A stretch of 64,000 nucleotides of DNA from Ideonella benzenivorans (lineage in GTDB: Bacteria; Pseudomonadota; Gammaproteobacteria; Burkholderiales; Burkholderiaceae_C). The position numbers were made by a program, and so were the translations under genes. Positions 1 to 64,000 of this stretch are shown piece after piece; within the stretch, counting starts at the first letter, position 1, and each line of letters opens with the position of its first letter. The DNA is taken from positions 62,001 to 126,000 of the forward strand of contig NZ_JAGWCB010000020.1 of the NCBI RefSeq assembly GCF_020387415.1, in the 5' to 3' direction. Below the pieces are notes generated by a model. That model searched no databases and had not been told where the DNA came from. It worked only from the letters and a program-made list of their open reading frames with translations.

Positions 1-2
1 AA

Positions 3-605
3 CCCAGCGCCCTGTCCTGCGGCGATGGGGCCATGGTCGTCACCGACGACGACCGTCTGGCCATCGAGCTGCGCTACCTGCGTCAGCGTTCCATCAAGGA
101 CCGCAACTCGCTGTCGGTGGGCGCCCGCGTGCCGCTGCAGGCCGGCATCAGCGAGCTGACCGCTGCCATGGGCGTGGGGCAGCTGGCCCGCATCGACGAG
201 CTGCTGGAACGCCGCAAGGTCGTGGAGGCCCTCTACCGCGACCTGATGAACAGCTTCGAGGGCATCAAGCCGCCCTACATCGCCGACGAGGTCGACGAGG
301 TGCACTGGATGGTCTGGCAGGTGCACCTGGGCACCCGCTTCACCGCCAGCGCCCGCAAGCAGATTGTCGACGACCTCAACCGCGAGCACATCGAGGCGGC
401 GCCCTTCTGCAAGCCGCTGCATCAGCAGTTCTTCTACCAGCAGCAGGGCTGGAAGCGGGGCGACCTGCCGCTGGCCGAGCGCATCGGCGACCGCGCCCTG
501 GCCCTGCCCTTCCACGCCCAGCTCGACGAGGACGCGGTGCGCTTCATCGTCGGGGCGCTCAAGGACATCGCCACCAACATCGGGGCCGGCGTGCCCATCT
601 ACTGA
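3..605 (+). CDS. DegT/DnrJ/EryC1/StrS-type aminotransferase, 3' part
   Basis: The reading frame is open from the window edge, so the start codon and the N-terminal half, probably including the PLP lysine, lie outside. The visible 200 residues match the C-terminal half of the sugar/amino aminotransferase fold-type I family: a GDGAMVVTDDD segment near the edge (family form GEGGMVVTDD), a SELTAAMGVGQLARIDELLERR helix region, and a PLH segment followed by LPFHAQLDED near the end. Such enzymes transaminate keto-sugars or other keto substrates using PLP. The stop is 13 bases before the next start, so it heads or sits inside the operon running to 6106. The substrate cannot be read from this fragment. 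Confidence 0.82.
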   Translation, partial: PSALSCGDGAMVVTDDDRLAIELRYLRQRSIKDRNSLSVGARVPLQAGISELTAAMGVGQLARIDELLERRKVVEALYRDLMNSFEGIKPPYIADEVDEVHWMVWQVHLGTRFTASARKQIVDDLNREHIEAAPFCKPLHQQFFYQQQGWKRGDLPLAERIGDRALALPFHAQLDEDAVRFIVGALKDIATNIGAGVPIY

Positions 606-618
606 CCCGGAGATGCCC

Positions 619-1464
619 ATGACCTTCACCACCCTGGACCACCTGCCCGACGATGTCGCGGCCGGTCTCATCGCCGGCTCGCTGGCCCCCTACCTGGGCC
701 CCGGCATGCTGGGCCTGGTGGCCGACCTGCCGGTGCCCGGCGACCCGCTGGCCCTGGCGACCGTGCTGACCACCCGCAACAGCGTGCCCGGCAAGATCAA
801 GCACCGCCTGACCCAGGCCGCCCAGTTCATCGAGAACTTCAAGCACCGCAAGACCCTGGTCAGCGGCATGGACCTGGCCTTTGCCGCTCTGCCCGCGCCC
901 AGTGCGCTGCACCGTTGGGTCGCCAGCCTGAAGGCCCCGCTGATCGTGGACGCCTGGTACGACGACACCATGCGCGGCGCGCTGAGCGCGCGGGCGGACT
1001 GGGCCGAGGTGCAGGGGCTGTCGCAGAGCGAGCACTTCGGCACCTGGTTCGGCTGGTATGGCGCCGATGGCCAGCCGCTGACCGAGGAGCCGGTGGACAT
1101 GGCCACCGTGTACTACAAGCCCTGGGGCGGCCACCTGCCGGCCAGCAACTACCTGGTGTCCGACACGGACCATGTCGAGGTGCTGACCGAGATCGACATC
1201 CAGACGCCCATCCCACCGGTGGTGCAGGCCCGCCGCGCCCGCCTGGGCTTCGTGTTCCTGGGCTGCCGCTTCAACGACCAGCTGCCGCGCACTTTCGCGC
1301 GCCAGATCATGAAGCGCTCCGGCGGCCCGCACTACGCCGTCCTGCCCGACGAGCCCACCCGCATGGAGGCCCGCTTCCTGGAGGAGCAGGGCGTCACCCG
1401 CATTGCGCTGCCGTTGGCCGAGGTGGCCGCACAGCTCACCCGAGGCGTGGCCGTCCCGGCCTGA
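619..1464 (+). CDS. SIR2-like domain protein
   Basis: A 281-residue protein. I chose the ATG at 619 over the one at 613 because GGAG at 609-612 lies 6 bases upstream of 619 and directly abuts 613. The N-terminus has a hydrophobic stretch leading into APYLGPGMLG, which resembles the first glycine-rich nucleotide-binding turn of SIR2_2-type proteins. A second glycine-rich segment (LGFVFLGCRFND, about residue 215) resembles the later Rossmann part. I see no clear catalytic histidine of deacetylating sirtuins, so NAD hydrolysis or mere NAD/ADP-ribose binding are both possible. It lies between the aminotransferase and a ferredoxin in one operon. The family assignment is by pattern only. Confidence 0.6.
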   Translation: MTFTTLDHLPDDVAAGLIAGSLAPYLGPGMLGLVADLPVPGDPLALATVLTTRNSVPGKIKHRLTQAAQFIENFKHRKTLVSGMDLAFAALPAPSALHRWVASLKAPLIVDAWYDDTMRGALSARADWAEVQGLSQSEHFGTWFGWYGADGQPLTEEPVDMATVYYKPWGGHLPASNYLVSDTDHVEVLTEIDIQTPIPPVVQARRARLGFVFLGCRFNDQLPRTFARQIMKRSGGPHYAVLPDEPTRMEARFLEEQGVTRIALPLAEVAAQLTRGVAVPA

Positions 1465-1499
1465 GCCCCCTCTCTTTCCCACACGACAAGGAGAACACC

Positions 1500-1808
1500 A
1501 TGACCACCCTGACCATCCTGCCTTCGGGCACCACCCTGGACGTGAGCGAAGGCGCCAACCTGCTGCAGACCCTGCTGGCGGCTGGCGAGAAGCTGGTGAG
1601 CAAGTGCGGCGGCCAGGCCAAGTGCGGCGCCTGCCACGTGTTCATCAAGGAGGGTCGCAAAGGCGTCTCCAAGATGACCTCCGAGGAAAACGCCAAGCTC
1701 GACAGCCTGGTGGGCGTGGGCAGCAAGTCCCGCCTGGCCTGCCAGGTCAACATCCTGGGCACCGAGCCGGTCACCGTGGAGTTGCTGGGCGCGCTCTCCG
1801 GCTTCTGA
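1500..1808 (+). CDS. [2Fe-2S] ferredoxin, plant/mammalian-type fold
   Basis: A 102-residue protein with a good ribosome binding site (AGGAG at 1488). Cysteines C36, C42, C45 and C81 form the C-x5-C-x2-C...C ligand set of [2Fe-2S] ferredoxins, within KCGGQAKCGACH and RLAC. It therefore carries single electrons in the cytoplasm. Its neighbours are a flavoprotein oxidase immediately downstream and a flavin monooxygenase at the operon end, either of which could be its partner. Small ferredoxins of this type are common near nitrogenase genes, but this one sits about 55 kb from nifH in this window, so a role in nitrogen fixation is only a possibility. Confidence 0.9.
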   Translation: MTTLTILPSGTTLDVSEGANLLQTLLAAGEKLVSKCGGQAKCGACHVFIKEGRKGVSKMTSEENAKLDSLVGVGSKSRLACQVNILGTEPVTVELLGALSGF

Positions 1809-1849
1809 GCCGGGCTTCCGATTCCCACCCCCCGGCCGCAGGAGGCCCC

Positions 1850-3487
1850 ATGGACAAGATGCTGGACGTGGCCATTGTCGGTGGCGGCGTGTGCGGGCTG
1901 GCGCTGGCGCACAGCCTGCAGGCCCGCCGCCTGGACTGGGCCTTGTTCGAGGCGCGTGAGCGCCTGGGCGGCCGGGTGCTGACGGCCACCGGCGCCCAGG
2001 GTCAGCCCCTGGACCTGGGGCCCACCTGGTACTGGCCCGGCCACCAGCCGTCCATGGCGCGCCTGGTGGCTGACCTCGGGCTGGACACCGTGGCCCAGGC
2101 CGATGACGGTCGGGTGCTGTTGCTGGACCAGGCCGCCGAGCTCCCCGCCACGGTGACCGTGGCCAGCGCCACCGCGCAGGACGCGGATGCCGCCCTGCCG
2201 GCCCCGCCCGGGCAGGGCAGCCTGCATGGCGGCGCCCATCGCCTGGCCGGTGGCATGGGGGCCCTGGCGGCCGCCCTGACGCGGCCGTTGCCGCTGGCCC
2301 GCCTGCACCTGGGCCAGACCCTGCTGGCCGTGACCGATGCGGGCGACCATGTGCGTCTGTCCCTGCGCCTGGGCGGGCAGGAGCACACGGTGCGGGCCCG
2401 GCGTGTGGTGCTGGCCCTGCCACCGCGGGTGGCCCAGGCGGGCGTCCGCTTCGAGCCGGCCCTGCCGGTCGAAGTGAACGAGGCCCTGCAGGCCCAGCCC
2501 ACCTGGATGGCCACCGCGGCCAAGGCGGCCGTGGCCTACCCCAGCGCCTTCTGGCGGGCCGACGGCCACAGCGGCAATGCCTGGGTCACCCATGCCCAGG
2601 CGGTGCTGGCCGAGGTTTTCGACGCCAGCGGCCCGGCCGGTGCCGCGCTGGCGGGCTTCAGTGCCCTGGCCGCGTCACAGCGGCCGGCCTTTGCGCGCAG
2701 CATGCCGCTGCTGGTGGAAAGCCAGATGGCCATGCTCTTCGGCGAAGGCGCGCGCGACGGTGAGCTGCACTGGCAGGACTGGGCCGAGGAGCCCTTCACC
2801 TGCAGTCCGCTGGACCGGGCGACCGAGGCCCTGGCCGCCCATCCCGAGCCCGGTGCCGCCACCGACACCTTGCAGTTGCCGCAGTGGGACGGGCGGCTCC
2901 TGTTCGGCGGCGCCGAGACGGCCCAGCGCGGCACGGGCTACCTGGAGGGCGCGCTGGGCGCGGCAGCCCGCTTGCGCCACCTGCTGCAGCAGCCCCTGCT
3001 GCCGGCCCGGCCGCCCGAGGCCGCCAACGACGCCCAGCTGCGCCTGTTCGGCGACTGGGTGGCGGAGCAGCGCGGCCAGGCGGTGCAGCGCTACCGCCAG
3101 CGCCTGCACCAGGCCCTGTCGCGCCAGCAGGATGCCCAGCTGACCCAGCGCGCCCTGGTGGAGGCGCTGGAGTCGCTCTACACCGAGGCTTTGCAGCATC
3201 TGGATGTCCTGCCACTGCAGGCCGCCACGCCACCGGCCCAGGGACGGGCGGCCCTCACGCCGCAGGTGCTGGCCCCTTTCCACGGCCTGGCCGACGAGTT
3301 GCTGGTGGAGGCGGTGCGCTTCAACAGCAGCTCCTGCGCGCTGTCGAACTTCCCCTTCGAGCACCAGCCGTCCCGTGAGTACCTGGCCACCATTCGCCGC
3401 GATCTGGCCGCCGTCTGGCAGGCCTTTGCGCTGGCCGCCAACGACCGCCTGCTGCGCAAGGCGGACACCGCCACGGGGGCCGCATGA
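1850..3487 (+). CDS. FAD-dependent amine oxidase-like flavoprotein
   Basis: A 545-residue protein preceded by AGGAGG at 1840-1845. Residues 7-16 give VAIVGGGVCG, the GxGxxG dinucleotide-binding turn, followed by FEARERLGGRV, the GG doublet typical of the monoamine oxidase/phytoene desaturase group. A late segment LFGGAETAQRGTGYLEGAL is the usual C-terminal FAD-binding region of amine oxidases (GxxYLEGA type). The protein continues about 200 residues beyond that, longer than ordinary amine oxidases; the tail is helical and alanine-rich and I do not recognise it. The stop overlaps the next start (ATGA at 3484-3487), implying translational coupling with the AAA+ ATPase. Substrate unknown. Confidence 0.82.
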   Translation: MDKMLDVAIVGGGVCGLALAHSLQARRLDWALFEARERLGGRVLTATGAQGQPLDLGPTWYWPGHQPSMARLVADLGLDTVAQADDGRVLLLDQAAELPATVTVASATAQDADAALPAPPGQGSLHGGAHRLAGGMGALAAALTRPLPLARLHLGQTLLAVTDAGDHVRLSLRLGGQEHTVRARRVVLALPPRVAQAGVRFEPALPVEVNEALQAQPTWMATAAKAAVAYPSAFWRADGHSGNAWVTHAQAVLAEVFDASGPAGAALAGFSALAASQRPAFARSMPLLVESQMAMLFGEGARDGELHWQDWAEEPFTCSPLDRATEALAAHPEPGAATDTLQLPQWDGRLLFGGAETAQRGTGYLEGALGAAARLRHLLQQPLLPARPPEAANDAQLRLFGDWVAEQRGQAVQRYRQRLHQALSRQQDAQLTQRALVEALESLYTEALQHLDVLPLQAATPPAQGRAALTPQVLAPFHGLADELLVEAVRFNSSSCALSNFPFEHQPSREYLATIRRDLAAVWQAFALAANDRLLRKADTATGAA

Positions 3488-5172
3488 AACTGGCGCTGGA
3501 GCGGGCCCAGGTGCAGGCCCTGAGCGAGTCCTTCCCGCGGCTGGCCCAGCTGCAGGACCAGCTGCGCTACACCCACCGGCTGGAGCTGCCCTGGCAGCAA
3601 CTGCAACTGGCCGAGCTGACCTTCCTGGGCAAGCTCTACCAGGCCCAGGGCGCCGAGGCCCGCCACCGCCAGTTGCAGGGTCTGCTGGCCGCGCTGCAGG
3701 ACGAGGGCCCGCGCTTCGGCGAGGACGACGAGCTGGAGCAGCTGCTGCCGGCCCTGGCGCATTACCTGATCCAGGACGCCCAGCGCGGCTGGCTGTTCGC
3801 CACCGCGCCCAGCGGCCGGGCGGCTGCGTGGGTGGTGACGCGGCTGGACTATGTCTCGGGCTCCAACGAGGAGATGGGCAAGGTGCTCATCGAGCTCAAG
3901 GCCCTGCTGCGCGCCGGCATCGTCAGCACCACGGTGCGCATCGTCGAGGCCGATCTGCCCGGCCACACGGTGGCCGAGATCCTGGCGGCCAAGGGCCTGC
4001 TCAAGGAGACACCCGCGCTGCTGGCGGCCTACGACGCCATGGCCGAGCGCTACATCGACTGGCGCGGCCGTTACGGTGCACAGTTCTGCGGCCAGGGCAT
4101 CGGCTTCGTGGCCGAAGACCCCAGCGCCACCCACCGCGACACCGACTGGACCCGCAAGGACCAGGTGGTGCTCTCGGCCTCGGGCCAGCCGGCCCGTCTG
4201 GTCAACGACGAGGGCATCCTGCCGCCGCGCAGCGCCACGCTGGACAGCACCGGCGACATCCTGGGGCCCTATCTGCGCAAGGCCGCCAAGAGCAACCGCT
4301 ACGCCGCCGAGGACGAGGTGCAGGCCGAGCGCGCCGCCCAGCCCGAGGGCCTGTTCACCCAGCTGCCGGTGCAGGGCTTTCTGTTCCTGTTCCACCTGGA
4401 GCTGCACCAGCACCTGTGGGTGCATGTGGACGACCTGACGCCCTATGTCTACCAGCCCGAGCTGAAGACCCGGCTGGTGCTGCCACCCGAGCAGACCGAC
4501 CTGATCGACATCCTGACCGCCGAGATGGACGTGCTGATGGACGACATCGTGGCCGGCAAGAGCGGCGGCACCACGGTGCTGTGCGCCGGCCCCCCGGGCG
4601 TGGGCAAGACGCTGACCGCCGAGGTCTACGCCGAGATCATCGGCCGGCCGCTCTACCGCGTGCACTCGGGCCAGCTGGGCCTGAACGTGGCGACGATGGA
4701 GACCGCGCTGAAGGAGGCGCTCACGCGCGCCCAGCGCTGGGGCGCGGTGATGCTGATCGACGAGGCCGATGTCTACATCAAGCGGCGCGACGACAACCTG
4801 GCCATGAACGCGGTGGTGGGCGTCTTCCTGCGGGTGCTGGAGTACTTCAACGGCCTGCTGTTCCTGACCACCAACCGCATCGACGACATCGACGAGGCCA
4901 TCGTCAGCCGCTGCATCGCGCTGATCCGCTACCAGGCGCCCGACGAGGCGGCGCGGGCCCGCATCTGGCGCGTGATGGCCGGGCAGTTCGGCCTGGCGCT
5001 GGACGAGGCGCAGATCGCGTGGCTGGCCCGGCACTACGCCCAGGCCAGCGGCCGCGACATCAAGGGCCTGGCCAAGCTGGTGACCACCTACTGCCACCAC
5101 AAGCAGGTGGCGCCCTCGCGCGAGGTCTTCGAGCGCTGCGCCGTGTTCCGCGGCTTTGAACCAGGAGTCTGA
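3484..5172 (+). CDS. AAA+ ATPase with a large N-terminal domain
   Basis: A 562-residue protein. The C-terminal third is a classical AAA module: Walker A GPPGVGKT at residues 369-376, Walker B MLIDEAD with D426/E427, and a sensor/arginine-finger region TTNRIDDIDEAIVSRC. The first ~340 residues form an unrecognised domain, presumably a substrate or partner adaptor. Single-module AAA proteins of this kind usually act as hexameric remodelling chaperones, for example inserting or removing cofactors or activating a partner enzyme (as CbbX does for Rubisco). Its position between a flavin oxidase and a flavin monooxygenase suggests it remodels one of the operon's enzymes. That is inference. Confidence 0.85.
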   Translation: MKLALERAQVQALSESFPRLAQLQDQLRYTHRLELPWQQLQLAELTFLGKLYQAQGAEARHRQLQGLLAALQDEGPRFGEDDELEQLLPALAHYLIQDAQRGWLFATAPSGRAAAWVVTRLDYVSGSNEEMGKVLIELKALLRAGIVSTTVRIVEADLPGHTVAEILAAKGLLKETPALLAAYDAMAERYIDWRGRYGAQFCGQGIGFVAEDPSATHRDTDWTRKDQVVLSASGQPARLVNDEGILPPRSATLDSTGDILGPYLRKAAKSNRYAAEDEVQAERAAQPEGLFTQLPVQGFLFLFHLELHQHLWVHVDDLTPYVYQPELKTRLVLPPEQTDLIDILTAEMDVLMDDIVAGKSGGTTVLCAGPPGVGKTLTAEVYAEIIGRPLYRVHSGQLGLNVATMETALKEALTRAQRWGAVMLIDEADVYIKRRDDNLAMNAVVGVFLRVLEYFNGLLFLTTNRIDDIDEAIVSRCIALIRYQAPDEAARARIWRVMAGQFGLALDEAQIAWLARHYAQASGRDIKGLAKLVTTYCHHKQVAPSREVFERCAVFRGFEPGV

Positions 5173-5176
5173 GACC

Positions 5177-6106
5177 ATGGGGGCGCCACAGCTGGGCTAT
5201 CTGGCCCTGTCCGAGAACCCGACCGACGAAGCCGGCCGGGCCTTGGTGCGGCAGTTCGTGCTGGCCCGCGAGGCCGACCGCATGGGCTACGACGACATCT
5301 GGCTGGCCGAGCACCACGGTGAATCCGCCTGGCCGCAGGCGGGCGTGCTCAGCCTGCTGGGCCACCTCAGCGCCGTCACCAGCAAGGCCCGCATCGGCAG
5401 CCTGCCGCTGCTGCCGGCGCTGCGCGACCCGGCCCTGCTGGCCGAGGAACTGGCCACGCTGGCCTTGCTGTCCAAGGGCCGCTTCCAGCTGGGCGTGGCC
5501 AGCGGCGCGGCCTTGCCTGGTTTGCTGCAGCGCCATGGCCTGACGGCCGGGCAGGCCCGTCAGGCCCTGTGGCACTTTCTGCGCCATTGGCCGGCCGCCT
5601 GGGCCGAGGGGCCGCAGGCCGTGCAGCCCGCGCCGGCGCCCGTGCCGGTGTGGCTGGCCGCGGAGGACGAGGCCAGCCTGCGCCTGGCCGGCGAGCAGGG
5701 CTGGGGGCTGGTGGCCTCGGCCACCCACACGGCCGAGCGCGTGCAGCGCATGGTGCGGCTCTACACCCAGGCCAGCGGGGGTCAGGCGCCCCGGCTGGTG
5801 CTGGCCCGCTTCGCCTGCAGCGCCGACACCCCCGAGGAGGCCGAGGCCGTGGCCCGGCCCTACCTGCAGCAGCGGGCCGAGCGCGCCATCCGGCAGGGGT
5901 GGGGCGCCACGGCCTGCGACCCCGCCGCACTGCGGGCCCTGGCGCTCGTCGGCCGCCACGCCGAGGTGGCCGAGCAGTTCAAGGCCCTGGCCGACCGCTA
6001 CGGTGCCACCCACGTGGCCATCGTGCCCACCAGCGGCCAGTTCGACACCCACAAGCACATCCTTGCCGCCTTTGTCGACGAGGTGCGGCCCCTGCTCGAC
6101 GAGTGA
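5177..6106 (+). CDS. LLM-class flavin-dependent oxidoreductase
   Basis: A 309-residue protein. The start at 5177 follows AGGAG at 5163-5167 by 9 bases; an upstream TTG at 5156 is in frame but overlaps the AAA+ gene. The sequence shows the bacterial luciferase-like pattern: an N-terminal strand LGYLALSENPTDEAG, then DIWLAEHHGE (the EHH segment conserved in the family), then RIGSLPLLPALRDPALLAEELATL. These enzymes use reduced FMN and oxygen, or F420, to oxidise varied substrates and need an external flavin reductase or electron donor; the ferredoxin of the same operon could supply electrons. It is the last gene of the cluster: the next gene starts 226 bases on. Confidence 0.85.
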   Translation: MGAPQLGYLALSENPTDEAGRALVRQFVLAREADRMGYDDIWLAEHHGESAWPQAGVLSLLGHLSAVTSKARIGSLPLLPALRDPALLAEELATLALLSKGRFQLGVASGAALPGLLQRHGLTAGQARQALWHFLRHWPAAWAEGPQAVQPAPAPVPVWLAAEDEASLRLAGEQGWGLVASATHTAERVQRMVRLYTQASGGQAPRLVLARFACSADTPEEAEAVARPYLQQRAERAIRQGWGATACDPAALRALALVGRHAEVAEQFKALADRYGATHVAIVPTSGQFDTHKHILAAFVDEVRPLLDE

Positions 6107-6332
6107 GGCCGGGATGGCCATCGCCGCGCGCCCGCGGACCGGGGGATCGCCGCGTGGCCGCGCCACCGCCACGCAGGGAACGCCTGGGGTGAGCCATCGG
6201 CACCCGCCTGTCCCCTAAAATTGCCGCCTCTTCGCGCCGGTCGGGGCGGTTTTCTCCGCGGCGCGCTCTTCGCCATTCGCCCGCATCCTGCCAGCGGCCC
6301 ATGGTTCACGGCAACGCAAGGGAAGCTCCACC

Positions 6333-7043
6333 ATGGGTGCGCAATGGAAAGCAAAGCACAAGGACCTGGCTGCCAATGCCAAGGGCCGGCTGTTCGGCAA
6401 ACTCGCCAAAGACATCATGATCGCGGCGCGCAACGGCGCCGATCCGGCCGCCAACGCCCGCCTGCGGCTGGTGGTGGAGCAGGCCCGCAAGGTCTCCATG
6501 CCCAAGGACACGCTGGAGCGCGCGATCAAGAAGGGCGCCGGGCTGACCGGCGAGGCGGTGCACTTCGAGCACGCCCTCTACGAGGGCTTCGCCCCGCACC
6601 GCGTGGCGGTGATGGTCGAGTGCCTGACCGACAATGTGAACCGCGCCGCCTCCGACATGCGGGTGCTGTTCCGCAAGGGCCAGCTGGGCACCTCCGGTTC
6701 CGTGTCCTGGGATTTTGACCACCTGGGCATGATCGAGGCCGAGCCCGCCCGCCCGGGGGCCGACCCGGAGATGGCCGCCATCGAGGCCGGGGCCCAGGAC
6801 CTGGAGCCAGGCGACGATGGCGCCACCCTGTTCCTGACCGATCCGGCCGACCTGGATCTGGTCAGCCGTGCGCTGCCGGCCCAGGGTTTCACGGTGCTGT
6901 CGGCCAAGCTGGGCTACAAGCCGAAGAACCCGGTCGACCCGGCCAGCCTGAGCGCCGAGCAGCTGGAGGAGGTGGAAACCTTCCTGGCCGCCCTCGACGA
7001 CAACGAAGACGTGCAGAACGTGTACGTTGGCCTGCAGGGCTGA
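6333..7043 (+). CDS. YebC/PmpR (TACO1) family protein
   Basis: A 236-residue protein, the usual family length. The N-terminal basic region ([19 protein letters not shown], then [23 protein letters not shown]) and the [13 protein letters not shown] segment are characteristic of YebC. Members have been described both as DNA-binding regulators and, more recently, as ribosome-associated factors that ease translation of proline-rich stretches. The start follows an A/G-rich stretch (AAGGGAAG) at about 6318. It appears to be transcribed alone or with the small DUF3297 gene 44 bases downstream. Betaproteobacteria often hold two YebC paralogues and I cannot tell which this is. Confidence 0.9.
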
Positions 7044-7087
7044 GCCCCCCGGCCTTCTCCCTTTTTGATCTCACCACGCACCGCCTC

Positions 7088-7345
7088 ATGACCGACGCCA
7101 CGCCCACCACCGACCGCCCCGAACTGCCCGACCATCTCTCCACCGACGCGAAGAGCCCGTTCTTCGATGCCAAGGTGTTCGAGCACGACGTGGGCATCCG
7201 CTTCAACGGCCAGCAGCGCATGGACGTGGCCGAGTACTGCATCAGCGAAGGCTGGATCAAGGTGCCGGTGGGCAAGAAGGTGGACCGCAAGGGCCAGCCG
7301 CTGCTGATCAAGCTCAAGGGCACGGTCGAGGCGTTCTACCTCTGA
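7088..7345 (+). CDS. DUF3297 family small protein
   Basis: An 85-residue soluble protein. The pattern PDHLSTDAKSPFFDAKVFEHDVG, then IRFNGQQRMDVAEYCISEGWIKVP, then GKKVDRKGQPLLIKLKG matches the conserved DUF3297 family of proteobacteria, which has no assigned function. The lysine/arginine-rich second half suggests nucleic acid or ribosome contact, but that is a guess. It follows the YebC gene at a 44-base gap on the same strand, so the two may be cotranscribed. Confidence 0.85.
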   Translation: MTDATPTTDRPELPDHLSTDAKSPFFDAKVFEHDVGIRFNGQQRMDVAEYCISEGWIKVPVGKKVDRKGQPLLIKLKGTVEAFYL

Positions 7346-7467
7346 CCCCGCCGCATGGCAGGCCGCGGGCCTGCCGGGGTCCACGGATCTGCGGCTGGAA
7401 ACATCCCTCTTTGTGAGGACCTGGCCGGTCCGGCACCCCTACACTGGTTCACCGGGAGGCTGTCGTC

Positions 7468-8802
7468 ATGTCCGACCAGATCTCGCCCATGGCATCCTCG
7501 CTGGCACCCGCATTCGATCTCTTGCTCGATGCGGTCTGCATGGTGGATGAGCAGGGGCTCTTCGTCTACGTCAGCGCGGCTTGCGAACCCATCCTCGGCT
7601 ACACGCCGCAGGAGTTGATCGGAACCCGCATGATCGAGCTGGTGCTGCCCGAGGACCGGGAGCGCACCCGCGAGGCCGGCCAGCGTGTCATGGCCGGGCA
7701 CACCCACCTGAATTTCGAGAACCGCTACCTGCACAAGGACGGGCGGATCGTGCACCTGATGTGGTCCGCACGCTGGCTGCCCCAGGAGCGCCTGCGCATC
7801 GCCGTGGCGCGCGACATCACCGAGCGCAAGCGGGCCGAGCTGATCCAGGCCGCCACCTACGCCATCTCCGAGGCCGCCCACCGGACCGAGGAGCTGGGCG
7901 GGCTGTGCCAGCAGATCCACCTGGCGATCGTGGGGCTGATGCCGGGCCACCACCTGGCCGTGGCCCTGCGCGACGACGCGGCCAGTGGCGGGCTCAGTTT
8001 CCCGTACTGGGCCGATGGGCGGGGGGAGGTGAACGCCGAGCGGCGCGCCGACCTGGCGGCCTTCTGCGAGGAGGTGATCCGCCAGGGCGAGGTTCGGCTG
8101 GTGCGCCGCGGGTGCCATCCCGAGGCCGAGGCCTGGCCGGATGGCGACCTGCATTGCCGGGTGGGCGTGCCGCTGCGCACCCACAACGGGGTCATCGGCG
8201 CCCTGGTGCTCAAAAGTTACGGGGATGAGGCCGGCTGCGGCGAGCAGGACCTGGCCCTGCTGCAGTACATCTGCACCCAGATCGCGACCGTGATCGAACG
8301 CCAGCGGCTGTTTGGCCGGTTGCGCCACATGTCGCACCACGACGCCCTGACCGGGCTGCCCAACCGGGCCTTGCTGCGCGACCGGCTCCAGCAGGCCATC
8401 GCCCGGGCCCGGCGGGGCAGCAGCTTTCTGTCGGTGCTCTACCTGGACCTGGACCGGTTCAAGGAGGTCAACGACACCCATGGCCATCTGGTGGGCGATC
8501 GCCTGCTGCAGGCCTTCGCCGAGCGCCTGAAGTCCCAGCTGCGGACCTCGGACACCGTGGCCCGCGTGGGCGGGGACGAGTTCGTCGTGCTGCTGGAGTC
8601 ACCCAAAGGGCTGGCCGGCAACCGGGCGGCGGCCGACAAGATCCGCGAGGCCTTTGTCACCCCCTTGTCGGTGGACGGCCGCCCGCTGCCCATCCAGCCC
8701 AGCATCGGCCTGGCCGACTTTCCCGCCGATGGCGAGGAGGAGGGCCAGTTGCTCAGCGCGGCCGACAGCGCGATGTACTCGGCCAAGGGCGGCCGGCCCT
8801 GA
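7468..8802 (+). CDS. PAS-GAF-GGDEF diguanylate cyclase
   Basis: A 444-residue soluble signalling protein. Residues ~12-130 are a PAS domain (DAVCMVDEQGLFVYVSAACEPILGYTPQELIG, ending in DITERKRAE). Residues ~135-280 form a GAF-like domain, and ~290-444 a GGDEF domain with HDALTGLPNRALL, DLDRFKEVND and an intact active site G368-G369-D370-E371-F372. It should make cyclic di-GMP from GTP in response to a small ligand or redox state sensed by the PAS/GAF part. There is no membrane segment. I see no clear RxxD inhibitory site before GGDEF. The gene stands alone between DUF3297 and a convergent peptidase. Confidence 0.92.
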   Translation: MSDQISPMASSLAPAFDLLLDAVCMVDEQGLFVYVSAACEPILGYTPQELIGTRMIELVLPEDRERTREAGQRVMAGHTHLNFENRYLHKDGRIVHLMWSARWLPQERLRIAVARDITERKRAELIQAATYAISEAAHRTEELGGLCQQIHLAIVGLMPGHHLAVALRDDAASGGLSFPYWADGRGEVNAERRADLAAFCEEVIRQGEVRLVRRGCHPEAEAWPDGDLHCRVGVPLRTHNGVIGALVLKSYGDEAGCGEQDLALLQYICTQIATVIERQRLFGRLRHMSHHDALTGLPNRALLRDRLQQAIARARRGSSFLSVLYLDLDRFKEVNDTHGHLVGDRLLQAFAERLKSQLRTSDTVARVGGDEFVVLLESPKGLAGNRAAADKIREAFVTPLSVDGRPLPIQPSIGLADFPADGEEEGQLLSAADSAMYSAKGGRP

Positions 8803-8820
8803 GGCTGGCGCCCACGCCGG

Positions 8821-11001
8821 TCAGGGCGTCGCCGTGGCCAGGCCGAACTGCCAGAGCAGGAAGGCCATGATGTCCGCCTGCTTGGCGTAGGCCTGCTGGG
8901 CCGTGCTGCCGATGCCGTGGCCGGCCTGCTCGTCCAGGCGCAGCAGCACCGGCTTGCCGCTGCTGGAGCTGGCCTGCAACTTGGCGGCGGTCTTGGCGCT
9001 CTCCCAGGTGTCCACCCGCGGGTCGTTCATGCCGTGGATCAGCAGCACCGCCGGATAGGCCACCCCCTTCTCAATGTGCTCATAGGTGCTCATCGCCTGC
9101 AGGGCCTTGAACTCCGCAGGGTCCTGCACCGTGCCGAACTCGGAGATGTTGGTCACCCCGTTGGCCGAGTTCTCGGAGTGCAGGGCGTCCAGCATGCCGA
9201 CGTCGAAGATGGCGGCGGCGAACAGCTCCGGCGCCTCGGTCACCGCGCGACCGACGAAGATGCCGCCCGCGCTGGTGCCCCAGATGCCCAGGCGTTTCGG
9301 GGTGGTGTAGCCCTGGTCGATCAGGTACTTGGCGGCGGCGATGCCGTCCTTCCAGGTGTTGGGCTTGGTGGCCTTGAAGCCCGCCCGGTGCCAGGGGTCG
9401 CCAAAGGCGCCGCCGCCGCGCACATTGGCGATGGCGATCACGCCGCCGCGCTCGAACCAGGCGAAATCGCGCGGTAGGAAGTGCGCCTCCTCGCTCACGC
9501 CGTAGGCGCCGTAGCCGATCAGCAGCGTCGGCGCCTGGCCGTCGCGCTTCAGGTCCTTGCGGTGCAGGATGGCCAGCGGCACCTTCACGCCATCGTGGCT
9601 GGTCACCATCACCTCCTCGGCGACGAGCTCCGGCACGCCCGCGGGGGCCTGCTGGTTCAGCAGGCCGGTGTCGCGGGTGTGGCCCTGGGCATCCACGCGC
9701 AGCAGGCGCGCGGGCTGGGTCCAGGACGAGGTGCTCACCAGCGTGTCACCGGCCAGATGGGCCGGGTTGCCGGTGATCAGCGTGCTGCCGGGCTGCCCCG
9801 GCGCGATGTCGTGCCGGCCCTGGGCGTCGTAGCGCACCGCGCGCAGGCTGAAGCCGCTGCGTTCCTCGGCCAGGATGGCGTCGGGCGTCAGCTCGAAGCC
9901 TTCCAACACCGCGGTGGTGGGTTCCGGCACCAGGGTGCGCGGGCCAGCCAGGGTGTTGTCCTCCAGCGGCAGGGCCATCAGCCGGCCGCGCGGCGCCCCC
10001 CGGTAGGTGCGCACCACCAGTTCGTCACCGCGCAGCGCGGCGTCGGTGATCTGGTCCTCCGGCCCGGCGAGGCGCCGCCAGGCCACCTGGGGCGCCTGCA
10101 GGGCCGCCAGCGGGGCGACGAACAGCTGGCCCTCGGGCGAGGTGGTGTCGGTGGTGCGGGCCACCATGTAGCCGCTGTCCGGGCTGAAGAAGACCTGGCC
10201 CACCTCCAGGCGGTCCAGCTTCAGGGCGGGGGAGACCGTCCGGCCGAACAAGGGCCGGGCCTGATCGGCCTTCTGGCCCACGGTCTGCAGGAAGACGGTG
10301 CTGTCCTGGTAGGTCTCGGTGTCCGGTGCCTGGGCGGGCAGGGCGCGCAGCTGGTTGTAGGCAAAGCGGCGGCTGTCGGGCATCCAGCTCACGCCGTCCT
10401 CCACCACCCGCGGGATGGGCTCGCCCACGGTCTGGCCGCTGCCGATGTCCAGCACGGACAGCGTGGCGTTCTCGGAGCCGCCGGCGGAGACGCCATAGGC
10501 CAGGTAGCGGCCATCCCAGGACGGCATGAAGTAGTTGATGGCCTGCGGCACGCCACCGGCCGCCCGGGCCAGGGCCTCTGGGTCCACCAGCACCCGCTCG
10601 GGCCCCTCCAGGCCCAGGCGCATCACCAGCTGGAACTGGTTCTGGCCCGCCTGGCGCCGCAGGTAGTAGTAGCGCTCGCCGGGCATGCGGATCACGTTGC
10701 GGACGGCATCGCCGGTGCTGCGACTCAGTTGCCCGATGCGCGTGAGCAGCGGCTGGCGCTGGTCGATGCGCGCCAGCGTGTCGCTGGCAAAACGGGCCTG
10801 GGCCCGCATCCAGGCCAGGGTCTCCGGCGAGCGGGTTTCCAGGTTGCGGTACGGGTCGACCCAGGTGACGCCGTGCCGGGTTTCGGTCACCGGGTGGCTG
10901 GGGGCGGGCGGGGGCGTCTGGGCCCGGGTGGGGGCGGCCAGACCGCAGGCCAGGGCGCCGGCCGCGATCAGCGGGCCCAGCGCGAAGGGCTTCAGGGGCA
11001 T
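8821..11001 (-). CDS. Prolyl oligopeptidase family serine peptidase (S9A), secreted
   Basis: A 726-residue protein. I start it at the ATG at 11001 because the peptide then begins with a signal sequence (MPLKPFALGPLIAAGALACG then APTRAQ); an ATG at 11031 would add ten residues. An N-terminal beta-propeller (TRHGVTWVDPYRNLE and repeated strands) is followed by an alpha/beta hydrolase domain. The nucleophile sits in GIWGTSAGGIFVG (family form GGSNGG), with aspartate in MNDPRVDTWESAK and histidine in AGHGIGS. It should cleave short proline-containing peptides in the periplasm. It ends next to the convergent cyclase gene and lies 38 bases downstream of the MFS gene on the same strand. Confidence 0.9.
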   Translation of the reverse strand: MPLKPFALGPLIAAGALACGLAAPTRAQTPPPAPSHPVTETRHGVTWVDPYRNLETRSPETLAWMRAQARFASDTLARIDQRQPLLTRIGQLSRSTGDAVRNVIRMPGERYYYLRRQAGQNQFQLVMRLGLEGPERVLVDPEALARAAGGVPQAINYFMPSWDGRYLAYGVSAGGSENATLSVLDIGSGQTVGEPIPRVVEDGVSWMPDSRRFAYNQLRALPAQAPDTETYQDSTVFLQTVGQKADQARPLFGRTVSPALKLDRLEVGQVFFSPDSGYMVARTTDTTSPEGQLFVAPLAALQAPQVAWRRLAGPEDQITDAALRGDELVVRTYRGAPRGRLMALPLEDNTLAGPRTLVPEPTTAVLEGFELTPDAILAEERSGFSLRAVRYDAQGRHDIAPGQPGSTLITGNPAHLAGDTLVSTSSWTQPARLLRVDAQGHTRDTGLLNQQAPAGVPELVAEEVMVTSHDGVKVPLAILHRKDLKRDGQAPTLLIGYGAYGVSEEAHFLPRDFAWFERGGVIAIANVRGGGAFGDPWHRAGFKATKPNTWKDGIAAAKYLIDQGYTTPKRLGIWGTSAGGIFVGRAVTEAPELFAAAIFDVGMLDALHSENSANGVTNISEFGTVQDPAEFKALQAMSTYEHIEKGVAYPAVLLIHGMNDPRVDTWESAKTAAKLQASSSSGKPVLLRLDEQAGHGIGSTAQQAYAKQADIMAFLLWQFGLATATP

Positions 11002-11039
11002 GGAAGGTTCCAGGAGCGGAAGGACGGCCATGTTACGGC

Positions 11040-12263
11040 TCAGGGTCGGCGTGGCGCGGGGCTGGCCATGCGCACCCCCCAAGCTGCTGCCGCCATCAGC
11101 GTGGCCAGGGCCACCACCGCCAGCCAGCCGCCGTGCGCCAGCGCCTGGCTGCCCAGGGCCGAGCCGGCGGCCATGCCGATGAACATGGCGGTCAGCAGCA
11201 CCGCGTTCAGGCGGCTGCGGGCGGCCGGCTCCAGGCCGTAGATCAGCGTCTGGTGGGCCACCAGCGTGGCCTGCACGCCGAAGTCGAAACCGATGGTGGC
11301 CAGCACCAGCAGCGGCAGCCAGGCCGGGGCGGGCAGCCACAGCTCCAGCGCCATGGCGGCGAAGGACAGGGCGGTCAGGCCGGTGCCCAGGCGGGTCACC
11401 CAGCCGGGGCCGCGGCGGTCGGCCAGCCGGCCGGCCAGCGGCGCGGCCAGGGCCCCGGCCGCACCGGCCAGGCCGAAGGCGCCGGCCGTGGCGCTGCCCA
11501 TCTGGTAGCGCTGGAACAGCATCACCGCCAGTGTGGACCAGAAGGCGCTGAAGCCCACCGACAGCAGGCCCTGGGCCCAGGCCGCGCGGCGCAGCGCCGG
11601 GTGGCGCTGCCACAGCTGGGTCAGCGAGCGCATCAGCGCGCCATAGCCCAGCGTGGTGGTGGGCGCCAGATGCGGCAGGCCGCGCCAGCTGGCCACGCCG
11701 ATGGCGGCCACGCCCACCGCCGCCAGGCCATAGACGGCGCGCCAGCCGAACTGCTGGGCCACCAGGCCGCTGGCCACCCGCGACAGCAGGATGCCCAGCA
11801 GCAACCCGGTCATCACCGTGCCGACGATGCGGCCGCGCTGCGCCTCGGGCGCCAGCGCGGCGGCGGCCGGCACGATGTCCTGCGCCATCGTGGCCGTCAC
11901 GCCCACCACCAGGCTGGCGGCCAGCAGCGTGCCCACGCCCGGGGCCAGGCCGCAGGCCAGCAGGGCCAGGGCCAGGCCGGCGGCCTTCAGCGTGATCAGG
12001 TTGCGGCGGTCGTGCCGGTCGCCCAGCGGGGCCAGCAGCAGGATGCCCAGCGCATAGCCCAGCTGGGTCAGCGTGGGCACCAGGCCGATGGTGCCGGTGC
12101 TGGCGTGCAGGCTCTCACCGAGCCGGCCCAGCAGCGGCTGGCTGTAGTAGATGGAGGCCACGGCCAGGCCGGTGCCGGTGGCCATCAGCAGCACCAGCGA
12201 GCGGGGCAGGGGCGGGTGCTCCGGGTGGGGGGGCACTGGGGCCAGGGTGGAGGCGGTGGACAT
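11040..12263 (-). CDS. MFS transporter, drug/metabolite efflux type
   Basis: A 407-residue protein with about twelve hydrophobic segments. The loop after helix 2 reads PLGDRHDRRNL, the GxxxDRxxRR signature of the major facilitator superfamily, and a weaker copy (GRLADRRG) appears between helices 8 and 9. The pattern MGTGLAVASIYYSQPLLGRLG at the start is typical of a broadly distributed, poorly characterised efflux subgroup. It is divergent from a LysR regulator with 120 bases between, the usual arrangement for an exporter controlled by its neighbour. The substrate is not evident. Confidence 0.88.
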   Translation of the reverse strand: MSTASTLAPVPPHPEHPPLPRSLVLLMATGTGLAVASIYYSQPLLGRLGESLHASTGTIGLVPTLTQLGYALGILLLAPLGDRHDRRNLITLKAAGLALALLACGLAPGVGTLLAASLVVGVTATMAQDIVPAAAALAPEAQRGRIVGTVMTGLLLGILLSRVASGLVAQQFGWRAVYGLAAVGVAAIGVASWRGLPHLAPTTTLGYGALMRSLTQLWQRHPALRRAAWAQGLLSVGFSAFWSTLAVMLFQRYQMGSATAGAFGLAGAAGALAAPLAGRLADRRGPGWVTRLGTGLTALSFAAMALELWLPAPAWLPLLVLATIGFDFGVQATLVAHQTLIYGLEPAARSRLNAVLLTAMFIGMAAGSALGSQALAHGGWLAVVALATLMAAAAWGVRMASPAPRRP

Positions 12264-12370
12264 GGCGGTGTTCCTTCAGGGGGCAGGCGGCGCGACCACA
12301 AGCGGCGCGATGGGTTGAATTCTCTCGATGCATGAAAAATCGCGGTAGTGGGCTGAATTGCAGATTGGCT

Positions 12371-12385
12371 ATACGCTTGACGTAT
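12371..12385. promoter_or_regulatory. Candidate LysR-type operator
   Basis: The sequence ATACGCTTGACGTAT is a 5-5-5 inverted repeat (ATACG/CGTAT) that fits the T-N11-A core bound by LysR-family regulators. It overlaps the start codon of the lysR gene at 12384 and lies about 110 bases from the start of the divergent MFS gene, so it could mediate autorepression. Only one site was seen. Confidence 0.45.
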
Positions 12386-13334
12386 GAAACAAGCCTCCCA
12401 AGGCGCCGACCGCCTGGACCTGCTGCAGACCTTCGTGCGCATCGTCGAGGCCGGCAGCCTCTCGGCCGCGGCCCAGCAGCTGGGCACCACCCAGCCCACC
12501 GTGAGCCGGCGGCTGCAGCAGCTTGAGCGCCAGCTGGGCCTGCGCCTGCTGCAGCGCTCCACCCATGCGATGAAGCTCACCGGCGACGGCGAGCGCTGCT
12601 TCGAGCATGCCAAGGGCCTGCTGGAGCGCTGGGACGCCACCCTGGCCGACCTGCGCGGCGTGCAGGACGCGCCGCGCGGCCATCTGCGGGTGCTGGTGCC
12701 GTCGGTGTTCGGCCAGCAGCAGCTGGTGCCGCCGCTGGTGGCCTTTTTGCAGCAGCACCCGGCCGTCTCGGTGGAGTGGCTGCTGCACGACCGCCTGCCG
12801 GACTTCATCGCCGAGGGCATCGACTGCGCGGTGCGCATTGGCGTGGTGGAGGACCCGGGCCTGGTGGCCATCCGCCTGGCCGAGCTGCCGCGCATCGTGG
12901 TGGCGGCGCCCGGGCTGTGGGGCGACGGCCCGTTGCCGCAGACGCCGGCCGAGCTGGCCCGCCTGCCCTGGCTGGCGCTGAACACTTTCTACCGCGACGA
13001 GGTGGAACTGATGCACGCCGGCCGGGGCCAGCCCGCGCGCTTCGCGATCCGTCCGCGCCTGTCCACCGACCACCTCTACGCCCTGTGCAATGCGGTGCGT
13101 GGCGGGCTGGGGGTGGGCATTGCGTCCACCTGGGCGGTGGCCGAGGACCTGACCGCCGGCCGCCTGGTGCAGCTGGCGCCGGACTGGACGGCGCCGGCGC
13201 TGCCCATCTCGCTGGTGCATCCGCCCGGGCGCTTCCCGCCGGCGCGGCTGCGGGCCTTCATCGCGCTGATGCGCGACTACCTGCCCCAGGTGCCCGGCGT
13301 GCGCCCGCCCAGCCGGCCGCCGCGGTCGGTCTGA
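12384..13334 (+). CDS. LysR-family transcriptional regulator
   Basis: A 316-residue regulator. The N-terminus has the winged helix-turn-helix of the family (LDLLQTFVRIVEAGSLSAAAQQLGTTQPTVSRRLQQLERQLG), followed by a substrate-binding domain from about residue 90. The closest visible subgroup is CrgA-like regulators that drive neighbouring efflux or oxidoreductase genes. It is divergent from the MFS transporter and probably controls both genes. The inducer is unknown. Confidence 0.92.
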   Translation: MKQASQGADRLDLLQTFVRIVEAGSLSAAAQQLGTTQPTVSRRLQQLERQLGLRLLQRSTHAMKLTGDGERCFEHAKGLLERWDATLADLRGVQDAPRGHLRVLVPSVFGQQQLVPPLVAFLQQHPAVSVEWLLHDRLPDFIAEGIDCAVRIGVVEDPGLVAIRLAELPRIVVAAPGLWGDGPLPQTPAELARLPWLALNTFYRDEVELMHAGRGQPARFAIRPRLSTDHLYALCNAVRGGLGVGIASTWAVAEDLTAGRLVQLAPDWTAPALPISLVHPPGRFPPARLRAFIALMRDYLPQVPGVRPPSRPPRSV

Positions 13335-13350
13335 ACACGCCGCGCGGGGC

Positions 13351-14804
<1,454 letters not shown>

Positions 14805-14808
<4 letters not shown>

Positions 14809-15479
14809 TCCTCCTCGCGCGGGCGCAGCAGGTAGCCCACGCCGCGCAGCGTGATGATGGCCGCCTGGCGGCCTTCGAGCCGGCGCCGCAGCCGGTGCAC
14901 ATAGAGGTCCACCGCGTCGGTGCCGGCCTCGTCCTCCTGCGCGAAGATGCTGTCGTGCAGGGCCTGCTTGCTGACGGTGCGGCCCAGCTGCAGCACCAGG
15001 GCCTCCAGCAGCGAGCGCTCGCGCGGCGGCAGGGCCAGGGCTTGGCCGGCCAGCGTGAACTGACGGGTGGGCAGGTCGTAGGCCAGGTCGCCGCAGACGA
15101 TGTCGTTGGCCTTGCCCGGCACCAGGCGCCGCATCAGGGCCTTGATGCGGGCCACCAGCTCGGGCACCTCGATGGGCTTGACCAGGTAGTCGTCGGCACC
15201 GATCTCCAGGCAGATCACCTTCTGGTCCAGCGCGGCCGAGGCGGTCAGCACGATGACCGGCAGCGCACTCTGGCGCTCACGCAGCCGGCGCAGCACGCCC
15301 TTGCCGGACAGGCCCGGCAGGTTCAGGTCCAGGAGGGCCAGGTCGTAATGGTGGGCCTGCAGCAGCTGGTCGGCGGCCTGGCCGTCGGCCACGGTGTCGA
15401 CGATGAAGTCCTGCTGGCGCAGCAGACTGGCCAGCCAGTGCGAGAGCTCGGTGTTGTCTTCGATCAGCAGCAGTTTCAT
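14805..15479 (-). CDS. OmpR-family response regulator, TctD-like
   Basis: A 224-residue protein. The start at 15479 gives MKLLLIEDN, the normal N-terminus of the receiver domain; a start twelve bases upstream is less likely. The phosphoacceptor is Asp51 in [10 protein letters not shown], with the conserved lysine in DDYLVKPIE. The C-terminal half is a winged helix DNA-binding domain ending VGYLLRPR. It is the partner of the overlapping kinase. The 195 bases between it and the divergent binding-protein gene probably hold its target promoter. Confidence 0.92.
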
Positions 15480-15674
15480 GACCGCGCGCACGGTAGCAGG
15501 GGGCCGCCATGATGCCCGGCTTGCGCGTCAATTCCTTCGGGCTGTTGGGGGTTACGGGTTTCCCATGAGGGTTCGGCGCGCGCCATGAAACCTGGCCGAA
15601 AGACGGCCCTGCCTACAGTGGCCTCCAGGCACCCGGCACAGGGCGCCATCCGACACACCCTCTGGAGACATCTC

Positions 15675-16688
15675 ATGCGCCTTCGTCCTGCCCGTTCCCT
15701 GTTGGCTGCCGCCGCCGTCGCGGCCTGCGCGCTCGCGCCGCTGGCCGGCGCCCGGGCCGCCGAGCCCATCACCATCATGGTGGGCGGCATCAACAAGATC
15801 ATCTACCTGCCGGCCAAGCTGGCCGAGTCGCTGGGCTACTTCAAGGCCGAGGGCCTGACGGTGGAGCTGCAGTCGCAGCCCGCCGGCGTGGACGCCGAGA
15901 ACCAGCTGATCGCCGGTGCGGTGCAGGCCGTGGTGGGTTTCTACGACCACACCATCGACCTGCAGAGCAAGGGCAAGGAGCTCGAAGCCATCGCCGTCTT
16001 CTGCAAGGTGCCCGGCGAGGTCGAGCTGGTCTCCACCAAGGCCGCGCCCAGCTTCAAGACCATGGCCGACGCCAAGGGCAAGACCCTGGGCGTGACCGGC
16101 CTGGGCTCCTCCACCGACTTCCTCACCCGCTACCTGGCCGACCGCCAGGGCGTGGCCTCCAAGGACTACACCCTGCTGCCCGTGGGCGCGGGCAACACCT
16201 TCATCGCCGCCATCAAGCAGGACCGCATCCAGGCCGGCATGACCACCGAGCCCACCGTCTCCGAACTGCTCAAGACCGGCGAGGCCAAGGTGCTGGTGGA
16301 CCTGCGCACCGAAGAGGGCAGCAAGGCCGCGCTGGGCGGCCTCTACCCCGCGGCCAGCCTGTACGTGCAAAACGCCTGGGCCGACAGCCACAAGGCCGAG
16401 GCCACCAAGCTGGCGCGCGCCTTCGCCCGCACCATGGCCTGGATCCACACCCACAGCGCCGAGGACATCGCCGAGAAGATGCCCAAGGACTACTACGGCG
16501 CCGACAAGGCCCTGTACGTCACCGCGCTGAAGGCCTCGCTGCCGATGTACACCACCGACGCCCGCATGCCCGCCGGCGGCCCGGAGACGGTGCTGAAGGT
16601 GCTGGCCAGCTACAAGCCGCTGGTCAAGAGCAAGAACATCGACCTGTCCAAGACCTTCACCAACGCCTTCCTGGACGCCGCCAAATGA
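15675..16688 (+). CDS. ABC transporter substrate-binding protein, NitT/TauT type
   Basis: A 337-residue periplasmic protein. The ATG at 15675 follows GGAG at 15664-15667. A cleavable signal peptide (about 30 residues, ending GARA before AEPIT) precedes a solute-binding domain starting ITIMVGGINKIIYLPAKLAESLGYFKAEGLTVELQ, the typical form for nitrate, sulfonate, taurine or aromatic sulfonate binders. The next two genes overlap by ATGA junctions, giving a complete transporter. The ligand cannot be deduced; control by the divergent TctDE-like system suggests a carboxylated or sulfonated compound. Confidence 0.9.
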   Translation: MRLRPARSLLAAAAVAACALAPLAGARAAEPITIMVGGINKIIYLPAKLAESLGYFKAEGLTVELQSQPAGVDAENQLIAGAVQAVVGFYDHTIDLQSKGKELEAIAVFCKVPGEVELVSTKAAPSFKTMADAKGKTLGVTGLGSSTDFLTRYLADRQGVASKDYTLLPVGAGNTFIAAIKQDRIQAGMTTEPTVSELLKTGEAKVLVDLRTEEGSKAALGGLYPAASLYVQNAWADSHKAEATKLARAFARTMAWIHTHSAEDIAEKMPKDYYGADKALYVTALKASLPMYTTDARMPAGGPETVLKVLASYKPLVKSKNIDLSKTFTNAFLDAAK

Positions 16689-17512
16689 GCACCGCCACCC
16701 TTGAGCGCGCGGCCACCCCGGCCATCGCCGCCGGCAGCGCGCCGGCCATCGAGTTCCGCGGCGTCTCGCTGCGCTACATCTCGGCCGACGGCCATGCCAC
16801 CGTGGCCCTGCGCGACTTTTCCATGGCGGTGGCCCGCGGCGAGTTCATCGCCATCGTCGGGCCCACCGGCTGCGGCAAGTCCACCACGCTGAACATGATC
16901 ACCGGCCTGCTCAAGCCCACCGTGGGCGAGGTGCGCATCATGGGCCAGGCGGTGGGCGGCATCGACCCGCGCATCGGCTTCGTCTTCCAGGCCGACGCGG
17001 TCTTTCCCTGGCGCAATGTGCTGGACAACGTGGCCGCCGGCCCGCTGTTCCGCGGCGCCTCCAAGGACGAGGCCTACGCCCGCGCCCGGGACTGGATCGG
17101 CCGCGTGGGCCTGGGCAAGTTCGGCGGGCATTACCCGCACCAGCTTTCGGGCGGCATGCGCAAGCGCGTGGCGCTGGCGCAGACCTTCGTCAACCAACCC
17201 GAGATCCTGCTGATGGACGAGCCCTTCTCGGCCCTGGACATGCAGACCCGCACCCTGATGCAGGACGAGCTGCTGCAGCTCTGGTCGGCCAGCGGCAGCT
17301 CGGTGGTCTTCGTCACCCACGACCTGGAGGAGGCCATCGCCCTGGCCGACCGCGTCTTTGTGCTTTCGGCCCGCCCGGCCACGCTCAAGCGCGTCTACAC
17401 GATCGACCTGCCGCGCCCGCGGGTCATGTCGCAGGTCCGCTACGACCCGCATTTCGTCGAACTGTCCAAGCGCATCTGGGACGACCTGCGCGAAGAGGTG
17501 GTGATCCAATGA
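16685..17512 (+). CDS. ABC transporter ATP-binding protein, NitT/TauT type
   Basis: A 275-residue ATPase with Walker A GPTGCGKST, Q-loop VFQADAVFPW, signature LSGGMRKRVALA, Walker B ILLMDEPFSALD and the switch histidine in VTHDLEEA. These are all the elements of a working importer ATPase. The start overlaps the stop of the binding-protein gene (ATGA at 16685-16688), and its own stop overlaps the permease start. It energises import of the unknown substrate. Confidence 0.95.
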   Translation: MSTATLERAATPAIAAGSAPAIEFRGVSLRYISADGHATVALRDFSMAVARGEFIAIVGPTGCGKSTTLNMITGLLKPTVGEVRIMGQAVGGIDPRIGFVFQADAVFPWRNVLDNVAAGPLFRGASKDEAYARARDWIGRVGLGKFGGHYPHQLSGGMRKRVALAQTFVNQPEILLMDEPFSALDMQTRTLMQDELLQLWSASGSSVVFVTHDLEEAIALADRVFVLSARPATLKRVYTIDLPRPRVMSQVRYDPHFVELSKRIWDDLREEVVIQ

Positions 17513-18378
17513 ATGCTGCAAGCCTCCTGACGGCCGCCCTGCCCGCGGCCCTGAGCGACGAGGCCCTGGCCCGTGAATCCGAGGCCGCGCAGGCCCGCAT
17601 CCGCCAGCGCCGCTGGCTCATCATCGGCCTGCGCGTGGCGGTGCTGGTGGTGGTGCTGGGCGGCTGGGAAGTGGCCGCCCGCCTGAAGTGGATCGACCCC
17701 TTTTTCTATTCGATGCCCTCGATGATCTGGGACCAGATCGTCGAGTGGGTGCGCGACGGCACCTCGCAGGGCTCGCTGTGGCGCCAGGTGGCCGTCACGC
17801 TGGAAGAGACGGTGCTGGGCTTCCTGATCGGCTCGGTGGCCGGCGTGTTCTGCGGCATCCTGCTGGGTCGCAACAAGCTGCTGTCGGACATCTTCAGCCT
17901 CTACATCCAGATCGCCAACTCCATCCCCCGCGTGGTGCTGGGCTCGGTCTTCGTCATCGCCCTGGGCCTGGGCATGGCCTCCAAGGTGGCACTGGCGGTG
18001 GTGATGGTCTTCTTCGTCGTCTTCGGCAACGCCTTCCAGGGCGTGCGCGAGGCCGACAAGTACCTGATTGCCAATGCGCAGATCCTCGGGGCCTCGCCGC
18101 GCCAACTGACCACCGCGGTGGTCATCCCCTCGGCCATGTCCTGGATCCTGGCCAGCCTGCACACCAGCTTCGGCTTCGCTTTGGTGGGCGCGGTGGTGGG
18201 CGAGTTCCTGGGCGCCAAGGAAGGCATCGGCCTCTTGATCTCCACCGCCCAGGGCGCCTTCAACGCCAGCGGCGTGTTCGCCGCGATGATCGTGCTGGCG
18301 GTGGTGGCCCTGCTGGCGGACTTCCTGCTCACCTCGCTGGAGAAGCGCCTGCTCAAGTGGCGGCCGGCGGCGTTCTGA
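17509..18378 (+). CDS. ABC transporter permease, NitT/TauT type
   Basis: A 289-residue inner-membrane permease with about six hydrophobic segments. The cytoplasmic EAA loop reads FQGVREADKYLIANAQILGASPRQ, which contacts the ATPase. Overlap with the ATPase gene (ATGA) and the terminator immediately downstream make this the last gene of a three-gene operon. The first 35 residues are a longer than usual cytoplasmic tail. Confidence 0.93.
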   Translation: MNAASLLTAALPAALSDEALARESEAAQARIRQRRWLIIGLRVAVLVVVLGGWEVAARLKWIDPFFYSMPSMIWDQIVEWVRDGTSQGSLWRQVAVTLEETVLGFLIGSVAGVFCGILLGRNKLLSDIFSLYIQIANSIPRVVLGSVFVIALGLGMASKVALAVVMVFFVVFGNAFQGVREADKYLIANAQILGASPRQLTTAVVIPSAMSWILASLHTSFGFALVGAVVGEFLGAKEGIGLLISTAQGAFNASGVFAAMIVLAVVALLADFLLTSLEKRLLKWRPAAF

Positions 18379-18402
18379 GGCGCCTGCGCTCGCGGTGACC
18401 AG

Positions 18403-18424
18403 GGGGCCTTCGGGCCCCTTTTTT
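18403..18424 (+). terminator. Rho-independent terminator of the ABC transporter operon
   Basis: GGGGCC and GGCCCC form a perfect 6-bp stem closed by a TTCG tetraloop, followed at once by six T. It lies 25 bases after the permease stop and is the clearest intrinsic terminator in the window. Confidence 0.92.
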
Positions 18425-18545
18425 AATGGCACAGGGTGTTATCTGGCTGATAAAAAACATTTGAAATCAACAAATTAAGTCGTTTCCGGACTGGCGTTGA
18501 ATGAAAATTCGACTTGGGCGGCGGACGCGGCCGCCGAGAGAAGAA

Positions 18546-18571
18546 GCGCCTGTCCACTGAGGGGCAGGCGC
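18546..18571 (-). terminator. Terminator for the minus-strand CBASS-side gene
   Basis: A 10-bp stem (GCGCCTGTCC with GGGCAGGCGC, one wobble pair) with a 6-base loop lies 13 bases beyond the stop of the gene at 18584-19294. Read on the minus strand it is followed by TTCTTCTCTC, a pyrimidine-rich tail. Between this and the plus-strand terminator lies AT-rich sequence (18425-18530) with no gene, probably the island boundary. Confidence 0.65.
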
Positions 18572-18583
18572 CGTGAATCAACG

Positions 18584-19294
18584 CTAGGCTCGACGCTGAC
18601 GTCGCCTTTGGTATTCGTCGTTCAGTCTCATCCAGTTCTGCTGGAACTTGTCTGCGGGCTGCGGCTTGTCTGACCAGAAGGCGGTCCAGCCGACACTCCG
18701 AAGCATGTCTACCAGTGCAGTGACTCGTGCAGGTGCCTGCCCGCCAAGCATGTACAGCTTTCGAAGCGTCTCCTCCCTTGGGGCACCGCGGCTGGGCGTA
18801 CCGAACCGTACGAGGTGAATCTTCGCCGCGTCGGCAATCTGCTTCTTGCAGTTCTCTCGGATGATGACCCGATGCTGCTGGAACACGTCGACCGTGTGTT
18901 CCGGGGCCACGTGTGCCGGGAACGCTGCGTTTAACCTTGTCAGCAGGTCTTGCAGCCTGAACATCGGTCCGTTAACCGCGTTCGGCGGGATGTTCAGTTC
19001 GGCTCTGAACGCGCGCTCGTCGTCATGGTCAAGGACGATGGAAAATTCTCCGGGTTGACCGTCCGAACGAAGGTGTCTTCCGAGCAGGCGAAACTGCAGT
19101 GTCTGCTTCGTGCGAAGCAGCAGGATGAACAAGTCGGACTCGCTCCACTTCGGAGTTCCGTCCTTGTCAGAGGGTACGAAGACAAGGAATACAAACTGGC
19201 CAACACCATCTCTCAGTGGAAAGGCGATGGTTGGCATGCGCTGTGCCATCGCGGCACGGTAGAGGGGGCTCAGCCCTTGGAAGTTGAATCGCAT
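18584..19294 (-). CDS. Unknown protein beside the CBASS genes
   Basis: A 236-residue protein. I start at the ATG at 19294 because AAAGGA lies 8 bases upstream; the frame extends 22 codons further but without a ribosome site. I do not recognise the family. The first half looks like beta strands (AFPLRDGVGQFVFLVFVPSDKDG, FSIVLDHDDERAF). The second half is helical and basic, ending in QRRRQRRA, which could bind nucleic acid. There is no signal peptide or membrane segment. It follows the E2-like gene on the same strand after a 101-base gap and shares the island's lower GC, so it may be an accessory CBASS component or an independent cargo gene. Confidence 0.7.
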   Translation of the reverse strand: MRFNFQGLSPLYRAAMAQRMPTIAFPLRDGVGQFVFLVFVPSDKDGTPKWSESDLFILLLRTKQTLQFRLLGRHLRSDGQPGEFSIVLDHDDERAFRAELNIPPNAVNGPMFRLQDLLTRLNAAFPAHVAPEHTVDVFQQHRVIIRENCKKQIADAAKIHLVRFGTPSRGAPREETLRKLYMLGGQAPARVTALVDMLRSVGWTAFWSDKPQPADKFQQNWMRLNDEYQRRRQRRA

Positions 19295-19395
19295 GTATAA
19301 GATCCTTTCGAGGTTTCTGATGTTTTGGTATAGCCATTGAGGGGGCGCAAGGCGGGGCACAGCGGCTCAATCTCAGGACAACATTGCTCGCGCGG

Positions 19396-19833
19396 CTACT
19401 CCTCCGGATGACGCCCCCCGCCGCGCCACTCGCCGTCCACCAGCCACAGTTCGAAGAACCGTAGCCACTCGATGGTCCAGGCTACGAAGGTCTCCGCCAG
19501 CAGCATGTCCGGCGACCACTCGTTGTCGGCAGGGAAGTACAGGCAGAGGCGTGAGCTCTTGCCGTCATGCTGGTACACGTGCGGTAGCTTCTTCCCCTCG
19601 GCCAACTCGTGAAGGTTCGGAGACAGAACGAACACCTTGGGCGAGCTGCCGTCCTTCTTGAGCGTGATTCGGCACCTGTATACGCGCGCGCCCGGGAAGG
19701 GAGCGACTTCGAACTCGTACTCGAGTTGGCGACCGCCTGGTATCGAGGTGCGCGCTCCTGGTAGCCCAAGCGCCTGCAGGTGCATCGCCTGCAGCGCAAG
19801 CGACCTGTCCGTGGATGCCCCCCCGTACCTCAT
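19396..19833 (-). CDS. CBASS E2-like (ubiquitin-conjugating fold) protein
   Basis: A 145-residue protein whose start codon shares one base with the CD-NTase stop (TGATG), so translation is coupled. Residues 85-99 (HVYQHDGKSSRLCLY) contain a histidine-rich turn and C97 in the RLCLY context, the place of the catalytic cysteine in prokaryotic E2-like proteins. The C-terminal pattern WTIEWLRFFELWLVDGEWRGGG is shared by E2-type proteins of CBASS operons as I remember them. In type II CBASS an E1-E2 or a lone E2-like protein forms a thioester with the C-terminus of the CD-NTase and conjugates it to a target, raising its activity. No E1 or JAB protease gene is present here, which fits the short type II arrangement. 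Confidence 0.75.
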   Translation of the reverse strand: MRYGGASTDRSLALQAMHLQALGLPGARTSIPGGRQLEYEFEVAPFPGARVYRCRITLKKDGSSPKVFVLSPNLHELAEGKKLPHVYQHDGKSSRLCLYFPADNEWSPDMLLAETFVAWTIEWLRFFELWLVDGEWRGGGRHPEE

Positions 19834-21053
19834 CAGTCGCCGAAGAAGGTGTGCGCGCGCGCAGCAATCGGCAAGACCGAAGCCACGCCAGCTGCTGCCG
19901 GAACGTAGATGCGGGTCATGCCATTGGCGCGCTCGCGTGCCGCACCAGCCGCGTACGAGTCCGTCAAGGCCTTGCTAGCCCGGGTCCCGAAGCTGTTCTG
20001 GACTGAGGTGGCGAGGGCATTTACGCCCGCGCCGTGCGGCAGGTACATCTCGGACAACCTGGCGACGTCTTGGGCGAACCGCGCCCGCCATTGACGGTAG
20101 GCGTCCTGGCGGTCACCCGAGTTCATACGGTCGGCAAGGTTTTCCTTGCGGTGCGTCGGGTTGCAGAGCACCCAGTGCTCGCGGCCATCACGGTATCCCA
20201 CACTGACGTACTCCGGCATCTTCGCGAAGATGGCGAGCAGCAGGTGAACGGGGGATTGGAAGGCGGCGCCTGGCCGCACCAAGTCAGCGTAGGCCAACGC
20301 CACCTGCGTCGTGATGAAGGTGCTGGTCGGCGCGAGCTCCGGGTGCACGGCGAACAGGAGGTTCCTGTGAATCTTGAAGAGCTGGACATAGCGAGCCAGC
20401 GGTTTTGCCCATGCCGATGGACCCGGTAGCGGCAGCACGTCAGCTTTGACAAGTGCTTGGCGCGACTCCATCAACGAGAACCTCGGCAGGAGCGCTGCCG
20501 CGTCGTTGAAGAAGCGGACGTATCCGCGGGGGTTGGTCCCCAGGTGTTCCCCGCGCTCACGGTCCGGAACCAGACCCGCCACATCGCCGTAAGCCTCCAG
20601 ATGGCTCGGCCAGTCGATGACCGGGGTCACGTCGGTATGCATGGCGTTCGCGTACTGGACTTGGGTGCACCGGCGCTTGGGCTCGACCTTGAGGTCGTGC
20701 CGCTCGGCGTACTCCCCCATCGCCTCGTCCAGCTGTTGGAGCAGGTGCACCGCGCTTTGCCGCTGCGCCGACGAGGTCAGCCGGGCGACCAGGTCAACGT
20801 CAAACTCGGCCTTGCCCTCAGGCTTGGTCGTCGTGCCGATGGCCATCGAGCCCTGGGGATGAACCTCGACGGTGAGCCCGCCAAAGAAGGGGTGCTCGCT
20901 CAGGAACTCGCCGATGGACTCGTAGCTGCTCTTCAGCCGCTCGCGCTCGGTATCGCTGAGGGAGTGCGCCTGGGTGATGGCGGCCAGCGCGCCGGATGCG
21001 CCGACGAGCGCATCTTCATTGCTGGGCAGGGGCATGGGAAAGTCGTGATGCAC
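19833..21053 (-). CDS. CBASS CD-NTase (cyclic oligonucleotide synthase)
   Basis: A 406-residue nucleotidyltransferase. I start it at GTG 21053 because GAGGAGG lies 5 bases upstream on the minus strand; an ATG six codons in has no comparable site. The pol-beta core motif is G68-S69 in HPQGSMAIGT, with D85 and D87 in EFDVDLV and a third acidic residue D141 in MHTDVTPVID, so the active site looks intact. On phage infection such enzymes make a cyclic di- or trinucleotide that activates the effector. The C-terminus, AHTFFGD, is the end that an E2 would attach to. A promoter-like element lies about 61 bases upstream (21115-21143). The product nucleotide cannot be predicted from this sequence alone. 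Confidence 0.88.
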   Translation of the reverse strand: MHHDFPMPLPSNEDALVGASGALAAITQAHSLSDTERERLKSSYESIGEFLSEHPFFGGLTVEVHPQGSMAIGTTTKPEGKAEFDVDLVARLTSSAQRQSAVHLLQQLDEAMGEYAERHDLKVEPKRRCTQVQYANAMHTDVTPVIDWPSHLEAYGDVAGLVPDRERGEHLGTNPRGYVRFFNDAAALLPRFSLMESRQALVKADVLPLPGPSAWAKPLARYVQLFKIHRNLLFAVHPELAPTSTFITTQVALAYADLVRPGAAFQSPVHLLLAIFAKMPEYVSVGYRDGREHWVLCNPTHRKENLADRMNSGDRQDAYRQWRARFAQDVARLSEMYLPHGAGVNALATSVQNSFGTRASKALTDSYAAGAARERANGMTRIYVPAAAGVASVLPIAARAHTFFGD

Positions 21054-21114
21054 GTTAACCTCCTCTTCTAGCTCGGGGTTGGGCGTCACGCTCGACTTCC
21101 GGGCGCCCTGGGTA

Positions 21115-21143
21115 GTAAGACTCTCGAGCCGTCGAAGTTGGAC
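21115..21143 (-). promoter_or_regulatory. Island promoter-like element C (upstream of CD-NTase)
   Basis: Read on the minus strand this is GTCC, then 13 bases, then CGAGAGTCTTAC at 21126-21115. The identical 12-mer occurs at 22394-22383 (minus) and 22455-22466 (plus), each time pointing at the next gene and each time with GTCC 17 or 18 bases before it. Here it lies wholly inside the 110-base gap between the HNH-SAVED and CD-NTase genes, 61 bases before the CD-NTase start. It may be a promoter or an operator. Confidence 0.6.
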
Positions 21144-21163
21144 ATAGTCGTGGCGGCGTCGGG

Positions 21164-22291
21164 CTACTTCAGGCAGAGGGCATGAACCCAGGTCGGGGCC
21201 TGCCGGTCCCAGACGTGGACCTCTTCGAGCGTCTTTGGCAGGAGCAGCCTTCCCAGCTCGACGCTTGCGCACAGTGGCGTGGCCGGGAAGATGTGCACGA
21301 CGCGAGCGCCGGCCGCGGTCAGAGCCACGAAGAACTCGTTGCAGCGAGCGCGAAACTCCTGAAGATGGGCCTGGGTCCGAATGATTCCCCGATTGGGCAT
21401 AGCGGCCTCGAACCGCAGAACCGGCGCGCCGTCTGGTGGCAGCACCCCCGTCACCCGGCTCGACACACCTACCTCGACGGCAACGACACGCGGAAGTTGC
21501 GTCGGTACGGCAAACTGCCAGTTGGGCGCCGCGACATTTGTGCGTTTGTCCCAAAGCCAGCGCTCAACCGGCAGGTCCAGCACGCTGGCGTCCATCTTGT
21601 CGCCAAGCAACGCCCCGAGCTTCATGAGCAGGGGAATCGGTGCGAACGCGGCAATGGTCAGGTGGGATGGAGTGTGCCGAGCAGTCAGTTCTGGTCGAAG
21701 CCGCGTCTCGAAGATGCTCGTGAGCGTCGCCTCTGCCCGTGCCCAGAAGTCAGGTGACCCGTCTGTGATGTCGAAGTCGCTCCGGTCGATGTGAACATGC
21801 CTCCCGGACGGGAATCGCTTGTACTTCGAGTTTTCGATGATGGCGTGGTTGATGTCGCGGATGTCGATGACTGGCGTGTGGCTCGCAATCGGGAACGTCA
21901 TCAGCACCGGCAGTGTCTGCTTGACGCCCGTGGACGAATAAATGAGCTCCACGCGAGCCTCGTGTTCCCGTTTCATCGCCAGCAAGTCAGCCTCGCTGTA
22001 CGCATTGGCCTTACCGTGACGGTCGATGCGCTTGTGGCACCCGTAGCACATGAGCATCAGGTTTCGCTCGTCTTGCGCGAGCAGCTTCGAGCGAACCAAG
22101 TCGCCGCGCGGCGCGTCGGGGCTATCGCCCACGATGTGTGCGAACTCGCCGACGTACGCAGTGCGCTCCGTAAGGAAGTCCCGCGAGACCGGTTCGTTGC
22201 AGCCGCGGAACTCGCACCGCCCAGCGGCGGCAATCCAGAGGCTGTGCCGAACCGGCAGCGGGATAGGCAGTCGTTTGTGGTTCGTGGCCAT
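21164..22291 (-). CDS. CBASS effector, HNH endonuclease-SAVED fusion (Cap5-like)
   Basis: A 375-residue protein. Residues 1-95 are an HNH nuclease: zinc-type cysteines C26 and C31 (GRCEFRGCN), H52 in GEFAHIVG, N77, then C82, C85 and H86 in LMLMCYGCHKRID. After a linker, residues ~180-375 match a SAVED domain, the receptor for cyclic oligonucleotides (ATLTSIFETRLRPELTA, FAPIPLLMKLGALLGDK, VHIFPATPLCASVELGRLLLP). Binding of the CD-NTase product should drive oligomerisation and unspecific DNA cutting, killing the infected cell. It is the first gene of the minus-strand CBASS block and is divergent from the sigma-like module. No strong ribosome site is visible upstream. Confidence 0.88.
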   Translation of the reverse strand: MATNHKRLPIPLPVRHSLWIAAAGRCEFRGCNEPVSRDFLTERTAYVGEFAHIVGDSPDAPRGDLVRSKLLAQDERNLMLMCYGCHKRIDRHGKANAYSEADLLAMKREHEARVELIYSSTGVKQTLPVLMTFPIASHTPVIDIRDINHAIIENSKYKRFPSGRHVHIDRSDFDITDGSPDFWARAEATLTSIFETRLRPELTARHTPSHLTIAAFAPIPLLMKLGALLGDKMDASVLDLPVERWLWDKRTNVAAPNWQFAVPTQLPRVVAVEVGVSSRVTGVLPPDGAPVLRFEAAMPNRGIIRTQAHLQEFRARCNEFFVALTAAGARVVHIFPATPLCASVELGRLLLPKTLEEVHVWDRQAPTWVHALCLK

Positions 22292-22382
22292 AGGGGTCGT
22301 GGTCCGCTTTCGAGTTGTGGTTTGGCGCTGGTCAAGCGCGCCACCAGACCACTGACGAACCGGTGGCTGGGCGGTACAGTCA

Positions 22383-22411
22383 GTAAGACTCTCGGGAACG
22401 AGCGCCTGGAC
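22383..22411 (-). promoter_or_regulatory. Island promoter-like element A (upstream of HNH-SAVED)
   Basis: On the minus strand GTCC at 22411-22408 is followed after 13 bases by CGAGAGTCTTAC (22394-22383). The element lies 91 bases before the effector start and stands back to back with element B, with a 25-base AT-rich spacer (22412-22436) between the two GTCC blocks. This is the geometry of divergent promoters. Confidence 0.6.
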
Positions 22412-22436
22412 GCGTACAAAGAAATAAATTTCGAGC

Positions 22437-22466
22437 GTCCGACTGACTACACGCCGAGAGTCTTAC
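22437..22466 (+). promoter_or_regulatory. Island promoter-like element B (upstream of the sigma-like gene)
   Basis: GTCC at 22437-22440 is followed after 14 bases by CGAGAGTCTTAC (22455-22466). The ATG of the sigma-like gene is only 17 bases downstream, with GAGGAGGAAGG between. If the 12-mer is a -10 region, the leader would be about a dozen bases, just long enough to hold the GGAAGG ribosome site at 22472. Confidence 0.6.
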
Positions 22467-22483
22467 GAGGAGGAAGGCAAGCA

Positions 22484-23065
22484 ATGCGGACAAGGTCCGA
22501 CAAACACGAGTACCTTAGTGGCGCAGAGGTGGAGGCAGCGTTGAACGCTATGCCTCCCGCCGACTGGGAGCGGGCGAAGAGCCTGGCTCGCGAGCGCGCG
22601 GTCGGCCTGACTGAGATGTCGAGCGACGACCTACTGCACAAGGTCGTCGAGAAACTGCTTGGGGAAGACCGAGGGTGGCGACGCGGCATGTCGGCGCTCG
22701 TCACGCTGGCCACGGCTATGGATGGCGTGGCCTTCAACGAGCGGAAGAAGGTCAAGAACGCACCAATCGACAGTAGACGGCAGACCACAACGCTGGACGA
22801 GGCAGCGGAAGACGACGAACCGCATCTCGATTACGCTGTCGAACTGAACACTCCCGAGGACTACGCTGCGGCGCAAGAACTCTTCGATGCACTCGAGGAA
22901 CTCGTGGCCGGTGACCAAGAGCTCGAGGACCTGCTCACGGTACGCATGGAGGGTCTCAGCGGACCTAAAGCTGCTGCGGCTTTGGGCCTCGACCAGAAGC
23001 AGTTCGACGCGCTGCGCAAGAAGCTGGAACGCAAGCTTGCTTCCCTTCAACAAAAGGGGCAATGA
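22484..23065 (+). CDS. Sigma-70-like (ECF-type) regulator
   Basis: A 193-residue protein with a strong ribosome site (GAGGAGGAAGG). Residues ~45-100 resemble sigma region 2 (DDLLHKVVEKLLGEDRGWRRGMSALVTLATAMDGVAFNERKK). Residues ~135-190 form a region-4 helix-turn-helix (LEDLLTVRMEGLSGPKAAAALGLDQKQFDALRKKLERKL). It could direct RNA polymerase to the three island elements, including its own promoter, or act as an ordinary DNA-binding regulator. It overlaps the next gene by ATGA and is the first of three coupled genes. Its GC is below that of the chromosome around it. Confidence 0.72.
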   Translation: MRTRSDKHEYLSGAEVEAALNAMPPADWERAKSLARERAVGLTEMSSDDLLHKVVEKLLGEDRGWRRGMSALVTLATAMDGVAFNERKKVKNAPIDSRRQTTTLDEAAEDDEPHLDYAVELNTPEDYAAAQELFDALEELVAGDQELEDLLTVRMEGLSGPKAAAALGLDQKQFDALRKKLERKLASLQQKGQ

Positions 23066-23469
23066 CCATGGGACAAAGTTCAAACAAGCATCCGACCGCG
23101 GCCTTTCTAGAGGCACAGTTCCATGACTTGGTGGCGACGCCTGATTCGGAAATCCTGGCTGGAACGACGGAAGACGAGGCGCGTGCATTCGGCCTTGCGT
23201 TGGTGCGCTCCGCGAAGGCGGCCGTCGCAAAGCGCAAGTTTGCTGCTGCCAAAGCAGCGCTCGCCCGCGGCGCTGAAGCTGGGGGAGCCGCTAAGCCGGT
23301 ACTCGTTTCGGTCGCCGAAGCGCGTGCGTTCATCGCTGCAGCTGCGAACGACGTTAGGTTCACGCTTGCTGCTCGCGAGCTTGATGAGATGTCCGATGAG
23401 GACATCCTGCGTCTGTACGCAACCATGCAGCAGGTTCTGGCGGACGCGAAAGGCGAGAGCGAAAAGTGA
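23062..23469 (+). CDS. Small alanine-rich helical protein of the sigma/ImmA module
   Basis: A 135-residue protein of unknown family. It is almost entirely helical by composition, rich in alanine, with a lysine-rich middle (KAAVAKRKFAAAKAALARG) and an acidic tail (ELDEMSDEDILRLYATMQQVLADAKGESEK). There is no membrane segment or cysteine cluster. The start at 23062 overlaps the sigma-like stop (ATGA); ATG 23068 is an alternative. Its place between a sigma-like factor and a protease makes it a candidate anti-sigma or adaptor that the protease destroys. That is inference from position only. Confidence 0.75.
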   Translation: MTMGQSSNKHPTAAFLEAQFHDLVATPDSEILAGTTEDEARAFGLALVRSAKAAVAKRKFAAAKAALARGAEAGGAAKPVLVSVAEARAFIAAAANDVRFTLAARELDEMSDEDILRLYATMQQVLADAKGESEK

Positions 23470-24302
23470 CCGAACCCGGGGAACTGGCTGAGGCCCTGGT
23501 CGAGGAGTGCGGTATCTCTGCGCCAGGGGAACTGGACGTGGAGGCGCTTGCGCTCATGCACGGTATGCGTGTACAGCGAGCGGAGTTGGACGGATGCGCG
23601 GCGACCCTGGTTGGGTACGGTGATAGTGCCATCGCCACGATTAGGCCTGCGCCGGCCGCGGGTCGAGACCGCTTCTCAATCGGTCACGAGTTTGGACATT
23701 GGATGCTGCACCGCGGGCAATCATTCCGTTGCCGAGCGGATGGCATGAATCAAAACCTGTCCTCTAACCGCCCCCTTGAGCGTGAGGCTGACACGTTCGC
23801 GGCCCACTTGCTCATGCCGCGTTCCCTGTTCAACCCGTGCGTCGCGTCACTCGGTCGGCCGGGCTTCCGACAGCTTGATGAGCTGCGTAAGGAGTTCGAC
23901 ACGAGCCTGATGGCCACCACGTTGCGGCTGGCAGGCATCAACACTCTCCCAGTTGTCGTAGCTTGCTTTGGCAAGAACGGGCGACGCTGGAAGATTTCGG
24001 CGCAGGACGTGCCAAAGCGATGGTGGCTGTGCGACGAGGTCGACCCCGACTCGTTCGCGTACGACGTGCTCTTCCAGGGCAAGACCACTGGTCAGGGGAA
24101 GCAACCTGCGGATACGTGGTTCACTAACGAGGACGCCGGTAGATTTGAGGTAACGGAGCACGCTGTACGCACTCGCAACGACGACGTGCTCGTGCTCATC
24201 TACCTAGAGGGCGAGGCGGCCTTTCACTCCAGGTTCGACCCGACTGTCGGCGCTCGCAAGTACACCGAGTACGGGTCGTATGTGCCTTCCCGCCGGAAGT
24301 GA
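23466..24302 (+). CDS. ImmA/IrrE-type zinc metalloprotease
   Basis: A 278-residue protein with a GTG start that overlaps the previous stop (GTGA). The zinc site is H74-E-F-G-H78 in SIGHEFGHWMLH, and the third ligand lies in EREADTFAAHLLMP about 30 residues later, both standard for the ImmA/IrrE family. Such proteases cleave repressors or anti-activators after DNA damage or phage entry; the CBASS-linked CapP protease cuts the repressor CapH. The last 100 residues are an unrecognised domain that could sense a signal. It closes the operon; no terminator is obvious after it. Confidence 0.88.
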   Translation: MTEPGELAEALVEECGISAPGELDVEALALMHGMRVQRAELDGCAATLVGYGDSAIATIRPAPAAGRDRFSIGHEFGHWMLHRGQSFRCRADGMNQNLSSNRPLEREADTFAAHLLMPRSLFNPCVASLGRPGFRQLDELRKEFDTSLMATTLRLAGINTLPVVVACFGKNGRRWKISAQDVPKRWWLCDEVDPDSFAYDVLFQGKTTGQGKQPADTWFTNEDAGRFEVTEHAVRTRNDDVLVLIYLEGEAAFHSRFDPTVGARKYTEYGSYVPSRRK

Positions 24303-24633
24303 ACTTGGCGCTCTTCGGCCACGCGCGCCTGGCTTTGGCTCTCTTTTCTAGGCCGTTGCGTATTCGACGATGGCCCGATGGCCAGCCGCTGAGCCCGTCC
24401 GTCGACCGCTTGTGCGTACCTTGCTGTGCACTAGCCCGTTGAAGACACTCGTTCTCCCGTCGTCGTCGAGGCCACAGGTCGTCTCCCACGGCTTCCACCC
24501 GCTCTGCGTCCATAGCCAGCAAGTCAACAATTGACAGCTGGTCGACCTTCCACCGCCACAGGCCTGGCGAATTCGGCATCGTCTTGACGGCTAGATAACA
24601 CCCGTGCCACGGCGACAGCGCACGACAAAGCGC
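24303..24633. other. Gene-free right margin of the defence island
   Basis: About 330 bases of intermediate GC hold no convincing gene. A minus-strand open frame of 152 codons covers part of it, but it runs into the protease gene and has no ribosome site or recognisable family. It may be a remnant of an older cargo gene. No direct repeat or tRNA fragment marking an integration site was seen. Confidence 0.5.
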
Positions 24634-24664
24634 TTGACCTGGAGCGCACTCCAACTTCCAGAAT
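24634..24664 (+). promoter_or_regulatory. MerR-type promoter/operator
   Basis: TTGACC at 24634-24639 and CAGAAT at 24659-24664 are separated by 19 bases, the overlong spacer typical of MerR-activated promoters. The spacer holds the near-dyad CTGGAGCGCACTCCAA. The arrangement resembles the operators of NmlR/AdhR-like MerR proteins. Transcription should begin near 24671, right at the second ATG of the regulator gene, so the mRNA is probably leaderless. Confidence 0.75.
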
Positions 24665-24671
24665 GCCTGCC

Positions 24672-25088
24672 ATGGACTTGCTTCTCACCATCGCGCAGGT
24701 GGCCGCCCGCACCGGGCTGAGTGCCGACACGCTGCGCTACTACGAGCGCATCGGCCTGCTGGCGTCGGTGGCTCGCGCCGCCGGCGGCCAGCGCCGTTAC
24801 CGCGCGGCCGACCTGGACTGGCTGGCCTTTGTGCAGCGCCTGCGCGCCACCGGCATGCCCATCCGCGACATGCTGCACTTCGCCGCCCTGCGCAGCCAGG
24901 GGGACGCCACCGCCGCCGCGCGCCGCGACCTGCTGCAGGCCCACCTGGCCGGCGTGCAGGCCCACATCCGAGATCTGCAGCAGGCCGCCCGGGCGCTGCA
25001 GACCAAGATCGCCCATTACGACACCCTGTGCCAACCCCCGGAAGGAGAACCCCATGCCGAACGTGAACACCCCCGTCGCGCCCGCTGA
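24672..25088 (+). CDS. MerR-family transcriptional regulator
   Basis: A 138-residue protein with the MerR DNA-binding domain (TIAQVAARTGLSADTLRYYERIGLL) and a dimerisation helix ending in LQTKIAHYD. I choose the ATG at 24672 because the ATG at 24663 falls inside the -10 element of its own promoter. It has no conserved metal-binding cysteines, so it resembles the NmlR/AdhR type that senses carbonyls or redox stress. The stop overlaps the next gene by 35 bases. It should activate its own operon. Confidence 0.9.
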   Translation: MDLLLTIAQVAARTGLSADTLRYYERIGLLASVARAAGGQRRYRAADLDWLAFVQRLRATGMPIRDMLHFAALRSQGDATAAARRDLLQAHLAGVQAHIRDLQQAARALQTKIAHYDTLCQPPEGEPHAEREHPRRAR

Positions 25089-25476
25089 GGACAGCCGCTA
25101 CGCGCGTGGCCTGGCCCGCCTGAAGGAGATCGATGGCGCGGCCGGCGAGGCCGTGGTGGCCAGCCTGGCCGACATCGCGCCGGATTTCGCCCGCCACCTG
25201 ATCGAGTTTCCCTTCGGCGACATCTACAGCCGTCCGGGGCTGGACCTGCGGGCCCGCGAGATCGGCACGGTGGCGGCGCTGACCGCGATGGGCACGGCCG
25301 CGCCGCAGCTGGCGGTGCACATCCGCGCGGCGCTCAACGTGGGCGTGCGGCGCGAGGAGCTCGTCGAGCTCATCATGCAGATGGCCGTCTACGCCGGCTT
25401 CCCGGCGGCGCTCAACGGCCTGGCGGTGGCCCGCCAGGTCTTTGCCCAGGCCGAGGCCACCACCGTCATGACGTGA
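25054..25476 (+). CDS. Carboxymuconolactone decarboxylase (CMD) family protein
   Basis: A 140-residue protein starting at ATG 25054 behind GAAGGAG. The pattern [56 protein letters not shown] is the CMD fold. It has no CxxC pair, so it is not an AhpD-type peroxidase; it is closer to the gamma-carboxymuconolactone decarboxylase branch. It is encoded within the MerR transcript and is presumably a detoxification or ring-cleavage enzyme induced by the MerR ligand. Its end overlaps the convergent kinase gene by 11 bases. Confidence 0.88.
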
Positions 25477-28400
25477 CCGGCGGCGGCCCGGCGGGGACAG
25501 CCGGCAACCAGTGCTGCAGCCGGCGGTAGAGCTCGACCGGATCGACCGGCTTGCCCAGGTGGTCGTTCATGCCGGCGGCCAGGCAGCTCTGGCGGTCTTC
25601 CTCGAAGGCATTCGCCGTCATCGCGATGATGGGCAGTGCGTCGCCCAGCGCGGCGCGGATGCGCCGGGTGGCCTCCAGGCCATCCATCTCGGGCATCTGC
25701 ATGTCCATCAGCACCAGGTCCGGCCGTTCCTGCAGGGCCCGCTGGACGGCCTGGTGGCCGGTGTCGGCCACGCTCACTGTCAGGCCCACGCTGTTCAGCA
25801 GTTCGAGGGCCACTTCCTGGTTGACCTCGTTGTCCTCGGCCAGCAGCACCCGGCGACCGACGGTCTGGCGGCGCAGCGCCTCGATCAGCACCGCCGGCGG
25901 CGGCGGGGCCGCATCCAGCGTGCGCCCGCCATGCTCGGGGGCCAGCGCCTGGGCCAGGCCGTCATGCAGGGTGGAGGGCGTGACCGGCTTGGGCAGCACC
26001 CGGGCCGTCAGGCCGGCCAAGGCCAGGGCAGCCCGTGCCTCGTCCTCGTCCAGCGCGGTGATGAGCAGGCAGGGCGGCAGCGGGCCTTCCCACTGACCCT
26101 GCAGGGTTTGCAGGGTCTGGATGCCGTCCAGGCCCGGCATCCCCCAGTCGACCAGCAGCACGTCGGGGGGGCGTTCCTGCTGCCGGGCCGCGAGCGCCTG
26201 CTGGATGCCCTCGCTCCCGCTGGCGGCGGTCTCGACCGCCAGGCCCAGCTGCTCCAGCTGGGTGCCCAGGGCCTGGCGGGCCTCTTCCAGGTCGTCGATC
26301 AGCAGCGCCCGCAGACGCTGGGCGGGCAGCTGGGGGGGCGGAGCGATCTGCCCGGACGAGCGCGCCAGCCAGGCGGTGAACCAGAAGGTACTGCCTTCGC
26401 CCGGCCGGCTCTGCAGGCCGGCGTCGCCACCCATCAGCCGGGCCAGGTGGCGGGTCAGGGCCAGGCCCAGGCCGGTGCCGCCGAAGCGGCGGGTGGTGGA
26501 GCTGTCGGCCTGCTCGAAGGCCTCGAACAGGTGCCGCTGCTGTTCCGGGCTGATGCCGATGCCGGTGTCGCTCACCGAGAAGCGCAGCAGCAGCCGGTCG
26601 GCCTGTTCCTCCAGCTTCTCGGCTCGCAGGCGCACCCAGCCGGCTTCGGTGAACTTCACCGCATTGGCCATCAGGTTGATCAGGGCCTGGGCCAGGTGCT
26701 TGGGGTCGCCGTGCAAGCGGGCGGGCAGGTGGTCGGTGTCGACGATCAGCTCCAGGTGCTTGGCCGCCGCGGCCTCACCGACCATGGCCACCACGCGCGC
26801 CATCAGCGCGTCGCGCCCGAAGTCGACCTGTTCCAGCAGCAGCTTGCCCGCCTCGATCTTGGACAGGTCCAGGATGTCGTTGATCACCTGCAGCAGGTGG
26901 CGGGCGGCCACGTCCACCCGGTGCAGGCGCTCGCGCTGCTCTTCGTCGCGCAGGTCGCGGGCGATCAGGTGGGTCAGGCCGATGATGGCGTTCATCGGCG
27001 TGCGGATCTCATGGCTCATGTTGGCCAGGAAGGCGCTCTTGGCCCGGGTGGCGGCCTCGGCCTGATCGGCACGCAGCGCCAGGGCCTGGTTGGCCCGGGC
27101 CAGCTCCTGTTCGGCCTGCTTGAGGGGGGTCACGTCGGTGATGACGACGATGAAGCCCTGGGTCTGCTCGCCGATGCGGTGCGGCACATAGCTGCCCAGG
27201 GTGTGCACCTCGGTGCCGTCGGGGCGGGTCAGGGTGCGTTCCAGGTCCTGCCGCTCGCCGTTCAGCGCCGCCTCCAGGTAGGGGCGGGTGCGCTCGTAGA
27301 AGGTGTCCCCCAGCACCTCGGTGACCGATTTGCCGATCAGCTCGGTCGCCGGCTTGCCGAACCAGTCCAGGTAGGCCTGGTTGGCGAAGCGGCAGCGCAG
27401 GCCCTGGTCCCAGTAGGCGATCATGCTCGGCACGTTGTCGGCCAGCCGGCGCAGGAACTTCTCGTTGCGGGCCAGGGCCTCGGCCAGGCTCTCGGCGCGC
27501 TGGCGGGCCAGGATCAGTTCGGTGATGTCGGTGGCCGACGAGATGAAGCCGGCCTCGGGCACCTCGGTGCGCCGATCGGGCACCCGGGTGACCAGAAAGT
27601 GCCCCCGGTGACCGTCGTGGCGGATCAGCTCGAATTCGTCTTGCACCGTCTCGCCAGCCAGCACACGCTCCAGCGATGGCTTGCGCTGCTGGTACGACGC
27701 CATTCCCAACACCTCGCCATAGCTGCGGCCGATCAGGGCATCCCGCGGCAGGCCGAACCAGTCGATGAAGGCCTGGTTGGCAAAGGCCAGCCGCAGGTCG
27801 CGCGTCCAGTAGGCCAGCAGCGAGGTCTGGTGGTCGCTCATCAGCTGGGCAAAGGACTGCAGGGCCAGCTTGGCCTGCAGGGCGGCAGAGAGCTCGGCCG
27901 TGCGCTGCGCGACCAGGGCCTCCAGATGGCCCCGGTGGGCCTGCAGTTCGATGGCCTGCTGGCGCAGTTCGGTGATGTCGGTGAACGAGATCACCGCCCC
28001 GTGGAGACGGTCCGCGCCGGGCTCGAACAGTGGTTCCACATTGACGCTGAGCCAGTGCAGCGGCTGCCCGGGCCGGCGGATGCCGACGATGCGGTCGCGC
28101 TGGGGCTGGCCCAGGCGCAGCGCATCGCTCAGCGGTCCGGTCTCGGGCGCCATGGGCTGGCCATCGGGTTGCAACACCTCGAAGCCCGGTTGGTCCAGGA
28201 AGCGACGGTCCGCGCTGGGTTCGGCGGCCGACCCCAGCAGGCGCACGGCAGCCGGGTTGCTGTCCAGCACCCGGCCCTGGGCGTCACAGACGAACACGCC
28301 CTCGGCCATGGCCGACAGCGTGGAGCGCATCTGGGCCTCGCTTTGCGTCAGGGCCAGGCCGGCCTCGCGCTGCCGGTGGTCCGAGCGCAGCGCGCCAAGG

Positions 28401-28966
28401 ATCAGTCCGCCGAACAGCAGGGCGCCCAGGCCCAGGGTCAGCAGGCGCACCTGTTGCAGCTGCTGTTCCCGGGCCGTGCTCTGCTGTTCCACCCGGTTGG
28501 CCAGGGCGTCGAGCTGGCCAGCCAGTTCGTGCAGCAGGCGCCGGGCGTCCAGTTCCTGCTCCGGGCTGCCGGCACGGCCGTCCCGCCAGAGCTGTTCCAG
28601 CTGGTCCAGGGTCGTCAGCAGGGCCTGGGCCTGTTCCGGGCTGCTGTGCTGGGACAAGATGGCGCCCAGCTCGGTCCGGGTCTGGCGCAGCAGCACCCGT
28701 CCCTGGGAGCGCTGCCAGGGCGACGCCGGATCGCCGCCCAGGCGCAGGTGCATGGCACCCAGGTAGGCGTCCTGGGAGGACTGTTTGACCTGCCAGAGGA
28801 TGGCGGCGGTCCGCGCCGCCTCCCGGCTGTGGACCCGGTCCACCACCGCCAGGGTCAGGGCCAGCGTCAGCGCACCCAGCAGCACGGCGAGCAGCCACAG
28901 CCGCGCCGTTCCGGGGGTGGGGGAGGGGCGTGGCGCGACCGGCCCGGGCATCACAGGCACATTCAT
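25466..28966 (-). CDS. Multi-PAS hybrid sensor histidine kinase
   Basis: A 1166-residue inner-membrane kinase. Membrane segments near residues 20-42 and 180-200 flank a helical periplasmic domain. Three PAS domains follow ([38 protein letters not shown] and [16 protein letters not shown]). Then come HisKA with His652 in [11 protein letters not shown], a HATPase domain, and two receiver domains with Asp940 ([10 protein letters not shown]) and Asp1088 ([13 protein letters not shown]). No HPt domain is seen, so a separate phosphotransfer protein is expected. The start overlaps the stop of the upstream binding-protein gene (ATGA), which suggests that protein feeds its periplasmic sensor. Confidence 0.92.
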
Positions 28967-29802
28967 GCGGCCGGGGGCCGGGCCGGCGGCAGATCATCCC
29001 GGCCCAGGCCCCAGCGGCTCAGCAGGGCCAGATGGGCCGGGCTGCCCAGGTAGCTGGCCAGTACCTGGTCGATGGCGGTGTCCAGGTCGGCCGCCCCCAG
29101 GGACAGGGCCAGTGCCACCTGCTGGATGGGCGTGTGCGGGCCGACCGCGGGCTGGGCCGTCAGGCGACCGGCCGAGGCGAGGGCCATCGCGCGCACCGTG
29201 GGCAGTGACAAGGCCAGGGCCCGGGCCTCGCCGCTGAGCACCGCGCCCAGGCCGCTCTGCGCGTCCGGCACGGTCAGCAGCCCGGCCGCCGGCACCTGGC
29301 GTTGCAGGAACCCCGCCTCCTCCACCGACCCCTGCAGCACCGCGACACGCCAGTCTGCACGGGGCTGCACCGCCTCGTAGGGTTGGTTCAGCGGCTGGTC
29401 GGCCCGGGTCAGCCAGCCGGGCCGCACCGCCAGGGTCGGCCGGCTGAAGCGCACCCGGCGGGCCCGCGCCGGCGTCACGAACAGGCCGGCGGCGATCAGG
29501 TCGAAACGGTCCCGCTCCAGATCCGGGATCAGCTGGTCGAAGGAGGTGAGGACCCACCGGGTGCCCAGCCCCAGCCGGGTGGCCACGGCCCGGGCCACGC
29601 CCGGTGATTCGCCGGTGGGCTGACCCTGGGGGTCGAGCAGGGCGTAGGGGGCCTCGATCGCATAGCCGATGCGCAGCGCGCCGGCCGCCCGGACGCGGGC
29701 CAGGCTGGGCGGGGGCTCGGCATGTTGCCACCAGAACGCGCCCAGCCCGCCTGCCAGCAGCACGGGCAGCCCCAGAATGGAACGTCGGTGGAAAGACCGC
29801 AT
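28963..29802 (-). CDS. Periplasmic solute-binding protein (SBP_bac_3 type) coupled to the kinase
   Basis: A 279-residue protein. I start at ATG 29802 ([19 protein letters not shown]), which gives a signal peptide; upstream in-frame codons lack this. The pattern [43 protein letters not shown] is that of amino-acid-type binding proteins. No permease or ATPase gene is nearby, and its stop overlaps the hybrid kinase start, so a sensing rather than import role is likely, as in other kinases with periplasmic binding partners. The RRSILGL sequence could also be read as a weak twin-arginine signal. Confidence 0.85.
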
Positions 29803-30154
29803 GGTGATGGATGGCCCTGTGTCGGGAAGACCGGGAAGACCGGAAAGAGGGCCGCGACGGGCCGGCCACGCCCTCCGCACCCGTACTTGTCAAGTCTGCG
29901 GCCTGCCGGTGGCCGTGCCGAGGGGGGATGTCCTAAGGCGAGAGGATGTCGTGGTCCGAAGCGGCGCCTTCCTGGCGTCATCTGCAGGCCATCTGGCACG
30001 GTTTCTGCGCTGTTGCCCAGGCATCCCCGGTTCCGGCCTCAGGCCGGCCCGCCGGTGTGCGGAATGTGGCCAAGCCGACAAGAAGAAGACCCTGCCCACG
30101 TCACGCCCGCTTTCTCGTGCCCTGACAGACCGCGCCTGGCGCGACGAGCAAGCC
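29803..30154. other. Gap between divergent genes
   Basis: This 352-base stretch separates the divergent binding-protein and Cca-like genes. It contains a short imperfect repeat (GGAAGACC about 29827 and 29836) and no convincing gene. Promoters for both directions should lie here, but I cannot single out a clear -35/-10 pair. Confidence 0.5.
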
Positions 30155-30976
30155 ATGACCTCTTCTTTCTGGCGCCTGGCCCTGGCCGCGGCGCACCGTG
30201 ACACCCCCGCTCTGCCCCCCGAGGAACGCCCGGCCTGGGCCGCGGTGGCCGAAGCGCTGACCCAGCAGCCCCTGCCGCCGGGCGAGGCCTGGCTGCTGCT
30301 GGCCGAGGGCTTGATGGCGCCGCACCCCGGCCATTTCGTGCAGGCGCTGCGCGAGGGGGGCGTGCTGTCGCGCTGGCTGCCGGAGGTGGCGGCGCTGTTC
30401 GGCGTGCCCGAGCTGTGCGACCTGCCCACGCCGGTGGATGTGGGTGAGCACCTGCTGGCGCTGCTGGAGGAGACCGCCCGGGCCGATGCGCCGTTGCCGG
30501 TGCGGCTGGCGGCGCTCACCCACGCGCTGGGCAAGGCCGGCACGCCGCGCGAGATCTGGCCCAGCCACTACAAGCATGAGCAGCGGGCGCATGAGCTGCT
30601 GGCGCGGCTCTCGGTGCGTTTTGCCTGGCCGGTGGCCACGCTGGCGCTGTCGCGCGTTGCCATCGACGAGCTGGAGCGCGTGCACCGCGCCAGCGACCTG
30701 CGGGCCGGGGCGATCACCGCGCTGCTGGAGCGTCTGGACGCACCGGGCCAGCCCGAGCGCTTCGAGCAGCTGCTGCAGCTGTGCACCTGCGATTTCGCGG
30801 CCTATCCCGGCCACCGACCGGAGGACTACCCCAAGGCGCCCCGCCTGCGCCGCGCGTTGGCCGCCTACCTGGCCACGGCGGTCGACGGGTTGGACCCGGA
30901 GACCGCGCAGCAGCGCCGGGCCGAGGCCGTGCACCACGCGCTGCGCGGCCCGACCATGCTGCCGACCGCCCCCTGA
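30155..30976 (+). CDS. Cca-like HD-domain protein without the nucleotidyltransferase head
   Basis: A 273-residue protein that aligns by eye with the middle and C-terminal parts of bacterial multifunctional CCA-adding enzyme: APHPGHFVQALREGGVLSRWLPEVAALFGVPE, then THALGKAGTPREIWPSHYKHE, then LCTCDFAAYPGHRPEDYP. The N-terminal catalytic head with the GGxxRD motif is absent, and the frame upstream does not contain it. The HD doublet of the phosphohydrolase (CHDLGK in E. coli Cca) reads HALGK, so one metal ligand is lost. It may be a tRNA-binding remnant with a new role. The gene 13 bases downstream is on the same strand. Confidence 0.75.
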   Translation: MTSSFWRLALAAAHRDTPALPPEERPAWAAVAEALTQQPLPPGEAWLLLAEGLMAPHPGHFVQALREGGVLSRWLPEVAALFGVPELCDLPTPVDVGEHLLALLEETARADAPLPVRLAALTHALGKAGTPREIWPSHYKHEQRAHELLARLSVRFAWPVATLALSRVAIDELERVHRASDLRAGAITALLERLDAPGQPERFEQLLQLCTCDFAAYPGHRPEDYPKAPRLRRALAAYLATAVDGLDPETAQQRRAEAVHHALRGPTMLPTAP

Positions 30977-30989
30977 CCCAGGAGCCCCC

Positions 30990-31349
30990 ATGTACGCCAA
31001 AGCCCTGTTCGACATCGTCCACACCCATGGCCAGCAGGCGCTCAAGCTGGTGGTCGCGCTGGAAGAGGGGGCCGAGGAGCTCTTCGCCAGCCCCAACACG
31101 CTGGCCGCGATCGAGGGCCATCTGCGACAGGTGGCCACCACGCTGGCCCACCTGCCGCCGGTGGTGATGCTGCGCCTGCCCCAGGTGGACTGGGCGGGCT
31201 GGTCTGCCCTGCTGCAGGCCTTGCAGCAGCCCACCCCGGACCGGCGCGAGATCGTCTGGTACGCCGTCTGCGGCCTGCTGCCGGCCACGCTGGTGCTGCT
31301 GGACCAGTTGCGGGACAAGGAGCCCGACTGGTTCGAGATCCAGTACTGA
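30990..31349 (+). CDS. Small protein of unknown function
   Basis: A 119-residue protein with a good ribosome site (AGGAG at 30980). It is helical and leucine-rich, with a mildly hydrophobic stretch WYAVCGLLPATLVLLDQL near the C-terminus and an acidic end (DKEPDWFEIQY). No family is recognised. It lies between the Cca-like gene and a GNAT acetyltransferase on the same strand with short gaps, so the three are probably cotranscribed. Confidence 0.65.
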   Translation: MYAKALFDIVHTHGQQALKLVVALEEGAEELFASPNTLAAIEGHLRQVATTLAHLPPVVMLRLPQVDWAGWSALLQALQQPTPDRREIVWYAVCGLLPATLVLLDQLRDKEPDWFEIQY

Positions 31350-31374
31350 GCCGCGCCCGCGCCGAGCCAGGGCG

Positions 31375-31887
31375 ATGGCGGACCTTCCGACGTTGGTGCC
31401 GGCGCGGCCCGCGCAGGCGGCTGACATCGCCGCCCTGGTTGCCACCGTGGTGCGGGCCGAGCCGGGACTGGACGCCGCGGCGCGCGCGCTGATGCTGCAG
31501 CATGCGCTGGACAACCTGGCCTGGTGGCAGACCCAGCCCGAACCCGAGCGCGCCGCCTGCCACCTGCTGGCGCTGGATCCGGCCGGCGCGCCGGTGGGCG
31601 TGGTGCTGGTGCGGGGGCACTGGGCCTTGTGCAGCCTGTTCGTCGCGCCGACCTGGCAGGGGCGGGGCCTGGGCCGGGCCCTGGTGCGGGCCGCCTGGTC
31701 GGCCTGCTGCGGCCGCACCGACCGGCCGCTGCTGCGGCTCAACGCGGCGCCTGCCGCCCAGGGCTTCTACCGGCGGCTGGGGTTTCGCGCGGTGCGCAGC
31801 CTGCAGGCGCTGCCGCCGGGCTTCGTGTCGATGGGGGTGCCGCTGACGGGGCCGCCGCCCGGGGCCGACGGGGTGGTGGCCACCTGA
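31375..31887 (+). CDS. GNAT-family N-acetyltransferase
   Basis: A 170-residue protein. The acetyl-CoA-binding motif is LFVAPTWQGRGLGRALVRAAW (Q/RxxGxG/A form), followed by LNAAPAAQGFYRRLGFR, the usual motif B. The acceptor substrate is unknown. It is 25 bases after the small protein gene and just upstream of a cyclase gene. Confidence 0.88.
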   Translation: MADLPTLVPARPAQAADIAALVATVVRAEPGLDAAARALMLQHALDNLAWWQTQPEPERAACHLLALDPAGAPVGVVLVRGHWALCSLFVAPTWQGRGLGRALVRAAWSACCGRTDRPLLRLNAAPAAQGFYRRLGFRAVRSLQALPPGFVSMGVPLTGPPPGADGVVAT

Positions 31888-31949
31888 ACGTGCGAGACTG
31901 TCGAACTGGCTTGCGCCGTGGGGCGCGGGCCGCTGTTTCTGGGCCTGCC

Positions 31950-33440
31950 GTGACTCCGACCGCTACGACCTCTGCCGTTCTCCCGTCCGAAGACGCCTTG
32001 ATGTTCGACCTGGCGCCGGTGTCGCTCTGGCTGGAGGATTTCAGCGGGGTCGCGGCCTTGTTCGCGCAGTGGCGGGCCGAGGGTGTGAGCGACCTGCGCG
32101 CCTGGCTGCGCGCCGACCGCACGCGCGTGGCGGCCTGCACCCGGGCCATCCAGGTATTGCGGGTCAACCGCCGCACGCTGGAGCTGTTCGGCGCGGCCAG
32201 CCAGGCGGAGCTGCTGACCGGCCTGGGCCGCATCTTCCGCGATGACATGCTGGACCACCATGTCGAGGAGCTGGCCCAGCTCTGGTCCGGTGCGCTCAGC
32301 TACGCCAGCCAGACGGTCAACTACACGCTGGACGGTCGCCGGCTGGACGTGGCGCTGCAGGTGCGGGTGCTGCCCGGCCATGAGCAGGACTGGGGCCGGG
32401 TGCTGTTCTCGCTGGAGGACGTCACCGCGCGCGAGCAGGCCCGGCTGGCCCACCAGCGCAGCGAGCAGTACGCCCAGGGCCTGTTCGCGCATTCGCCTGT
32501 CTCGCTGTGGGTGGAGGACTTCAGCGCGGTCAAGCGGCTGATCGACGAAGTGCGCCGCCAGGGCATCACCGATTTCCGTGTCTTCACCGATGTGCACCCC
32601 GAGTTCGTCGAGCGCTGCATGGCCGAGATCCGGGTGGTCGACGTGAACCGCCAGACGCTGACCATGTTTCGCGCGCCGGACCCGACCACGCTGCTGCACC
32701 ACCTGGGCGACATCTTCCGTGACGAGATGCGCCGCCCCTTCACCGAGCAGCTGATCGACCTGTGGGACGGCAAGCTCTACCAGCAGCGCGAGACCGTCAA
32801 CTACGCGCTCGATGGCGAGATGCTGCATGTGCACCTGCAGTTCGCGGTGCTGCCTGGCCACGAGCACGACTGGTCGCTGGTGCAGGTCTCGCTGACCGAC
32901 ATCACCGCCCGCAAGAAGGCCGAGACCTACCTGGAGTTCCTGGGCAAGCACGACGCGCTGACCAAGTTGCGCAACCGCTCCTTCTTCGACGACGAGCTCA
33001 ACCGGCTGGAGCGCAAGGCGGTGCAGCCGGTGGCGCTGCTCATCATCGACCTCAACGGCCTCAAGCAGGTCAACGACGAACAGGGCCACCGCGCCGGCGA
33101 TGCGCTGCTGCGCCGGGTGGGCGAGGTGCTGGGCCAGGCCGTGGAGGCACCGGCCACCGCCTCGCGCATCGGCGGCGATGAATTCGCGTTGCTGCTGCCG
33201 GGGGCGGACCAGGCCGCGGCCGAGCAGCTGATCGGCCAGATCCAGGGCCTGGTGGAGATCAACAACCAGTACCACGCCGGGCTGCCGCTGCAGTTCTCGG
33301 TCGGGCTGGCCATCTCCCGCCCCGGCGAGCGGCTGGAGACCGCGCTGCACCGGGCCGACAAGCAGATGTATGCGCAAAAGCGCGTCTACTACACCAGCCT
33401 GCCCCACGACCGCCGCCGCGGCGACGAGGCCGCCGACTGA
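31950..33440 (+). CDS. Tandem PAS-GGDEF diguanylate cyclase
   Basis: A 496-residue soluble protein from GTG 31950; ATG 32001 is an alternative start and neither has a strong ribosome site. It holds two similar PAS-like domains, each beginning with a VSLWxEDFS pattern (about residues 22-150 and 182-320) and ending VLPGHEHDW...DITARKKAE, evidently a duplication. The GGDEF domain follows, with KHDALTKLRNRSFFDDEL and an intact G408-G-D-E-F412. It should produce cyclic di-GMP. The unusual PAS form may bind a specific ligand. Confidence 0.88.
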   Translation: MTPTATTSAVLPSEDALMFDLAPVSLWLEDFSGVAALFAQWRAEGVSDLRAWLRADRTRVAACTRAIQVLRVNRRTLELFGAASQAELLTGLGRIFRDDMLDHHVEELAQLWSGALSYASQTVNYTLDGRRLDVALQVRVLPGHEQDWGRVLFSLEDVTAREQARLAHQRSEQYAQGLFAHSPVSLWVEDFSAVKRLIDEVRRQGITDFRVFTDVHPEFVERCMAEIRVVDVNRQTLTMFRAPDPTTLLHHLGDIFRDEMRRPFTEQLIDLWDGKLYQQRETVNYALDGEMLHVHLQFAVLPGHEHDWSLVQVSLTDITARKKAETYLEFLGKHDALTKLRNRSFFDDELNRLERKAVQPVALLIIDLNGLKQVNDEQGHRAGDALLRRVGEVLGQAVEAPATASRIGGDEFALLLPGADQAAAEQLIGQIQGLVEINNQYHAGLPLQFSVGLAISRPGERLETALHRADKQMYAQKRVYYTSLPHDRRRGDEAAD

Positions 33441-33458
33441 GAGCGCTCCGCGTCGGAT

Positions 33459-33472
33459 TTGAGCCAGCTCAA
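33459..33472. promoter_or_regulatory. FNR/CRP-type inverted repeat
   Basis: TTGAGCCAGCTCAA is a perfect 5-4-5 dyad resembling the FNR/ANR box (TTGAT-N4-ATCAA) with the fifth base changed symmetrically. It lies about 68 bases before the YkgJ-family gene, a position compatible with activation. An oxygen-responsive or other CRP-family regulator could bind. Confidence 0.4.
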
Positions 33473-33533
33473 TGCCGACTGCCGCCACAGGCTCTTAGGC
33501 TGAGCCTTTTGCTGGCACGCCGGAGCGCACTCC

Positions 33534-34286
33534 ATGGACACCTCCACCGCGGCCGCCTCGGGCGGGCCGCAGGATTTCTACCGGGCCTTGCACCAGGCCT
33601 TTGACGCCACGCTGGCCCGGCACCCGGGGCGGCCGGCGCTGCTGGATGCGCTCTTGGGCCAGGCCTTCGACAGCTTCCAGGGCAATGTCGCCATCCAGTG
33701 CGAGGACGAGCCGCCGCTGGCCTGCCACCGCGGCTGCGCCACCTGCTGCACGCTGCGGGTGACGGCGACCACGCCCGAGGTGCTGCTGGTTGCGCGCTTC
33801 CTGCGGGCGGTGCAGCCGGCCCTGCGGGCGCGCGGCATCGATCTGATCGGCCAGCTGCGGGCCGCCAATGCCGGCAGCCAGGGCTTGGGCGAGCAGGAGC
33901 GGGTGGGCCTGCGCCAAGTCTGTCCCTTCATCGCCCAAGGCGTCTGCGTCATCTACGCGGTGCGGCCGCTGGCCTGCCGGGGCCATGCCTCGCACGACGT
34001 GAAGGCCTGCGTGGCCGCGGCCCGCGGCGAGCGCGACGAGGTGCCCTACAGCGCCGGCCACCACCTGGTGCGCGCGCTGGTGCAGAACGCGATGCAGTCT
34101 GCGCTGCGCGACGCCGGCCTGGCCTGGGGTTCTGTCGAGTTCAACCAGGCCCTGCTGCTGGCGCTGGACCAGCCCGAGGCCGAGGCTCGCTGGCTGAGCG
34201 GCGAGGACGTGCTGGCCGCCGCCGCGGTGCACGAGGTGCCGGCCGACGAGATGGCGGCCGTGTTCGACCGCCTGCGCCCGCACTGA
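33534..34286 (+). CDS. YkgJ-family cysteine cluster protein
   Basis: A 250-residue protein. Cysteines occur as CHRGCATCC (residues ~62-70), then [22 protein letters not shown], then KAC, the set expected for a zinc or Fe-S cluster in the YkgJ (UPF0153) family. Function is unassigned; members are often near anaerobic or redox genes. The preceding FNR-like box fits that. Confidence 0.85.
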
Positions 34287-34287
34287 G

Positions 34288-34331
34288 GGCCGCACCGTCC
34301 GCGTCCCCCGGGTTCCCCCTGGGGTGCGGCC
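34288..34331. terminator. Possible stem-loop after the YkgJ gene
   Basis: GGCCGCACC at 34288-34296 pairs perfectly with GGTGCGGCC at 34323-34331 around a 26-base loop that can fold further. It starts just after the stop at 34286 and ends 25 bases before phhB. There is no T-run, so termination is uncertain. Confidence 0.35.
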
Positions 34332-34356
34332 GGCGGGGCGCGGCCTAGCATGGGGC

Positions 34357-34671
34357 ATGGACAAGCTCGACGCCTCTACCCTGCGCGCGGGCCTGGAAGC
34401 ACTGCCCCAGTGGCAGCTGGACGACACGGGCACGGCCATCCGCCGCAGCCTGCGTTTCGCCGACTTCAGCCAGGCCTTCGGCTTCATGACCCAGGTGGCA
34501 CTGCATGCCGAACGGCATGACCACCACCCGGAATGGTTCAACGTCTACAACCGTGTCGACGTGCGGCTCACCACCCACGACGCGGGCGGCCTGACCGACC
34601 GGGACCTGGCCCTGGCCCGGTACATCGATGCGGTGCATGCCGCGCTGACCGGCGGCGGGGGCCGGTCATGA
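34357..34671 (+). CDS. phhB: Pterin-4a-carbinolamine dehydratase
   Basis: A 104-residue protein. The active-site pattern [25 protein letters not shown] contains the paired histidines and distal histidine of the family. It dehydrates 4a-hydroxytetrahydrobiopterin formed by phenylalanine hydroxylase so that the cofactor can be recycled. Its stop overlaps the start of the hydroxylase gene (ATGA at 34668-34671), so the two are made together. Confidence 0.95.
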
Positions 34672-35576
34672 AGCACAGCCCGCCCCATCTCGATCCGGGC
34701 GGGCCCGTGCTGCATGGCCTGGCCGCTGGCGCGGGGGGGCCGCCCGCCCGCGCCGACTGGACCATCCCGCAGGACTGGGCCAGCTACAGTCCGGCCGAGC
34801 ACGCCACCTGGGCCACGCTGTTCGCGCGCCAGAGCCGGCTGTTGCCGGGCCGCGCCTGCGACGCCTTCCTGGCCGGCCTGCGGGCCTTGCCACTGTCGCC
34901 CGACCGCATCCCCGATTTCGACGCCCTCAGCGCGGTGCTGATGAAGACCACCGGCTGGCAGGTGGTGGCGGTGCCGGGGCTGGTGCCCGACGAGGTGTTT
35001 TTCGAGCACCTGGCTCACCGCCGCTTCCCGGCTGGCCAGTTCATCCGCCGGGCCGATCAGCTGGACTACCTGCAGGAGCCCGACGTCTTCCACGACGTGT
35101 TCGGCCATGTGCCGCTGCTGATGAACCCGGTGATGGCCGACTACCTGCAGGCCTACGGGGTGGGCGGGTTGCGGGCGCAGCGCCTGGGCATGCTGGCCGA
35201 GCTGGCGCGGGTCTACTGGTACACGGTGGAGTTCGGCCTGGTGATGCAGCCCGAGGGGCTGCGCCTCTACGGCGCCGGCATCGCCTCGTCCTTCAGCGAA
35301 AGCCGCTTCTGCCTGGAGGACGCCTCGCCGCACCGCCTGCGCTTCGATCTGGCGCGGGTGATGCGCACCCGCTACCACATCGACGACTTCCAGGCCTGCT
35401 ACTTCGTGCTGCGTGACCTGGACGAGCTGCTGGCGCTGGCCCGGGTCGACTTCGGGCCGGTGTATGCCCAGGTCGCGGGGGGCGAGGTCCTGGAGCCCGG
35501 CGAGCTGTGCCCCGGCGACACGGTGCTGCAGCGGGGCACGGGCGCGTACCATCGCGACCGCCGCCCGTCGCATTGA
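34668..35576 (+). CDS. phhA: Phenylalanine 4-monooxygenase
   Basis: A 302-residue enzyme of the bacterial monomeric type. The iron ligands are visible: H142 and H147 in [13 protein letters not shown], and E188 in YTVEFGL. It converts phenylalanine to tyrosine with oxygen and tetrahydropterin. Gene order is dehydratase first, then hydroxylase, the reverse of the Pseudomonas phhAB order. The C-terminal 20 residues are not recognisable. Confidence 0.95.
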
Positions 35577-35626
35577 GCGCCGCCCCGGGCGACGGCCGGT
35601 GGTTCCGGGCGGCGCGCGGAGTCTTC

Positions 35627-36646
35627 ATGCAGCAAGGCAAATCGGTGGGCGCCAGCCGGCGCCGGTGGCAGCAGCGGGTGGGTGCCCTGGCCCTGGGCGC
35701 GTGCCTGGGGTGGACCGGGCTGGCGCAGGCAGCCGCCCCCCAGCCGCAGACCCTGGCACGTCCCGAAGGCCCGCGCCAGTACCTGCTGGCGCTGCCGGAC
35801 CACGCGCCGGCCGGCCCGCGGCCGCTGGTCATCCTGCTGCACGGCCATGGCGGCTCGGCGGCCCAGGCGCTGGGGCAGGCCCGCACGGCGGCACCGCTGT
35901 CCGAGTGGCTGGCCATCGGCCAGCGCGAAGGCCTGCTGATCGCCGCGCCCGATGGGCTGTCCGGCAGCGATGGCCGCAGCGGCTGGAACGACTGCCGGCG
36001 CGACACCGCCACCAACCCCCGCTCGGACGACGTCGCCTTCCTGAGCGCCCTGATCGAGCGCGAGGTGGCCCAGCACCGGGCCGACCCGAACCGCATCTAC
36101 CTGATGGGCATGTCCAACGGCGGGCTGATGGCCTTGCGCTATGCGATGGAGGCCGGCGACCGGCTGGCCGGCGTGGTGGCCGTCAGCGCGTCGATGGCCA
36201 CCGACAGCCGCTGCCCGTCCATCAAGGCGCCGTTGTCGTTGCTGCTCATCGGCGGCACGGCCGACGGCACCATGCCCTGGGACGGCGGCCCGGTGGGCCG
36301 ACGCCAGGAAGGGCGGCGCGGCCGCGTGATCGGGGCCGAGGCCACCGTGATGCGCTGGCGCGAGCGCGACGGTCTGTTCGGGGAGCCGCAGCGCAGTGAA
36401 TCGGTGCCGCACCGGGATCCGGCCGACCCCACCCGGGCTCAGCGCACCGTCTGGGGCGCCAGGCCGGACGGGCTGCAGATCGAGCTGCTGCGCCTGGATG
36501 GCGCCGGCCATGTGGAGCCCAGCCTGCGCCACCGGGTCACGGCCGCCTATGCGGCGGTGGTCGGCCGACAGAACGGCGACATCGAAGTGGCCGAGGAGGC
36601 CTGGACCTTCCTGCGCGACAAGCGCCGCCAGGGCGCTGCGCACTGA
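35627..36646 (+). CDS. Secreted PHB-depolymerase-type esterase (LpqC-like)
   Basis: A 339-residue protein with a signal peptide (about 35 residues, ending GLAQA before AAPQPQ). The oxyanion segment LVILLHGHGGSAAQ and the nucleophile elbow GMSNGGLMAL are those of the esterase/PHB depolymerase family; the histidine is in LDGAGHVEPS. It should hydrolyse esters in the periplasm or outside the cell, perhaps feruloyl or short polyester substrates. Its start is 50 bases after phhA. Confidence 0.85.
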   Translation: MQQGKSVGASRRRWQQRVGALALGACLGWTGLAQAAAPQPQTLARPEGPRQYLLALPDHAPAGPRPLVILLHGHGGSAAQALGQARTAAPLSEWLAIGQREGLLIAAPDGLSGSDGRSGWNDCRRDTATNPRSDDVAFLSALIEREVAQHRADPNRIYLMGMSNGGLMALRYAMEAGDRLAGVVAVSASMATDSRCPSIKAPLSLLLIGGTADGTMPWDGGPVGRRQEGRRGRVIGAEATVMRWRERDGLFGEPQRSESVPHRDPADPTRAQRTVWGARPDGLQIELLRLDGAGHVEPSLRHRVTAAYAAVVGRQNGDIEVAEEAWTFLRDKRRQGAAH

Positions 36647-36720
36647 GGCGACCCGCCGCACACCGCAGGCGCGGCGGGGCCCGCGACGGCGGGGATGTGT
36701 TGTGTACGCTATGTAGCAAA

Positions 36721-36817
36721 CAATACAACGTGAATGGCGCCCGGTGCGTTGCTGGGCGGACTCAGAATCCGGGTGACCCGGTCTCGTCCCGGAGAGAAGA
36801 TCGGACGCGTTGTATTG
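36721..36817. repeat. Inverted repeat in the TonB receptor leader region
   Basis: CAATACAACG (36721-36730) and CGTTGTATTG (36808-36817) are perfect inverted copies 77 bases apart. A looser related sequence, TGTTGTGTAC, lies at about 36699. They surround the likely promoter of the TonB receptor gene (start 36872) and may be paired operator half-sites. The intervening part can form CCGGGTGACCCGG at 36769-36781. Confidence 0.5.
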
Positions 36818-36871
36818 GTATGTATATTGCGGTGCCGGTTCGATCCAACGTCGTTTCAGGAAAGAACCACC

Positions 36872-38890
36872 ATGCAGCACCGATGGGTTCCTTGCACCCT
36901 CGCCGGGTCGATCGCCCTGGCCTCTGCGTCGGCCGCCCAGGCCGATGACACGCCCACACCCGTCTTCACGCTGGGCCAGATCAGCGTGGTCGGCCAGACC
37001 CCGGAAGGCCCCGCGCTGGCCACCGACACGCTGGACGCCCAGCAACTGCAGGACTTCAGCAAGGACGGCCTGGCCGATGCACTGAACCTGGTGCCCGGCG
37101 TGGCCAGCACCGCCGGCTCGGGCCGGCGCAACGAGGCGCTGATCAGCGTGCGCGGCTTCGACCGCTGGCAGGTGCCGCTGCTGATGGATGGCATCCGTCT
37201 GTACCTGCCGGCCGACAACCGCATCGACTTCGACCGCTTCCTCACGCCGGACCTGGCCGAGATCCAGATCTCCAAGGGCTATGTCTCGGTGCTCAACGGG
37301 CCCGACGGCATGGGCGGCGCGATCAACCTGGTGACCCGCAAGCCGGTCAAGCCCTTCGAGGCGGAGGTGCGCAGCTCGCTGCTGCTGGGCGGCAATGGCC
37401 AGTACAACGGCAGCACGCTGTACGCCCATGTGGGCAGCCGTCAGGAGCGCTATTACCTGCAGGCCAGCGCCGAGCAGCGGGTGGTGGACCAATGGGCGCT
37501 GTCGCACAACTACGAGCCCACCGCCTACGAGGACGGTGGCGACCGCGACCACAGCCACAAGCGCGACTGGCGGGTCAACCTCAAGGCCGGCCTGACGCCC
37601 AATGCGGTGGACGAGTACTCGCTGAACTTCGTGACCCAGAGTGGCAAGAAGTCCCAGAGCGGCTCGACCGAGGCCGCGGACAGCCAGTGGTGGGACTGGC
37701 CCAAGTGGGACACCTGGAGCCTGTACGCCCTGACCCGCACCGAGCTGAGCCCCGGCTGGACGCTCAAGACCAAGCTCTACTACAACGCCTTCGTCAACGA
37801 CCTGCTGGCCTACACCGTCAAGACCGGCGCCAAGAACTGGATCAGCCATTACGACGACAACGCCAAGGGCGCCAGCGCCGAGCTGGGCACCACCGTGCTG
37901 CCGCAGCAGACGCTCAAGGCCGCGCTGCATTGGCGGCGCGACGACCACACCGAGTGGCAGACCACCTATGCCACGGACTTCACCGAGCCCAAGCAGAACA
38001 CGGTGGAGGACGTCTATTCCGTGGCGCTGGAGGACACCTGGCGCTTTGCGCCCGGCTGGCAGCTGGTGGGCGGCCTGAGCCGGGACCAGCGCAAGACACA
38101 AGAGGCGCAGGAATACGCCAGCGGCACCGGCCTGTTCGACCAGCCCACGGCCGACAGCCACGCCACCAATGGCCAGGCGGCCCTGCTGTGGCAGTACCGC
38201 GCCAGCGGCAAGCTGCACCTCTCGGCCTCGGACCGCACCCGCTTTCCGACCCTGTTCGAGCGCTTCTCCTCGCGCTTCGGCGGCGCCATCTCCAACCCGG
38301 GGCTGAAGCCCGAGCGGGCGCTCAACCTGGAGCTGGGCATCGAGGACGACCTGGCCCCGGGCTGGCATGGCTCGGCCACGCTGTTCCACAGCCAGGTCAA
38401 GGATGCCATCCAGTCGGTCAACATCCTCTACAACGGCAGCACCTACAGCCAGAGCCAGAACGTGGGCGAGGCCACCTACCGTGGCCTGGAGCTGGCGTTG
38501 GGCGTCACGCTCAGCCCCACCCTGGCCTGGGGCGGCAACTACAGCTATGTGGACGCGACGATCGACAACCCCAGCGACGCCACGGCCCGCCTGACCACCA
38601 CCCCGCGCAACAAGGCCCTGCTGTGGGGCCGCTGGCAGCCCCTGCCCGAGCTGAGCGTGATGCCCAACCTCGAGTATTCCGGCGCCCGCTGGTCCAGCGC
38701 GGCCAGCGGCACGGGCTACACCAAGCTGGGCGCCTACCCGCTGTGGGGGCTGAAGGCCGCATTGCAGCTCACGCCCACGGTGGAGCTCTCGCTGGCCGCG
38801 CGCAACCTGCTGGACCGCAACTACGCGACCACCGCCGGTTATCCGCAGGAAGGTCGCAACTTCGTGGTCAGCGCCGTCGGGCGCTTCTGA
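36872..38890 (+). CDS. TonB-dependent outer membrane receptor
   Basis: A 672-residue protein starting at ATG 36872, with AGGAAAG upstream and a signal peptide ending SAAQA before DDTPTP. The plug domain has LADALNLVPGVASTAGSGRRNEALISVRGFD and MGGAINLVTRKP, and the barrel ends in NYATTAGYPQEGRNFVVSAVGRF with the terminal phenylalanine needed for outer membrane insertion. It should import a metal chelate. Two secreted genes follow within 14 and 11 bases: a binding protein and a di-heme cytochrome-like protein. Confidence 0.92.
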   Translation: MQHRWVPCTLAGSIALASASAAQADDTPTPVFTLGQISVVGQTPEGPALATDTLDAQQLQDFSKDGLADALNLVPGVASTAGSGRRNEALISVRGFDRWQVPLLMDGIRLYLPADNRIDFDRFLTPDLAEIQISKGYVSVLNGPDGMGGAINLVTRKPVKPFEAEVRSSLLLGGNGQYNGSTLYAHVGSRQERYYLQASAEQRVVDQWALSHNYEPTAYEDGGDRDHSHKRDWRVNLKAGLTPNAVDEYSLNFVTQSGKKSQSGSTEAADSQWWDWPKWDTWSLYALTRTELSPGWTLKTKLYYNAFVNDLLAYTVKTGAKNWISHYDDNAKGASAELGTTVLPQQTLKAALHWRRDDHTEWQTTYATDFTEPKQNTVEDVYSVALEDTWRFAPGWQLVGGLSRDQRKTQEAQEYASGTGLFDQPTADSHATNGQAALLWQYRASGKLHLSASDRTRFPTLFERFSSRFGGAISNPGLKPERALNLELGIEDDLAPGWHGSATLFHSQVKDAIQSVNILYNGSTYSQSQNVGEATYRGLELALGVTLSPTLAWGGNYSYVDATIDNPSDATARLTTTPRNKALLWGRWQPLPELSVMPNLEYSGARWSSAASGTGYTKLGAYPLWGLKAALQLTPTVELSLAARNLLDRNYATTAGYPQEGRNFVVSAVGRF

Positions 38891-38903
38891 TCGGAGGCCC
38901 CGC

Positions 38904-40262
38904 ATGACATCCACCTTCCAATGGACCCGCCGCGACTGGCTGCGCGGCCTGGCCGCGGGCATGGCCGGCGCCACCGGCTGGGCCCGTGGCGCCGAGACGC
39001 CCCCGGGCGCGGGCACCGTGGTCGTGCTGACCAGCTATGCCGAGGAGCTCAGCGTGCGCTACCAGGCGCTGTTCGAGCGCCTGCACCCGGGCAGCCGGGT
39101 CGAGATCCTCTGGCGCCAGTCGGCCGATGCGCTGGCCTACCTGCGCCGCAGCCCGGGCGAGGTGGATGTCTACTGGGCCCCTGCGCCCGGCAACTTCACG
39201 GCACTCGCGGGCGAGGGTCGCTTCGCCCCCCTGCAGGCCATCCGCCAGGACGGCCCGGCGCTGGCCCACGCCGTGGCGGGCCAGCCCATCGACGACCCGC
39301 AGGGCCGTTATGCCGCCTTCGAGCTGGCGGGCTACGGCATCGCCTACCACCCGGCCGCGGTGCAGCGCCTGGGGCGGCCCACGCCCAAGGACTGGGCCGA
39401 CCTGACCCATCCGGCCTATGCCGGCCAGGTTCAGATCCCCATCCCGGGCCGCATCGGCTTTGCGCCGGTGCTGATCGAGGCGCTGCTGCAGGGCCCTGGC
39501 TGGGACGCCGGCTGGGCGCTGCTGGCCGCGCTGGGCGCCAACGCGGACTTCGGCGCGGCCAGCGACGCCAGTCCCGGGCCGGACCAGGTGGTCAGCGGCG
39601 CCCGCGCCGCGCGGCTGACGATCGACTTCTTCGCCAACCAGGCGATCGCCGGCGGCGCGCCGCTGGCCTTCGTCTACCCGCGCCGCACCGCCTACAACCC
39701 GGCCCAGATCGGCGTGCTGGCCGATGCGCCGCACCCGGCGCTGGCCCAGGCCTTCGCGGCCCTGTGCCTGTCCGAGCCGGGCCAGACCCTGCTGCTGCAC
39801 CCGGACGTGCGGCGCCTGCCGGTGCGACCGGGCCTGTATGCGGCCCACCCCGAACTGCCGGCCCGGCCTTTCGCCCCCGGCAACCTGGCCTACGACGGCA
39901 CGCTGACCCGCGCGCGCAACGGCCTGGTGGCCGCGCTGTTCGAACTGGCCCTGGTGCAACGCCACGACGAGCAGGCGGCGCTGTGGGCGGCCCTGCACCG
40001 GGCCGAGCAGGCCCAGCCCGGCCACGCCGCCATCCGGGAGGCGCGGGCCCTGCTGAGCGCGCCGCCGGTGGCGGACGCTCAACAGACCGACCCCGCGCTG
40101 CGCCAGCGCTTTGCCTGGCCCGAGCGCCGTCCCGGCCAGCCCGAGCCGGCACCCGACCCGGCGCGCAACGCTTTGCTGGCCCACTGGGCGGCCGATCGCG
40201 ATGCGCGGCTGGCGGCAGCCCGCCAACAGCTGAGCCGTCTGCCGGTGGCCGGCCTGGCCTGA
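38904..40262 (+). CDS. Extracellular solute-binding protein, iron(III)/metal type, Tat-exported
   Basis: A 452-residue protein. The N-terminus WTRRDWLRGLAAGMAGATGWARG is a twin-arginine signal, so it folds before export, perhaps with a bound cofactor. The mature part (TVVVLTSYAEELSVRYQALFERLHPGSRVEILWRQSADALAYL) resembles AfuA/FbpA-type metal-binding proteins, and the sequence VDVYWAPAPGNFTALAGEGRF is typical of that group. A C-terminal extension of ~90 residues is not recognised. There is no permease or ATPase gene nearby, so it may act with the TonB receptor and the cytochrome. Confidence 0.78.
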   Translation: MTSTFQWTRRDWLRGLAAGMAGATGWARGAETPPGAGTVVVLTSYAEELSVRYQALFERLHPGSRVEILWRQSADALAYLRRSPGEVDVYWAPAPGNFTALAGEGRFAPLQAIRQDGPALAHAVAGQPIDDPQGRYAAFELAGYGIAYHPAAVQRLGRPTPKDWADLTHPAYAGQVQIPIPGRIGFAPVLIEALLQGPGWDAGWALLAALGANADFGAASDASPGPDQVVSGARAARLTIDFFANQAIAGGAPLAFVYPRRTAYNPAQIGVLADAPHPALAQAFAALCLSEPGQTLLLHPDVRRLPVRPGLYAAHPELPARPFAPGNLAYDGTLTRARNGLVAALFELALVQRHDEQAALWAALHRAEQAQPGHAAIREARALLSAPPVADAQQTDPALRQRFAWPERRPGQPEPAPDPARNALLAHWAADRDARLAAARQQLSRLPVAGLA

Positions 40263-40273
40263 AGGGAGTGTCC

Positions 40274-41674
40274 ATGCGGGTTCTGAGTCTGCGTCGGTGG
40301 CGGCGCCTGCTGGCGCTGGGGGGCGGTCTGCTGGCCTGTGCCGGTCTGCTGGCGCTGGCGTCTGCATCGCGCCTGGGCGCCGGGGGCGTGCTGACCGTGG
40401 ATGCGGCCGACCGCGAGGCCTACAGCCGCATCGTCTGGGCGGCCGTGCCACCCGAGGCCCAGGGCAGCGTGGCCCAGGGCCGCGGCCTGGTGCGCCAGAC
40501 CTGGGTCGTCTCGCCCTCGCTGGACCCGGGCATCGCCGGCCTGGGGCCCACCTGCAACCGGCCGGCCTGCACTGCCTGCCATGCGCGCAACGGCGGCGGC
40601 GCGCCGCCCGACAGCGCGGCCGAGCCGATGCGTTCGTTGCTGGTGCGCCTCTCGGTGCCGGGCCAGGACGCTCATGGCGGCCCGCGGTCCGAGCCGCGCT
40701 ATGGCGACCAGCTCAACGAGCAGGGCGTGCCCGGCGTGCCGGGCGAGGGCGAGGCGGTGCTGCAGTGGGCGCCGGTGCCGGTGACGCTGGCCGACGGCAC
40801 GGTGATCACCCTGCGCCGCCCCCACCTGTCCTTCCAGCACCTGGCCTTCGGGCCGATGGCGGCGGCGGTGCAAACCTCCGTGCGCGTGGCCCCGCCCATG
40901 GTCGGCCTGGGTTTGCTCGAGGCCGTGCCCGAGGCCGACCTCCTCGCCCTGGCCGAGGCCCAGCGCCGCGCCGGCCAGGGCGTGGCCGGCCAGCCCAACC
41001 GGGTGTGGGACGCGGTGGCCGGTCGCACCGTGCTGGGCCGTTTCGGCTGGAAGGCCAACCAGCCCAGCGTGCGCCAGCAGGTGGCCGGCGCGCTGGCGGG
41101 CGACATGGGCATCACCACGCCGGTTTTTCCCACGCCCAACTGCCCGCCGACGCAGACCGCCTGCGCCGCCTGGTCGGCCGACCGCCACCCCGAGCTGGCC
41201 GATGGCGGGCTGGACGCGATGACCCGCTACCTGCAGGTGCTGGGGGTGCCGGCGCGGCGCGAGGCGGACGCGCCCCGCGTGCGCCGCGGCGAGGCCCTGT
41301 TCGCCCAGGCCGGTTGCGCGGCCTGCCACCAGCCGGTGCTGCACACCGGCCGCTTCGACGCGCTGCCGGCGCTGTCGGACCAGACCATCCACCCCTACAC
41401 CGACCTGCTGTTGCACGACCTGGGGCCGGACCTGGCCGACGGCCGGCCTGACTACCAGGCCAGCGGCCGCCAGTGGCGCACGCCGCCACTGTGGGGCCTG
41501 GGCCTGCGCGCGGTGGTGGACGAGCGGGTGGGCCTGCTGCACGACGGCCGGGCCCGCGATCCGCTGGAGGCGGTGCTGTGGCATAGCGGCGAAGCGGCGC
41601 CGGCCCGCGCCGCGGTGGTGGGTTGGAGCGCCGAGGACCGCGCGGCCTTGCTGGCCTTCCTGGCCTCGCTCTAG
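40274..41674 (+). CDS. Di-heme c-type oxidoreductase (DUF1111 family)
   Basis: A 466-residue protein with an N-terminal signal or anchor (LLALGGGLLACAGLLALAS) and two haem c sites, CTACH near residue 102 and CAACH near residue 354. The family is annotated as thiol oxidoreductase-like and often accompanies imelysin or iron uptake genes. A periplasmic role in reducing or oxidising the imported metal is plausible. It starts 11 bases after the binding-protein gene. Confidence 0.85.
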   Translation: MRVLSLRRWRRLLALGGGLLACAGLLALASASRLGAGGVLTVDAADREAYSRIVWAAVPPEAQGSVAQGRGLVRQTWVVSPSLDPGIAGLGPTCNRPACTACHARNGGGAPPDSAAEPMRSLLVRLSVPGQDAHGGPRSEPRYGDQLNEQGVPGVPGEGEAVLQWAPVPVTLADGTVITLRRPHLSFQHLAFGPMAAAVQTSVRVAPPMVGLGLLEAVPEADLLALAEAQRRAGQGVAGQPNRVWDAVAGRTVLGRFGWKANQPSVRQQVAGALAGDMGITTPVFPTPNCPPTQTACAAWSADRHPELADGGLDAMTRYLQVLGVPARREADAPRVRRGEALFAQAGCAACHQPVLHTGRFDALPALSDQTIHPYTDLLLHDLGPDLADGRPDYQASGRQWRTPPLWGLGLRAVVDERVGLLHDGRARDPLEAVLWHSGEAAPARAAVVGWSAEDRAALLAFLASL

Positions 41675-41712
41675 GTGCTGCGCCGCGCCGGGTGCCGGCT
41701 TAGGATGCCGCC

Positions 41713-42105
41713 ATGGCCACCGATGTCGATTTTCTGCAGTTCGTGCTGGACCAACTGGCCGGCACGCCGGGCATCACCCACCGCAAGATGTTCGGTGAGT
41801 ACGCGCTGTACCAGCACGGCAAGGTGGTGGCCTTTCTGTGCGACAACCAGTGCTTTCTCAAGCCCACCGAGGCCGGCCGCGCACTGCTGGACCCGGTGGT
41901 GGACGGCTTCCCCTACCCCGGGGCCAAGCCGCACTTCCTGTTGAGCGATGCGCTGGAGGACCGCCAGCGGCTGGCCCAGCTGATCGGCGTCACCGCCGAC
42001 GCGCTGCCCGCGCCGGTGGCCAAGCCGGCGCGCTCACGCCCCAAGCCGGCCGGTCAGGCCTTGACCAGGCGCTCGGCCAGCGGGGGCAAGAAGGACAGGT
42101 CGTAG
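41713..42105 (+). CDS. TfoX/Sxy family N-terminal domain protein
   Basis: A 130-residue protein. The pattern GTPGITHRKMFGEYALYQHGKVVAFLCDNQCFLKPTEAG is the TfoX N-terminal domain; the C-terminal domain of competence regulators is missing, replaced by a lysine/arginine-rich tail. Its last 52 bases overlap the convergent binding-protein gene, so the basic tail is encoded in sequence that also encodes that protein's C-terminus. Confidence 0.85.
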   Translation: MATDVDFLQFVLDQLAGTPGITHRKMFGEYALYQHGKVVAFLCDNQCFLKPTEAGRALLDPVVDGFPYPGAKPHFLLSDALEDRQRLAQLIGVTADALPAPVAKPARSRPKPAGQALTRRSASGGKKDRS

Positions 42106-43085
42106 AGCTGGGCGCCGGTCGGCGCGCTGCTCAGGCCGAAGGTCTCGGTCACCCCGGCGATCTGCCGGCCCACATGCGCCATGTGCACGCCGCCCAGGCC
42201 TTCGCTGCGGGTCTCGGCGGTGGCCACATAGCCGCGGGTGATGCCCCAGCGCTGGCGCTCCACCGCCAGGTCGAGGATGGGCTCGCGCTGCTTGAGGGCG
42301 GCCAGCGCGGCCTCCGGGTGGGCCAGGGTCTCTTTGATCGCGCGGGTCGTGGCGCGCAGAAAGCCGCGCAGCGCCTGCGGGTGCTCCGCGATCAGCTTGC
42401 GGCTGGCCAGGACGGCGTTGCCGTACAGGTCCAGGCCGGCGTTGGCATAGGGCAGCACCGACAGCTCGGCGGGCGGCATGCGGGCGAACAGCGAGATGGC
42501 CGAGTCGTGGAAGTAGGTGGCCGCGTCCACGTCGCCACGCACCATCACGTTGTCGCGCACCGAGAAGTCGGTCGTCACCCATTCGAAAAAGTTGCCCCCC
42601 AGCTTCAGCTTGCGCTCCACCATCGGCCACAGGCGGCGGGTGGACTCGACCGCGGCGGCGGCCACGCGCTTGCCCTTGAGGCTGTGGAAGTCGGTCGTGA
42701 TGCCGCGGTCCTTGCGGCCGATGATCACGAAGGGCGCGCGGTTGTAGTACTGGAAGATCGCCTTCACCGCGTCGCCGTTGCGGGACTGGAACTCGATCAG
42801 CGCGCTGATGTCGCCCAGGCCCAGGTCGTAGGCGCCGCTGGCCACCCGGGTGATGGAGGCCACCGAACCGGCCCCGGTGTCGATGCTGACGTCCAGCCCC
42901 TCGGCGCGGTAATAGCCCTTGGCCTGCGCCAGGAAGAAGGGCGACGTCTGGCCGGTGATGCGGAAATCCAGCGTGAAGCGCAGCGGCAGCAGGCCGGGCG
43001 TGGCGGCCCGCGCGGCACCCGACAGGGGCCAAGCGGTGCTGGCGGCGGCGGCAGGCAGAAGGGACAGAAGCTGGCGACGGTGCAT
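42054..43085 (-). CDS. NMT1/THI5-like ABC substrate-binding protein under riboswitch control
   Basis: A 343-residue periplasmic protein starting at ATG 43085, with a signal peptide ending GAARA before ATPGLLP. The mature part (LRFTLDFRITGQTSPFFLAQAKGYYRAEGLDVSIDTGAGSV) is the NMT1/SsuA-like fold of binders for pyrimidine, taurine and related small molecules. A sigma-54 promoter and an NMT1-type xanthine riboswitch lie upstream, so the ligand is probably a purine or purine breakdown product. Permease and ATPase genes are not adjacent. The 3' end overlaps the convergent TfoX-like gene by 52 bases. Confidence 0.88.
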   Translation of the reverse strand: MHRRQLLSLLPAAAASTAWPLSGAARAATPGLLPLRFTLDFRITGQTSPFFLAQAKGYYRAEGLDVSIDTGAGSVASITRVASGAYDLGLGDISALIEFQSRNGDAVKAIFQYYNRAPFVIIGRKDRGITTDFHSLKGKRVAAAAVESTRRLWPMVERKLKLGGNFFEWVTTDFSVRDNVMVRGDVDAATYFHDSAISLFARMPPAELSVLPYANAGLDLYGNAVLASRKLIAEHPQALRGFLRATTRAIKETLAHPEAALAALKQREPILDLAVERQRWGITRGYVATAETRSEGLGGVHMAHVGRQIAGVTETFGLSSAPTGAQLYDLSFLPPLAERLVKA

Positions 43086-43151
43086 GGGGCAGGGCTCCGG
43101 ATCAAAACGGCTTGGAACCCGGTGGGCCCCTGAGGAGCCACACCGGCGTTG

Positions 43152-43205
43152 CAAGAGCAATTTCCGGGCGCCGGCCAGGCCGCGCGCTGAACGCTTCTAC
43201 TCTTG
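43152..43205 (-). ncRNA. NMT1-motif (xanthine-I) riboswitch, binding-protein side
   Basis: Read on the minus strand the RNA begins CAAGAGUAGAAGCGUUCAG, continues through a GC-rich hairpin, and ends CCCGGAAAUUGCUCUUG. CAAGAG pairs with CUCUUG to form P1. The internal segments UAGAAGCGUUCAG and CCGGAAAUUGCU match the conserved internal loop of NMT1-motif RNAs as I remember them. These bind xanthine or uric acid and turn off the downstream gene. It lies about 67 bases upstream of the binding-protein start. Confidence 0.85.
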
Positions 43206-43214
43206 CCCCGCATC

Positions 43215-43231
43215 AAGCATCTGGCGTGCCA
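43215..43231 (-). promoter_or_regulatory. Sigma-54 promoter, binding-protein side
   Basis: The minus strand reads TGGCACGCCAGATGCTT, with GG and GC separated by exactly 10 bases, close to the consensus TGGCACG-N4-TTGCW. The predicted start, 12 bases past the GC, is at about 43205, the first base of the riboswitch. Confidence 0.8.
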
Positions 43232-43405
43232 AGCGGGCCGTCGCCGAGGGCCTCGAACTGGGACCGCGCGCACGCGAGGGGGCCTGGGAGGTATGAACCA
43301 GCCTGGGGCAGGCTTGCCCGCCTGGGGGGCAACAGGCCCGTGGCTGGGGCAGGCCGGCTGACATTGGCCGTGCCGCCACCGGGGCGGCCCCGGGGGCGTG
43401 GCCCC

Positions 43406-43421
43406 TGGCCTGAAACCTGCT
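43406..43421 (+). promoter_or_regulatory. Sigma-54 promoter, oxygenase side
   Basis: TGGCCTGAAACCTGCT has GG (43407-43408) and GC (43419-43420) separated by 10 bases. The predicted start at about 43432 is the first base of the second riboswitch. It is weaker than the opposite promoter in the -24 block (CCTG instead of CACG). The 174 bases between the two promoters should hold the enhancer site, which I could not identify. Confidence 0.7.
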
Positions 43422-43431
43422 TGATACCGGA

Positions 43432-43501
43432 CAAGAGTAGAAGCGTTCAGTCGCGCAGCCCTCCTTCTCCCGGAGGGCGTGCTGGCGGGTCATTGCTCTT
43501 G
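43432..43501 (+). ncRNA. NMT1-motif (xanthine-I) riboswitch, oxygenase side
   Basis: It begins with the same 19 bases as the opposite copy (CAAGAGTAGAAGCGTTCAG, an exact inverted copy of 43187-43205) and ends CATTGCTCTTG, giving the same P1. The inner hairpin is longer, with CCCTCC/GGAGGG pairing at 43460-43477. The 3' internal-loop strand reads GGGUCAUUG instead of GGAAAUUG, so ligand affinity may differ. The oxygenase start is 150 bases downstream. Confidence 0.75.
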
Positions 43502-43503
43502 GA

Positions 43504-43530
43504 GCGGTGGGGTCCGCAAGACCCCGCCAT
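43504..43530 (+). other. GC-rich hairpin after the second riboswitch
   Basis: Just after P1, GGTGGGGTC pairs with GACCCCGCC around a CGCAA loop (one G-T wobble). No T-run follows, so this is not a simple terminator. It could be an expression platform alternative to P1 or an RNA-stability element. Confidence 0.5.
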
Positions 43531-43650
43531 GGACTTCAAGAGGCGATGCATGCCGGCGGACGTGGCCACGGGCTCATTCACAGCGCCCGTTGACGCAGCG
43601 GTCGGCATCGTCCCTCCCAACATGGCCTGCAAGAGGCCTGGAGCATCAAG

Positions 43651-44646
43651 ATGAACGATCGCGTGAACGACTACACCCTGGACGAACTGAAGCTGGAAGC
43701 CCGCATGGGCGGTGCCGGCAGCACCCGCGCGCGCGAGGTGCGCCGCATCGACGTGAGCGACTTCGAGGCGCGCCGCGCCGAGATCACCGAACAGCTCTGG
43801 TCGGCCGCGGTGGAGGTCGGCTTCTTCCAGTTGGTGAACCACGGCATCGACGTGGCCCGCGTGCGCCAGATGTTTGCCGACGCGGACCGCTTCTTCGCGC
43901 TGCCGCAGGACGTGAAGTCTCAGTACATCATGGCCAAGGGCACCAATGCCGGCTGGGAGTTCCGCGCCCAGGTGCGGCCTTCCACTGGCACGCCGGACCA
44001 GAAGGAAAGCTATCAGATCACCCGCCCGCGCATGGCCCAGCTCTGGCCCAGCGAGGCCGAGCTGCCGGGCTTCCAGGCCGCGGCGCTGGACTTCGAGCAG
44101 CGCTGCTGGACCCTGGCGATGAAGGTGCTGTCCTGCTTCGCCGAGAGGCTGGGCTTCGACCGCGACTTCTTCGCCCGCGCCCATGCCTATGACGCGCCCG
44201 ACTACCAGAGCACGCTGCGTCTCTTGCACTACTTTGCGGTGCCCGAGGGCGAGACCCTGCCCGAAGGCGTGTGGCGCGGCGGCGCCCACACCGACTTCAA
44301 CTGCCTGACCCTGCTGTTCCAGCGCACCGGCCAGGGCGGTCTGCAGGTGCTGCCGGGCAAGGAGGCCGAAGGCCAGGCCTGGACCGAGGTCGCGCCGGCC
44401 GACGACGTCATCACCTGCAACATCGGCGACATGCTGATGCGCTGGAGCGACGACCGCCTGCCGTCCAACTTCCACCGGGTGCGCAACCCGCGCCCCGACG
44501 AGTACCAGGGGGCGCGCTACAGCATCGCCTACTTCGCCCAGGCCAACCAGAGCGTGCTGATCGACAGCCCGCAGCACACCCACGCGCCCATCACCGCCGG
44601 CGAGTTCCTGACCCAGCGGGTGATGGCCAACTACGGCAAGTACTGA
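43651..44646 (+). CDS. 2-oxoglutarate/Fe(II) oxygenase, isopenicillin N synthase-like
   Basis: A 331-residue enzyme. It has the N-terminal DIOX_N pattern (WSAAVEVGFFQLVNHGIDVARV) and the double-stranded beta-helix with iron ligands H213 and D215 (GAHTDF) and H275 (NFHRV), plus R289 in RYSIAYF for 2-oxoglutarate. It hydroxylates a small molecule using oxygen and 2-oxoglutarate. The xanthine-type riboswitch and sigma-54 promoter upstream suggest a purine substrate, for example xanthine to urate, made under nitrogen limitation. The 2-oxoglutarate family can do this in fungi (XanA), but this is an inference here. Confidence 0.88.
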   Translation: MNDRVNDYTLDELKLEARMGGAGSTRAREVRRIDVSDFEARRAEITEQLWSAAVEVGFFQLVNHGIDVARVRQMFADADRFFALPQDVKSQYIMAKGTNAGWEFRAQVRPSTGTPDQKESYQITRPRMAQLWPSEAELPGFQAAALDFEQRCWTLAMKVLSCFAERLGFDRDFFARAHAYDAPDYQSTLRLLHYFAVPEGETLPEGVWRGGAHTDFNCLTLLFQRTGQGGLQVLPGKEAEGQAWTEVAPADDVITCNIGDMLMRWSDDRLPSNFHRVRNPRPDEYQGARYSIAYFAQANQSVLIDSPQHTHAPITAGEFLTQRVMANYGKY

Positions 44647-44663
44647 GTCGGCGCGCCGGGGGG

Positions 44664-44683
44664 GAGGGCCCGTCCGGGCCCTC
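44664..44683. terminator. Bidirectional stem-loop between convergent genes
   Basis: GAGGGCCC and GGGCCCTC form a perfect 8-bp stem with a GTCC loop between the oxygenase and chemoreceptor stops; it overlaps the chemoreceptor stop codon. No T-run is seen on either strand. Confidence 0.5.
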
Positions 44684-46217
44684 AACCCACCTGAAACACG
44701 TTGACCGTGCGCGAGAGGTGGGCGGCCTGGCTGGACATCTCCTGCGCCACCGAGGCCGTCTCCTCCACCAGCGCGGTGTTCTGCTGGGTGGCGTGCTCGA
44801 TCTCGGTCATGAAGCCGTTGACCATCAGGATGCCCTCGCTCTGCGAGGTGGTCACCTGGGTGATGTCCTCGATCATCCCGTGGATGCGGTCCACGCTGGC
44901 CACGATCTCGTCCATGGCCTGGCGGGCATGGCCCACCAGGGTGCTGCCGGCCTCGGCCTTGGCCACGCTGGTGTCGATCAGGGTCTTGATCTCCTTGGCC
45001 GCCTCGCCGCTGCGCTTGGCCAGGCTGCGCACCTCGGCCGCCACCACCGCAAAGCCGCGGCCCTGTTCGCCCGCACGGGCGGCCTCCACTGCCGCGTTCA
45101 GCGCCAGGATGTTGGTCTGGAAGGCGATGCCGTCGATCACGCCGGTGATCTCGCTGATCTTGCGGGCCGACTGGTGGATCTCTTCCATCGTCACCACCAC
45201 CTGCGACACCACCTCGCCGCCGCGCGCGGCCACGCCGGTGACCTCGGTCGCGTACTCGCGGGCGTGGTGAGCCGATTCGCTGCTCTGCTGCACCGTGGAG
45301 GCGATCTGGCTCACGCTGGCCGCGGCCTGCTGCAGGCTGGCCGAGGTCTTCTCGGTGCGCTGGCTCAGGTCCATGTTGCCGGTGGCGATCTCGTCGCTGG
45401 TGGTGGAGATTTGCCGCGCCACCGACTGCACCCCGCCCACCAGGCCCGAGACCTTGTCCAGGAAGCTGTTGAACACCTCGGTGACCTCGTGCAGCTCGGC
45501 CTGGGCCGGCGGCAGCCGGCGCGAGAGGTTGCCGTTCTCCGCATTGAGCTCATGCACCGCCTGCTGCATGCGGTCCAGCGGCCGCAGGATGGCCCGCACC
45601 GTCACGGCCCCCAGGCCCAGCAGCAGCCCCAGGCTGGCGGCGATCACCGCCCAGGTCAGGTGCTGGCCCTGGGCCAGCTGGGCGTCGGTCCGTGTCCGCA
45701 AGGTTCCTGCGGCGGCCTCGATGGCGTCGCCCGCGGCGCCCATCGAAGTCTCCAAGCTGGCGAAGGCCTTGGCAAACGTGGCCTGTGCCGCCGCCTGGTC
45801 CGGTTGTGCCAGGGCCGCACGGGCCGCCGCCAGGTAACGCTCCGCGTCGGGGCGGGTGGCCGCCAGCGCCGCCAACGCCGCCGGCGGCAGGGTGTCGATG
45901 TGTGCCGCCGCCAGGCTCTTCTGCAGCGTGTCCATGTGGCGCGCAGCATCGGCCCGGGCCTCCTTCAGCCCCACGGCCTGCCCTTTCTCCTGCGCGTCGG
46001 CGGCGCCCATCACGTCCGCGCGGATGGCGTCGTGCATCATGTCCGCCATCATCGCGTCGCGCACCGCATCGGCGGTCTGCTGCAGCGCCAGGGCGGCCTG
46101 GCGGGCCTGACCGGCATTGCGGTGGGCCAGCGCGGCCACACTCAGGGTGGCCACCACGGCCAGCGCCACCAGGGCGTACAGCCGGTGGCGGATGCTCATC
46201 TCGCGCAGAATCGTCAT
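44682..46217 (-). CDS. Methyl-accepting chemotaxis protein
   Basis: A 511-residue receptor. Membrane segments at about residues 12-30 and 188-210 flank a four-helix-bundle periplasmic domain of ~155 residues with a Tar-like layout. A HAMP domain and a signalling domain follow; the hairpin tip has [29 protein letters not shown]. There is no C-terminal CheR-binding pentapeptide. It reports to CheA/CheW encoded elsewhere. The ligand is unknown; proximity to the purine divergon may be coincidental. Confidence 0.93.
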
Positions 46218-46397
46218 GTTCGTCGTGCCTCCAGGTGGCCACCAAGCCGCCCCACCATGAAGGGGCCACGGACCTCAGGAAAGTCTGACACCGGTCCCCG
46301 CAGGGCGGCGGCGGGAAAAGCGCCCGCCGGGCCGGCCAGTCGCGGTGCTTCCCGTGGGGGATTTCACGGTGCCCGAAACGGCATGCAGGAGGGGGTG

Positions 46398-46811
46398 ATG
46401 TCTTGTTTGTTCAGCGGCCGTTGCCTGTGTGGGGCCGTGGGCTTCTCCGCCCAGGGCCCCAGCCTGTGGGTGGCGCATTGCCATTGCCAACGCTGCCAGC
46501 GCGCGCATGGCGCGGCCTTCGTCACCTGGGTGGGGTGGAAGACGGCCCAGGTGGCGTGGCAGGACCCACAGCAGGCCTTGCACTGGTACCGCGCCGAGGC
46601 CACCGGCGCCGAGCGCGGCTTCTGCCGCCATTGCGGCAGCCCGATGGCCTTCCGCTCACCGCGCTATCCGGGCGAGCTGCACCTGGCCCGCGCGCTGTTC
46701 GACGGCCCGCTGGACCGCGCGCCCGAGTCCCACGCCTTCTACGCCAGCCATGTGGACTGGGTGCATGTGGCCGAGCCCCTGCCGGTGGATGAGGATCCGC
46801 CGGAGGTTTAG
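46398..46811 (+). CDS. GFA-family zinc protein
   Basis: A 137-residue protein. I chose ATG 46398 because AGGAGG lies 5 bases upstream; ATG 46383 is in frame but lacks this. Cysteines occur as GRCLCGAV, HCHCQRCQR and CRHCGSPM, the zinc sites of the glutathione-dependent formaldehyde-activating enzyme family. Most members are unassigned. Its stop overlaps the convergent DUF1653 gene by 4 bases. Confidence 0.88.
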   Translation: MSCLFSGRCLCGAVGFSAQGPSLWVAHCHCQRCQRAHGAAFVTWVGWKTAQVAWQDPQQALHWYRAEATGAERGFCRHCGSPMAFRSPRYPGELHLARALFDGPLDRAPESHAFYASHVDWVHVAEPLPVDEDPPEV

Positions 46812-47047
46812 GGGACGCTCACCAGGCGGAAACGGGGTTGCCTCTGGCCGTCGTGCTGCACCGGCTCCAGGAACATGCTGAACGGGCGCACCCACGCGCC
46901 CGAGTCGTTGTAGAGCGGGCGGTAGAGCACCAGGGGTTCCAGCGTCTCGCTGTGCCGGACGACGCCCAGCACCTCGTATTCGCCGCCCTTGTAGTGGCGG
47001 TAGCGCCCGAGCGGGAGGGAGGGGAGCGGCGGAAGGTCAGTGGGCAT
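46808..47047 (-). CDS. DUF1653 family protein
   Basis: A 79-residue protein with GRYRHYKGGEYEVLGVVRHSETLEPLVLYRPLYNDSGAWVRPFSMFLEPV, which is the complete DUF1653 domain. The function is unknown. It is convergent with the GFA-type gene. Confidence 0.85.
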   Translation of the reverse strand: MPTDLPPLPSLPLGRYRHYKGGEYEVLGVVRHSETLEPLVLYRPLYNDSGAWVRPFSMFLEPVQHDGQRQPRFRLVSVP

Positions 47048-47106
47048 GGTGGCTGGGTCCTGGGTGAGCGACCAGGGACTTTAGCGCCCGTTGGCGCAAG
47101 CCTGCC

Positions 47107-47409
47107 CTACCAACGGATAACGACGAGGGCGATGACGCTCAGGCCCATTGCCAGGGCGCCCAGCGGGCGGTGTGGAGAAGGCCCAACTGTCCTGAAATGC
47201 AGATACAGCGCGAGCGGCGTCGCGCGGAGCAGACCCGTCCGCCATGCATGGTGAATGAACATGCCTGCTTCAAGCAGGAACAAGAGTCCCACCGTCAGAT
47301 GCAGCCCACCCGATCGCATCGCGGGCAGCAGGATGGCCATGGCGGACACGGTCACCAGGACCACCTGCCGCATGGCTCTCAAGAGTCGCTTGACAGCGAG
47401 TCGCCTCAC
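47107..47409 (-). CDS. Small membrane protein
   Basis: A 100-residue protein with a GTG start that overlaps the lipoprotein stop (GTGA). Three hydrophobic segments are visible (about residues 14-30, 36-52 and 82-98). No family is recognised; the overlap with the lipoprotein gene supports expression. Confidence 0.55.
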   Translation of the reverse strand: MRRLAVKRLLRAMRQVVLVTVSAMAILLPAMRSGGLHLTVGLLFLLEAGMFIHHAWRTGLLRATPLALYLHFRTVGPSPHRPLGALAMGLSVIALVVIRW

Positions 47410-47960
47410 GACCTGGGCGCGGCCGGGGTCTGACAGCCGGCGAATTGGCCCAGGCCCTTGAGGTAGGCGCGCCGGACCTGGCCGGCGGTGATTGCGGCCG
47501 AAACATCGCGGGCGTGGCGCTCTGCGCCGGTGAGCTTGCGAACCCAGCCGCGGAAAGGGATGACCCCTTCGGTCGTGTTTCGCACCGCGCTGACGGCCGC
47601 ATCGCCGGCGGCGCCGGTGCCCTGCTCGACCAGACTCGGGTCGTCCCCGGTGGCCGGCACGTCGAGGTCGGCACCCAGCACCGCGTCCAGCGCCAGGATG
47701 TCGGCGCCCAGTGTGTTGCAGGAGCGGTCCGCCGGCGCCGCATACGGCGCTTTGCGCGCCGCCAACAGAACGGGCGGAATCTCGTCGCGTACCAGGTTCA
47801 GGTCGTTCAACGGCGCCACCGCCGCCTGCGTCAGACGGGTGTCGGTGCCGGGCTGTGACGGGTTGGTGGGCGTGGCAGTCTGTGTCGACGCACAGGCGGC
47901 GAGGGTGGCGGTCACCACGAGCAGGGGCAGGTGTTTCAACGTGGACAGGCTGGGGTTCAA
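47406..47960 (-). CDS. Putative lipoprotein
   Basis: A 184-residue protein with a lipoprotein signal peptide ending in LAACAST, where the cysteine is the lipidation site. The mature part is polar, with a DLNLVRDEIPPVLLAARKAPY segment and TGAAGDAAVSAVRNTTEGVIPFRGWVRKLTGAERH, resembling small envelope lipoproteins of unknown function in Burkholderiales. The 207-base gap to the next minus-strand gene holds no obvious feature. Confidence 0.72.
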   Translation of the reverse strand: MNPSLSTLKHLPLLVVTATLAACASTQTATPTNPSQPGTDTRLTQAAVAPLNDLNLVRDEIPPVLLAARKAPYAAPADRSCNTLGADILALDAVLGADLDVPATGDDPSLVEQGTGAAGDAAVSAVRNTTEGVIPFRGWVRKLTGAERHARDVSAAITAGQVRRAYLKGLGQFAGCQTPAAPRS

Positions 47961-48167
47961 GGCGAAACCTTTGACGGTACTTGGAGGAAAGGATCCAGGG
48001 TCCTCATGATTTTCACGAAGGTGCTCATCCAGGCGTCCCGCTCGGGCTTGAAATGGCGGGGGGCGTCTTGGTGGCAGCGAGGCAGCGTATCACCGCGCCA
48101 CGGCGAGAACGGCGCGGGTGGGGGCGTGGACCGAGCCCGTCTCCTCCCTCTGGCGGATGCGTCGGCC

Positions 48168-48440
48168 TCAGCGCGGGAACTCTCGCACCAGCGGTGCCTC
48201 GTCGCCGAGGGTGACGGTGGCCCGGCACAGGCGGCCGCTGGCGTCGTAGTCGTAGCGGTGCTGCATTTCGGTTTCGCCATAGACGCGCTTGTCGATGGCG
48301 ATGAGCCGGCCGGCAGCGTCGTAGCGGGCCTCGAACCAGGTGTTGCGGTGGCGCAGGTCGGCTTCGGCCAGTTCCTCGGTCAGTGTCAGCGGCAGGCCGG
48401 CGCCGCGGTAGGTGAGGAAGTAGCGCAGGGTGTCGCTCAT
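48168..48440 (-). CDS. DUF6156-like protein, last gene of the draTG operon
   Basis: A 90-residue protein: RYFLTYRGAGLPLTLTEELAEADLRHRNTWFEARYDAAGRLIAIDKRVYG, then HRYDYDASGRLCRA. It resembles DUF6156 proteins, with strand patterns reminiscent of YD repeats. The function is unknown. The start overlaps the stop of the Fe-S gene (ATGA at 48440-48437), placing it in the same operon. Confidence 0.7.
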   Translation of the reverse strand: MSDTLRYFLTYRGAGLPLTLTEELAEADLRHRNTWFEARYDAAGRLIAIDKRVYGETEMQHRYDYDASGRLCRATVTLGDEAPLVREFPR

Positions 48441-49828
48441 GGGGCGGGGGCGGCAGGGTCGGGCGGCGTAGCAGGCAGGGCGGCGCGCAGCAGGTGAGCC
48501 AGGTGGCGGGCCTGGCGCTGGGCGCCGTCGTGGATCTGGTGGCGGCAGCTGGTGCCGTTGGCCAGCAGCCAGGTGTCGGCACTGGCGGCCCGCACGGCGG
48601 GCAGCAGCTCGGCCTCGGCCATGGTCATCGAGATGGCGTGGTGCTCGGCCTCGTAGCCGAAGGCGCCGGCCATGCCACAGCAGCTGCTGTCGATGAACTG
48701 CACCTGCAGCCCCGGCACGCCGCCCAGCACCTTGCGCAGGGCCTTCATGGCGCCGAAGGCCTTCTGGTGGCAGTGGCCGTGCACCAGCACCGGTGGGCTG
48801 GGTTCGGGCAGGGCCTGGAAGGGCAGTTCGCCGGGCTTGAATTCGCGCGCCAGGTATTCCTCCAGCAGCCAGGCCTGCTGGGCGGTGCGGGTGGCGGCTT
48901 CGCCCAGGCCCAGGGCCAGGTGCTCGTCGCGCAGGGTCAGCAGGCAGGAGGGTTCCAGGCCGATGATGGGCAGGCCGCGCTCGACATAGGGCGCCAGCGC
49001 GCGCTGCAGCCGGGTGGCGGCGGCCCGGGCGGTGGCCACGTCACCCACGGCCAGGGCGCTGCGGCCGCAGCACAGCGGCGCTTCACCCGCGGGCGCGTGC
49101 AGCACGTGCACACGGCAGCCGATGGCTTGCAGCACCTCCAGCGCGGCTTGGGCCGTGGACGGGTCGAGCTGGTTGTGGAAGGTGTCCACCAGCAGCACCA
49201 CTTCGCGCGGGCCCGGGCCCACGGGGCCGCGGGGCGCCTGGTCCAAAAAGGCCTGCGCGGCCGGGCGGGGCAGGCTGCGGGCGGCGGCCAGGCCCAGGCG
49301 GGCCTGAACCTGGCGCGCCAGCCAGGGCCAGCGTTCGCGCAGGGCCAGCAGCGGGTTCAGCAGCACCCGCCAGCGGCGCAGCCGGGGCAGCCACTGGGGC
49401 AGCTGGGCGATCAGGCGCTCGCGCCGTGGGCGGGGGCGGTCGGCCCAGCGCTGGGCCAGGGCCTCGGTGCGCAGCAGGGCCATGTCCACGCCGTTGGGGC
49501 ATTCGCGCTTGCAGCCCTTGCAGGCCACGCAGAGGTCCAGGGCCTCGCGCAGGCGCTCATCCTCGAAGGGCCGCTCGCCCAGCTCGCCATCCAGCGCGGC
49601 GCGCAGCATGGCGGCGCGGTGCTGGGTGCTGTGGGTGCCGTCCTGCGTGGCCCGGAAGCTCGGGCACATCACGCCCTTGGCGTCGGCACGCTGGCAAGTG
49701 CGGCTGCCGATACAGACCGCCGCGGCCTTGCCGAAGCCCGCGCCGTGGGCCGGCAGGTGGGCATAGGCATCGCCGGCGCCATAGGCGTCGTAGGCGGTCC
49801 AGTCCAGCTGGAGCGAGGGTTCCTGCAT
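48437..49828 (-). CDS. Fe-S oxidoreductase, GlpC/CCG-domain type
   Basis: A 463-residue protein. The N-terminal part has CIGSRTCQRADAKGVMCP and LCVACKGCKRECPNGVDM, cysteine sets for two [4Fe-4S] clusters. The C-terminal half has two cysteine-rich CCG regions (PLCCGRSA and HGHCHQKA...DSSCCGMAG), as in heterodisulfide reductase-like proteins. It resembles the C-terminal part of FAD-linked D-lactate dehydrogenase fusions but has no FAD domain. It probably passes electrons between a soluble donor and quinone or nitrogenase-related partners. It is tightly packed in the minus-strand nif operon. Confidence 0.88.
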   Translation of the reverse strand: MQEPSLQLDWTAYDAYGAGDAYAHLPAHGAGFGKAAAVCIGSRTCQRADAKGVMCPSFRATQDGTHSTQHRAAMLRAALDGELGERPFEDERLREALDLCVACKGCKRECPNGVDMALLRTEALAQRWADRPRPRRERLIAQLPQWLPRLRRWRVLLNPLLALRERWPWLARQVQARLGLAAARSLPRPAAQAFLDQAPRGPVGPGPREVVLLVDTFHNQLDPSTAQAALEVLQAIGCRVHVLHAPAGEAPLCCGRSALAVGDVATARAAATRLQRALAPYVERGLPIIGLEPSCLLTLRDEHLALGLGEAATRTAQQAWLLEEYLAREFKPGELPFQALPEPSPPVLVHGHCHQKAFGAMKALRKVLGGVPGLQVQFIDSSCCGMAGAFGYEAEHHAISMTMAEAELLPAVRAASADTWLLANGTSCRHQIHDGAQRQARHLAHLLRAALPATPPDPAAPAP

Positions 49829-49844
49829 GGCGGGGCCGCTCCGC

Positions 49845-50285
49845 TCAGGCGGGCGTGTCCAGCACGGCCTTGAGGTTGACCGTGACGTTGTTCTTGATGG
49901 CGGCCTGGAAGGGGCAGATGCCCTGGGCGCGCTGCACCAGGTCGTCGGCCGTGGGCTGGTCCAGCGGGCCGGCCAGGTAGACCACCATGGACAGGGCCAT
50001 GCGGTAGCCGCCCTCGAAATCCTGGAACTGCGAGAGCTTGGATTCGACGTAGCAGCCCTTGACCGGCAGCTTGCCCTGGCGGGCGATGTGGCGCACCGAG
50101 TGATCCAGCGCGCTGGCCAGCGCCCCGCCCATCAACATCTCGGGGTTGGGGCCGGGGGCCGCATCGGGGGCGCCGCCCATCTCGGGGGGCACGCTCAGTT
50201 TGAGCTTGAAGCCGCCGTCATCGCTCTGCATCTGGCCGCCGCGGCCGCCCTGGCTGAGCATGGTGGTGGAGTAGACGAGGTCCAT
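49845..50285 (-). CDS. OsmC-like protein lacking the first peroxidatic cysteine
   Basis: A 146-residue protein with the OsmC/Ohr fold: PNPEMLMGGALASALDHSVRHIA, then VKGCYVESKL, then VQRAQGICPFQAAIKNN. In true Ohr/OsmC peroxidases the first helix has a cysteine (AACF type); here that place is ALASALD. The second cysteine, in GICPF, is kept. The enzyme may have lost peroxidase activity or use another residue. It is within the nif operon, where oxidative damage control is plausible. Confidence 0.85.
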   Translation of the reverse strand: MDLVYSTTMLSQGGRGGQMQSDDGGFKLKLSVPPEMGGAPDAAPGPNPEMLMGGALASALDHSVRHIARQGKLPVKGCYVESKLSQFQDFEGGYRMALSMVVYLAGPLDQPTADDLVQRAQGICPFQAAIKNNVTVNLKAVLDTPA

Positions 50286-50297
50286 GGTGTGCTCCGT

Positions 50298-50546
50298 TCA
50301 GACGGTCTTGCCCTTGAGCAGGCGGGCCCGCTCGCTGGGCGAGTAGTGGTTGAACAGGCCCTGGGCGTCGGCCGCGCGCCGGTTGGACAGACGGATGGCC
50401 TCGATCTTGCCGGCCGGGGCGATGCGCGAGACGGCCTTCTCCAGCGTGGTGCTGCCGCAGTGCGGGCAGGTGGGCGTGGTGCTGGCGCGCACCAGCAGCT
50501 CGAAGTCGGCCCCGCATTGCGGGCAGTGGTAGTCGAAGAGCGGCAT
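50298..50546 (-). CDS. FmdB-type zinc ribbon protein
   Basis: An 82-residue protein. CPQCG and CPHCG at residues ~8 and ~27 form a zinc ribbon, the FmdB family signature (MPLFDYHCPQCGADFELLVRAS). It probably binds nucleic acid or a partner protein. The C-terminal half (AGKIEAIRLSNRRAADAQGLFNHYSPSERARLLKGKTV) is specific to nif-linked copies as far as I can tell, but I cannot verify this. Confidence 0.85.
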   Translation of the reverse strand: MPLFDYHCPQCGADFELLVRASTTPTCPHCGSTTLEKAVSRIAPAGKIEAIRLSNRRAADAQGLFNHYSPSERARLLKGKTV

Positions 50547-50549
50547 GGT

Positions 50550-51017
50550 TCAGGCTCCTGCAACAGGGGTGGAAGGGGAGAGCTCGGAAACGGTGGGCGT
50601 GGGGCAGTGCTCGACGGGCGAGGCGCAGCCTTCCAGGCTGGCGCGGGCGGTGCCGGCGGGCGTCAGGCCCACCCAGGCCGCCACCTCGGCGGTGTCGAAG
50701 CCGACGCAGCGGCTGGCGTCGTCCAGGCGCTGCATCAGCGGCCGGCGGATCAGCAGTGGCTCGGCCAGCAGCAGGGCCAGCGCGGCCTCGGCGTCCAGGG
50801 CCTCGGGCTGCACCTCACCACTCTTGACCCGCGGTGCGGCGCGGTTGAACCACTGGGCCACCGGCAGTGGGGCCAGAAAGGCCAGCAGGCTGTCGCGGGT
50901 CCAGGGCTCGGCCAGCAGGCTGCGCACCTGCAGGGTGTGGCCGGCAGCCAGCAGCGCGGCCTTTTGGCGGGCGTTGCCGCCGCAGCCGGGTTTTTCGTAG
51001 AAGAGCAGGGCGGTCAT
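50550..51017 (-). CDS. NifO/ArsC-Spx family nitrogenase-associated protein
   Basis: A 155-residue protein with the thioredoxin-fold ArsC start LLFYEKPGCGGNARQKAALLAAGH, where the CxxC/CxxS position is CGGN, and a later RRPLMQ segment (R-x-P of the family). This is the pattern of nitrogenase-associated NifO proteins, which influence nitrate effects on nitrogenase in Azotobacter. The C-terminal 35 residues are a low-complexity tail. It starts 12 bases after the ankyrin gene. Confidence 0.8.
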   Translation of the reverse strand: MTALLFYEKPGCGGNARQKAALLAAGHTLQVRSLLAEPWTRDSLLAFLAPLPVAQWFNRAAPRVKSGEVQPEALDAEAALALLLAEPLLIRRPLMQRLDDASRCVGFDTAEVAAWVGLTPAGTARASLEGCASPVEHCPTPTVSELSPSTPVAGA

Positions 51018-51029
51018 GGGCGTTCTCCT

Positions 51030-51857
51030 TCAGGCGGCTTGCCGGGTGGCGCTGCGCAGCAGGCGCAGGCACTCGATCGTGGCGGCCATGTCCAGGGCGC
51101 TGAAGTCGTCCTGCGTGCGCCGGTGCGGGTCGGCGCCCAGGGCCAGCAGGGTGGCCACCACCTCGGCCTTGCCGGCCGAGGCGGCGTACATCAGCGCCGT
51201 GGCGCCGGTCAGGTTGGCATGGTCGAGCGGCACACCGTGCGCCGCCAGCGCGCGGATCAACCCCGGCTCGCCGTTCACGCAGGCCAGCCACAGGGCGTTG
51301 TTGCCGTCGCCGTTGGTGGCGTCCAGCGGCACGTCCAGGGCCAGCAGGGCGTCCAGCGTGTGGTGGGCGCCGCGCCAGGCGGCGTGCATCAGTGGGGTGT
51401 TGCCGTGCGGGCCAGGCGCCGCGGGCTGACCGGGGTCGAAGCCGTTGGCCGCCAGCCAGGTGGCCAGCTCGGCCGGCACCGGGCCGGCGGCGGGGGCCGG
51501 GGTGGCCGGGGGGAACACCGCTTCCAGCGGCTGCGGGCCGTAGAGGCGACCACCGCCATCCACCGCGCTCCAGCCACCGATCAGGTCGGCCACCTCGGTG
51601 AAACCGAAGTCGGTGAACATGCCGGCCCAGGTTTGGCTGGCGTTGCCGTGGTAGCAGTAGATGAACACCGGCCGGCTCTTGCGCTCGCGCATCAGCAGGG
51701 TCTCGTGGTTGCGACCGTCCAGCCGGGTACAGCCGGCCAGGTGGCTCATCGCGTGATGCCGGGCCTCGCGGGCGTCCAGGATCAGCGCATCGGGCCGGGC
51801 CTGCAGCCAGGCGCCGGCCTGGGCCGGCGTCAGGCGTTGAAAGTGGTGATCGTTCAT
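51030..51857 (-). CDS. Rhodanese-ankyrin repeat fusion protein
   Basis: A 275-residue protein. Residues 1-105 are a rhodanese domain with the active-site loop CYHGNASQ (cysteine in YCYHGN). Residues ~135-265 are ankyrin repeats (GNTPLMHAAWRGAHHTLDALLAL, GNNALWLACVNGEPGLIRALAAHG, GATALMYAASAGKAEVVATLLALG). It could deliver sulfur to an Fe-S assembly partner held by the ankyrin surface. Its start overlaps the SagB-type gene stop (ATGA). Confidence 0.88.
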   Translation of the reverse strand: MNDHHFQRLTPAQAGAWLQARPDALILDAREARHHAMSHLAGCTRLDGRNHETLLMRERKSRPVFIYCYHGNASQTWAGMFTDFGFTEVADLIGGWSAVDGGGRLYGPQPLEAVFPPATPAPAAGPVPAELATWLAANGFDPGQPAAPGPHGNTPLMHAAWRGAHHTLDALLALDVPLDATNGDGNNALWLACVNGEPGLIRALAAHGVPLDHANLTGATALMYAASAGKAEVVATLLALGADPHRRTQDDFSALDMAATIECLRLLRSATRQAA

Positions 51858-53551
51858 GGGGTGCTCCTGTCTGCGGCGTCGGCCAGGCGCTGGGGCCTGG
51901 CCGGCAGGTGGGCATAGGGCGCGGTGGTGGCGATGCGGGCATCGACCAGCGGGCGTCCGATCGTGAAGTGGTAGACCGACTGCAGCGGGGCCTGGGCCGC
52001 GGCGGTGGGCGTCAGGCCGATCAGCTGGTGCAGCGCGTCGTCAAAGAAGCAGCCGATGCCGGTGCCGGCCAGGCCCATCGCTTCGGCTTGCAGGTACAGC
52101 ACCTGGCCCAGCAGACCGGCCTCCATCAGCCGCTCTCGGTAGGCCCAGGGCGTGGGCAGGGGCTGGAACTCGGCCAGCAGCGCGAAGCCCAGGACGGCGT
52201 CCGAACCCAGCGCCTGGTGGCAGTTGAGGGTGCGCAGCGTGCCGGCCAGCGCGGGGTTGGCGGCCAGGCGCCACAACGGCAGCTCGGCCGGAGCGTCTGG
52301 CACCGGGGCCCAGTCCATCGACACCGGCAGCTGGCGGCGCAGCAGCGTGGCGCCGCCTTCGCTGCGCGGCAGCAGGTAGGCGCCGGGTGCCAGGCCGTCC
52401 ACGCGATGGGCGAAGAGCAGCAGGTGCACATGGTCGGCCACCGGCAGGGCCGAGAAGGGCAACTGGCCGGGCAGCAGGGCCTGCAGCAGCGGCCACAGGG
52501 CGCTGGCGTCCAGCCGGGCCTGGGCATCGAAGCGCTGGGCACTGCGGCGCCGGCGGATCAGCGTGGCGGCGTGCCGGGGATCGCCAAGCGTGACGGGGGA
52601 GGGCGGGCGGAGCGGGCGCACGCTGTTTTCGGCCGTGGCGGGCGCTTCCGTGGGGCGGGTGGCGGCCAGGGCCTGGTCGATCACCGGCCAGCGGTACATG
52701 GGGTGGGCATCCAGCCGGTTGGCGTGGCCGTGCCACAGTGGCTGGTGCGGCCACAGGCCTGGCAGCGGGGCGGGCGACTGGCCGGGCGGGCAGAGCTCGA
52801 ACAGCAGCTCGGGCTCCTCGCGTTCGGCGCCACCGGGGAAGTCGCCGTCGCGGTCCAGGCCCAGCCAGGCGGCCAATTCGTGGGCGGCCACGGGGCGGGG
52901 CTGCAGGGCCCAGCCCTGCAGCGCGGCGGCGTAGGCCAGGGCACCGGCGGCATGGCCGGCGTCCAGCAGACAGTAGCGCAGCGCGCGCTCACCGTACTTC
53001 CAGGCCTCGCGCCAGGCGATGCTGCTGAGCGCGACGAAGACACGCGGCGTCGCATCGCCCGCGTCGGCTGGCCGGGCGGCCCGCAGCTCCAGCGCGTGTT
53101 CATGCGGCGCATAGTGGTGCACCCCGTCGGGCAGGCCGGCCACACCCTGGCACAGCAGCCAGCCCTCGGTGGGGTGCAGGTTGCCGCTGGAGGGGTTGAT
53201 GCGCACCGACCAGCGGTCGGGGCCGGCCTGCTTCCAGGCGGCCAGGGCCAGGCTCAGCTCGAAGAAGGCGCCCAGGCTGTCCAGGCCAAAGGCCTGGGCC
53301 GGCGCAGCACCGGGTGTGCCCAGGGCGGTCCAGGGCGTGGCCGGCTCCTGGGTCAGCAGGGGCAGCGGGGTCAGCGGCGCGCCCCGGTAGCGGCGGAAGG
53401 GATCGGGCTGGGCGTCCCAGTCCAGGGTCTCGGGGCCGTTGGCGTAGCGTTCCAGCCGGTGCTTGGTGCGCTCGTGGTAGGCCGCGGCCAGCGCGCAGCG
53501 GCTGACGCGCTCGGTGTCGCTCAGGCGGGCTGCGGTGGTGGTGTCAGGCAT
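51854..53551 (-). CDS. SagB/ThcOx-family nitroreductase-like flavoprotein
   Basis: A 565-residue protein starting at ATG 53551 (MPDTTTAARLSDTERVSRCALAAAYHERTKH). Two nitroreductase-like FMN domains are seen: the first from about residue 90 with INPSSGNLHPTEGWL, the second from about 345 with RRRRSAQRFDAQARLD and ending GIGCFFDDALHQLIGL. SagB-type enzymes oxidise azolines in peptide maturation, but no YcaO cyclodehydratase is nearby, so a separate role in a nif setting is likely. It overlaps draG by 8 bases. Confidence 0.85.
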   Translation of the reverse strand: MPDTTTAARLSDTERVSRCALAAAYHERTKHRLERYANGPETLDWDAQPDPFRRYRGAPLTPLPLLTQEPATPWTALGTPGAAPAQAFGLDSLGAFFELSLALAAWKQAGPDRWSVRINPSSGNLHPTEGWLLCQGVAGLPDGVHHYAPHEHALELRAARPADAGDATPRVFVALSSIAWREAWKYGERALRYCLLDAGHAAGALAYAAALQGWALQPRPVAAHELAAWLGLDRDGDFPGGAEREEPELLFELCPPGQSPAPLPGLWPHQPLWHGHANRLDAHPMYRWPVIDQALAATRPTEAPATAENSVRPLRPPSPVTLGDPRHAATLIRRRRSAQRFDAQARLDASALWPLLQALLPGQLPFSALPVADHVHLLLFAHRVDGLAPGAYLLPRSEGGATLLRRQLPVSMDWAPVPDAPAELPLWRLAANPALAGTLRTLNCHQALGSDAVLGFALLAEFQPLPTPWAYRERLMEAGLLGQVLYLQAEAMGLAGTGIGCFFDDALHQLIGLTPTAAAQAPLQSVYHFTIGRPLVDARIATTAPYAHLPARPQRLADAADRSTP

Positions 53552-54485
53552 GGGCGGCCTCCGACAGGCGTTGGGCCAGGGCCAGCAGCCCACTGGTCTG
53601 GTCGGTGATCGCCTGCACGATGGCGGGCTGCAGGCGCTGCAGCCAGCGTGGCGGCAGGCCACTGGCGCCGCAGCGGGCGCCGGCCAGCATGCCGGCCAGG
53701 GCGCCGGTGGTGTCGGCGTCGTCGCCCTGGTTCACGGTGGCCACCAGCGCATCCTCGAAGAAGCCGTGCAGCGTCACATGGTGCAACACCGTCTGCACGG
53801 TGTCCACCACATAGGCGGTGGCGCGGCCGGGGTAGGGCGTGAAGCGGAAGGCGGGTTGGGTGCTCACCCACTGCAGGGCCGTCTGGTTGAGCAGCGTGGG
53901 ATCGTCACTGCTCAGCTGGTTGCGCAGCAGATGGCCCAGGCCCAGCGTGGCCGCGTCGGACAGCGGGTGGTGGTGCGTGATGTGGGCCTGGGCCAGCGAG
54001 AGCTGCTCGAACAGGGCATCGTCGCCCAGCGTGGCCAGCGCCGCGGGCAGGTTGCGCATCAGCGCGCCATTGCCGCCGTCGCCCTCGTTGAGGGGCCCGG
54101 CCAGCGTGCCGTCGTGCAGATACCGCAGGATGCCGCGGCGGCAGGTGTGGCCGCAGTCCACCGGCTTGCCGCGCCACCAGCGCACGTAAGCGTCGGCGAT
54201 GCCGCGCGTCAGGCCGGTGTCGCCATGGGCCAGGCCGCGCAGACCCTCTTCGCCCCCCAGCAGCAGTGCATCGCCCAGGGCCAGGCTCATCGTGGTGTCG
54301 TCGGTCACCTGGCCGCGGGCCAGGCGCAGCCAGCCGCCGCCGACGATGTCGCGGTGCACGCCGTACTGGGCCTGGATCTCGCGCGGGCGCATGAACTCGA
54401 CGGTGGCGCCCAGCGCGTCGCCGATGGCCAGGCCCAGGTAGGCGCCCAGGGCCTTGTCGTAGAGCCGGCCGTCCCAGTCAGACAT
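53544..54485 (-). CDS. draG: ADP-ribosyl-[dinitrogen reductase] hydrolase
   Basis: A 313-residue enzyme. The dinuclear manganese site pattern is visible: GLAIGDALGATVEFM, then VTDDTTMSLALGDALL, and later NQGDDADTTGALAGMLAGA. It removes ADP-ribose from NifH, restoring nitrogenase activity when light or energy returns or ammonium is used up. Its start overlaps the draT stop by 8 bases. In other diazotrophs its action depends on GlnB/GlnK and AmtB. Confidence 0.95.
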   Translation of the reverse strand: MSDWDGRLYDKALGAYLGLAIGDALGATVEFMRPREIQAQYGVHRDIVGGGWLRLARGQVTDDTTMSLALGDALLLGGEEGLRGLAHGDTGLTRGIADAYVRWWRGKPVDCGHTCRRGILRYLHDGTLAGPLNEGDGGNGALMRNLPAALATLGDDALFEQLSLAQAHITHHHPLSDAATLGLGHLLRNQLSSDDPTLLNQTALQWVSTQPAFRFTPYPGRATAYVVDTVQTVLHHVTLHGFFEDALVATVNQGDDADTTGALAGMLAGARCGASGLPPRWLQRLQPAIVQAITDQTSGLLALAQRLSEAAHA

Positions 54486-55326
54486 GGACGATCTCCACGT
54501 TCACATCGCCGCCCAGGGCCAGCACCTCCTGCTCGCCCTGCAGCACCTGGCCCGGCAGCAGGCCGGGAAAGACCAGCAGCTTGCAGGCCGGCAAGGCGGT
54601 GCGAAAGACCGTGTCGCCGAAGCAGCCGGCCTCGGTGGCGTCCAGGCTGAAGGAGACCAGATTGTTCAGACGCAGCGTGCCCTGGCGGCGCAGCGGGCCA
54701 GCGCCGACGCGCTGTTCCTCGCTCAGCAGGGTGCCGCGCCAGAGCGTGATGTGGCGCGCGCCGGGTGCACTGTGGCCGGGGATGCCGAAGCGCGCCAGCG
54801 CCCACTGGCAGAACTCGTAGAGCAGGTCGAGCTGCTGGTGGATGTTGTTGTTGTGGTAACGGCTGGCGGCCTTCTCTTCCAGGTAGCGCACCCAGGCCGG
54901 CGAAGGGAAGCGCCCCAGCGGCGCGCGGTGGAAGCGCGGCACCAGGCCGAAGCGGCTTTCCACCCAGCCCTTGAGCACCGCGCCGGCCGGGCCGTTGGCG
55001 TCCATGCCCCAGCCCTGCAGCAGCTTGCGCCAGCTGCTGCGCCAGCGTCGCTGTTCGGCCGGGCCCAGCCGGGCCAGCTCGGCCGCGTCGGGTTTGCGCA
55101 GGCCGAAGGCGGTGCCCAGGTAGTGGTCGAACATCTCGCGCGCCTCGTTCAGGTGGTCGGCGCGCGCCAGCAGCGCGAAGAGGCCCGGGTGGGCCTCGCG
55201 TGTGCCGGCGATGTGCAGGGCCTGGGGATGCGCATGAAAGGCCACGCTGGCCAGCACCGGGGCGGGCACGCCGACCAGGTTGGTGCTGTACCAGCGGTGC
55301 GGTTGCTCATCGTCCACCTCGGCCAT
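54478..55326 (-). CDS. draT: NAD+-dinitrogen-reductase ADP-D-ribosyltransferase
   Basis: A 282-residue enzyme matching DraT by RWYSTNLVGVPAPVLASVAFHAHPQALHIAGTREAHPGLFALLARADHLNEAREMFDHYLGTAFGLRK and SRYHNNNIHQQLDLLYEFCQWALARFG. It ADP-ribosylates one NifH arginine (R102 here) when ammonium or energy stress appears, shutting nitrogenase off. It lies 18 bases after the unknown 196-residue gene. The NifH target motif GCAGRGVIT is intact, so the switch should work. Confidence 0.95.
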   Translation of the reverse strand: MAEVDDEQPHRWYSTNLVGVPAPVLASVAFHAHPQALHIAGTREAHPGLFALLARADHLNEAREMFDHYLGTAFGLRKPDAAELARLGPAEQRRWRSSWRKLLQGWGMDANGPAGAVLKGWVESRFGLVPRFHRAPLGRFPSPAWVRYLEEKAASRYHNNNIHQQLDLLYEFCQWALARFGIPGHSAPGARHITLWRGTLLSEEQRVGAGPLRRQGTLRLNNLVSFSLDATEAGCFGDTVFRTALPACKLLVFPGLLPGQVLQGEQEVLALGGDVNVEIVHV

Positions 55327-55344
55327 GCCTGCCCTGCGGGGACA

Positions 55345-55935
55345 TCAGACGGGTCTGTTTTCGTACAGGTTGCGCACGGGGCCCATCAGCGCCAGGCCTT
55401 CCTCGTAGCTGATCTTCGGGAAGCTGTCGCTGAACTGCAGGGCCTTGTCGGCCACGGCGTCGGTCTTGCCGGCGGTGTCGAGCTTCTTGAGGTCGCCCTT
55501 GTCGATGTAGAGCAGCTGCAGCAGCTCGTTGTAGACGGTGGATTCGTCGATTGGCAGGATGTAGAAGGTCGCGCCGCCGTACTCGCACTGGTACTTCTTC
55601 GAGATGTCGATGTTGTCGACGAAGAGGAAGTACTTGCCGGTGGGCGAGAGCGTGTCGCCCAGCACCTCGGCCAGCATCTTCAGGTACTCGAAGCTCAGCA
55701 GGAAGCCGGCCAGGAAGGGGAGGGTGCTCTCGCCGGCCTGGGCCACCGCGATCACCTGGTCCGAGGAGATCTCCGGCGGGCGGGCCTCGTCGGCCAGCTT
55801 GGCCTGGAACTTCAGCGCGATGTCACCGCGGAAGCCGAAGCGGCCGGGCTTGTGGGTGGCGGCCTTGAGCACGCTGTTGAGCAGGCGGCCTTCGGACTCA
55901 AGACGGGCGAAGGCGGTTTCCTGGATGGTGGTCAT
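55345..55935 (-). CDS. Unknown protein of the draTG operon
   Basis: A 196-residue soluble protein. No family is recognised. It has a conserved-looking middle with DNIDISKKYQCEYGGATFYILPIDESTVYNELLQLLYIDKGDLKKLD and a C-terminal ISYEEGLALMGPVRNLYENRPV. Its codon use matches neighbouring nif genes. The start overlaps the truncated haemoglobin stop (ATGA at 55935-55932), so it is the second gene of the operon, next to draT. It may help the ADP-ribosylation switch or protect nitrogenase; this is a guess from position. Confidence 0.82.
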   Translation of the reverse strand: MTTIQETAFARLESEGRLLNSVLKAATHKPGRFGFRGDIALKFQAKLADEARPPEISSDQVIAVAQAGESTLPFLAGFLLSFEYLKMLAEVLGDTLSPTGKYFLFVDNIDISKKYQCEYGGATFYILPIDESTVYNELLQLLYIDKGDLKKLDTAGKTDAVADKALQFSDSFPKISYEEGLALMGPVRNLYENRPV

Positions 55936-56492
55936 GTCGAACTCCGGGTGGGGGGTGGAACAGTTGCGGCAGGGGAAACGGACACCCCGGCGGCGGCCGC
56001 CGACGCATGCGTGGCCGGGGTGGCATGGGGGGCGACTTCCATCGGCCGGCCGGGGTGCGGGCGGGTGGCGCCGCCGTCCTCGGTGTTGCGGATGAAGTCG
56101 GCGATCTTCCAGAAGGCGGCGTCCAGCTCGGCGCGCAGGCCTTCGTTGTCAATGCACTCGGCCAAGGCCTGGCGCATGCAGGCCATCCAGGCGTCACGCG
56201 CGGCGGCGTCGATGGCAAAGGGCTGGTGGCGCCGGCGCAGCATCGGGCTGCCGCGCTGGCCGCTGTAGTCCTTGGGGCCGCCCATCCATTCGCACAGGTA
56301 CTGCACCAACACGGCCTTGGTGGGGCTCAGGTCGGGCTCGTGCATCGCGCGGATGGTGGCGGCCTCGGGCCGGGTGTCCATCGCGCGGTAGAAGGCGTCG
56401 ACCAGGCGCACCACGGTGTCACGGCCGCCCACGCGCGCCCAGTGCGGGTTGGCGGGGGGAGCCGGTCGGACGGGGAGGGCGGGCGTGTTCAT
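55932..56492 (-). CDS. Group II truncated haemoglobin
   Basis: A 186-residue protein. The truncated 2/2 globin covers residues ~15-135: RVGGRDTVVRLVDAFYRAM with tyrosine B10, YLCEWMGGPKDYSGQRGSPMLRRRHQPF with the proximal histidine F8, and RDAWMACMRQAL with tryptophan G8. About 50 alanine/proline-rich residues follow. It should bind oxygen or nitric oxide and may lower free oxygen near nitrogenase. It is the first gene of the operon. The sigma-54 promoter predicts transcription starting about two bases before its ATG. Confidence 0.88.
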   Translation of the reverse strand: MNTPALPVRPAPPANPHWARVGGRDTVVRLVDAFYRAMDTRPEAATIRAMHEPDLSPTKAVLVQYLCEWMGGPKDYSGQRGSPMLRRRHQPFAIDAAARDAWMACMRQALAECIDNEGLRAELDAAFWKIADFIRNTEDGGATRPHPGRPMEVAPHATPATHASAAAAGVSVSPAATVPPPTRSST

Positions 56493-56504
56493 GCGGCCGA
56501 AGAC

Positions 56505-56520
56505 TGCAAACCCCGTACCA
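56505..56520 (-). promoter_or_regulatory. Sigma-54 promoter of the haemoglobin-draTG operon
   Basis: The minus strand reads TGGTACGGGGTTTGCA, with GG and GC exactly 10 bases apart and TTTGCA at -12. The predicted start at about 56494 leaves almost no leader before the ATG at 56492. Confidence 0.8.
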
Positions 56521-56665
56521 CCCCGAGCGGTGCCGTGCCCGGAAGGGCCGGGGCGTTCGCCAAACCCCTGTGTTTCCCTGGGAGAACGCCTGCGTTGCGC
56601 GTGCGCGAGGCCGGTCGGGCCTGGCGCGTTCGGGCTGCGACAGGCTCACGTCGCGAACCTGTCTT

Positions 56666-56681
56666 TGTCGGGTTTCAAACA
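56666..56681. promoter_or_regulatory. NifA upstream activator sequence
   Basis: TGTCGGGTTTCAAACA fits TGT-N10-ACA exactly. It lies about 115 bases before the predicted nifH start and about 180 bases before the start of the divergent operon, so one NifA site may serve both. No second perfect copy was found in the 429-base gap; a TGT-N9-ACA sequence at 56747-56761 is one base short. Confidence 0.8.
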
Positions 56682-56761
56682 TTCCCTGTCAGGCTGGCTT
56701 ATCGCCGGTCAAGGCGATTTTTCCCAAGCAAAAACAAGCACTTGCATGTTGCGGGTCAACA

Positions 56762-56777
56762 TGGCACGGCCGTTGCA
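56762..56777 (+). promoter_or_regulatory. Sigma-54 promoter of nifHDK
   Basis: TGGCACGGCCGTTGCA is an exact match to the -24/-12 consensus. The predicted start at about 56788 gives a leader of about 134 bases. AT-rich sequence between the activator site and promoter (56717-56745) could bind IHF. Confidence 0.95.
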
Positions 56778-56900
56778 ATGACGAGGCTGCGCGGCACCCG
56801 TGTAAGTCCCGACGAGGCTTCAGAAGAAGACCCATAGAGGCACCCAAGGCTGCATCGAGATCGCGACAAACGCATGAGCCCTCAACCTCGGTTTCGCTAG

Positions 56901-57803
<903 letters not shown>

Positions 57804-57818
57804 TCACGGCCTTGGCTC

Positions 57819-57852
57819 GCACCGGGCGGCGGTCGTCGCCGCCGCCCGGTGC
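57819..57852 (+). other. Perfect 14-bp hairpin after nifH
   Basis: GCACCGGGCGGCGG pairs without mismatch with CCGCCGCCCGGTGC around a TCGTCG loop, 15 bases after the nifH stop. There is no T-run. It probably protects nifH mRNA from 3' decay and gives partial termination, which would raise NifH over NifDK. Confidence 0.8.
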
Positions 57853-57889
57853 CCCAACCCCCGCGCTGGAACCTGACGGAGCATCCACC

Positions 57890-59356
57890 ATGAGCATCAC
57901 TGTTGAAGACCGCAAGGCCGAGAACAAGGCCCTGATCGACGAAGTCCTGAAGGCCTATCCCGAAAAGATGGCCAAGCGTCGTGCCAAGCACCTGGGCACC
58001 TACGAAGAGGGCAAGCCCGACTGCGGCGTGAAGTCCAACATCAAGTCGCTGCCGGGTGTGATGACCATCCGCGGCTGCGCGTACGCCGGTTCCAAGGGCG
58101 TGGTGTGGGGCCCGATCAAGGACATGATCCACATCTCCCACGGCCCGGTGGGCTGCGGCCAGTACAGCTGGGCCGCCCGCCGCAACTACTACATCGGCGT
58201 GACCGGTGTGGACACCTTCGTGACGATGCAGTTCACCTCCGACTTCCAGGAGAAGGACATCGTCTTCGGCGGTGACAAGAAGCTCGACAAGATCATCGAC
58301 GAGATCCAGGACCTGTTCCCGCTGAACAAGGGCATCTCGATCCAGTCGGAATGCCCGATCGGCCTGATCGGCGACGACATCGAGGCGGTCTCGAAGAAGA
58401 AGTCCAAGGAATACGAAGGCAAGACCATCGTGCCGGTGCGCTGCGAAGGCTTCCGCGGCGTGTCCCAATCGCTGGGCCACCACATCGCCAACGACGCGAT
58501 CCGCGACTGGGTCTTCGACAAGACCGACCCCAACAAGCGTCCCGAGTTCGTCTCCACCCCGTATGACGTGGCCATCATCGGTGACTACAACATCGGTGGC
58601 GATGCCTGGGCCAGCCGCATCCTGCTCGAAGAGATGGGCCTGCGCGTGATCGCCCAGTGGTCCGGCGACGGCACCATCGCCGAGCTGGAGAACACCCCCA
58701 AGGCCAAGCTCAACGTGCTGCACTGCTACCGCTCGATGAACTACATCTCGCGGCACATGGAAGAGAAGTACGGCATTCCCTGGGTGGAATACAACTTCTT
58801 CGGCCCGAGCATGATCGAGAAGAGCCTGCGCGAGATCGCCAGCCACTTCGACGACACGATCAAGGCCAACGCCGAGAAGGTCATCGCCAAGTACCGCCCG
58901 ATGGTGGATGCGGTGATCGCCAAGTACAAGCCGCGCCTGCAGGGCAAGAAGGTCATGCTGTACGTGGGCGGCCTGCGTCCGCGCCACGTGATCGGCGCCT
59001 ACGAGGACCTGGGCATGGAAGTGGTCGGTACGGGCTACGAGTTCGCCCACAACGACGACTACCAGCGCACCACCCACTACATCAAGGACGGCACGCTGAT
59101 CTATGACGACGTGACCGGCTACGAGTTCGAGAAGTTCGTCGAGAAGGTCCAGCCGGACCTGGTCGGTTCGGGCATCAAGGAAAAGTACGTCTTCCAGAAG
59201 ATGGGCGTGCCCTTCCGTCAGATGCACAGCTGGGACTACTCCGGCCCGTACCACGGCTATGACGGCTTCGCCATCTTCGCCCGTGACATGGACATGGCCA
59301 TCTCCAGCCCGATCTGGGGCCTGTCCAAGTCGCCCTTCAAGAAGAAGGCGGCTTGA
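57890..59356 (+). CDS. nifD: Nitrogenase molybdenum-iron protein alpha chain
   Basis: A 488-residue protein starting at ATG 57890. P-cluster cysteines lie in [18 protein letters not shown] and [10 protein letters not shown]. The FeMo-cofactor ligands are the cysteine in [13 protein letters not shown] and the histidine in [16 protein letters not shown]. It forms the alpha2beta2 tetramer with NifK that reduces dinitrogen. Length and motifs are standard for a molybdenum nitrogenase; it is not AnfD or VnfD. Confidence 0.99.
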
Positions 59357-59406
59357 AGCCCGGCTCGCCCCCTGCCCATCCAACCTGAATCGTCTGGAGC
59401 GCCACC

Positions 59407-60966
59407 ATGCCTCAAAACGCCGACAAGGTCATTGACCACGAAATGCTGTTCCGCGAGCCGGAATACCAGGAGCTGTTCAAGAACAAGAAGGAGAACTTCG
59501 AGTTCAACCACAGCGATGCCAAGGTCCAGGAGATCCGCGACTGGACCAAGTCCCGCGAGTACATGGAGAAGAACTTCGCCCGTGACTCGCTGGTCGTCAA
59601 CCCCGCCAAGGCCTGCCAGCCGTTGGGCGCGGTCTATGTGGCCAATGGCTTCCACAAGACCCTGTCCTTCGTGCACGGCTCGCAAGGCTGCGTGGCCTAC
59701 TACCGCTCGCACTTCAGCCGCCACTTCAAGGAGCCGACCAGCTGCGTGTCGTCGTCGATGACGGAAGACGCCGCCGTGTTCGGTGGCATGAACAACATGA
59801 TCGACGGCCTGGCCAACACCTACAACCTCTACAAGCCGGACATGATCGCCGTCTCGACGACCTGCATGGCCGAGGTGATCGGTGACGACCTGGACGCCTT
59901 CATCAAGAACAGCAAGCAGAAGGGCTCGATCCCGGCCGACTTCGATGTGCCGTTCGCCCACACCCCGGCCTTCGTCGGTAGCCACATCACCGGCTACGAC
60001 AACGCGCTGCTGGGCGTGCTCAAGCACTTCTGGGACGGCAAGGCCGGCACCGCCGAGCCGCTGACCCGCGTGCCGGATGCGTCGATCAACTTCATCGGCG
60101 GCTTCGACGGCTTCGTGGTCGGCAACATGCGCGAAGTCAAGCGCATCTTCGACCTGTTCGGTGCGGACTACAACATCATCTGCGACCCGTCCGAGGTGTG
60201 GGACACCCCCACCGATGGCGAATTCCGGATGTACGAAGGCGGCACCACCAAGGAAACGGTCGAGAAGGCCCTGAACGCCAAGGCCACCATCGTCTTCCAG
60301 GAGTTCTGCGCCGAGAAGACGATCAAGTACCTGAAGGAGAAGGGCCAGGAGGTCGTGGTGCTGAACTGCCCGGTGGGCGTGGCCGGCACCGACCGCTTCA
60401 TCCAGGCCATCGCCGACCTGACCGGCAAGGATGTGCCCGAGCAGCTGATCAAGGAACGCGGCCGCCTGGTGGATGCCATGGCCGACAGCCAGGCCCACCT
60501 GCACGGCAAGCGCTTCGCGATGTACGGCGATCCGGACCAGCTGCTGGGCCTGACCGAGTTCATCCTGGAGCTGGGCGCCGAGCCGGCTCACGTGCTGTCC
60601 ACCAACGGTACCGAAGACTGGGCCGGCAAGGTCCAGAAGCTCTTCGACGCCTCGCCCTACGGCGCCGGCTGCAAGGCCTACCCCAAGCGCGACCTGTGGC
60701 ACATGCGCAGCCTGATGAACGTGGAGCCGGTGGACTTCCTGATCGGCAACACCTACGGCAAGTACCTGGAGCGCGACACCGGCACGCCGCTGATCCGCAT
60801 GGTGTTCCCGATCTTCGACCGTCACCACTACCACCGCTTCCCCACCTGGGGCTACGAGGGTGCGCTGCGCACGCTGGTGATGTTCCTGGACGAGTTCTTC
60901 GAGACCCTGGACGCCAACACCATCGTCCCGGGCAAGACGGACTACAGCTACGACATCATCCGCTGA
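59407..60966 (+). CDS. nifK: Nitrogenase molybdenum-iron protein beta chain
   Basis: A 519-residue protein. P-cluster cysteines are in [22 protein letters not shown] and [18 protein letters not shown]. The length is that of the long beta-chain type (group I), with the N-terminal extension of about 50 residues. It is 50 bases after nifD with TGGAG upstream, in the same operon. Confidence 0.99.
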
Positions 60967-60975
60967 ACGCGGACC

Positions 60976-61001
60976 GCGGCCCACGGGTGACCGTGGGCCG
61001 C
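60976..61001 (+). other. Perfect 11-bp hairpin after nifK
   Basis: GCGGCCCACGG pairs without mismatch with CCGTGGGCCGC around a GTGA loop, 9 bases after the nifK stop. No T-run follows, so some transcripts should read into the next gene at 61034; the structure may mainly stabilise the nifHDK message. Confidence 0.75.
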
Positions 61002-61033
61002 AGCCGCTCCTCTTCGATCAAAGGTGGCACAGC

Positions 61034-61351
61034 ATGGACAAGGTACTCGTCAAGACCACTCTGGACGGCCGCGCCGTCGAGGTCATCAACGGCTGGGTCT
61101 GTCTCGCGGGTCAGCCGGAGACCGACGAGGTCGTCGTGCTGGAGGAGCACCCCAACCGCCAGGCCATCCTGAAGGCGGTGCCCAACGCCACGCACATGGC
61201 CGGGCGGTTGCCGCTGACGATGCCGGAGGCCTCGGTGGCCCAGGCCGCCCTGCGTCGCCACCATGACCGTTTCGACGGCTCGGCGCTGGCGGTGTCCGAG
61301 CGCATGCGCCAGGCGGCCTGGAAGAAGGTGTTCGCCGAAGGCGCCGAGTGA
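61034..61351 (+). CDS. Small unknown protein downstream of nifK
   Basis: A 105-residue soluble protein: DKVLVKTTLDGRAVEVINGWVCLAGQPETDEVVVLEEHPNRQAILKAVPNATHMAGRLPLTMPEA, then RMRQAAWKKVFAEGAE. It occupies the place of nifT or nifY in other diazotrophs, but the sequence does not resemble NifT (shorter, with a YVPKKDLEE motif) or NifY. It may belong to a nif-linked family that I do not recognise. Expression is expected from the nifH promoter. Confidence 0.82.
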   Translation: MDKVLVKTTLDGRAVEVINGWVCLAGQPETDEVVVLEEHPNRQAILKAVPNATHMAGRLPLTMPEASVAQAALRRHHDRFDGSALAVSERMRQAAWKKVFAEGAE

Positions 61352-61364
61352 ACGGGAGGCGGCC

Positions 61365-61850
61365 ATGATCTTCGTGGTCGAACAGCCGGACAGCACGCCC
61401 GCCCGCTGCTGGTTCGCTTATGACGCCGACGACTTCCTGCGCAAGGTCTGCACCGAAGACACGCTGGAGCCCTGGGCGGTGCACGACGTCATCACCGCCC
61501 GCGAGTTGCTGGCGCTGACCGAGCGCACCCCCGACAGCCCGGACGCCCGTAGCGCCTGCCCGGCCATCTGCGCCCTGGCGGACACGCATGGCTGGGACAC
61601 GCCGCTCTACCGCGCCGACCACCTGCTGGGGGCCGGCCAGCTGCGGCCCGAGCCGGTGACGCCGCTGGAGGCCGGCCTGGCGGCACTGCAGGCCCGCGGC
61701 GGGCAGTGGCGGGTCTATGGCCACGAGGACGTGGCGCTGGCCGCGGTGGACGCGCCCGACGCCTTGTTCGACGCCCCCGGCGGCTGGCGGGCCCGCTGGG
61801 CCCTGCGCGAGCAGCTGATCGCCGTGGAAGCGCTGGCCGACGACCATTGA
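61365..61850 (+). CDS. Unknown protein, second gene after nifK
   Basis: A 161-residue soluble, acidic protein with GGGAGG 5 bases before ATG 61365. The sequence (MIFVVEQPDSTPARCWFAYDADDFLRKVC...) is not recognised. It is 13 bases after the previous gene and shares its codon bias. The two may form a conserved pair that assists nitrogenase maturation or protection. Confidence 0.78.
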   Translation: MIFVVEQPDSTPARCWFAYDADDFLRKVCTEDTLEPWAVHDVITARELLALTERTPDSPDARSACPAICALADTHGWDTPLYRADHLLGAGQLRPEPVTPLEAGLAALQARGGQWRVYGHEDVALAAVDAPDALFDAPGGWRARWALREQLIAVEALADDH

Positions 61851-61974
61851 CGCCGGGCCCGCGTCCGGGCTCAGTTTTTTCCTGCGGCGGTCGATAGCAG
61901 TGGAGAATTCCCTGCTTTCCGGTGGGAGGGGTGCGGTCTGCCCGCGCCGAGTCCTCCACCCAACCCCGCTGCGC

Positions 61975-64000
61975 ATGTTCCGAGGTCTTGCCGTTGTCCT
62001 GTGGATGGCGCTGTCCTGCCTGACAGCGCTGGCGGCGCCATTGGGCCGCTGGAGCGGCTGGGACGACCGCCTGTTCCAGCGCGTCACCAGCGCCACCGGC
62101 GAGCCCAACGACCTGGGCGTGATGGCCATGGCCCAGGACCCGGTCGGCTTCCTGTGGGTGGGCACGCAGCAGGGCCTGGTCCGCTGGGACGGCTACCGCC
62201 TGCGCACCTATTCCGCGGACCTGAGCCAGCCCCACGGCCTGCCCGATGGCTTCATCCAGTCGCTCTGGGTCGCCCCCGAGGGTACGTTGTGGATCGGCAC
62301 CGTCGCCCATGGTCTGGTGCGCTACCGTCCCCACAGCGATGACTTCGAATCCGTCGGGCTTGGCCCGCACGGCCTGCGCCATGTGGGGGTGAATGTCATC
62401 GCCGGCGCGCCGCAAGGCTGCCTGTGGGTGGGCACGGGCGCCGGGCTGGACCGGCTGGACCCCACCACCGGCCGGGCCGAGCGGGTGGTGCTGAACCCCG
62501 GGCGCACCGAGGACCCCGCCGTGCAGGCGGTGCTGACCGACCGGTCCGGGCAGCTGTGGATCGGCTCCGACGCGGGCCTGTTCCGGGCCGCGGCCGATGG
62601 CCGGGGCGTGGCCCGCTACCCTTTGCCCGGCACGGGCGACACACCTCGGATCAGCCGGCTGATGGAGGACCAGCGGGGCCGGCTCTGGATCGCGGTCGAC
62701 CACCAGGGCCTGTGGGTGCTGGACCTGGCCCAGGGCAGCCTGCGCCGGGTCGAGAGCCGGAGCGTGGACGCGGCCGCGGGCCTGGACCAGCAGACCGTGC
62801 GCTCGCTGGTGGAATCCGGCGACGGGCAGGTCTGGGTGGGCACCCGCAGCAACGGCCTGGTGCTGGTGGACGAGAACAACCTGACCTTGCGGCGCATCCA
62901 CCGCAACGCGACCAGCGCCTTCGGCCTGGACAGCGAGGCCATCTGGTCCCTGTTTCGCGACCGCTCCGGCATCCTCTGGGTCGGCACCTCGCGCAGCTTG
63001 CTGCGCCACAACCTGCAGGCCACCTTCGTCCACACCGTGTTTGGCGGGGACGGACCGCGCGATACCTTGCGCAGCGAGGATGTGCTCGCGGTCATCCCGA
63101 CGCCCGACGGCCGCATCTGGCTGGGGGTGGGCACCGAAGGGGTCGACATCGTCGATCCGGCGCAGGGGGTGGTGGCCACCTTGCGCCCCGACATGAAACA
63201 CCCGCTCGCCGCCTTGCCGCCCGAGCGCGTGCTGACCGGCCTGCCGCTGGAGCAGCGCGCCGAGGTGCTGCTGGGCACGCAAAAAGGCCTGTACCTGGCC
63301 GATCTGGCCGGCACGCGGGTGCGGCGGCTGGAGGTGCCGGGCCACCGGTCGGACGAGGAGGTGCAGGTGCTGGCCCGGGGCTGGAGCGGCATCTGGGTCG
63401 GCGGACCGGAGGGGCTGTGGCGGCTCACGCTGGACCGCCAGGGGCGACCCGAGGGTGCGCGGTGGGCCGTCGGCATGAGCGACCGCCGCATCAGCGCGAT
63501 CACCCGGGCATCGCCGCACCGGATCTGGGTGGGCACCAACAGCGGCGTGAACCTCTATGACGAGCGCACCGGCCAGGTGCTTCACCTGGGGGCTGGAGGC
63601 CGTTGGCAGGACGCCGCCCTGGCGAGCGTCAATGTCACCTCGCTGGAGCTGGACCCGAAGGGGCGGCTCTGGGTGGCCACCGGCGGTACCGGCCTGTTCG
63701 TGGTCGACGCGCCCGAAAGCGATCATCCCCAGGTGCGCCACCTGGGCTCGGCGCAGGGCCTGCCCAAGGACTTCATCAACAAGGTGCTGCCCGATGACCT
63801 CGGCGGCGTCTGGGCCAGCACCGACCAGGGCATTGTGCAGATCGACCCGGCCACGCTGGCGGTGCGGGCCTACGGGGCCAAGGAAGGCGTGGCGCTGCTG
63901 CAATACTGGGCCGCCTCGGGCGCCCGCACGCCCCAGGGCGAGCTGATCTTCGGCGGCCTGGGGGGCATCAGCGTGGTGGTGCCCCAGGTCACCGAGTGGC
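61975..64000 (+). CDS. Beta-propeller (Reg_prop) sensor protein, 5' part
   Basis: The frame is open from ATG 61975 to the window end (about 675 residues visible). A signal peptide (VVLWMALSCLTALAAP) is followed by many repeats of LWVGTxxGLxRxD type (FLWVGTQQGLVRWDGY, TLWIGTVAHGLVRY, QLWIGSDAGLFRA, ILWVGTSRSLLRH, RIWVGTNSGVNLYD), the two-component-regulator propeller. Such proteins normally continue with a Y_Y_Y domain, one membrane helix and a kinase or GGDEF output, outside this window. The 124-base gap after the nif-side genes probably holds its own promoter. Confidence 0.9.
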   Translation, partial: MFRGLAVVLWMALSCLTALAAPLGRWSGWDDRLFQRVTSATGEPNDLGVMAMAQDPVGFLWVGTQQGLVRWDGYRLRTYSADLSQPHGLPDGFIQSLWVAPEGTLWIGTVAHGLVRYRPHSDDFESVGLGPHGLRHVGVNVIAGAPQGCLWVGTGAGLDRLDPTTGRAERVVLNPGRTEDPAVQAVLTDRSGQLWIGSDAGLFRAAADGRGVARYPLPGTGDTPRISRLMEDQRGRLWIAVDHQGLWVLDLAQGSLRRVESRSVDAAAGLDQQTVRSLVESGDGQVWVGTRSNGLVLVDENNLTLRRIHRNATSAFGLDSEAIWSLFRDRSGILWVGTSRSLLRHNLQATFVHTVFGGDGPRDTLRSEDVLAVIPTPDGRIWLGVGTEGVDIVDPAQGVVATLRPDMKHPLAALPPERVLTGLPLEQRAEVLLGTQKGLYLADLAGTRVRRLEVPGHRSDEEVQVLARGWSGIWVGGPEGLWRLTLDRQGRPEGARWAVGMSDRRISAITRASPHRIWVGTNSGVNLYDERTGQVLHLGAGGRWQDAALASVNVTSLELDPKGRLWVATGGTGLFVVDAPESDHPQVRHLGSAQGLPKDFINKVLPDDLGGVWASTDQGIVQIDPATLAVRAYGAKEGVALLQYWAASGARTPQGELIFGGLGGISVVVPQVTEW

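What the first reader, a model, noticed from the sequence alone, without database searches (positions are those of the whole stretch)
21115..22466. A directional 12-bp element precedes all three transcription units of the CBASS island
CGAGAGTCTTAC occurs at 21126-21115 (minus), 22394-22383 (minus) and 22455-22466 (plus). Each copy points at the next gene: CD-NTase, HNH-SAVED effector and sigma-like factor. Each has GTCC 17 or 18 bases upstream of its first base. Copies A and B are back to back around an AT-rich spacer, as divergent promoters are. I infer a small regulon in which the locally encoded sigma-like protein, or a repressor, reads this element, switching defence and regulator together. 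This would be a self-amplifying CBASS switch distinct from the known CapH repressor control.
Basis: partly seen in the sequence, partly recalled or inferred. Interest (0 to 1): 0.9.

Follow-up and report, generated by a model that had tools for sequence, protein, structure and literature searches.

The report
Sigma-factor switch controlling bacterial immune genes
A short DNA signal in front of three gene groups of a bacterial anti-virus island looks like a private start switch read by a sigma-like protein encoded beside it, and the same switch, paired with a CapP-type protease, recurs before unrelated immune systems in other bacteria.

Summary
The element is real: three exact copies, all in this island, in a 4.49-Mb genome. 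It is one half of a bipartite promoter, GTCC-N18/19-GTCTTAC. Relatives of the sigma-like gene sit in a module: sigma-like, ~135-aa helical protein, CapP metallopeptidase, usually divergent from CBASS, ubiquitin-like or unknown genes. A promoter model TGTCCG-N17/18-GCATAG, trained on 35 sites, found both divergent promoters in 8 of 9 CapP modules found later. Spacing and -10 type agree between the two promoters of a locus, as expected for one local reader, most likely the sigma-like protein (ECF-type). In a 50-row tree, CapP of these modules lies on one side of a 100/99 branch, CapP taken as CapH-type on the other. I infer that CapP cleaves the small protein (an anti-sigma in CapH's place) and frees sigma to transcribe itself and the defence genes. 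The three damage-responsive controllers named in the passages I read (CapW, CapH+CapP, CapK+CapS) act through repressors; this would be an activator type.

The parts
22437..22466 (+). Promoter P-sigma: GTCC (-35, 22437-22440), 19 nt, GTCTTAC (-10, 22460-22466); the 12-mer is 22455-22466. Predicted start about 22471-22474 (inferred)
   Evidence: homologous sites in L007, L008 and the family
22383..22411 (-). Promoter P-SAVED, divergent: GTCC (22411-22408), 18 nt, GTCTTAC (22389-22383)
   Evidence: homologous sites in L007 and L008
21115..21143 (-). Promoter P-CDN, internal, before the CD-NTase gene: GTCC (21143-21140), 18 nt, GTCTTAC (21121-21115)
   Evidence: kept in L008 at 6643
22484..23065 (+). 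Sigma-like protein P0003 (193 aa), proposed reader of the element
23068..23469 (+). Small helical protein P0004 (133 aa), proposed anti-sigma and CapP substrate; A-A-R at residues 101-103
23466..24302 (+). CapP-type Zn metallopeptidase P0005 (278 aa)
21164..22291 (-). HNH-SAVED CBASS effector P0002 (375 aa)
19833..21059 (-). CD-NTase P0001 (408 aa, GTG start)
19396..19833 (-). E2-like protein P0007 (145 aa)
18584..19297 (-). P0006, no family match, last gene on this strand of the island; membership uncertain

Best explanation
The element is the -10 half of a two-part promoter (GTCC, 18-19 nt, GTCTTAC) recognised by the sigma-like protein encoded at 22484. In resting cells the ~133-aa protein encoded next binds and holds the sigma factor (anti-sigma, inferred). 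[quoted passage not shown] Sigma then transcribes its own operon (positive feedback) and, from two further promoters, the HNH-SAVED effector and the CD-NTase/E2 genes. Shown by comparison: the promoter pattern, its pairing and co-variation, the conserved three-gene module, the ECF-like character of the first gene and the CapP identity of the third. Inferred: sigma activity, anti-sigma role, cleavage and trigger.
For: Three exact sites, all in the island. Same module in L007 and in 19 of 21 fetched plasmid regions of alpha-, beta- and gammaproteobacteria, before CBASS, ubiquitin-like or unknown genes. A model from 35 sites of 18 loci, read by eye, found both divergent sites at shuffle p <= 0.01 in 8 of 9 CapP modules found later (the floor is 0.005). 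The ninth, L031, missed (p 0.14, 0.27) but has an inverted pair of a variant, TGTCGGAA..GCAAC. Five hits that look like conventional ECF factors (L107, L114-L117) gave none (lowest p 0.040). Two HTH-CapH loci score 2.8-6.8. Agreement of the two promoters of a locus: spacing 22 of 27 (expected 13.4, p = 0.001), -10 positions 2-3 25 of 27 (expected 12.7) (19 of the 27 pairs picked by eye). Sites are directional and non-palindromic, median 19 nt before the annotated sigma start (17 loci). 16 of 21 sigma rows match TIGR02937 at E <= 0.1; the family profile hits SigH in the PDB at 4e-6; Foldseek's top matches to P0003's model are sigma factors, ECF ones from rank 2. All 21 peptidases match PADLOC CapP; their profile hits PDB CapP 7t5t at 8e-22. 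A-x-R is in 21 of 21 small proteins and 10 of 10 later CapP modules, and in 0 of 3 look-alikes from CapP-less loci. 13 of 21 small proteins match PADLOC capH at E <= 1, best 5.8e-8.
Against: No experiment; no transcription start known. P0003 alone matches TIGR02937 below cut-off (17.2 bits against 42.9) and reads DLLHK where the family consensus is DLxQEA. Its model is weak (pLDDT 69, pTM 0.41) and no Foldseek match reaches E 0.001; TM-scores are about 0.3. A family model made without the window and L007 does not find the window's sites at significance (p 0.17 and 0.18; for the third it picks another place, p 0.080), so the link rests on L007, L008 and the shared geometry. The later loci are not independent of the training loci (for example L108 is close to L022). 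Independent profile tests gave no homology between the small protein and HTH CapH; the PADLOC capH model itself is broad (190 of 249 genomes and 13 of 14 control genomes at E <= 1e-6); the small protein's model matched nothing. The promoter also precedes sigma relatives with no CapP seen within 1.5 kb (4 of 21 both sides, 8 of 21 one side), so CapP is not needed for the sigma-promoter pair. I saw no site in L026. In the 8 later pairs alone, spacing and -10 positions 2-3 are not significant (p 0.18, 0.13).
Confidence: 0.7

Rival explanations
1. The element is an operator bound by a local repressor (the small protein, or the sigma-like protein acting as a plain DNA-binding repressor), and CapP relieves repression as in CapH+CapP; transcription is by the housekeeping sigma.
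For: CapP normally cleaves a repressor (PMC13373217, passages). 13 of 21 small proteins match PADLOC capH weakly. P0003 has an altered region-2 motif. Co-variation of the two sites would also fit a local repressor.
Against: Site is bipartite, directional and non-palindromic with sigma-like spacing, pointing at the gene. The small protein has no HTH match in Pfam and its model gave no credible match. The sigma-like family matches ECF sigmas.
Confidence: 0.17
2. The switch is sigma-driven but CapP and the small protein act otherwise: for instance the small protein is a co-activator or CapP cleaves sigma itself.
For: No direct evidence for an anti-sigma; no sequence or fold match to a known anti-sigma. 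Sigma-promoter pairs exist without CapP nearby.
Against: Gene order, the A-x-R motif present with CapP and absent from 3 of 3 look-alikes without CapP, and the position equal to CapH.
Confidence: 0.2
3. Chance repeat or leftover of a mobile element, without regulatory meaning.
For: Some 12-mer triple within 1.5 kb occurs in 10 of 100 shuffles, and three other 12-mers cluster in this window.
Against: Conserved with the same partner box in L007 and L008; promoter pairs in loci found later.
Confidence: 0.03
4. The element acts in RNA (leader or antitermination site).
For: It lies close before start codons, 17 nt for the sigma gene.
Against: With the GTCC box at fixed distance it forms a promoter; a start just downstream would leave the element untranscribed. 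Distances to the cargo genes vary (55 and 91 nt to CD-NTase and SAVED, from coordinates).
Confidence: 0.03

Closest known systems
CapH+CapP controllers of CBASS and other immune operons (Lau et al. 2022, not held; described in PMC13373217, passages read)
   Same: CapP-family peptidase, small partner gene just upstream, module beside CBASS or ubiquitin-like operons
   Different: A sigma-like protein plus a protein without a recognised HTH stand in place of the HTH repressor CapH; paired sigma-type promoters; CapP on a separate side of the tree
ECF (group 4) sigma factor with co-encoded anti-sigma and regulated proteolysis (general knowledge, recalled)
   Same: Sigma2-linker-sigma4 layout, autoregulated two-part promoters, sigma followed by a small gene
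   Different: -35 box TGTCCG rather than the GGAAC type (recalled); small protein not membrane-bound by inspection; CapP peptidase in the operon; target is an adjacent immune operon
PprI(IrrE)-DdrO of Deinococcus (PMC10904395, passages read)
   Same: ssDNA-activated peptidase of the same family; an Arg in the cleavage-site loop that matters for the interaction
   Different: Substrate is a repressor, not a sigma partner
CapK+CapS and CapW/BrxR (PMC13373217, passages read)
   Same: Damage-responsive controllers encoded beside diverse immune operons
   Different: Kinase/STAS repressor and ssDNA-binding repressor; no sigma factor

Membership tests
CapH+CapP controller | CapP Zn peptidase (HExxH, Peptidase_M78) | tested here: met
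   P0005: PADLOC capP 5e-61, Pfam PF06114 1.9e-12 above cut-off; profile of the 21 peptidases hits PDB CapP at 8e-22
CapH+CapP controller | CapH: N-terminal HTH repressor | tested here: not met
   P0004 has no HTH match in Pfam; hhalign against HTH CapH gives no support
CapH+CapP controller | CapH-like C-terminal cleavage tail | tested here: inconclusive
   13 of 21 weak PADLOC capH matches, with a model that is broad; A-[AFH]-R where CapH has F[FY]R in 8 of 9 aligned sequences (placed by eye); no profile support
CapH+CapP controller | ssDNA-activated cleavage and induction of the operon | not testable with these tools
   needs protein work
ECF sigma factor | sigma2 and sigma4 domains with linker, no sigma3 | tested here: met
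   at family level: profile to SigH 4e-6 over 37-181. P0003 itself: model with helices 13-91, low-confidence 93-120, helices 124-192, sigma factors as top Foldseek hits but none at E <= 0.001; below the TIGR02937 cut-off
ECF sigma factor | autoregulated two-part promoter | tested here: met
   by sequence only:
ECF sigma factor | core polymerase binding and transcription | not testable with these tools
   P0003 has DLLHK against consensus DLxQEA, a reason for caution
CBASS | CD-NTase with CBASS effector | tested here: met
   SMODS and SAVED in Pfam above cut-off (HNH below it); cyclase, effector and E2 models in PADLOC
CapW/BrxR or CapK+CapS | WYL repressor, or GHKL kinase plus STAS-wHTH repressor, beside the operon | tested here: not met
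   no WYL, GHKL or STAS match in Pfam among the seven island proteins

The most novel reading that the evidence does not exclude
A further, activator-type family of defence controllers: sigma, cleavable anti-sigma and CapP form a portable, self-amplifying switch that drives CBASS, ubiquitin-like and unknown immune operons from paired promoters of matched specificity, so that immune genes are off without their private sigma and rise sharply once damage is sensed.
Probability: 0.6. Interest if true: 0.9.

Novelty: new variant of a known kind. Interest (0 to 1): 0.82.

Why it matters
The damage-responsive controllers named in the passages I read act by lifting a repressor. A private sigma factor would make defence operons dependent on their own controller, give positive feedback and a threshold, and provide a promoter signature for finding new defence cargo: several loci here drive genes without annotation. 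It also offers matched sigma-promoter pairs with visible co-variation.

Tried and rejected
Exact 12-mer as the general family signal: rejected; the family -10 is mostly of GCATAG or GCCTAA type. CapH homology of the small protein by profile comparison: no support against a weak PADLOC signal; left open. Fold of the small protein: pLDDT 62, no credible match. Small protein as a plasmid query: only 2 records; P0003 as a plasmid query: 2 Planctomycetes records. Sigma alignment as a viral-contig query: not conserved enough. P0003 in genome contigs: one locus. A family model without the window clade on the window: not significant. A known family for the 448-491 aa protein after sigma and the small gene in L153/L158: none above cut-off (for L153 only, 121). 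Literature on a sigma-type defence controller: none seen in nine searches. These were read as listings, several capped (20 of 32, 25 of 27, 8 of 73,803, 12 of 112), in an open-licence library; Lau et al. 2022 is not held. Passages were read in PMC13373217, PMC12839542, PMC10904395, PMC11722364 (a reference-list line) and PMC12255303; no paper was read whole.

Rows dropped before counts: L006 (Planctomycetes plasmid, poor alignment) from A1-A3 and the motif counts; L008 (near-copy), L016 and L020 (variant -35) and L026 (no site seen) from the training set; L008, L026 and L161 from the 27 pairs; L030 (no sequence upstream of sigma) from the promoter test. Only 21 of 72 plasmid records with a CapP match were fetched. 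'Without CapP' means no HExxH-type frame judged CapP-like within about 1.5 kb (L104 has an HELAH frame that I judged unrelated). In one search other CapP-less loci (L092, L093, L100, L103, L105, L112) show second frames that I did not count as the small protein by eye; the 85-aa frame of L112 resembles its first half and lacks the motif. L135 and L142 were left out of the CapH alignment, and frames were found for only part of the 20 capH loci (9 sequences left). L014 and L138 gave no tree row; the CapH partner of the tree's 'HTH' rows rests on the capH model match, not on inspection of each. L007 was read one base off and corrected. Of 60 viral CapP-like loci, 26 were scored over up to 1500 nt without a test: L030 reached 19.1 at a site inside its sigma frame, L031 8.6; of the other 24 the best are 11.5 and 11.1.

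Full report
Observation. The 4.49-Mb genome holds no fourth exact copy. GTCC-N18/19-GTCNTAC occurs five times in the genome, three of them here; the same pattern read backwards occurs 26 times. As a bare repeat the triple is only moderately unlikely: 10 of 100 shuffles of the window hold some 12-mer three times within 1.5 kb, and three other 12-mers do so in the real window.

Genes. P0001 is a CD-NTase, P0002 an HNH-SAVED effector, P0007 an E2-like protein, P0005 a CapP-type metallopeptidase. P0003 matches the sigma70-ECF superfamily model below its cut-off. P0004 matches PADLOC capH weakly (E 7e-4). P0006 matches nothing.

The module elsewhere. In 300 genomes of the order, the window's own included, one other relative of P0003 was found: L007, 47-49% identical, with the same three genes, divergent from genes that I read by eye as a ubiquitin-like operon. 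One near-copy, L008 (96%), came from genome contigs. Of 72 plasmid records with a CapP match I fetched 21: 19 carry sigma-like, small and CapP genes, two carry an HTH CapH instead (L013, L014). Cargo on the divergent side includes CBASS (L010, L018, L027, L029), ubiquitin-like or ThiF genes (L011, L016, L019, L021, L025 by annotation, L020 by eye), and small unknown genes (L009, L017, L022, L023). The sample is biased towards this CapP branch because P0005 was the query.

Promoter. In L007 and L008 the element recurs with GTCC at the same distance. Reading the intergenic regions showed GTCC plus 18 or 19 nt plus G[CT][AC]T.. on both divergent sides of most loci, mostly TGTCCG..GCATAG. I took 35 sites from 18 loci to make a weight matrix and tested it on loci found later by the sigma profile or, for L031, by CapP. 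Both sides reached p <= 0.01 against 200 shuffles in L094, L098, L108, L109, L110, L111, L113 and L161, that is 8 of 9 CapP modules; L031 missed (0.14, 0.27) but holds an inverted pair of a variant. These loci share ancestry with training loci, some closely (L108 and L022). Of 21 sigma-profile hits without CapP nearby, 4 had both sides, 8 one side and 9 none; the 9 include the five that look like conventional ECF factors (L107, L114-L117). A matrix trained without the window and L007 placed its best score on the element for two of the three window promoters, but at p 0.17 and 0.18, and elsewhere for the third (p 0.080). The window's -10 is thus a divergent type, tied to the family by L007, L008 and the geometry. 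The full matrix also scores some other sites of the 64-kb window higher (up to 19.7 at 61292), so it is not by itself a finder of such promoters.

Co-variation. In 27 loci the two promoters share spacing in 22 (13.4 expected when partners are shuffled, p = 0.001) and -10 positions 2-3 in 25 (12.7 expected). The 8 later pairs alone agree at 45 of 56 -10 positions (35.5 expected, p = 0.0005), while their spacing and positions 2-3 are not significant (p 0.18, 0.13). This fits one locally encoded reader; it does not by itself tell sigma from repressor.

Why sigma. Sites are directional and not palindromic, have sigma-like spacing, and end a median of 19 nt before the annotated sigma start (17 loci). 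The family profile hits SigH in the PDB (E 4e-6); 16 of 21 members match sigma70-ECF at E <= 0.1 and 8 of 21 Pfam Sigma70_r2 at E <= 0.1. The P0003 model (mean pLDDT 69, pTM 0.41, four sequences) shows two helical parts joined by a low-confidence linker. Its best Foldseek matches are sigma factors, ECF ones from rank 2, with E 0.005 upward and TM-scores near 0.3: consistent, not proof.

CapP branch. In a tree of 50 peptidases, the 30 beside sigma-like genes and the 20 taken as CapH-type lie on two sides of one branch (100/99), so one exchange of partner is enough on this sample. The CapH-type rows were chosen by the capH model; L135 and L142 are uncertain members.

Small protein. A-x-R is invariant in 21 of 21. 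It is present as A-[AF]-R in 10 of 10 later CapP modules and absent from the three look-alike proteins that follow CapP-less sigmas (L095, L096, L097; L095 and L097 are similar). In PprI-DdrO an Arg of the cleavage-site loop matters (PMC10904395, passages). I infer a CapP recognition or cut site. Homology to CapH was not confirmed, and the PADLOC capH model is broad.

Known and new. PMC13373217 (passages) names CapW/BrxR, CapH+CapP and CapK+CapS as damage-responsive controllers; all three act through repressors there. PMC12255303 (one passage) mentions CapH/CapP; the passages of PMC12839542 concern a sigma-like domain in BrxL, another matter. Nine searches showed no sigma-type controller, read as partly capped listings of an open-licence library. 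I therefore file it as a new variant of CapP-type control, not as a CapH+CapP member, because no HTH repressor was found.

Noticed in passing
L153, L158 (genomes G851, G826): CapP-less sigma relatives followed by a small protein without A-x-R and, further on, a 448-491 aa protein with no family above cut-off, divergent from Multi_ubiq, Prok-E2_E and ThiF genes (DUF6527 too in L153). L096, the L153 locus, has the promoter on both sides; L097, the L158 locus, on one side at p <= 0.01. Perhaps a different activator in CapP's place.
   Followed up: partly
L154, L155, L156: Further sigma relatives without CapP; DNA_pol_B_exo2-type exonuclease genes lie near them in L154 and L156 (the latter just under the Pfam cut-off), and a similar-looking gene by eye in L155.
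   Followed up: no
L017 3041-3319, L022 3071-3349, L023 3073-3351, L159 6581-6859: A ~92-aa protein, next to a DUF2188 gene in L022 and L023, is the divergent cargo of the switch: candidate unannotated defence genes.
   Followed up: no
L008 about 9240-9377: The CapP reading frame of the near-copy island ends early in unrelated sequence, as if by an insertion, while sigma, small gene and promoters remain.
   Followed up: no
window 18584-19297 (-): P0006 at the end of the CBASS genes matches no family in Pfam, PADLOC or NCBIfam.
   Followed up: no
L006 (Planctomycetes plasmid CP036297.1) 4628-9204: A sigma-like gene, a 190-aa gene and a 320-aa gene with an HExxH-like motif precede a ThiF gene: possible distant version in another phylum.
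   Followed up: no
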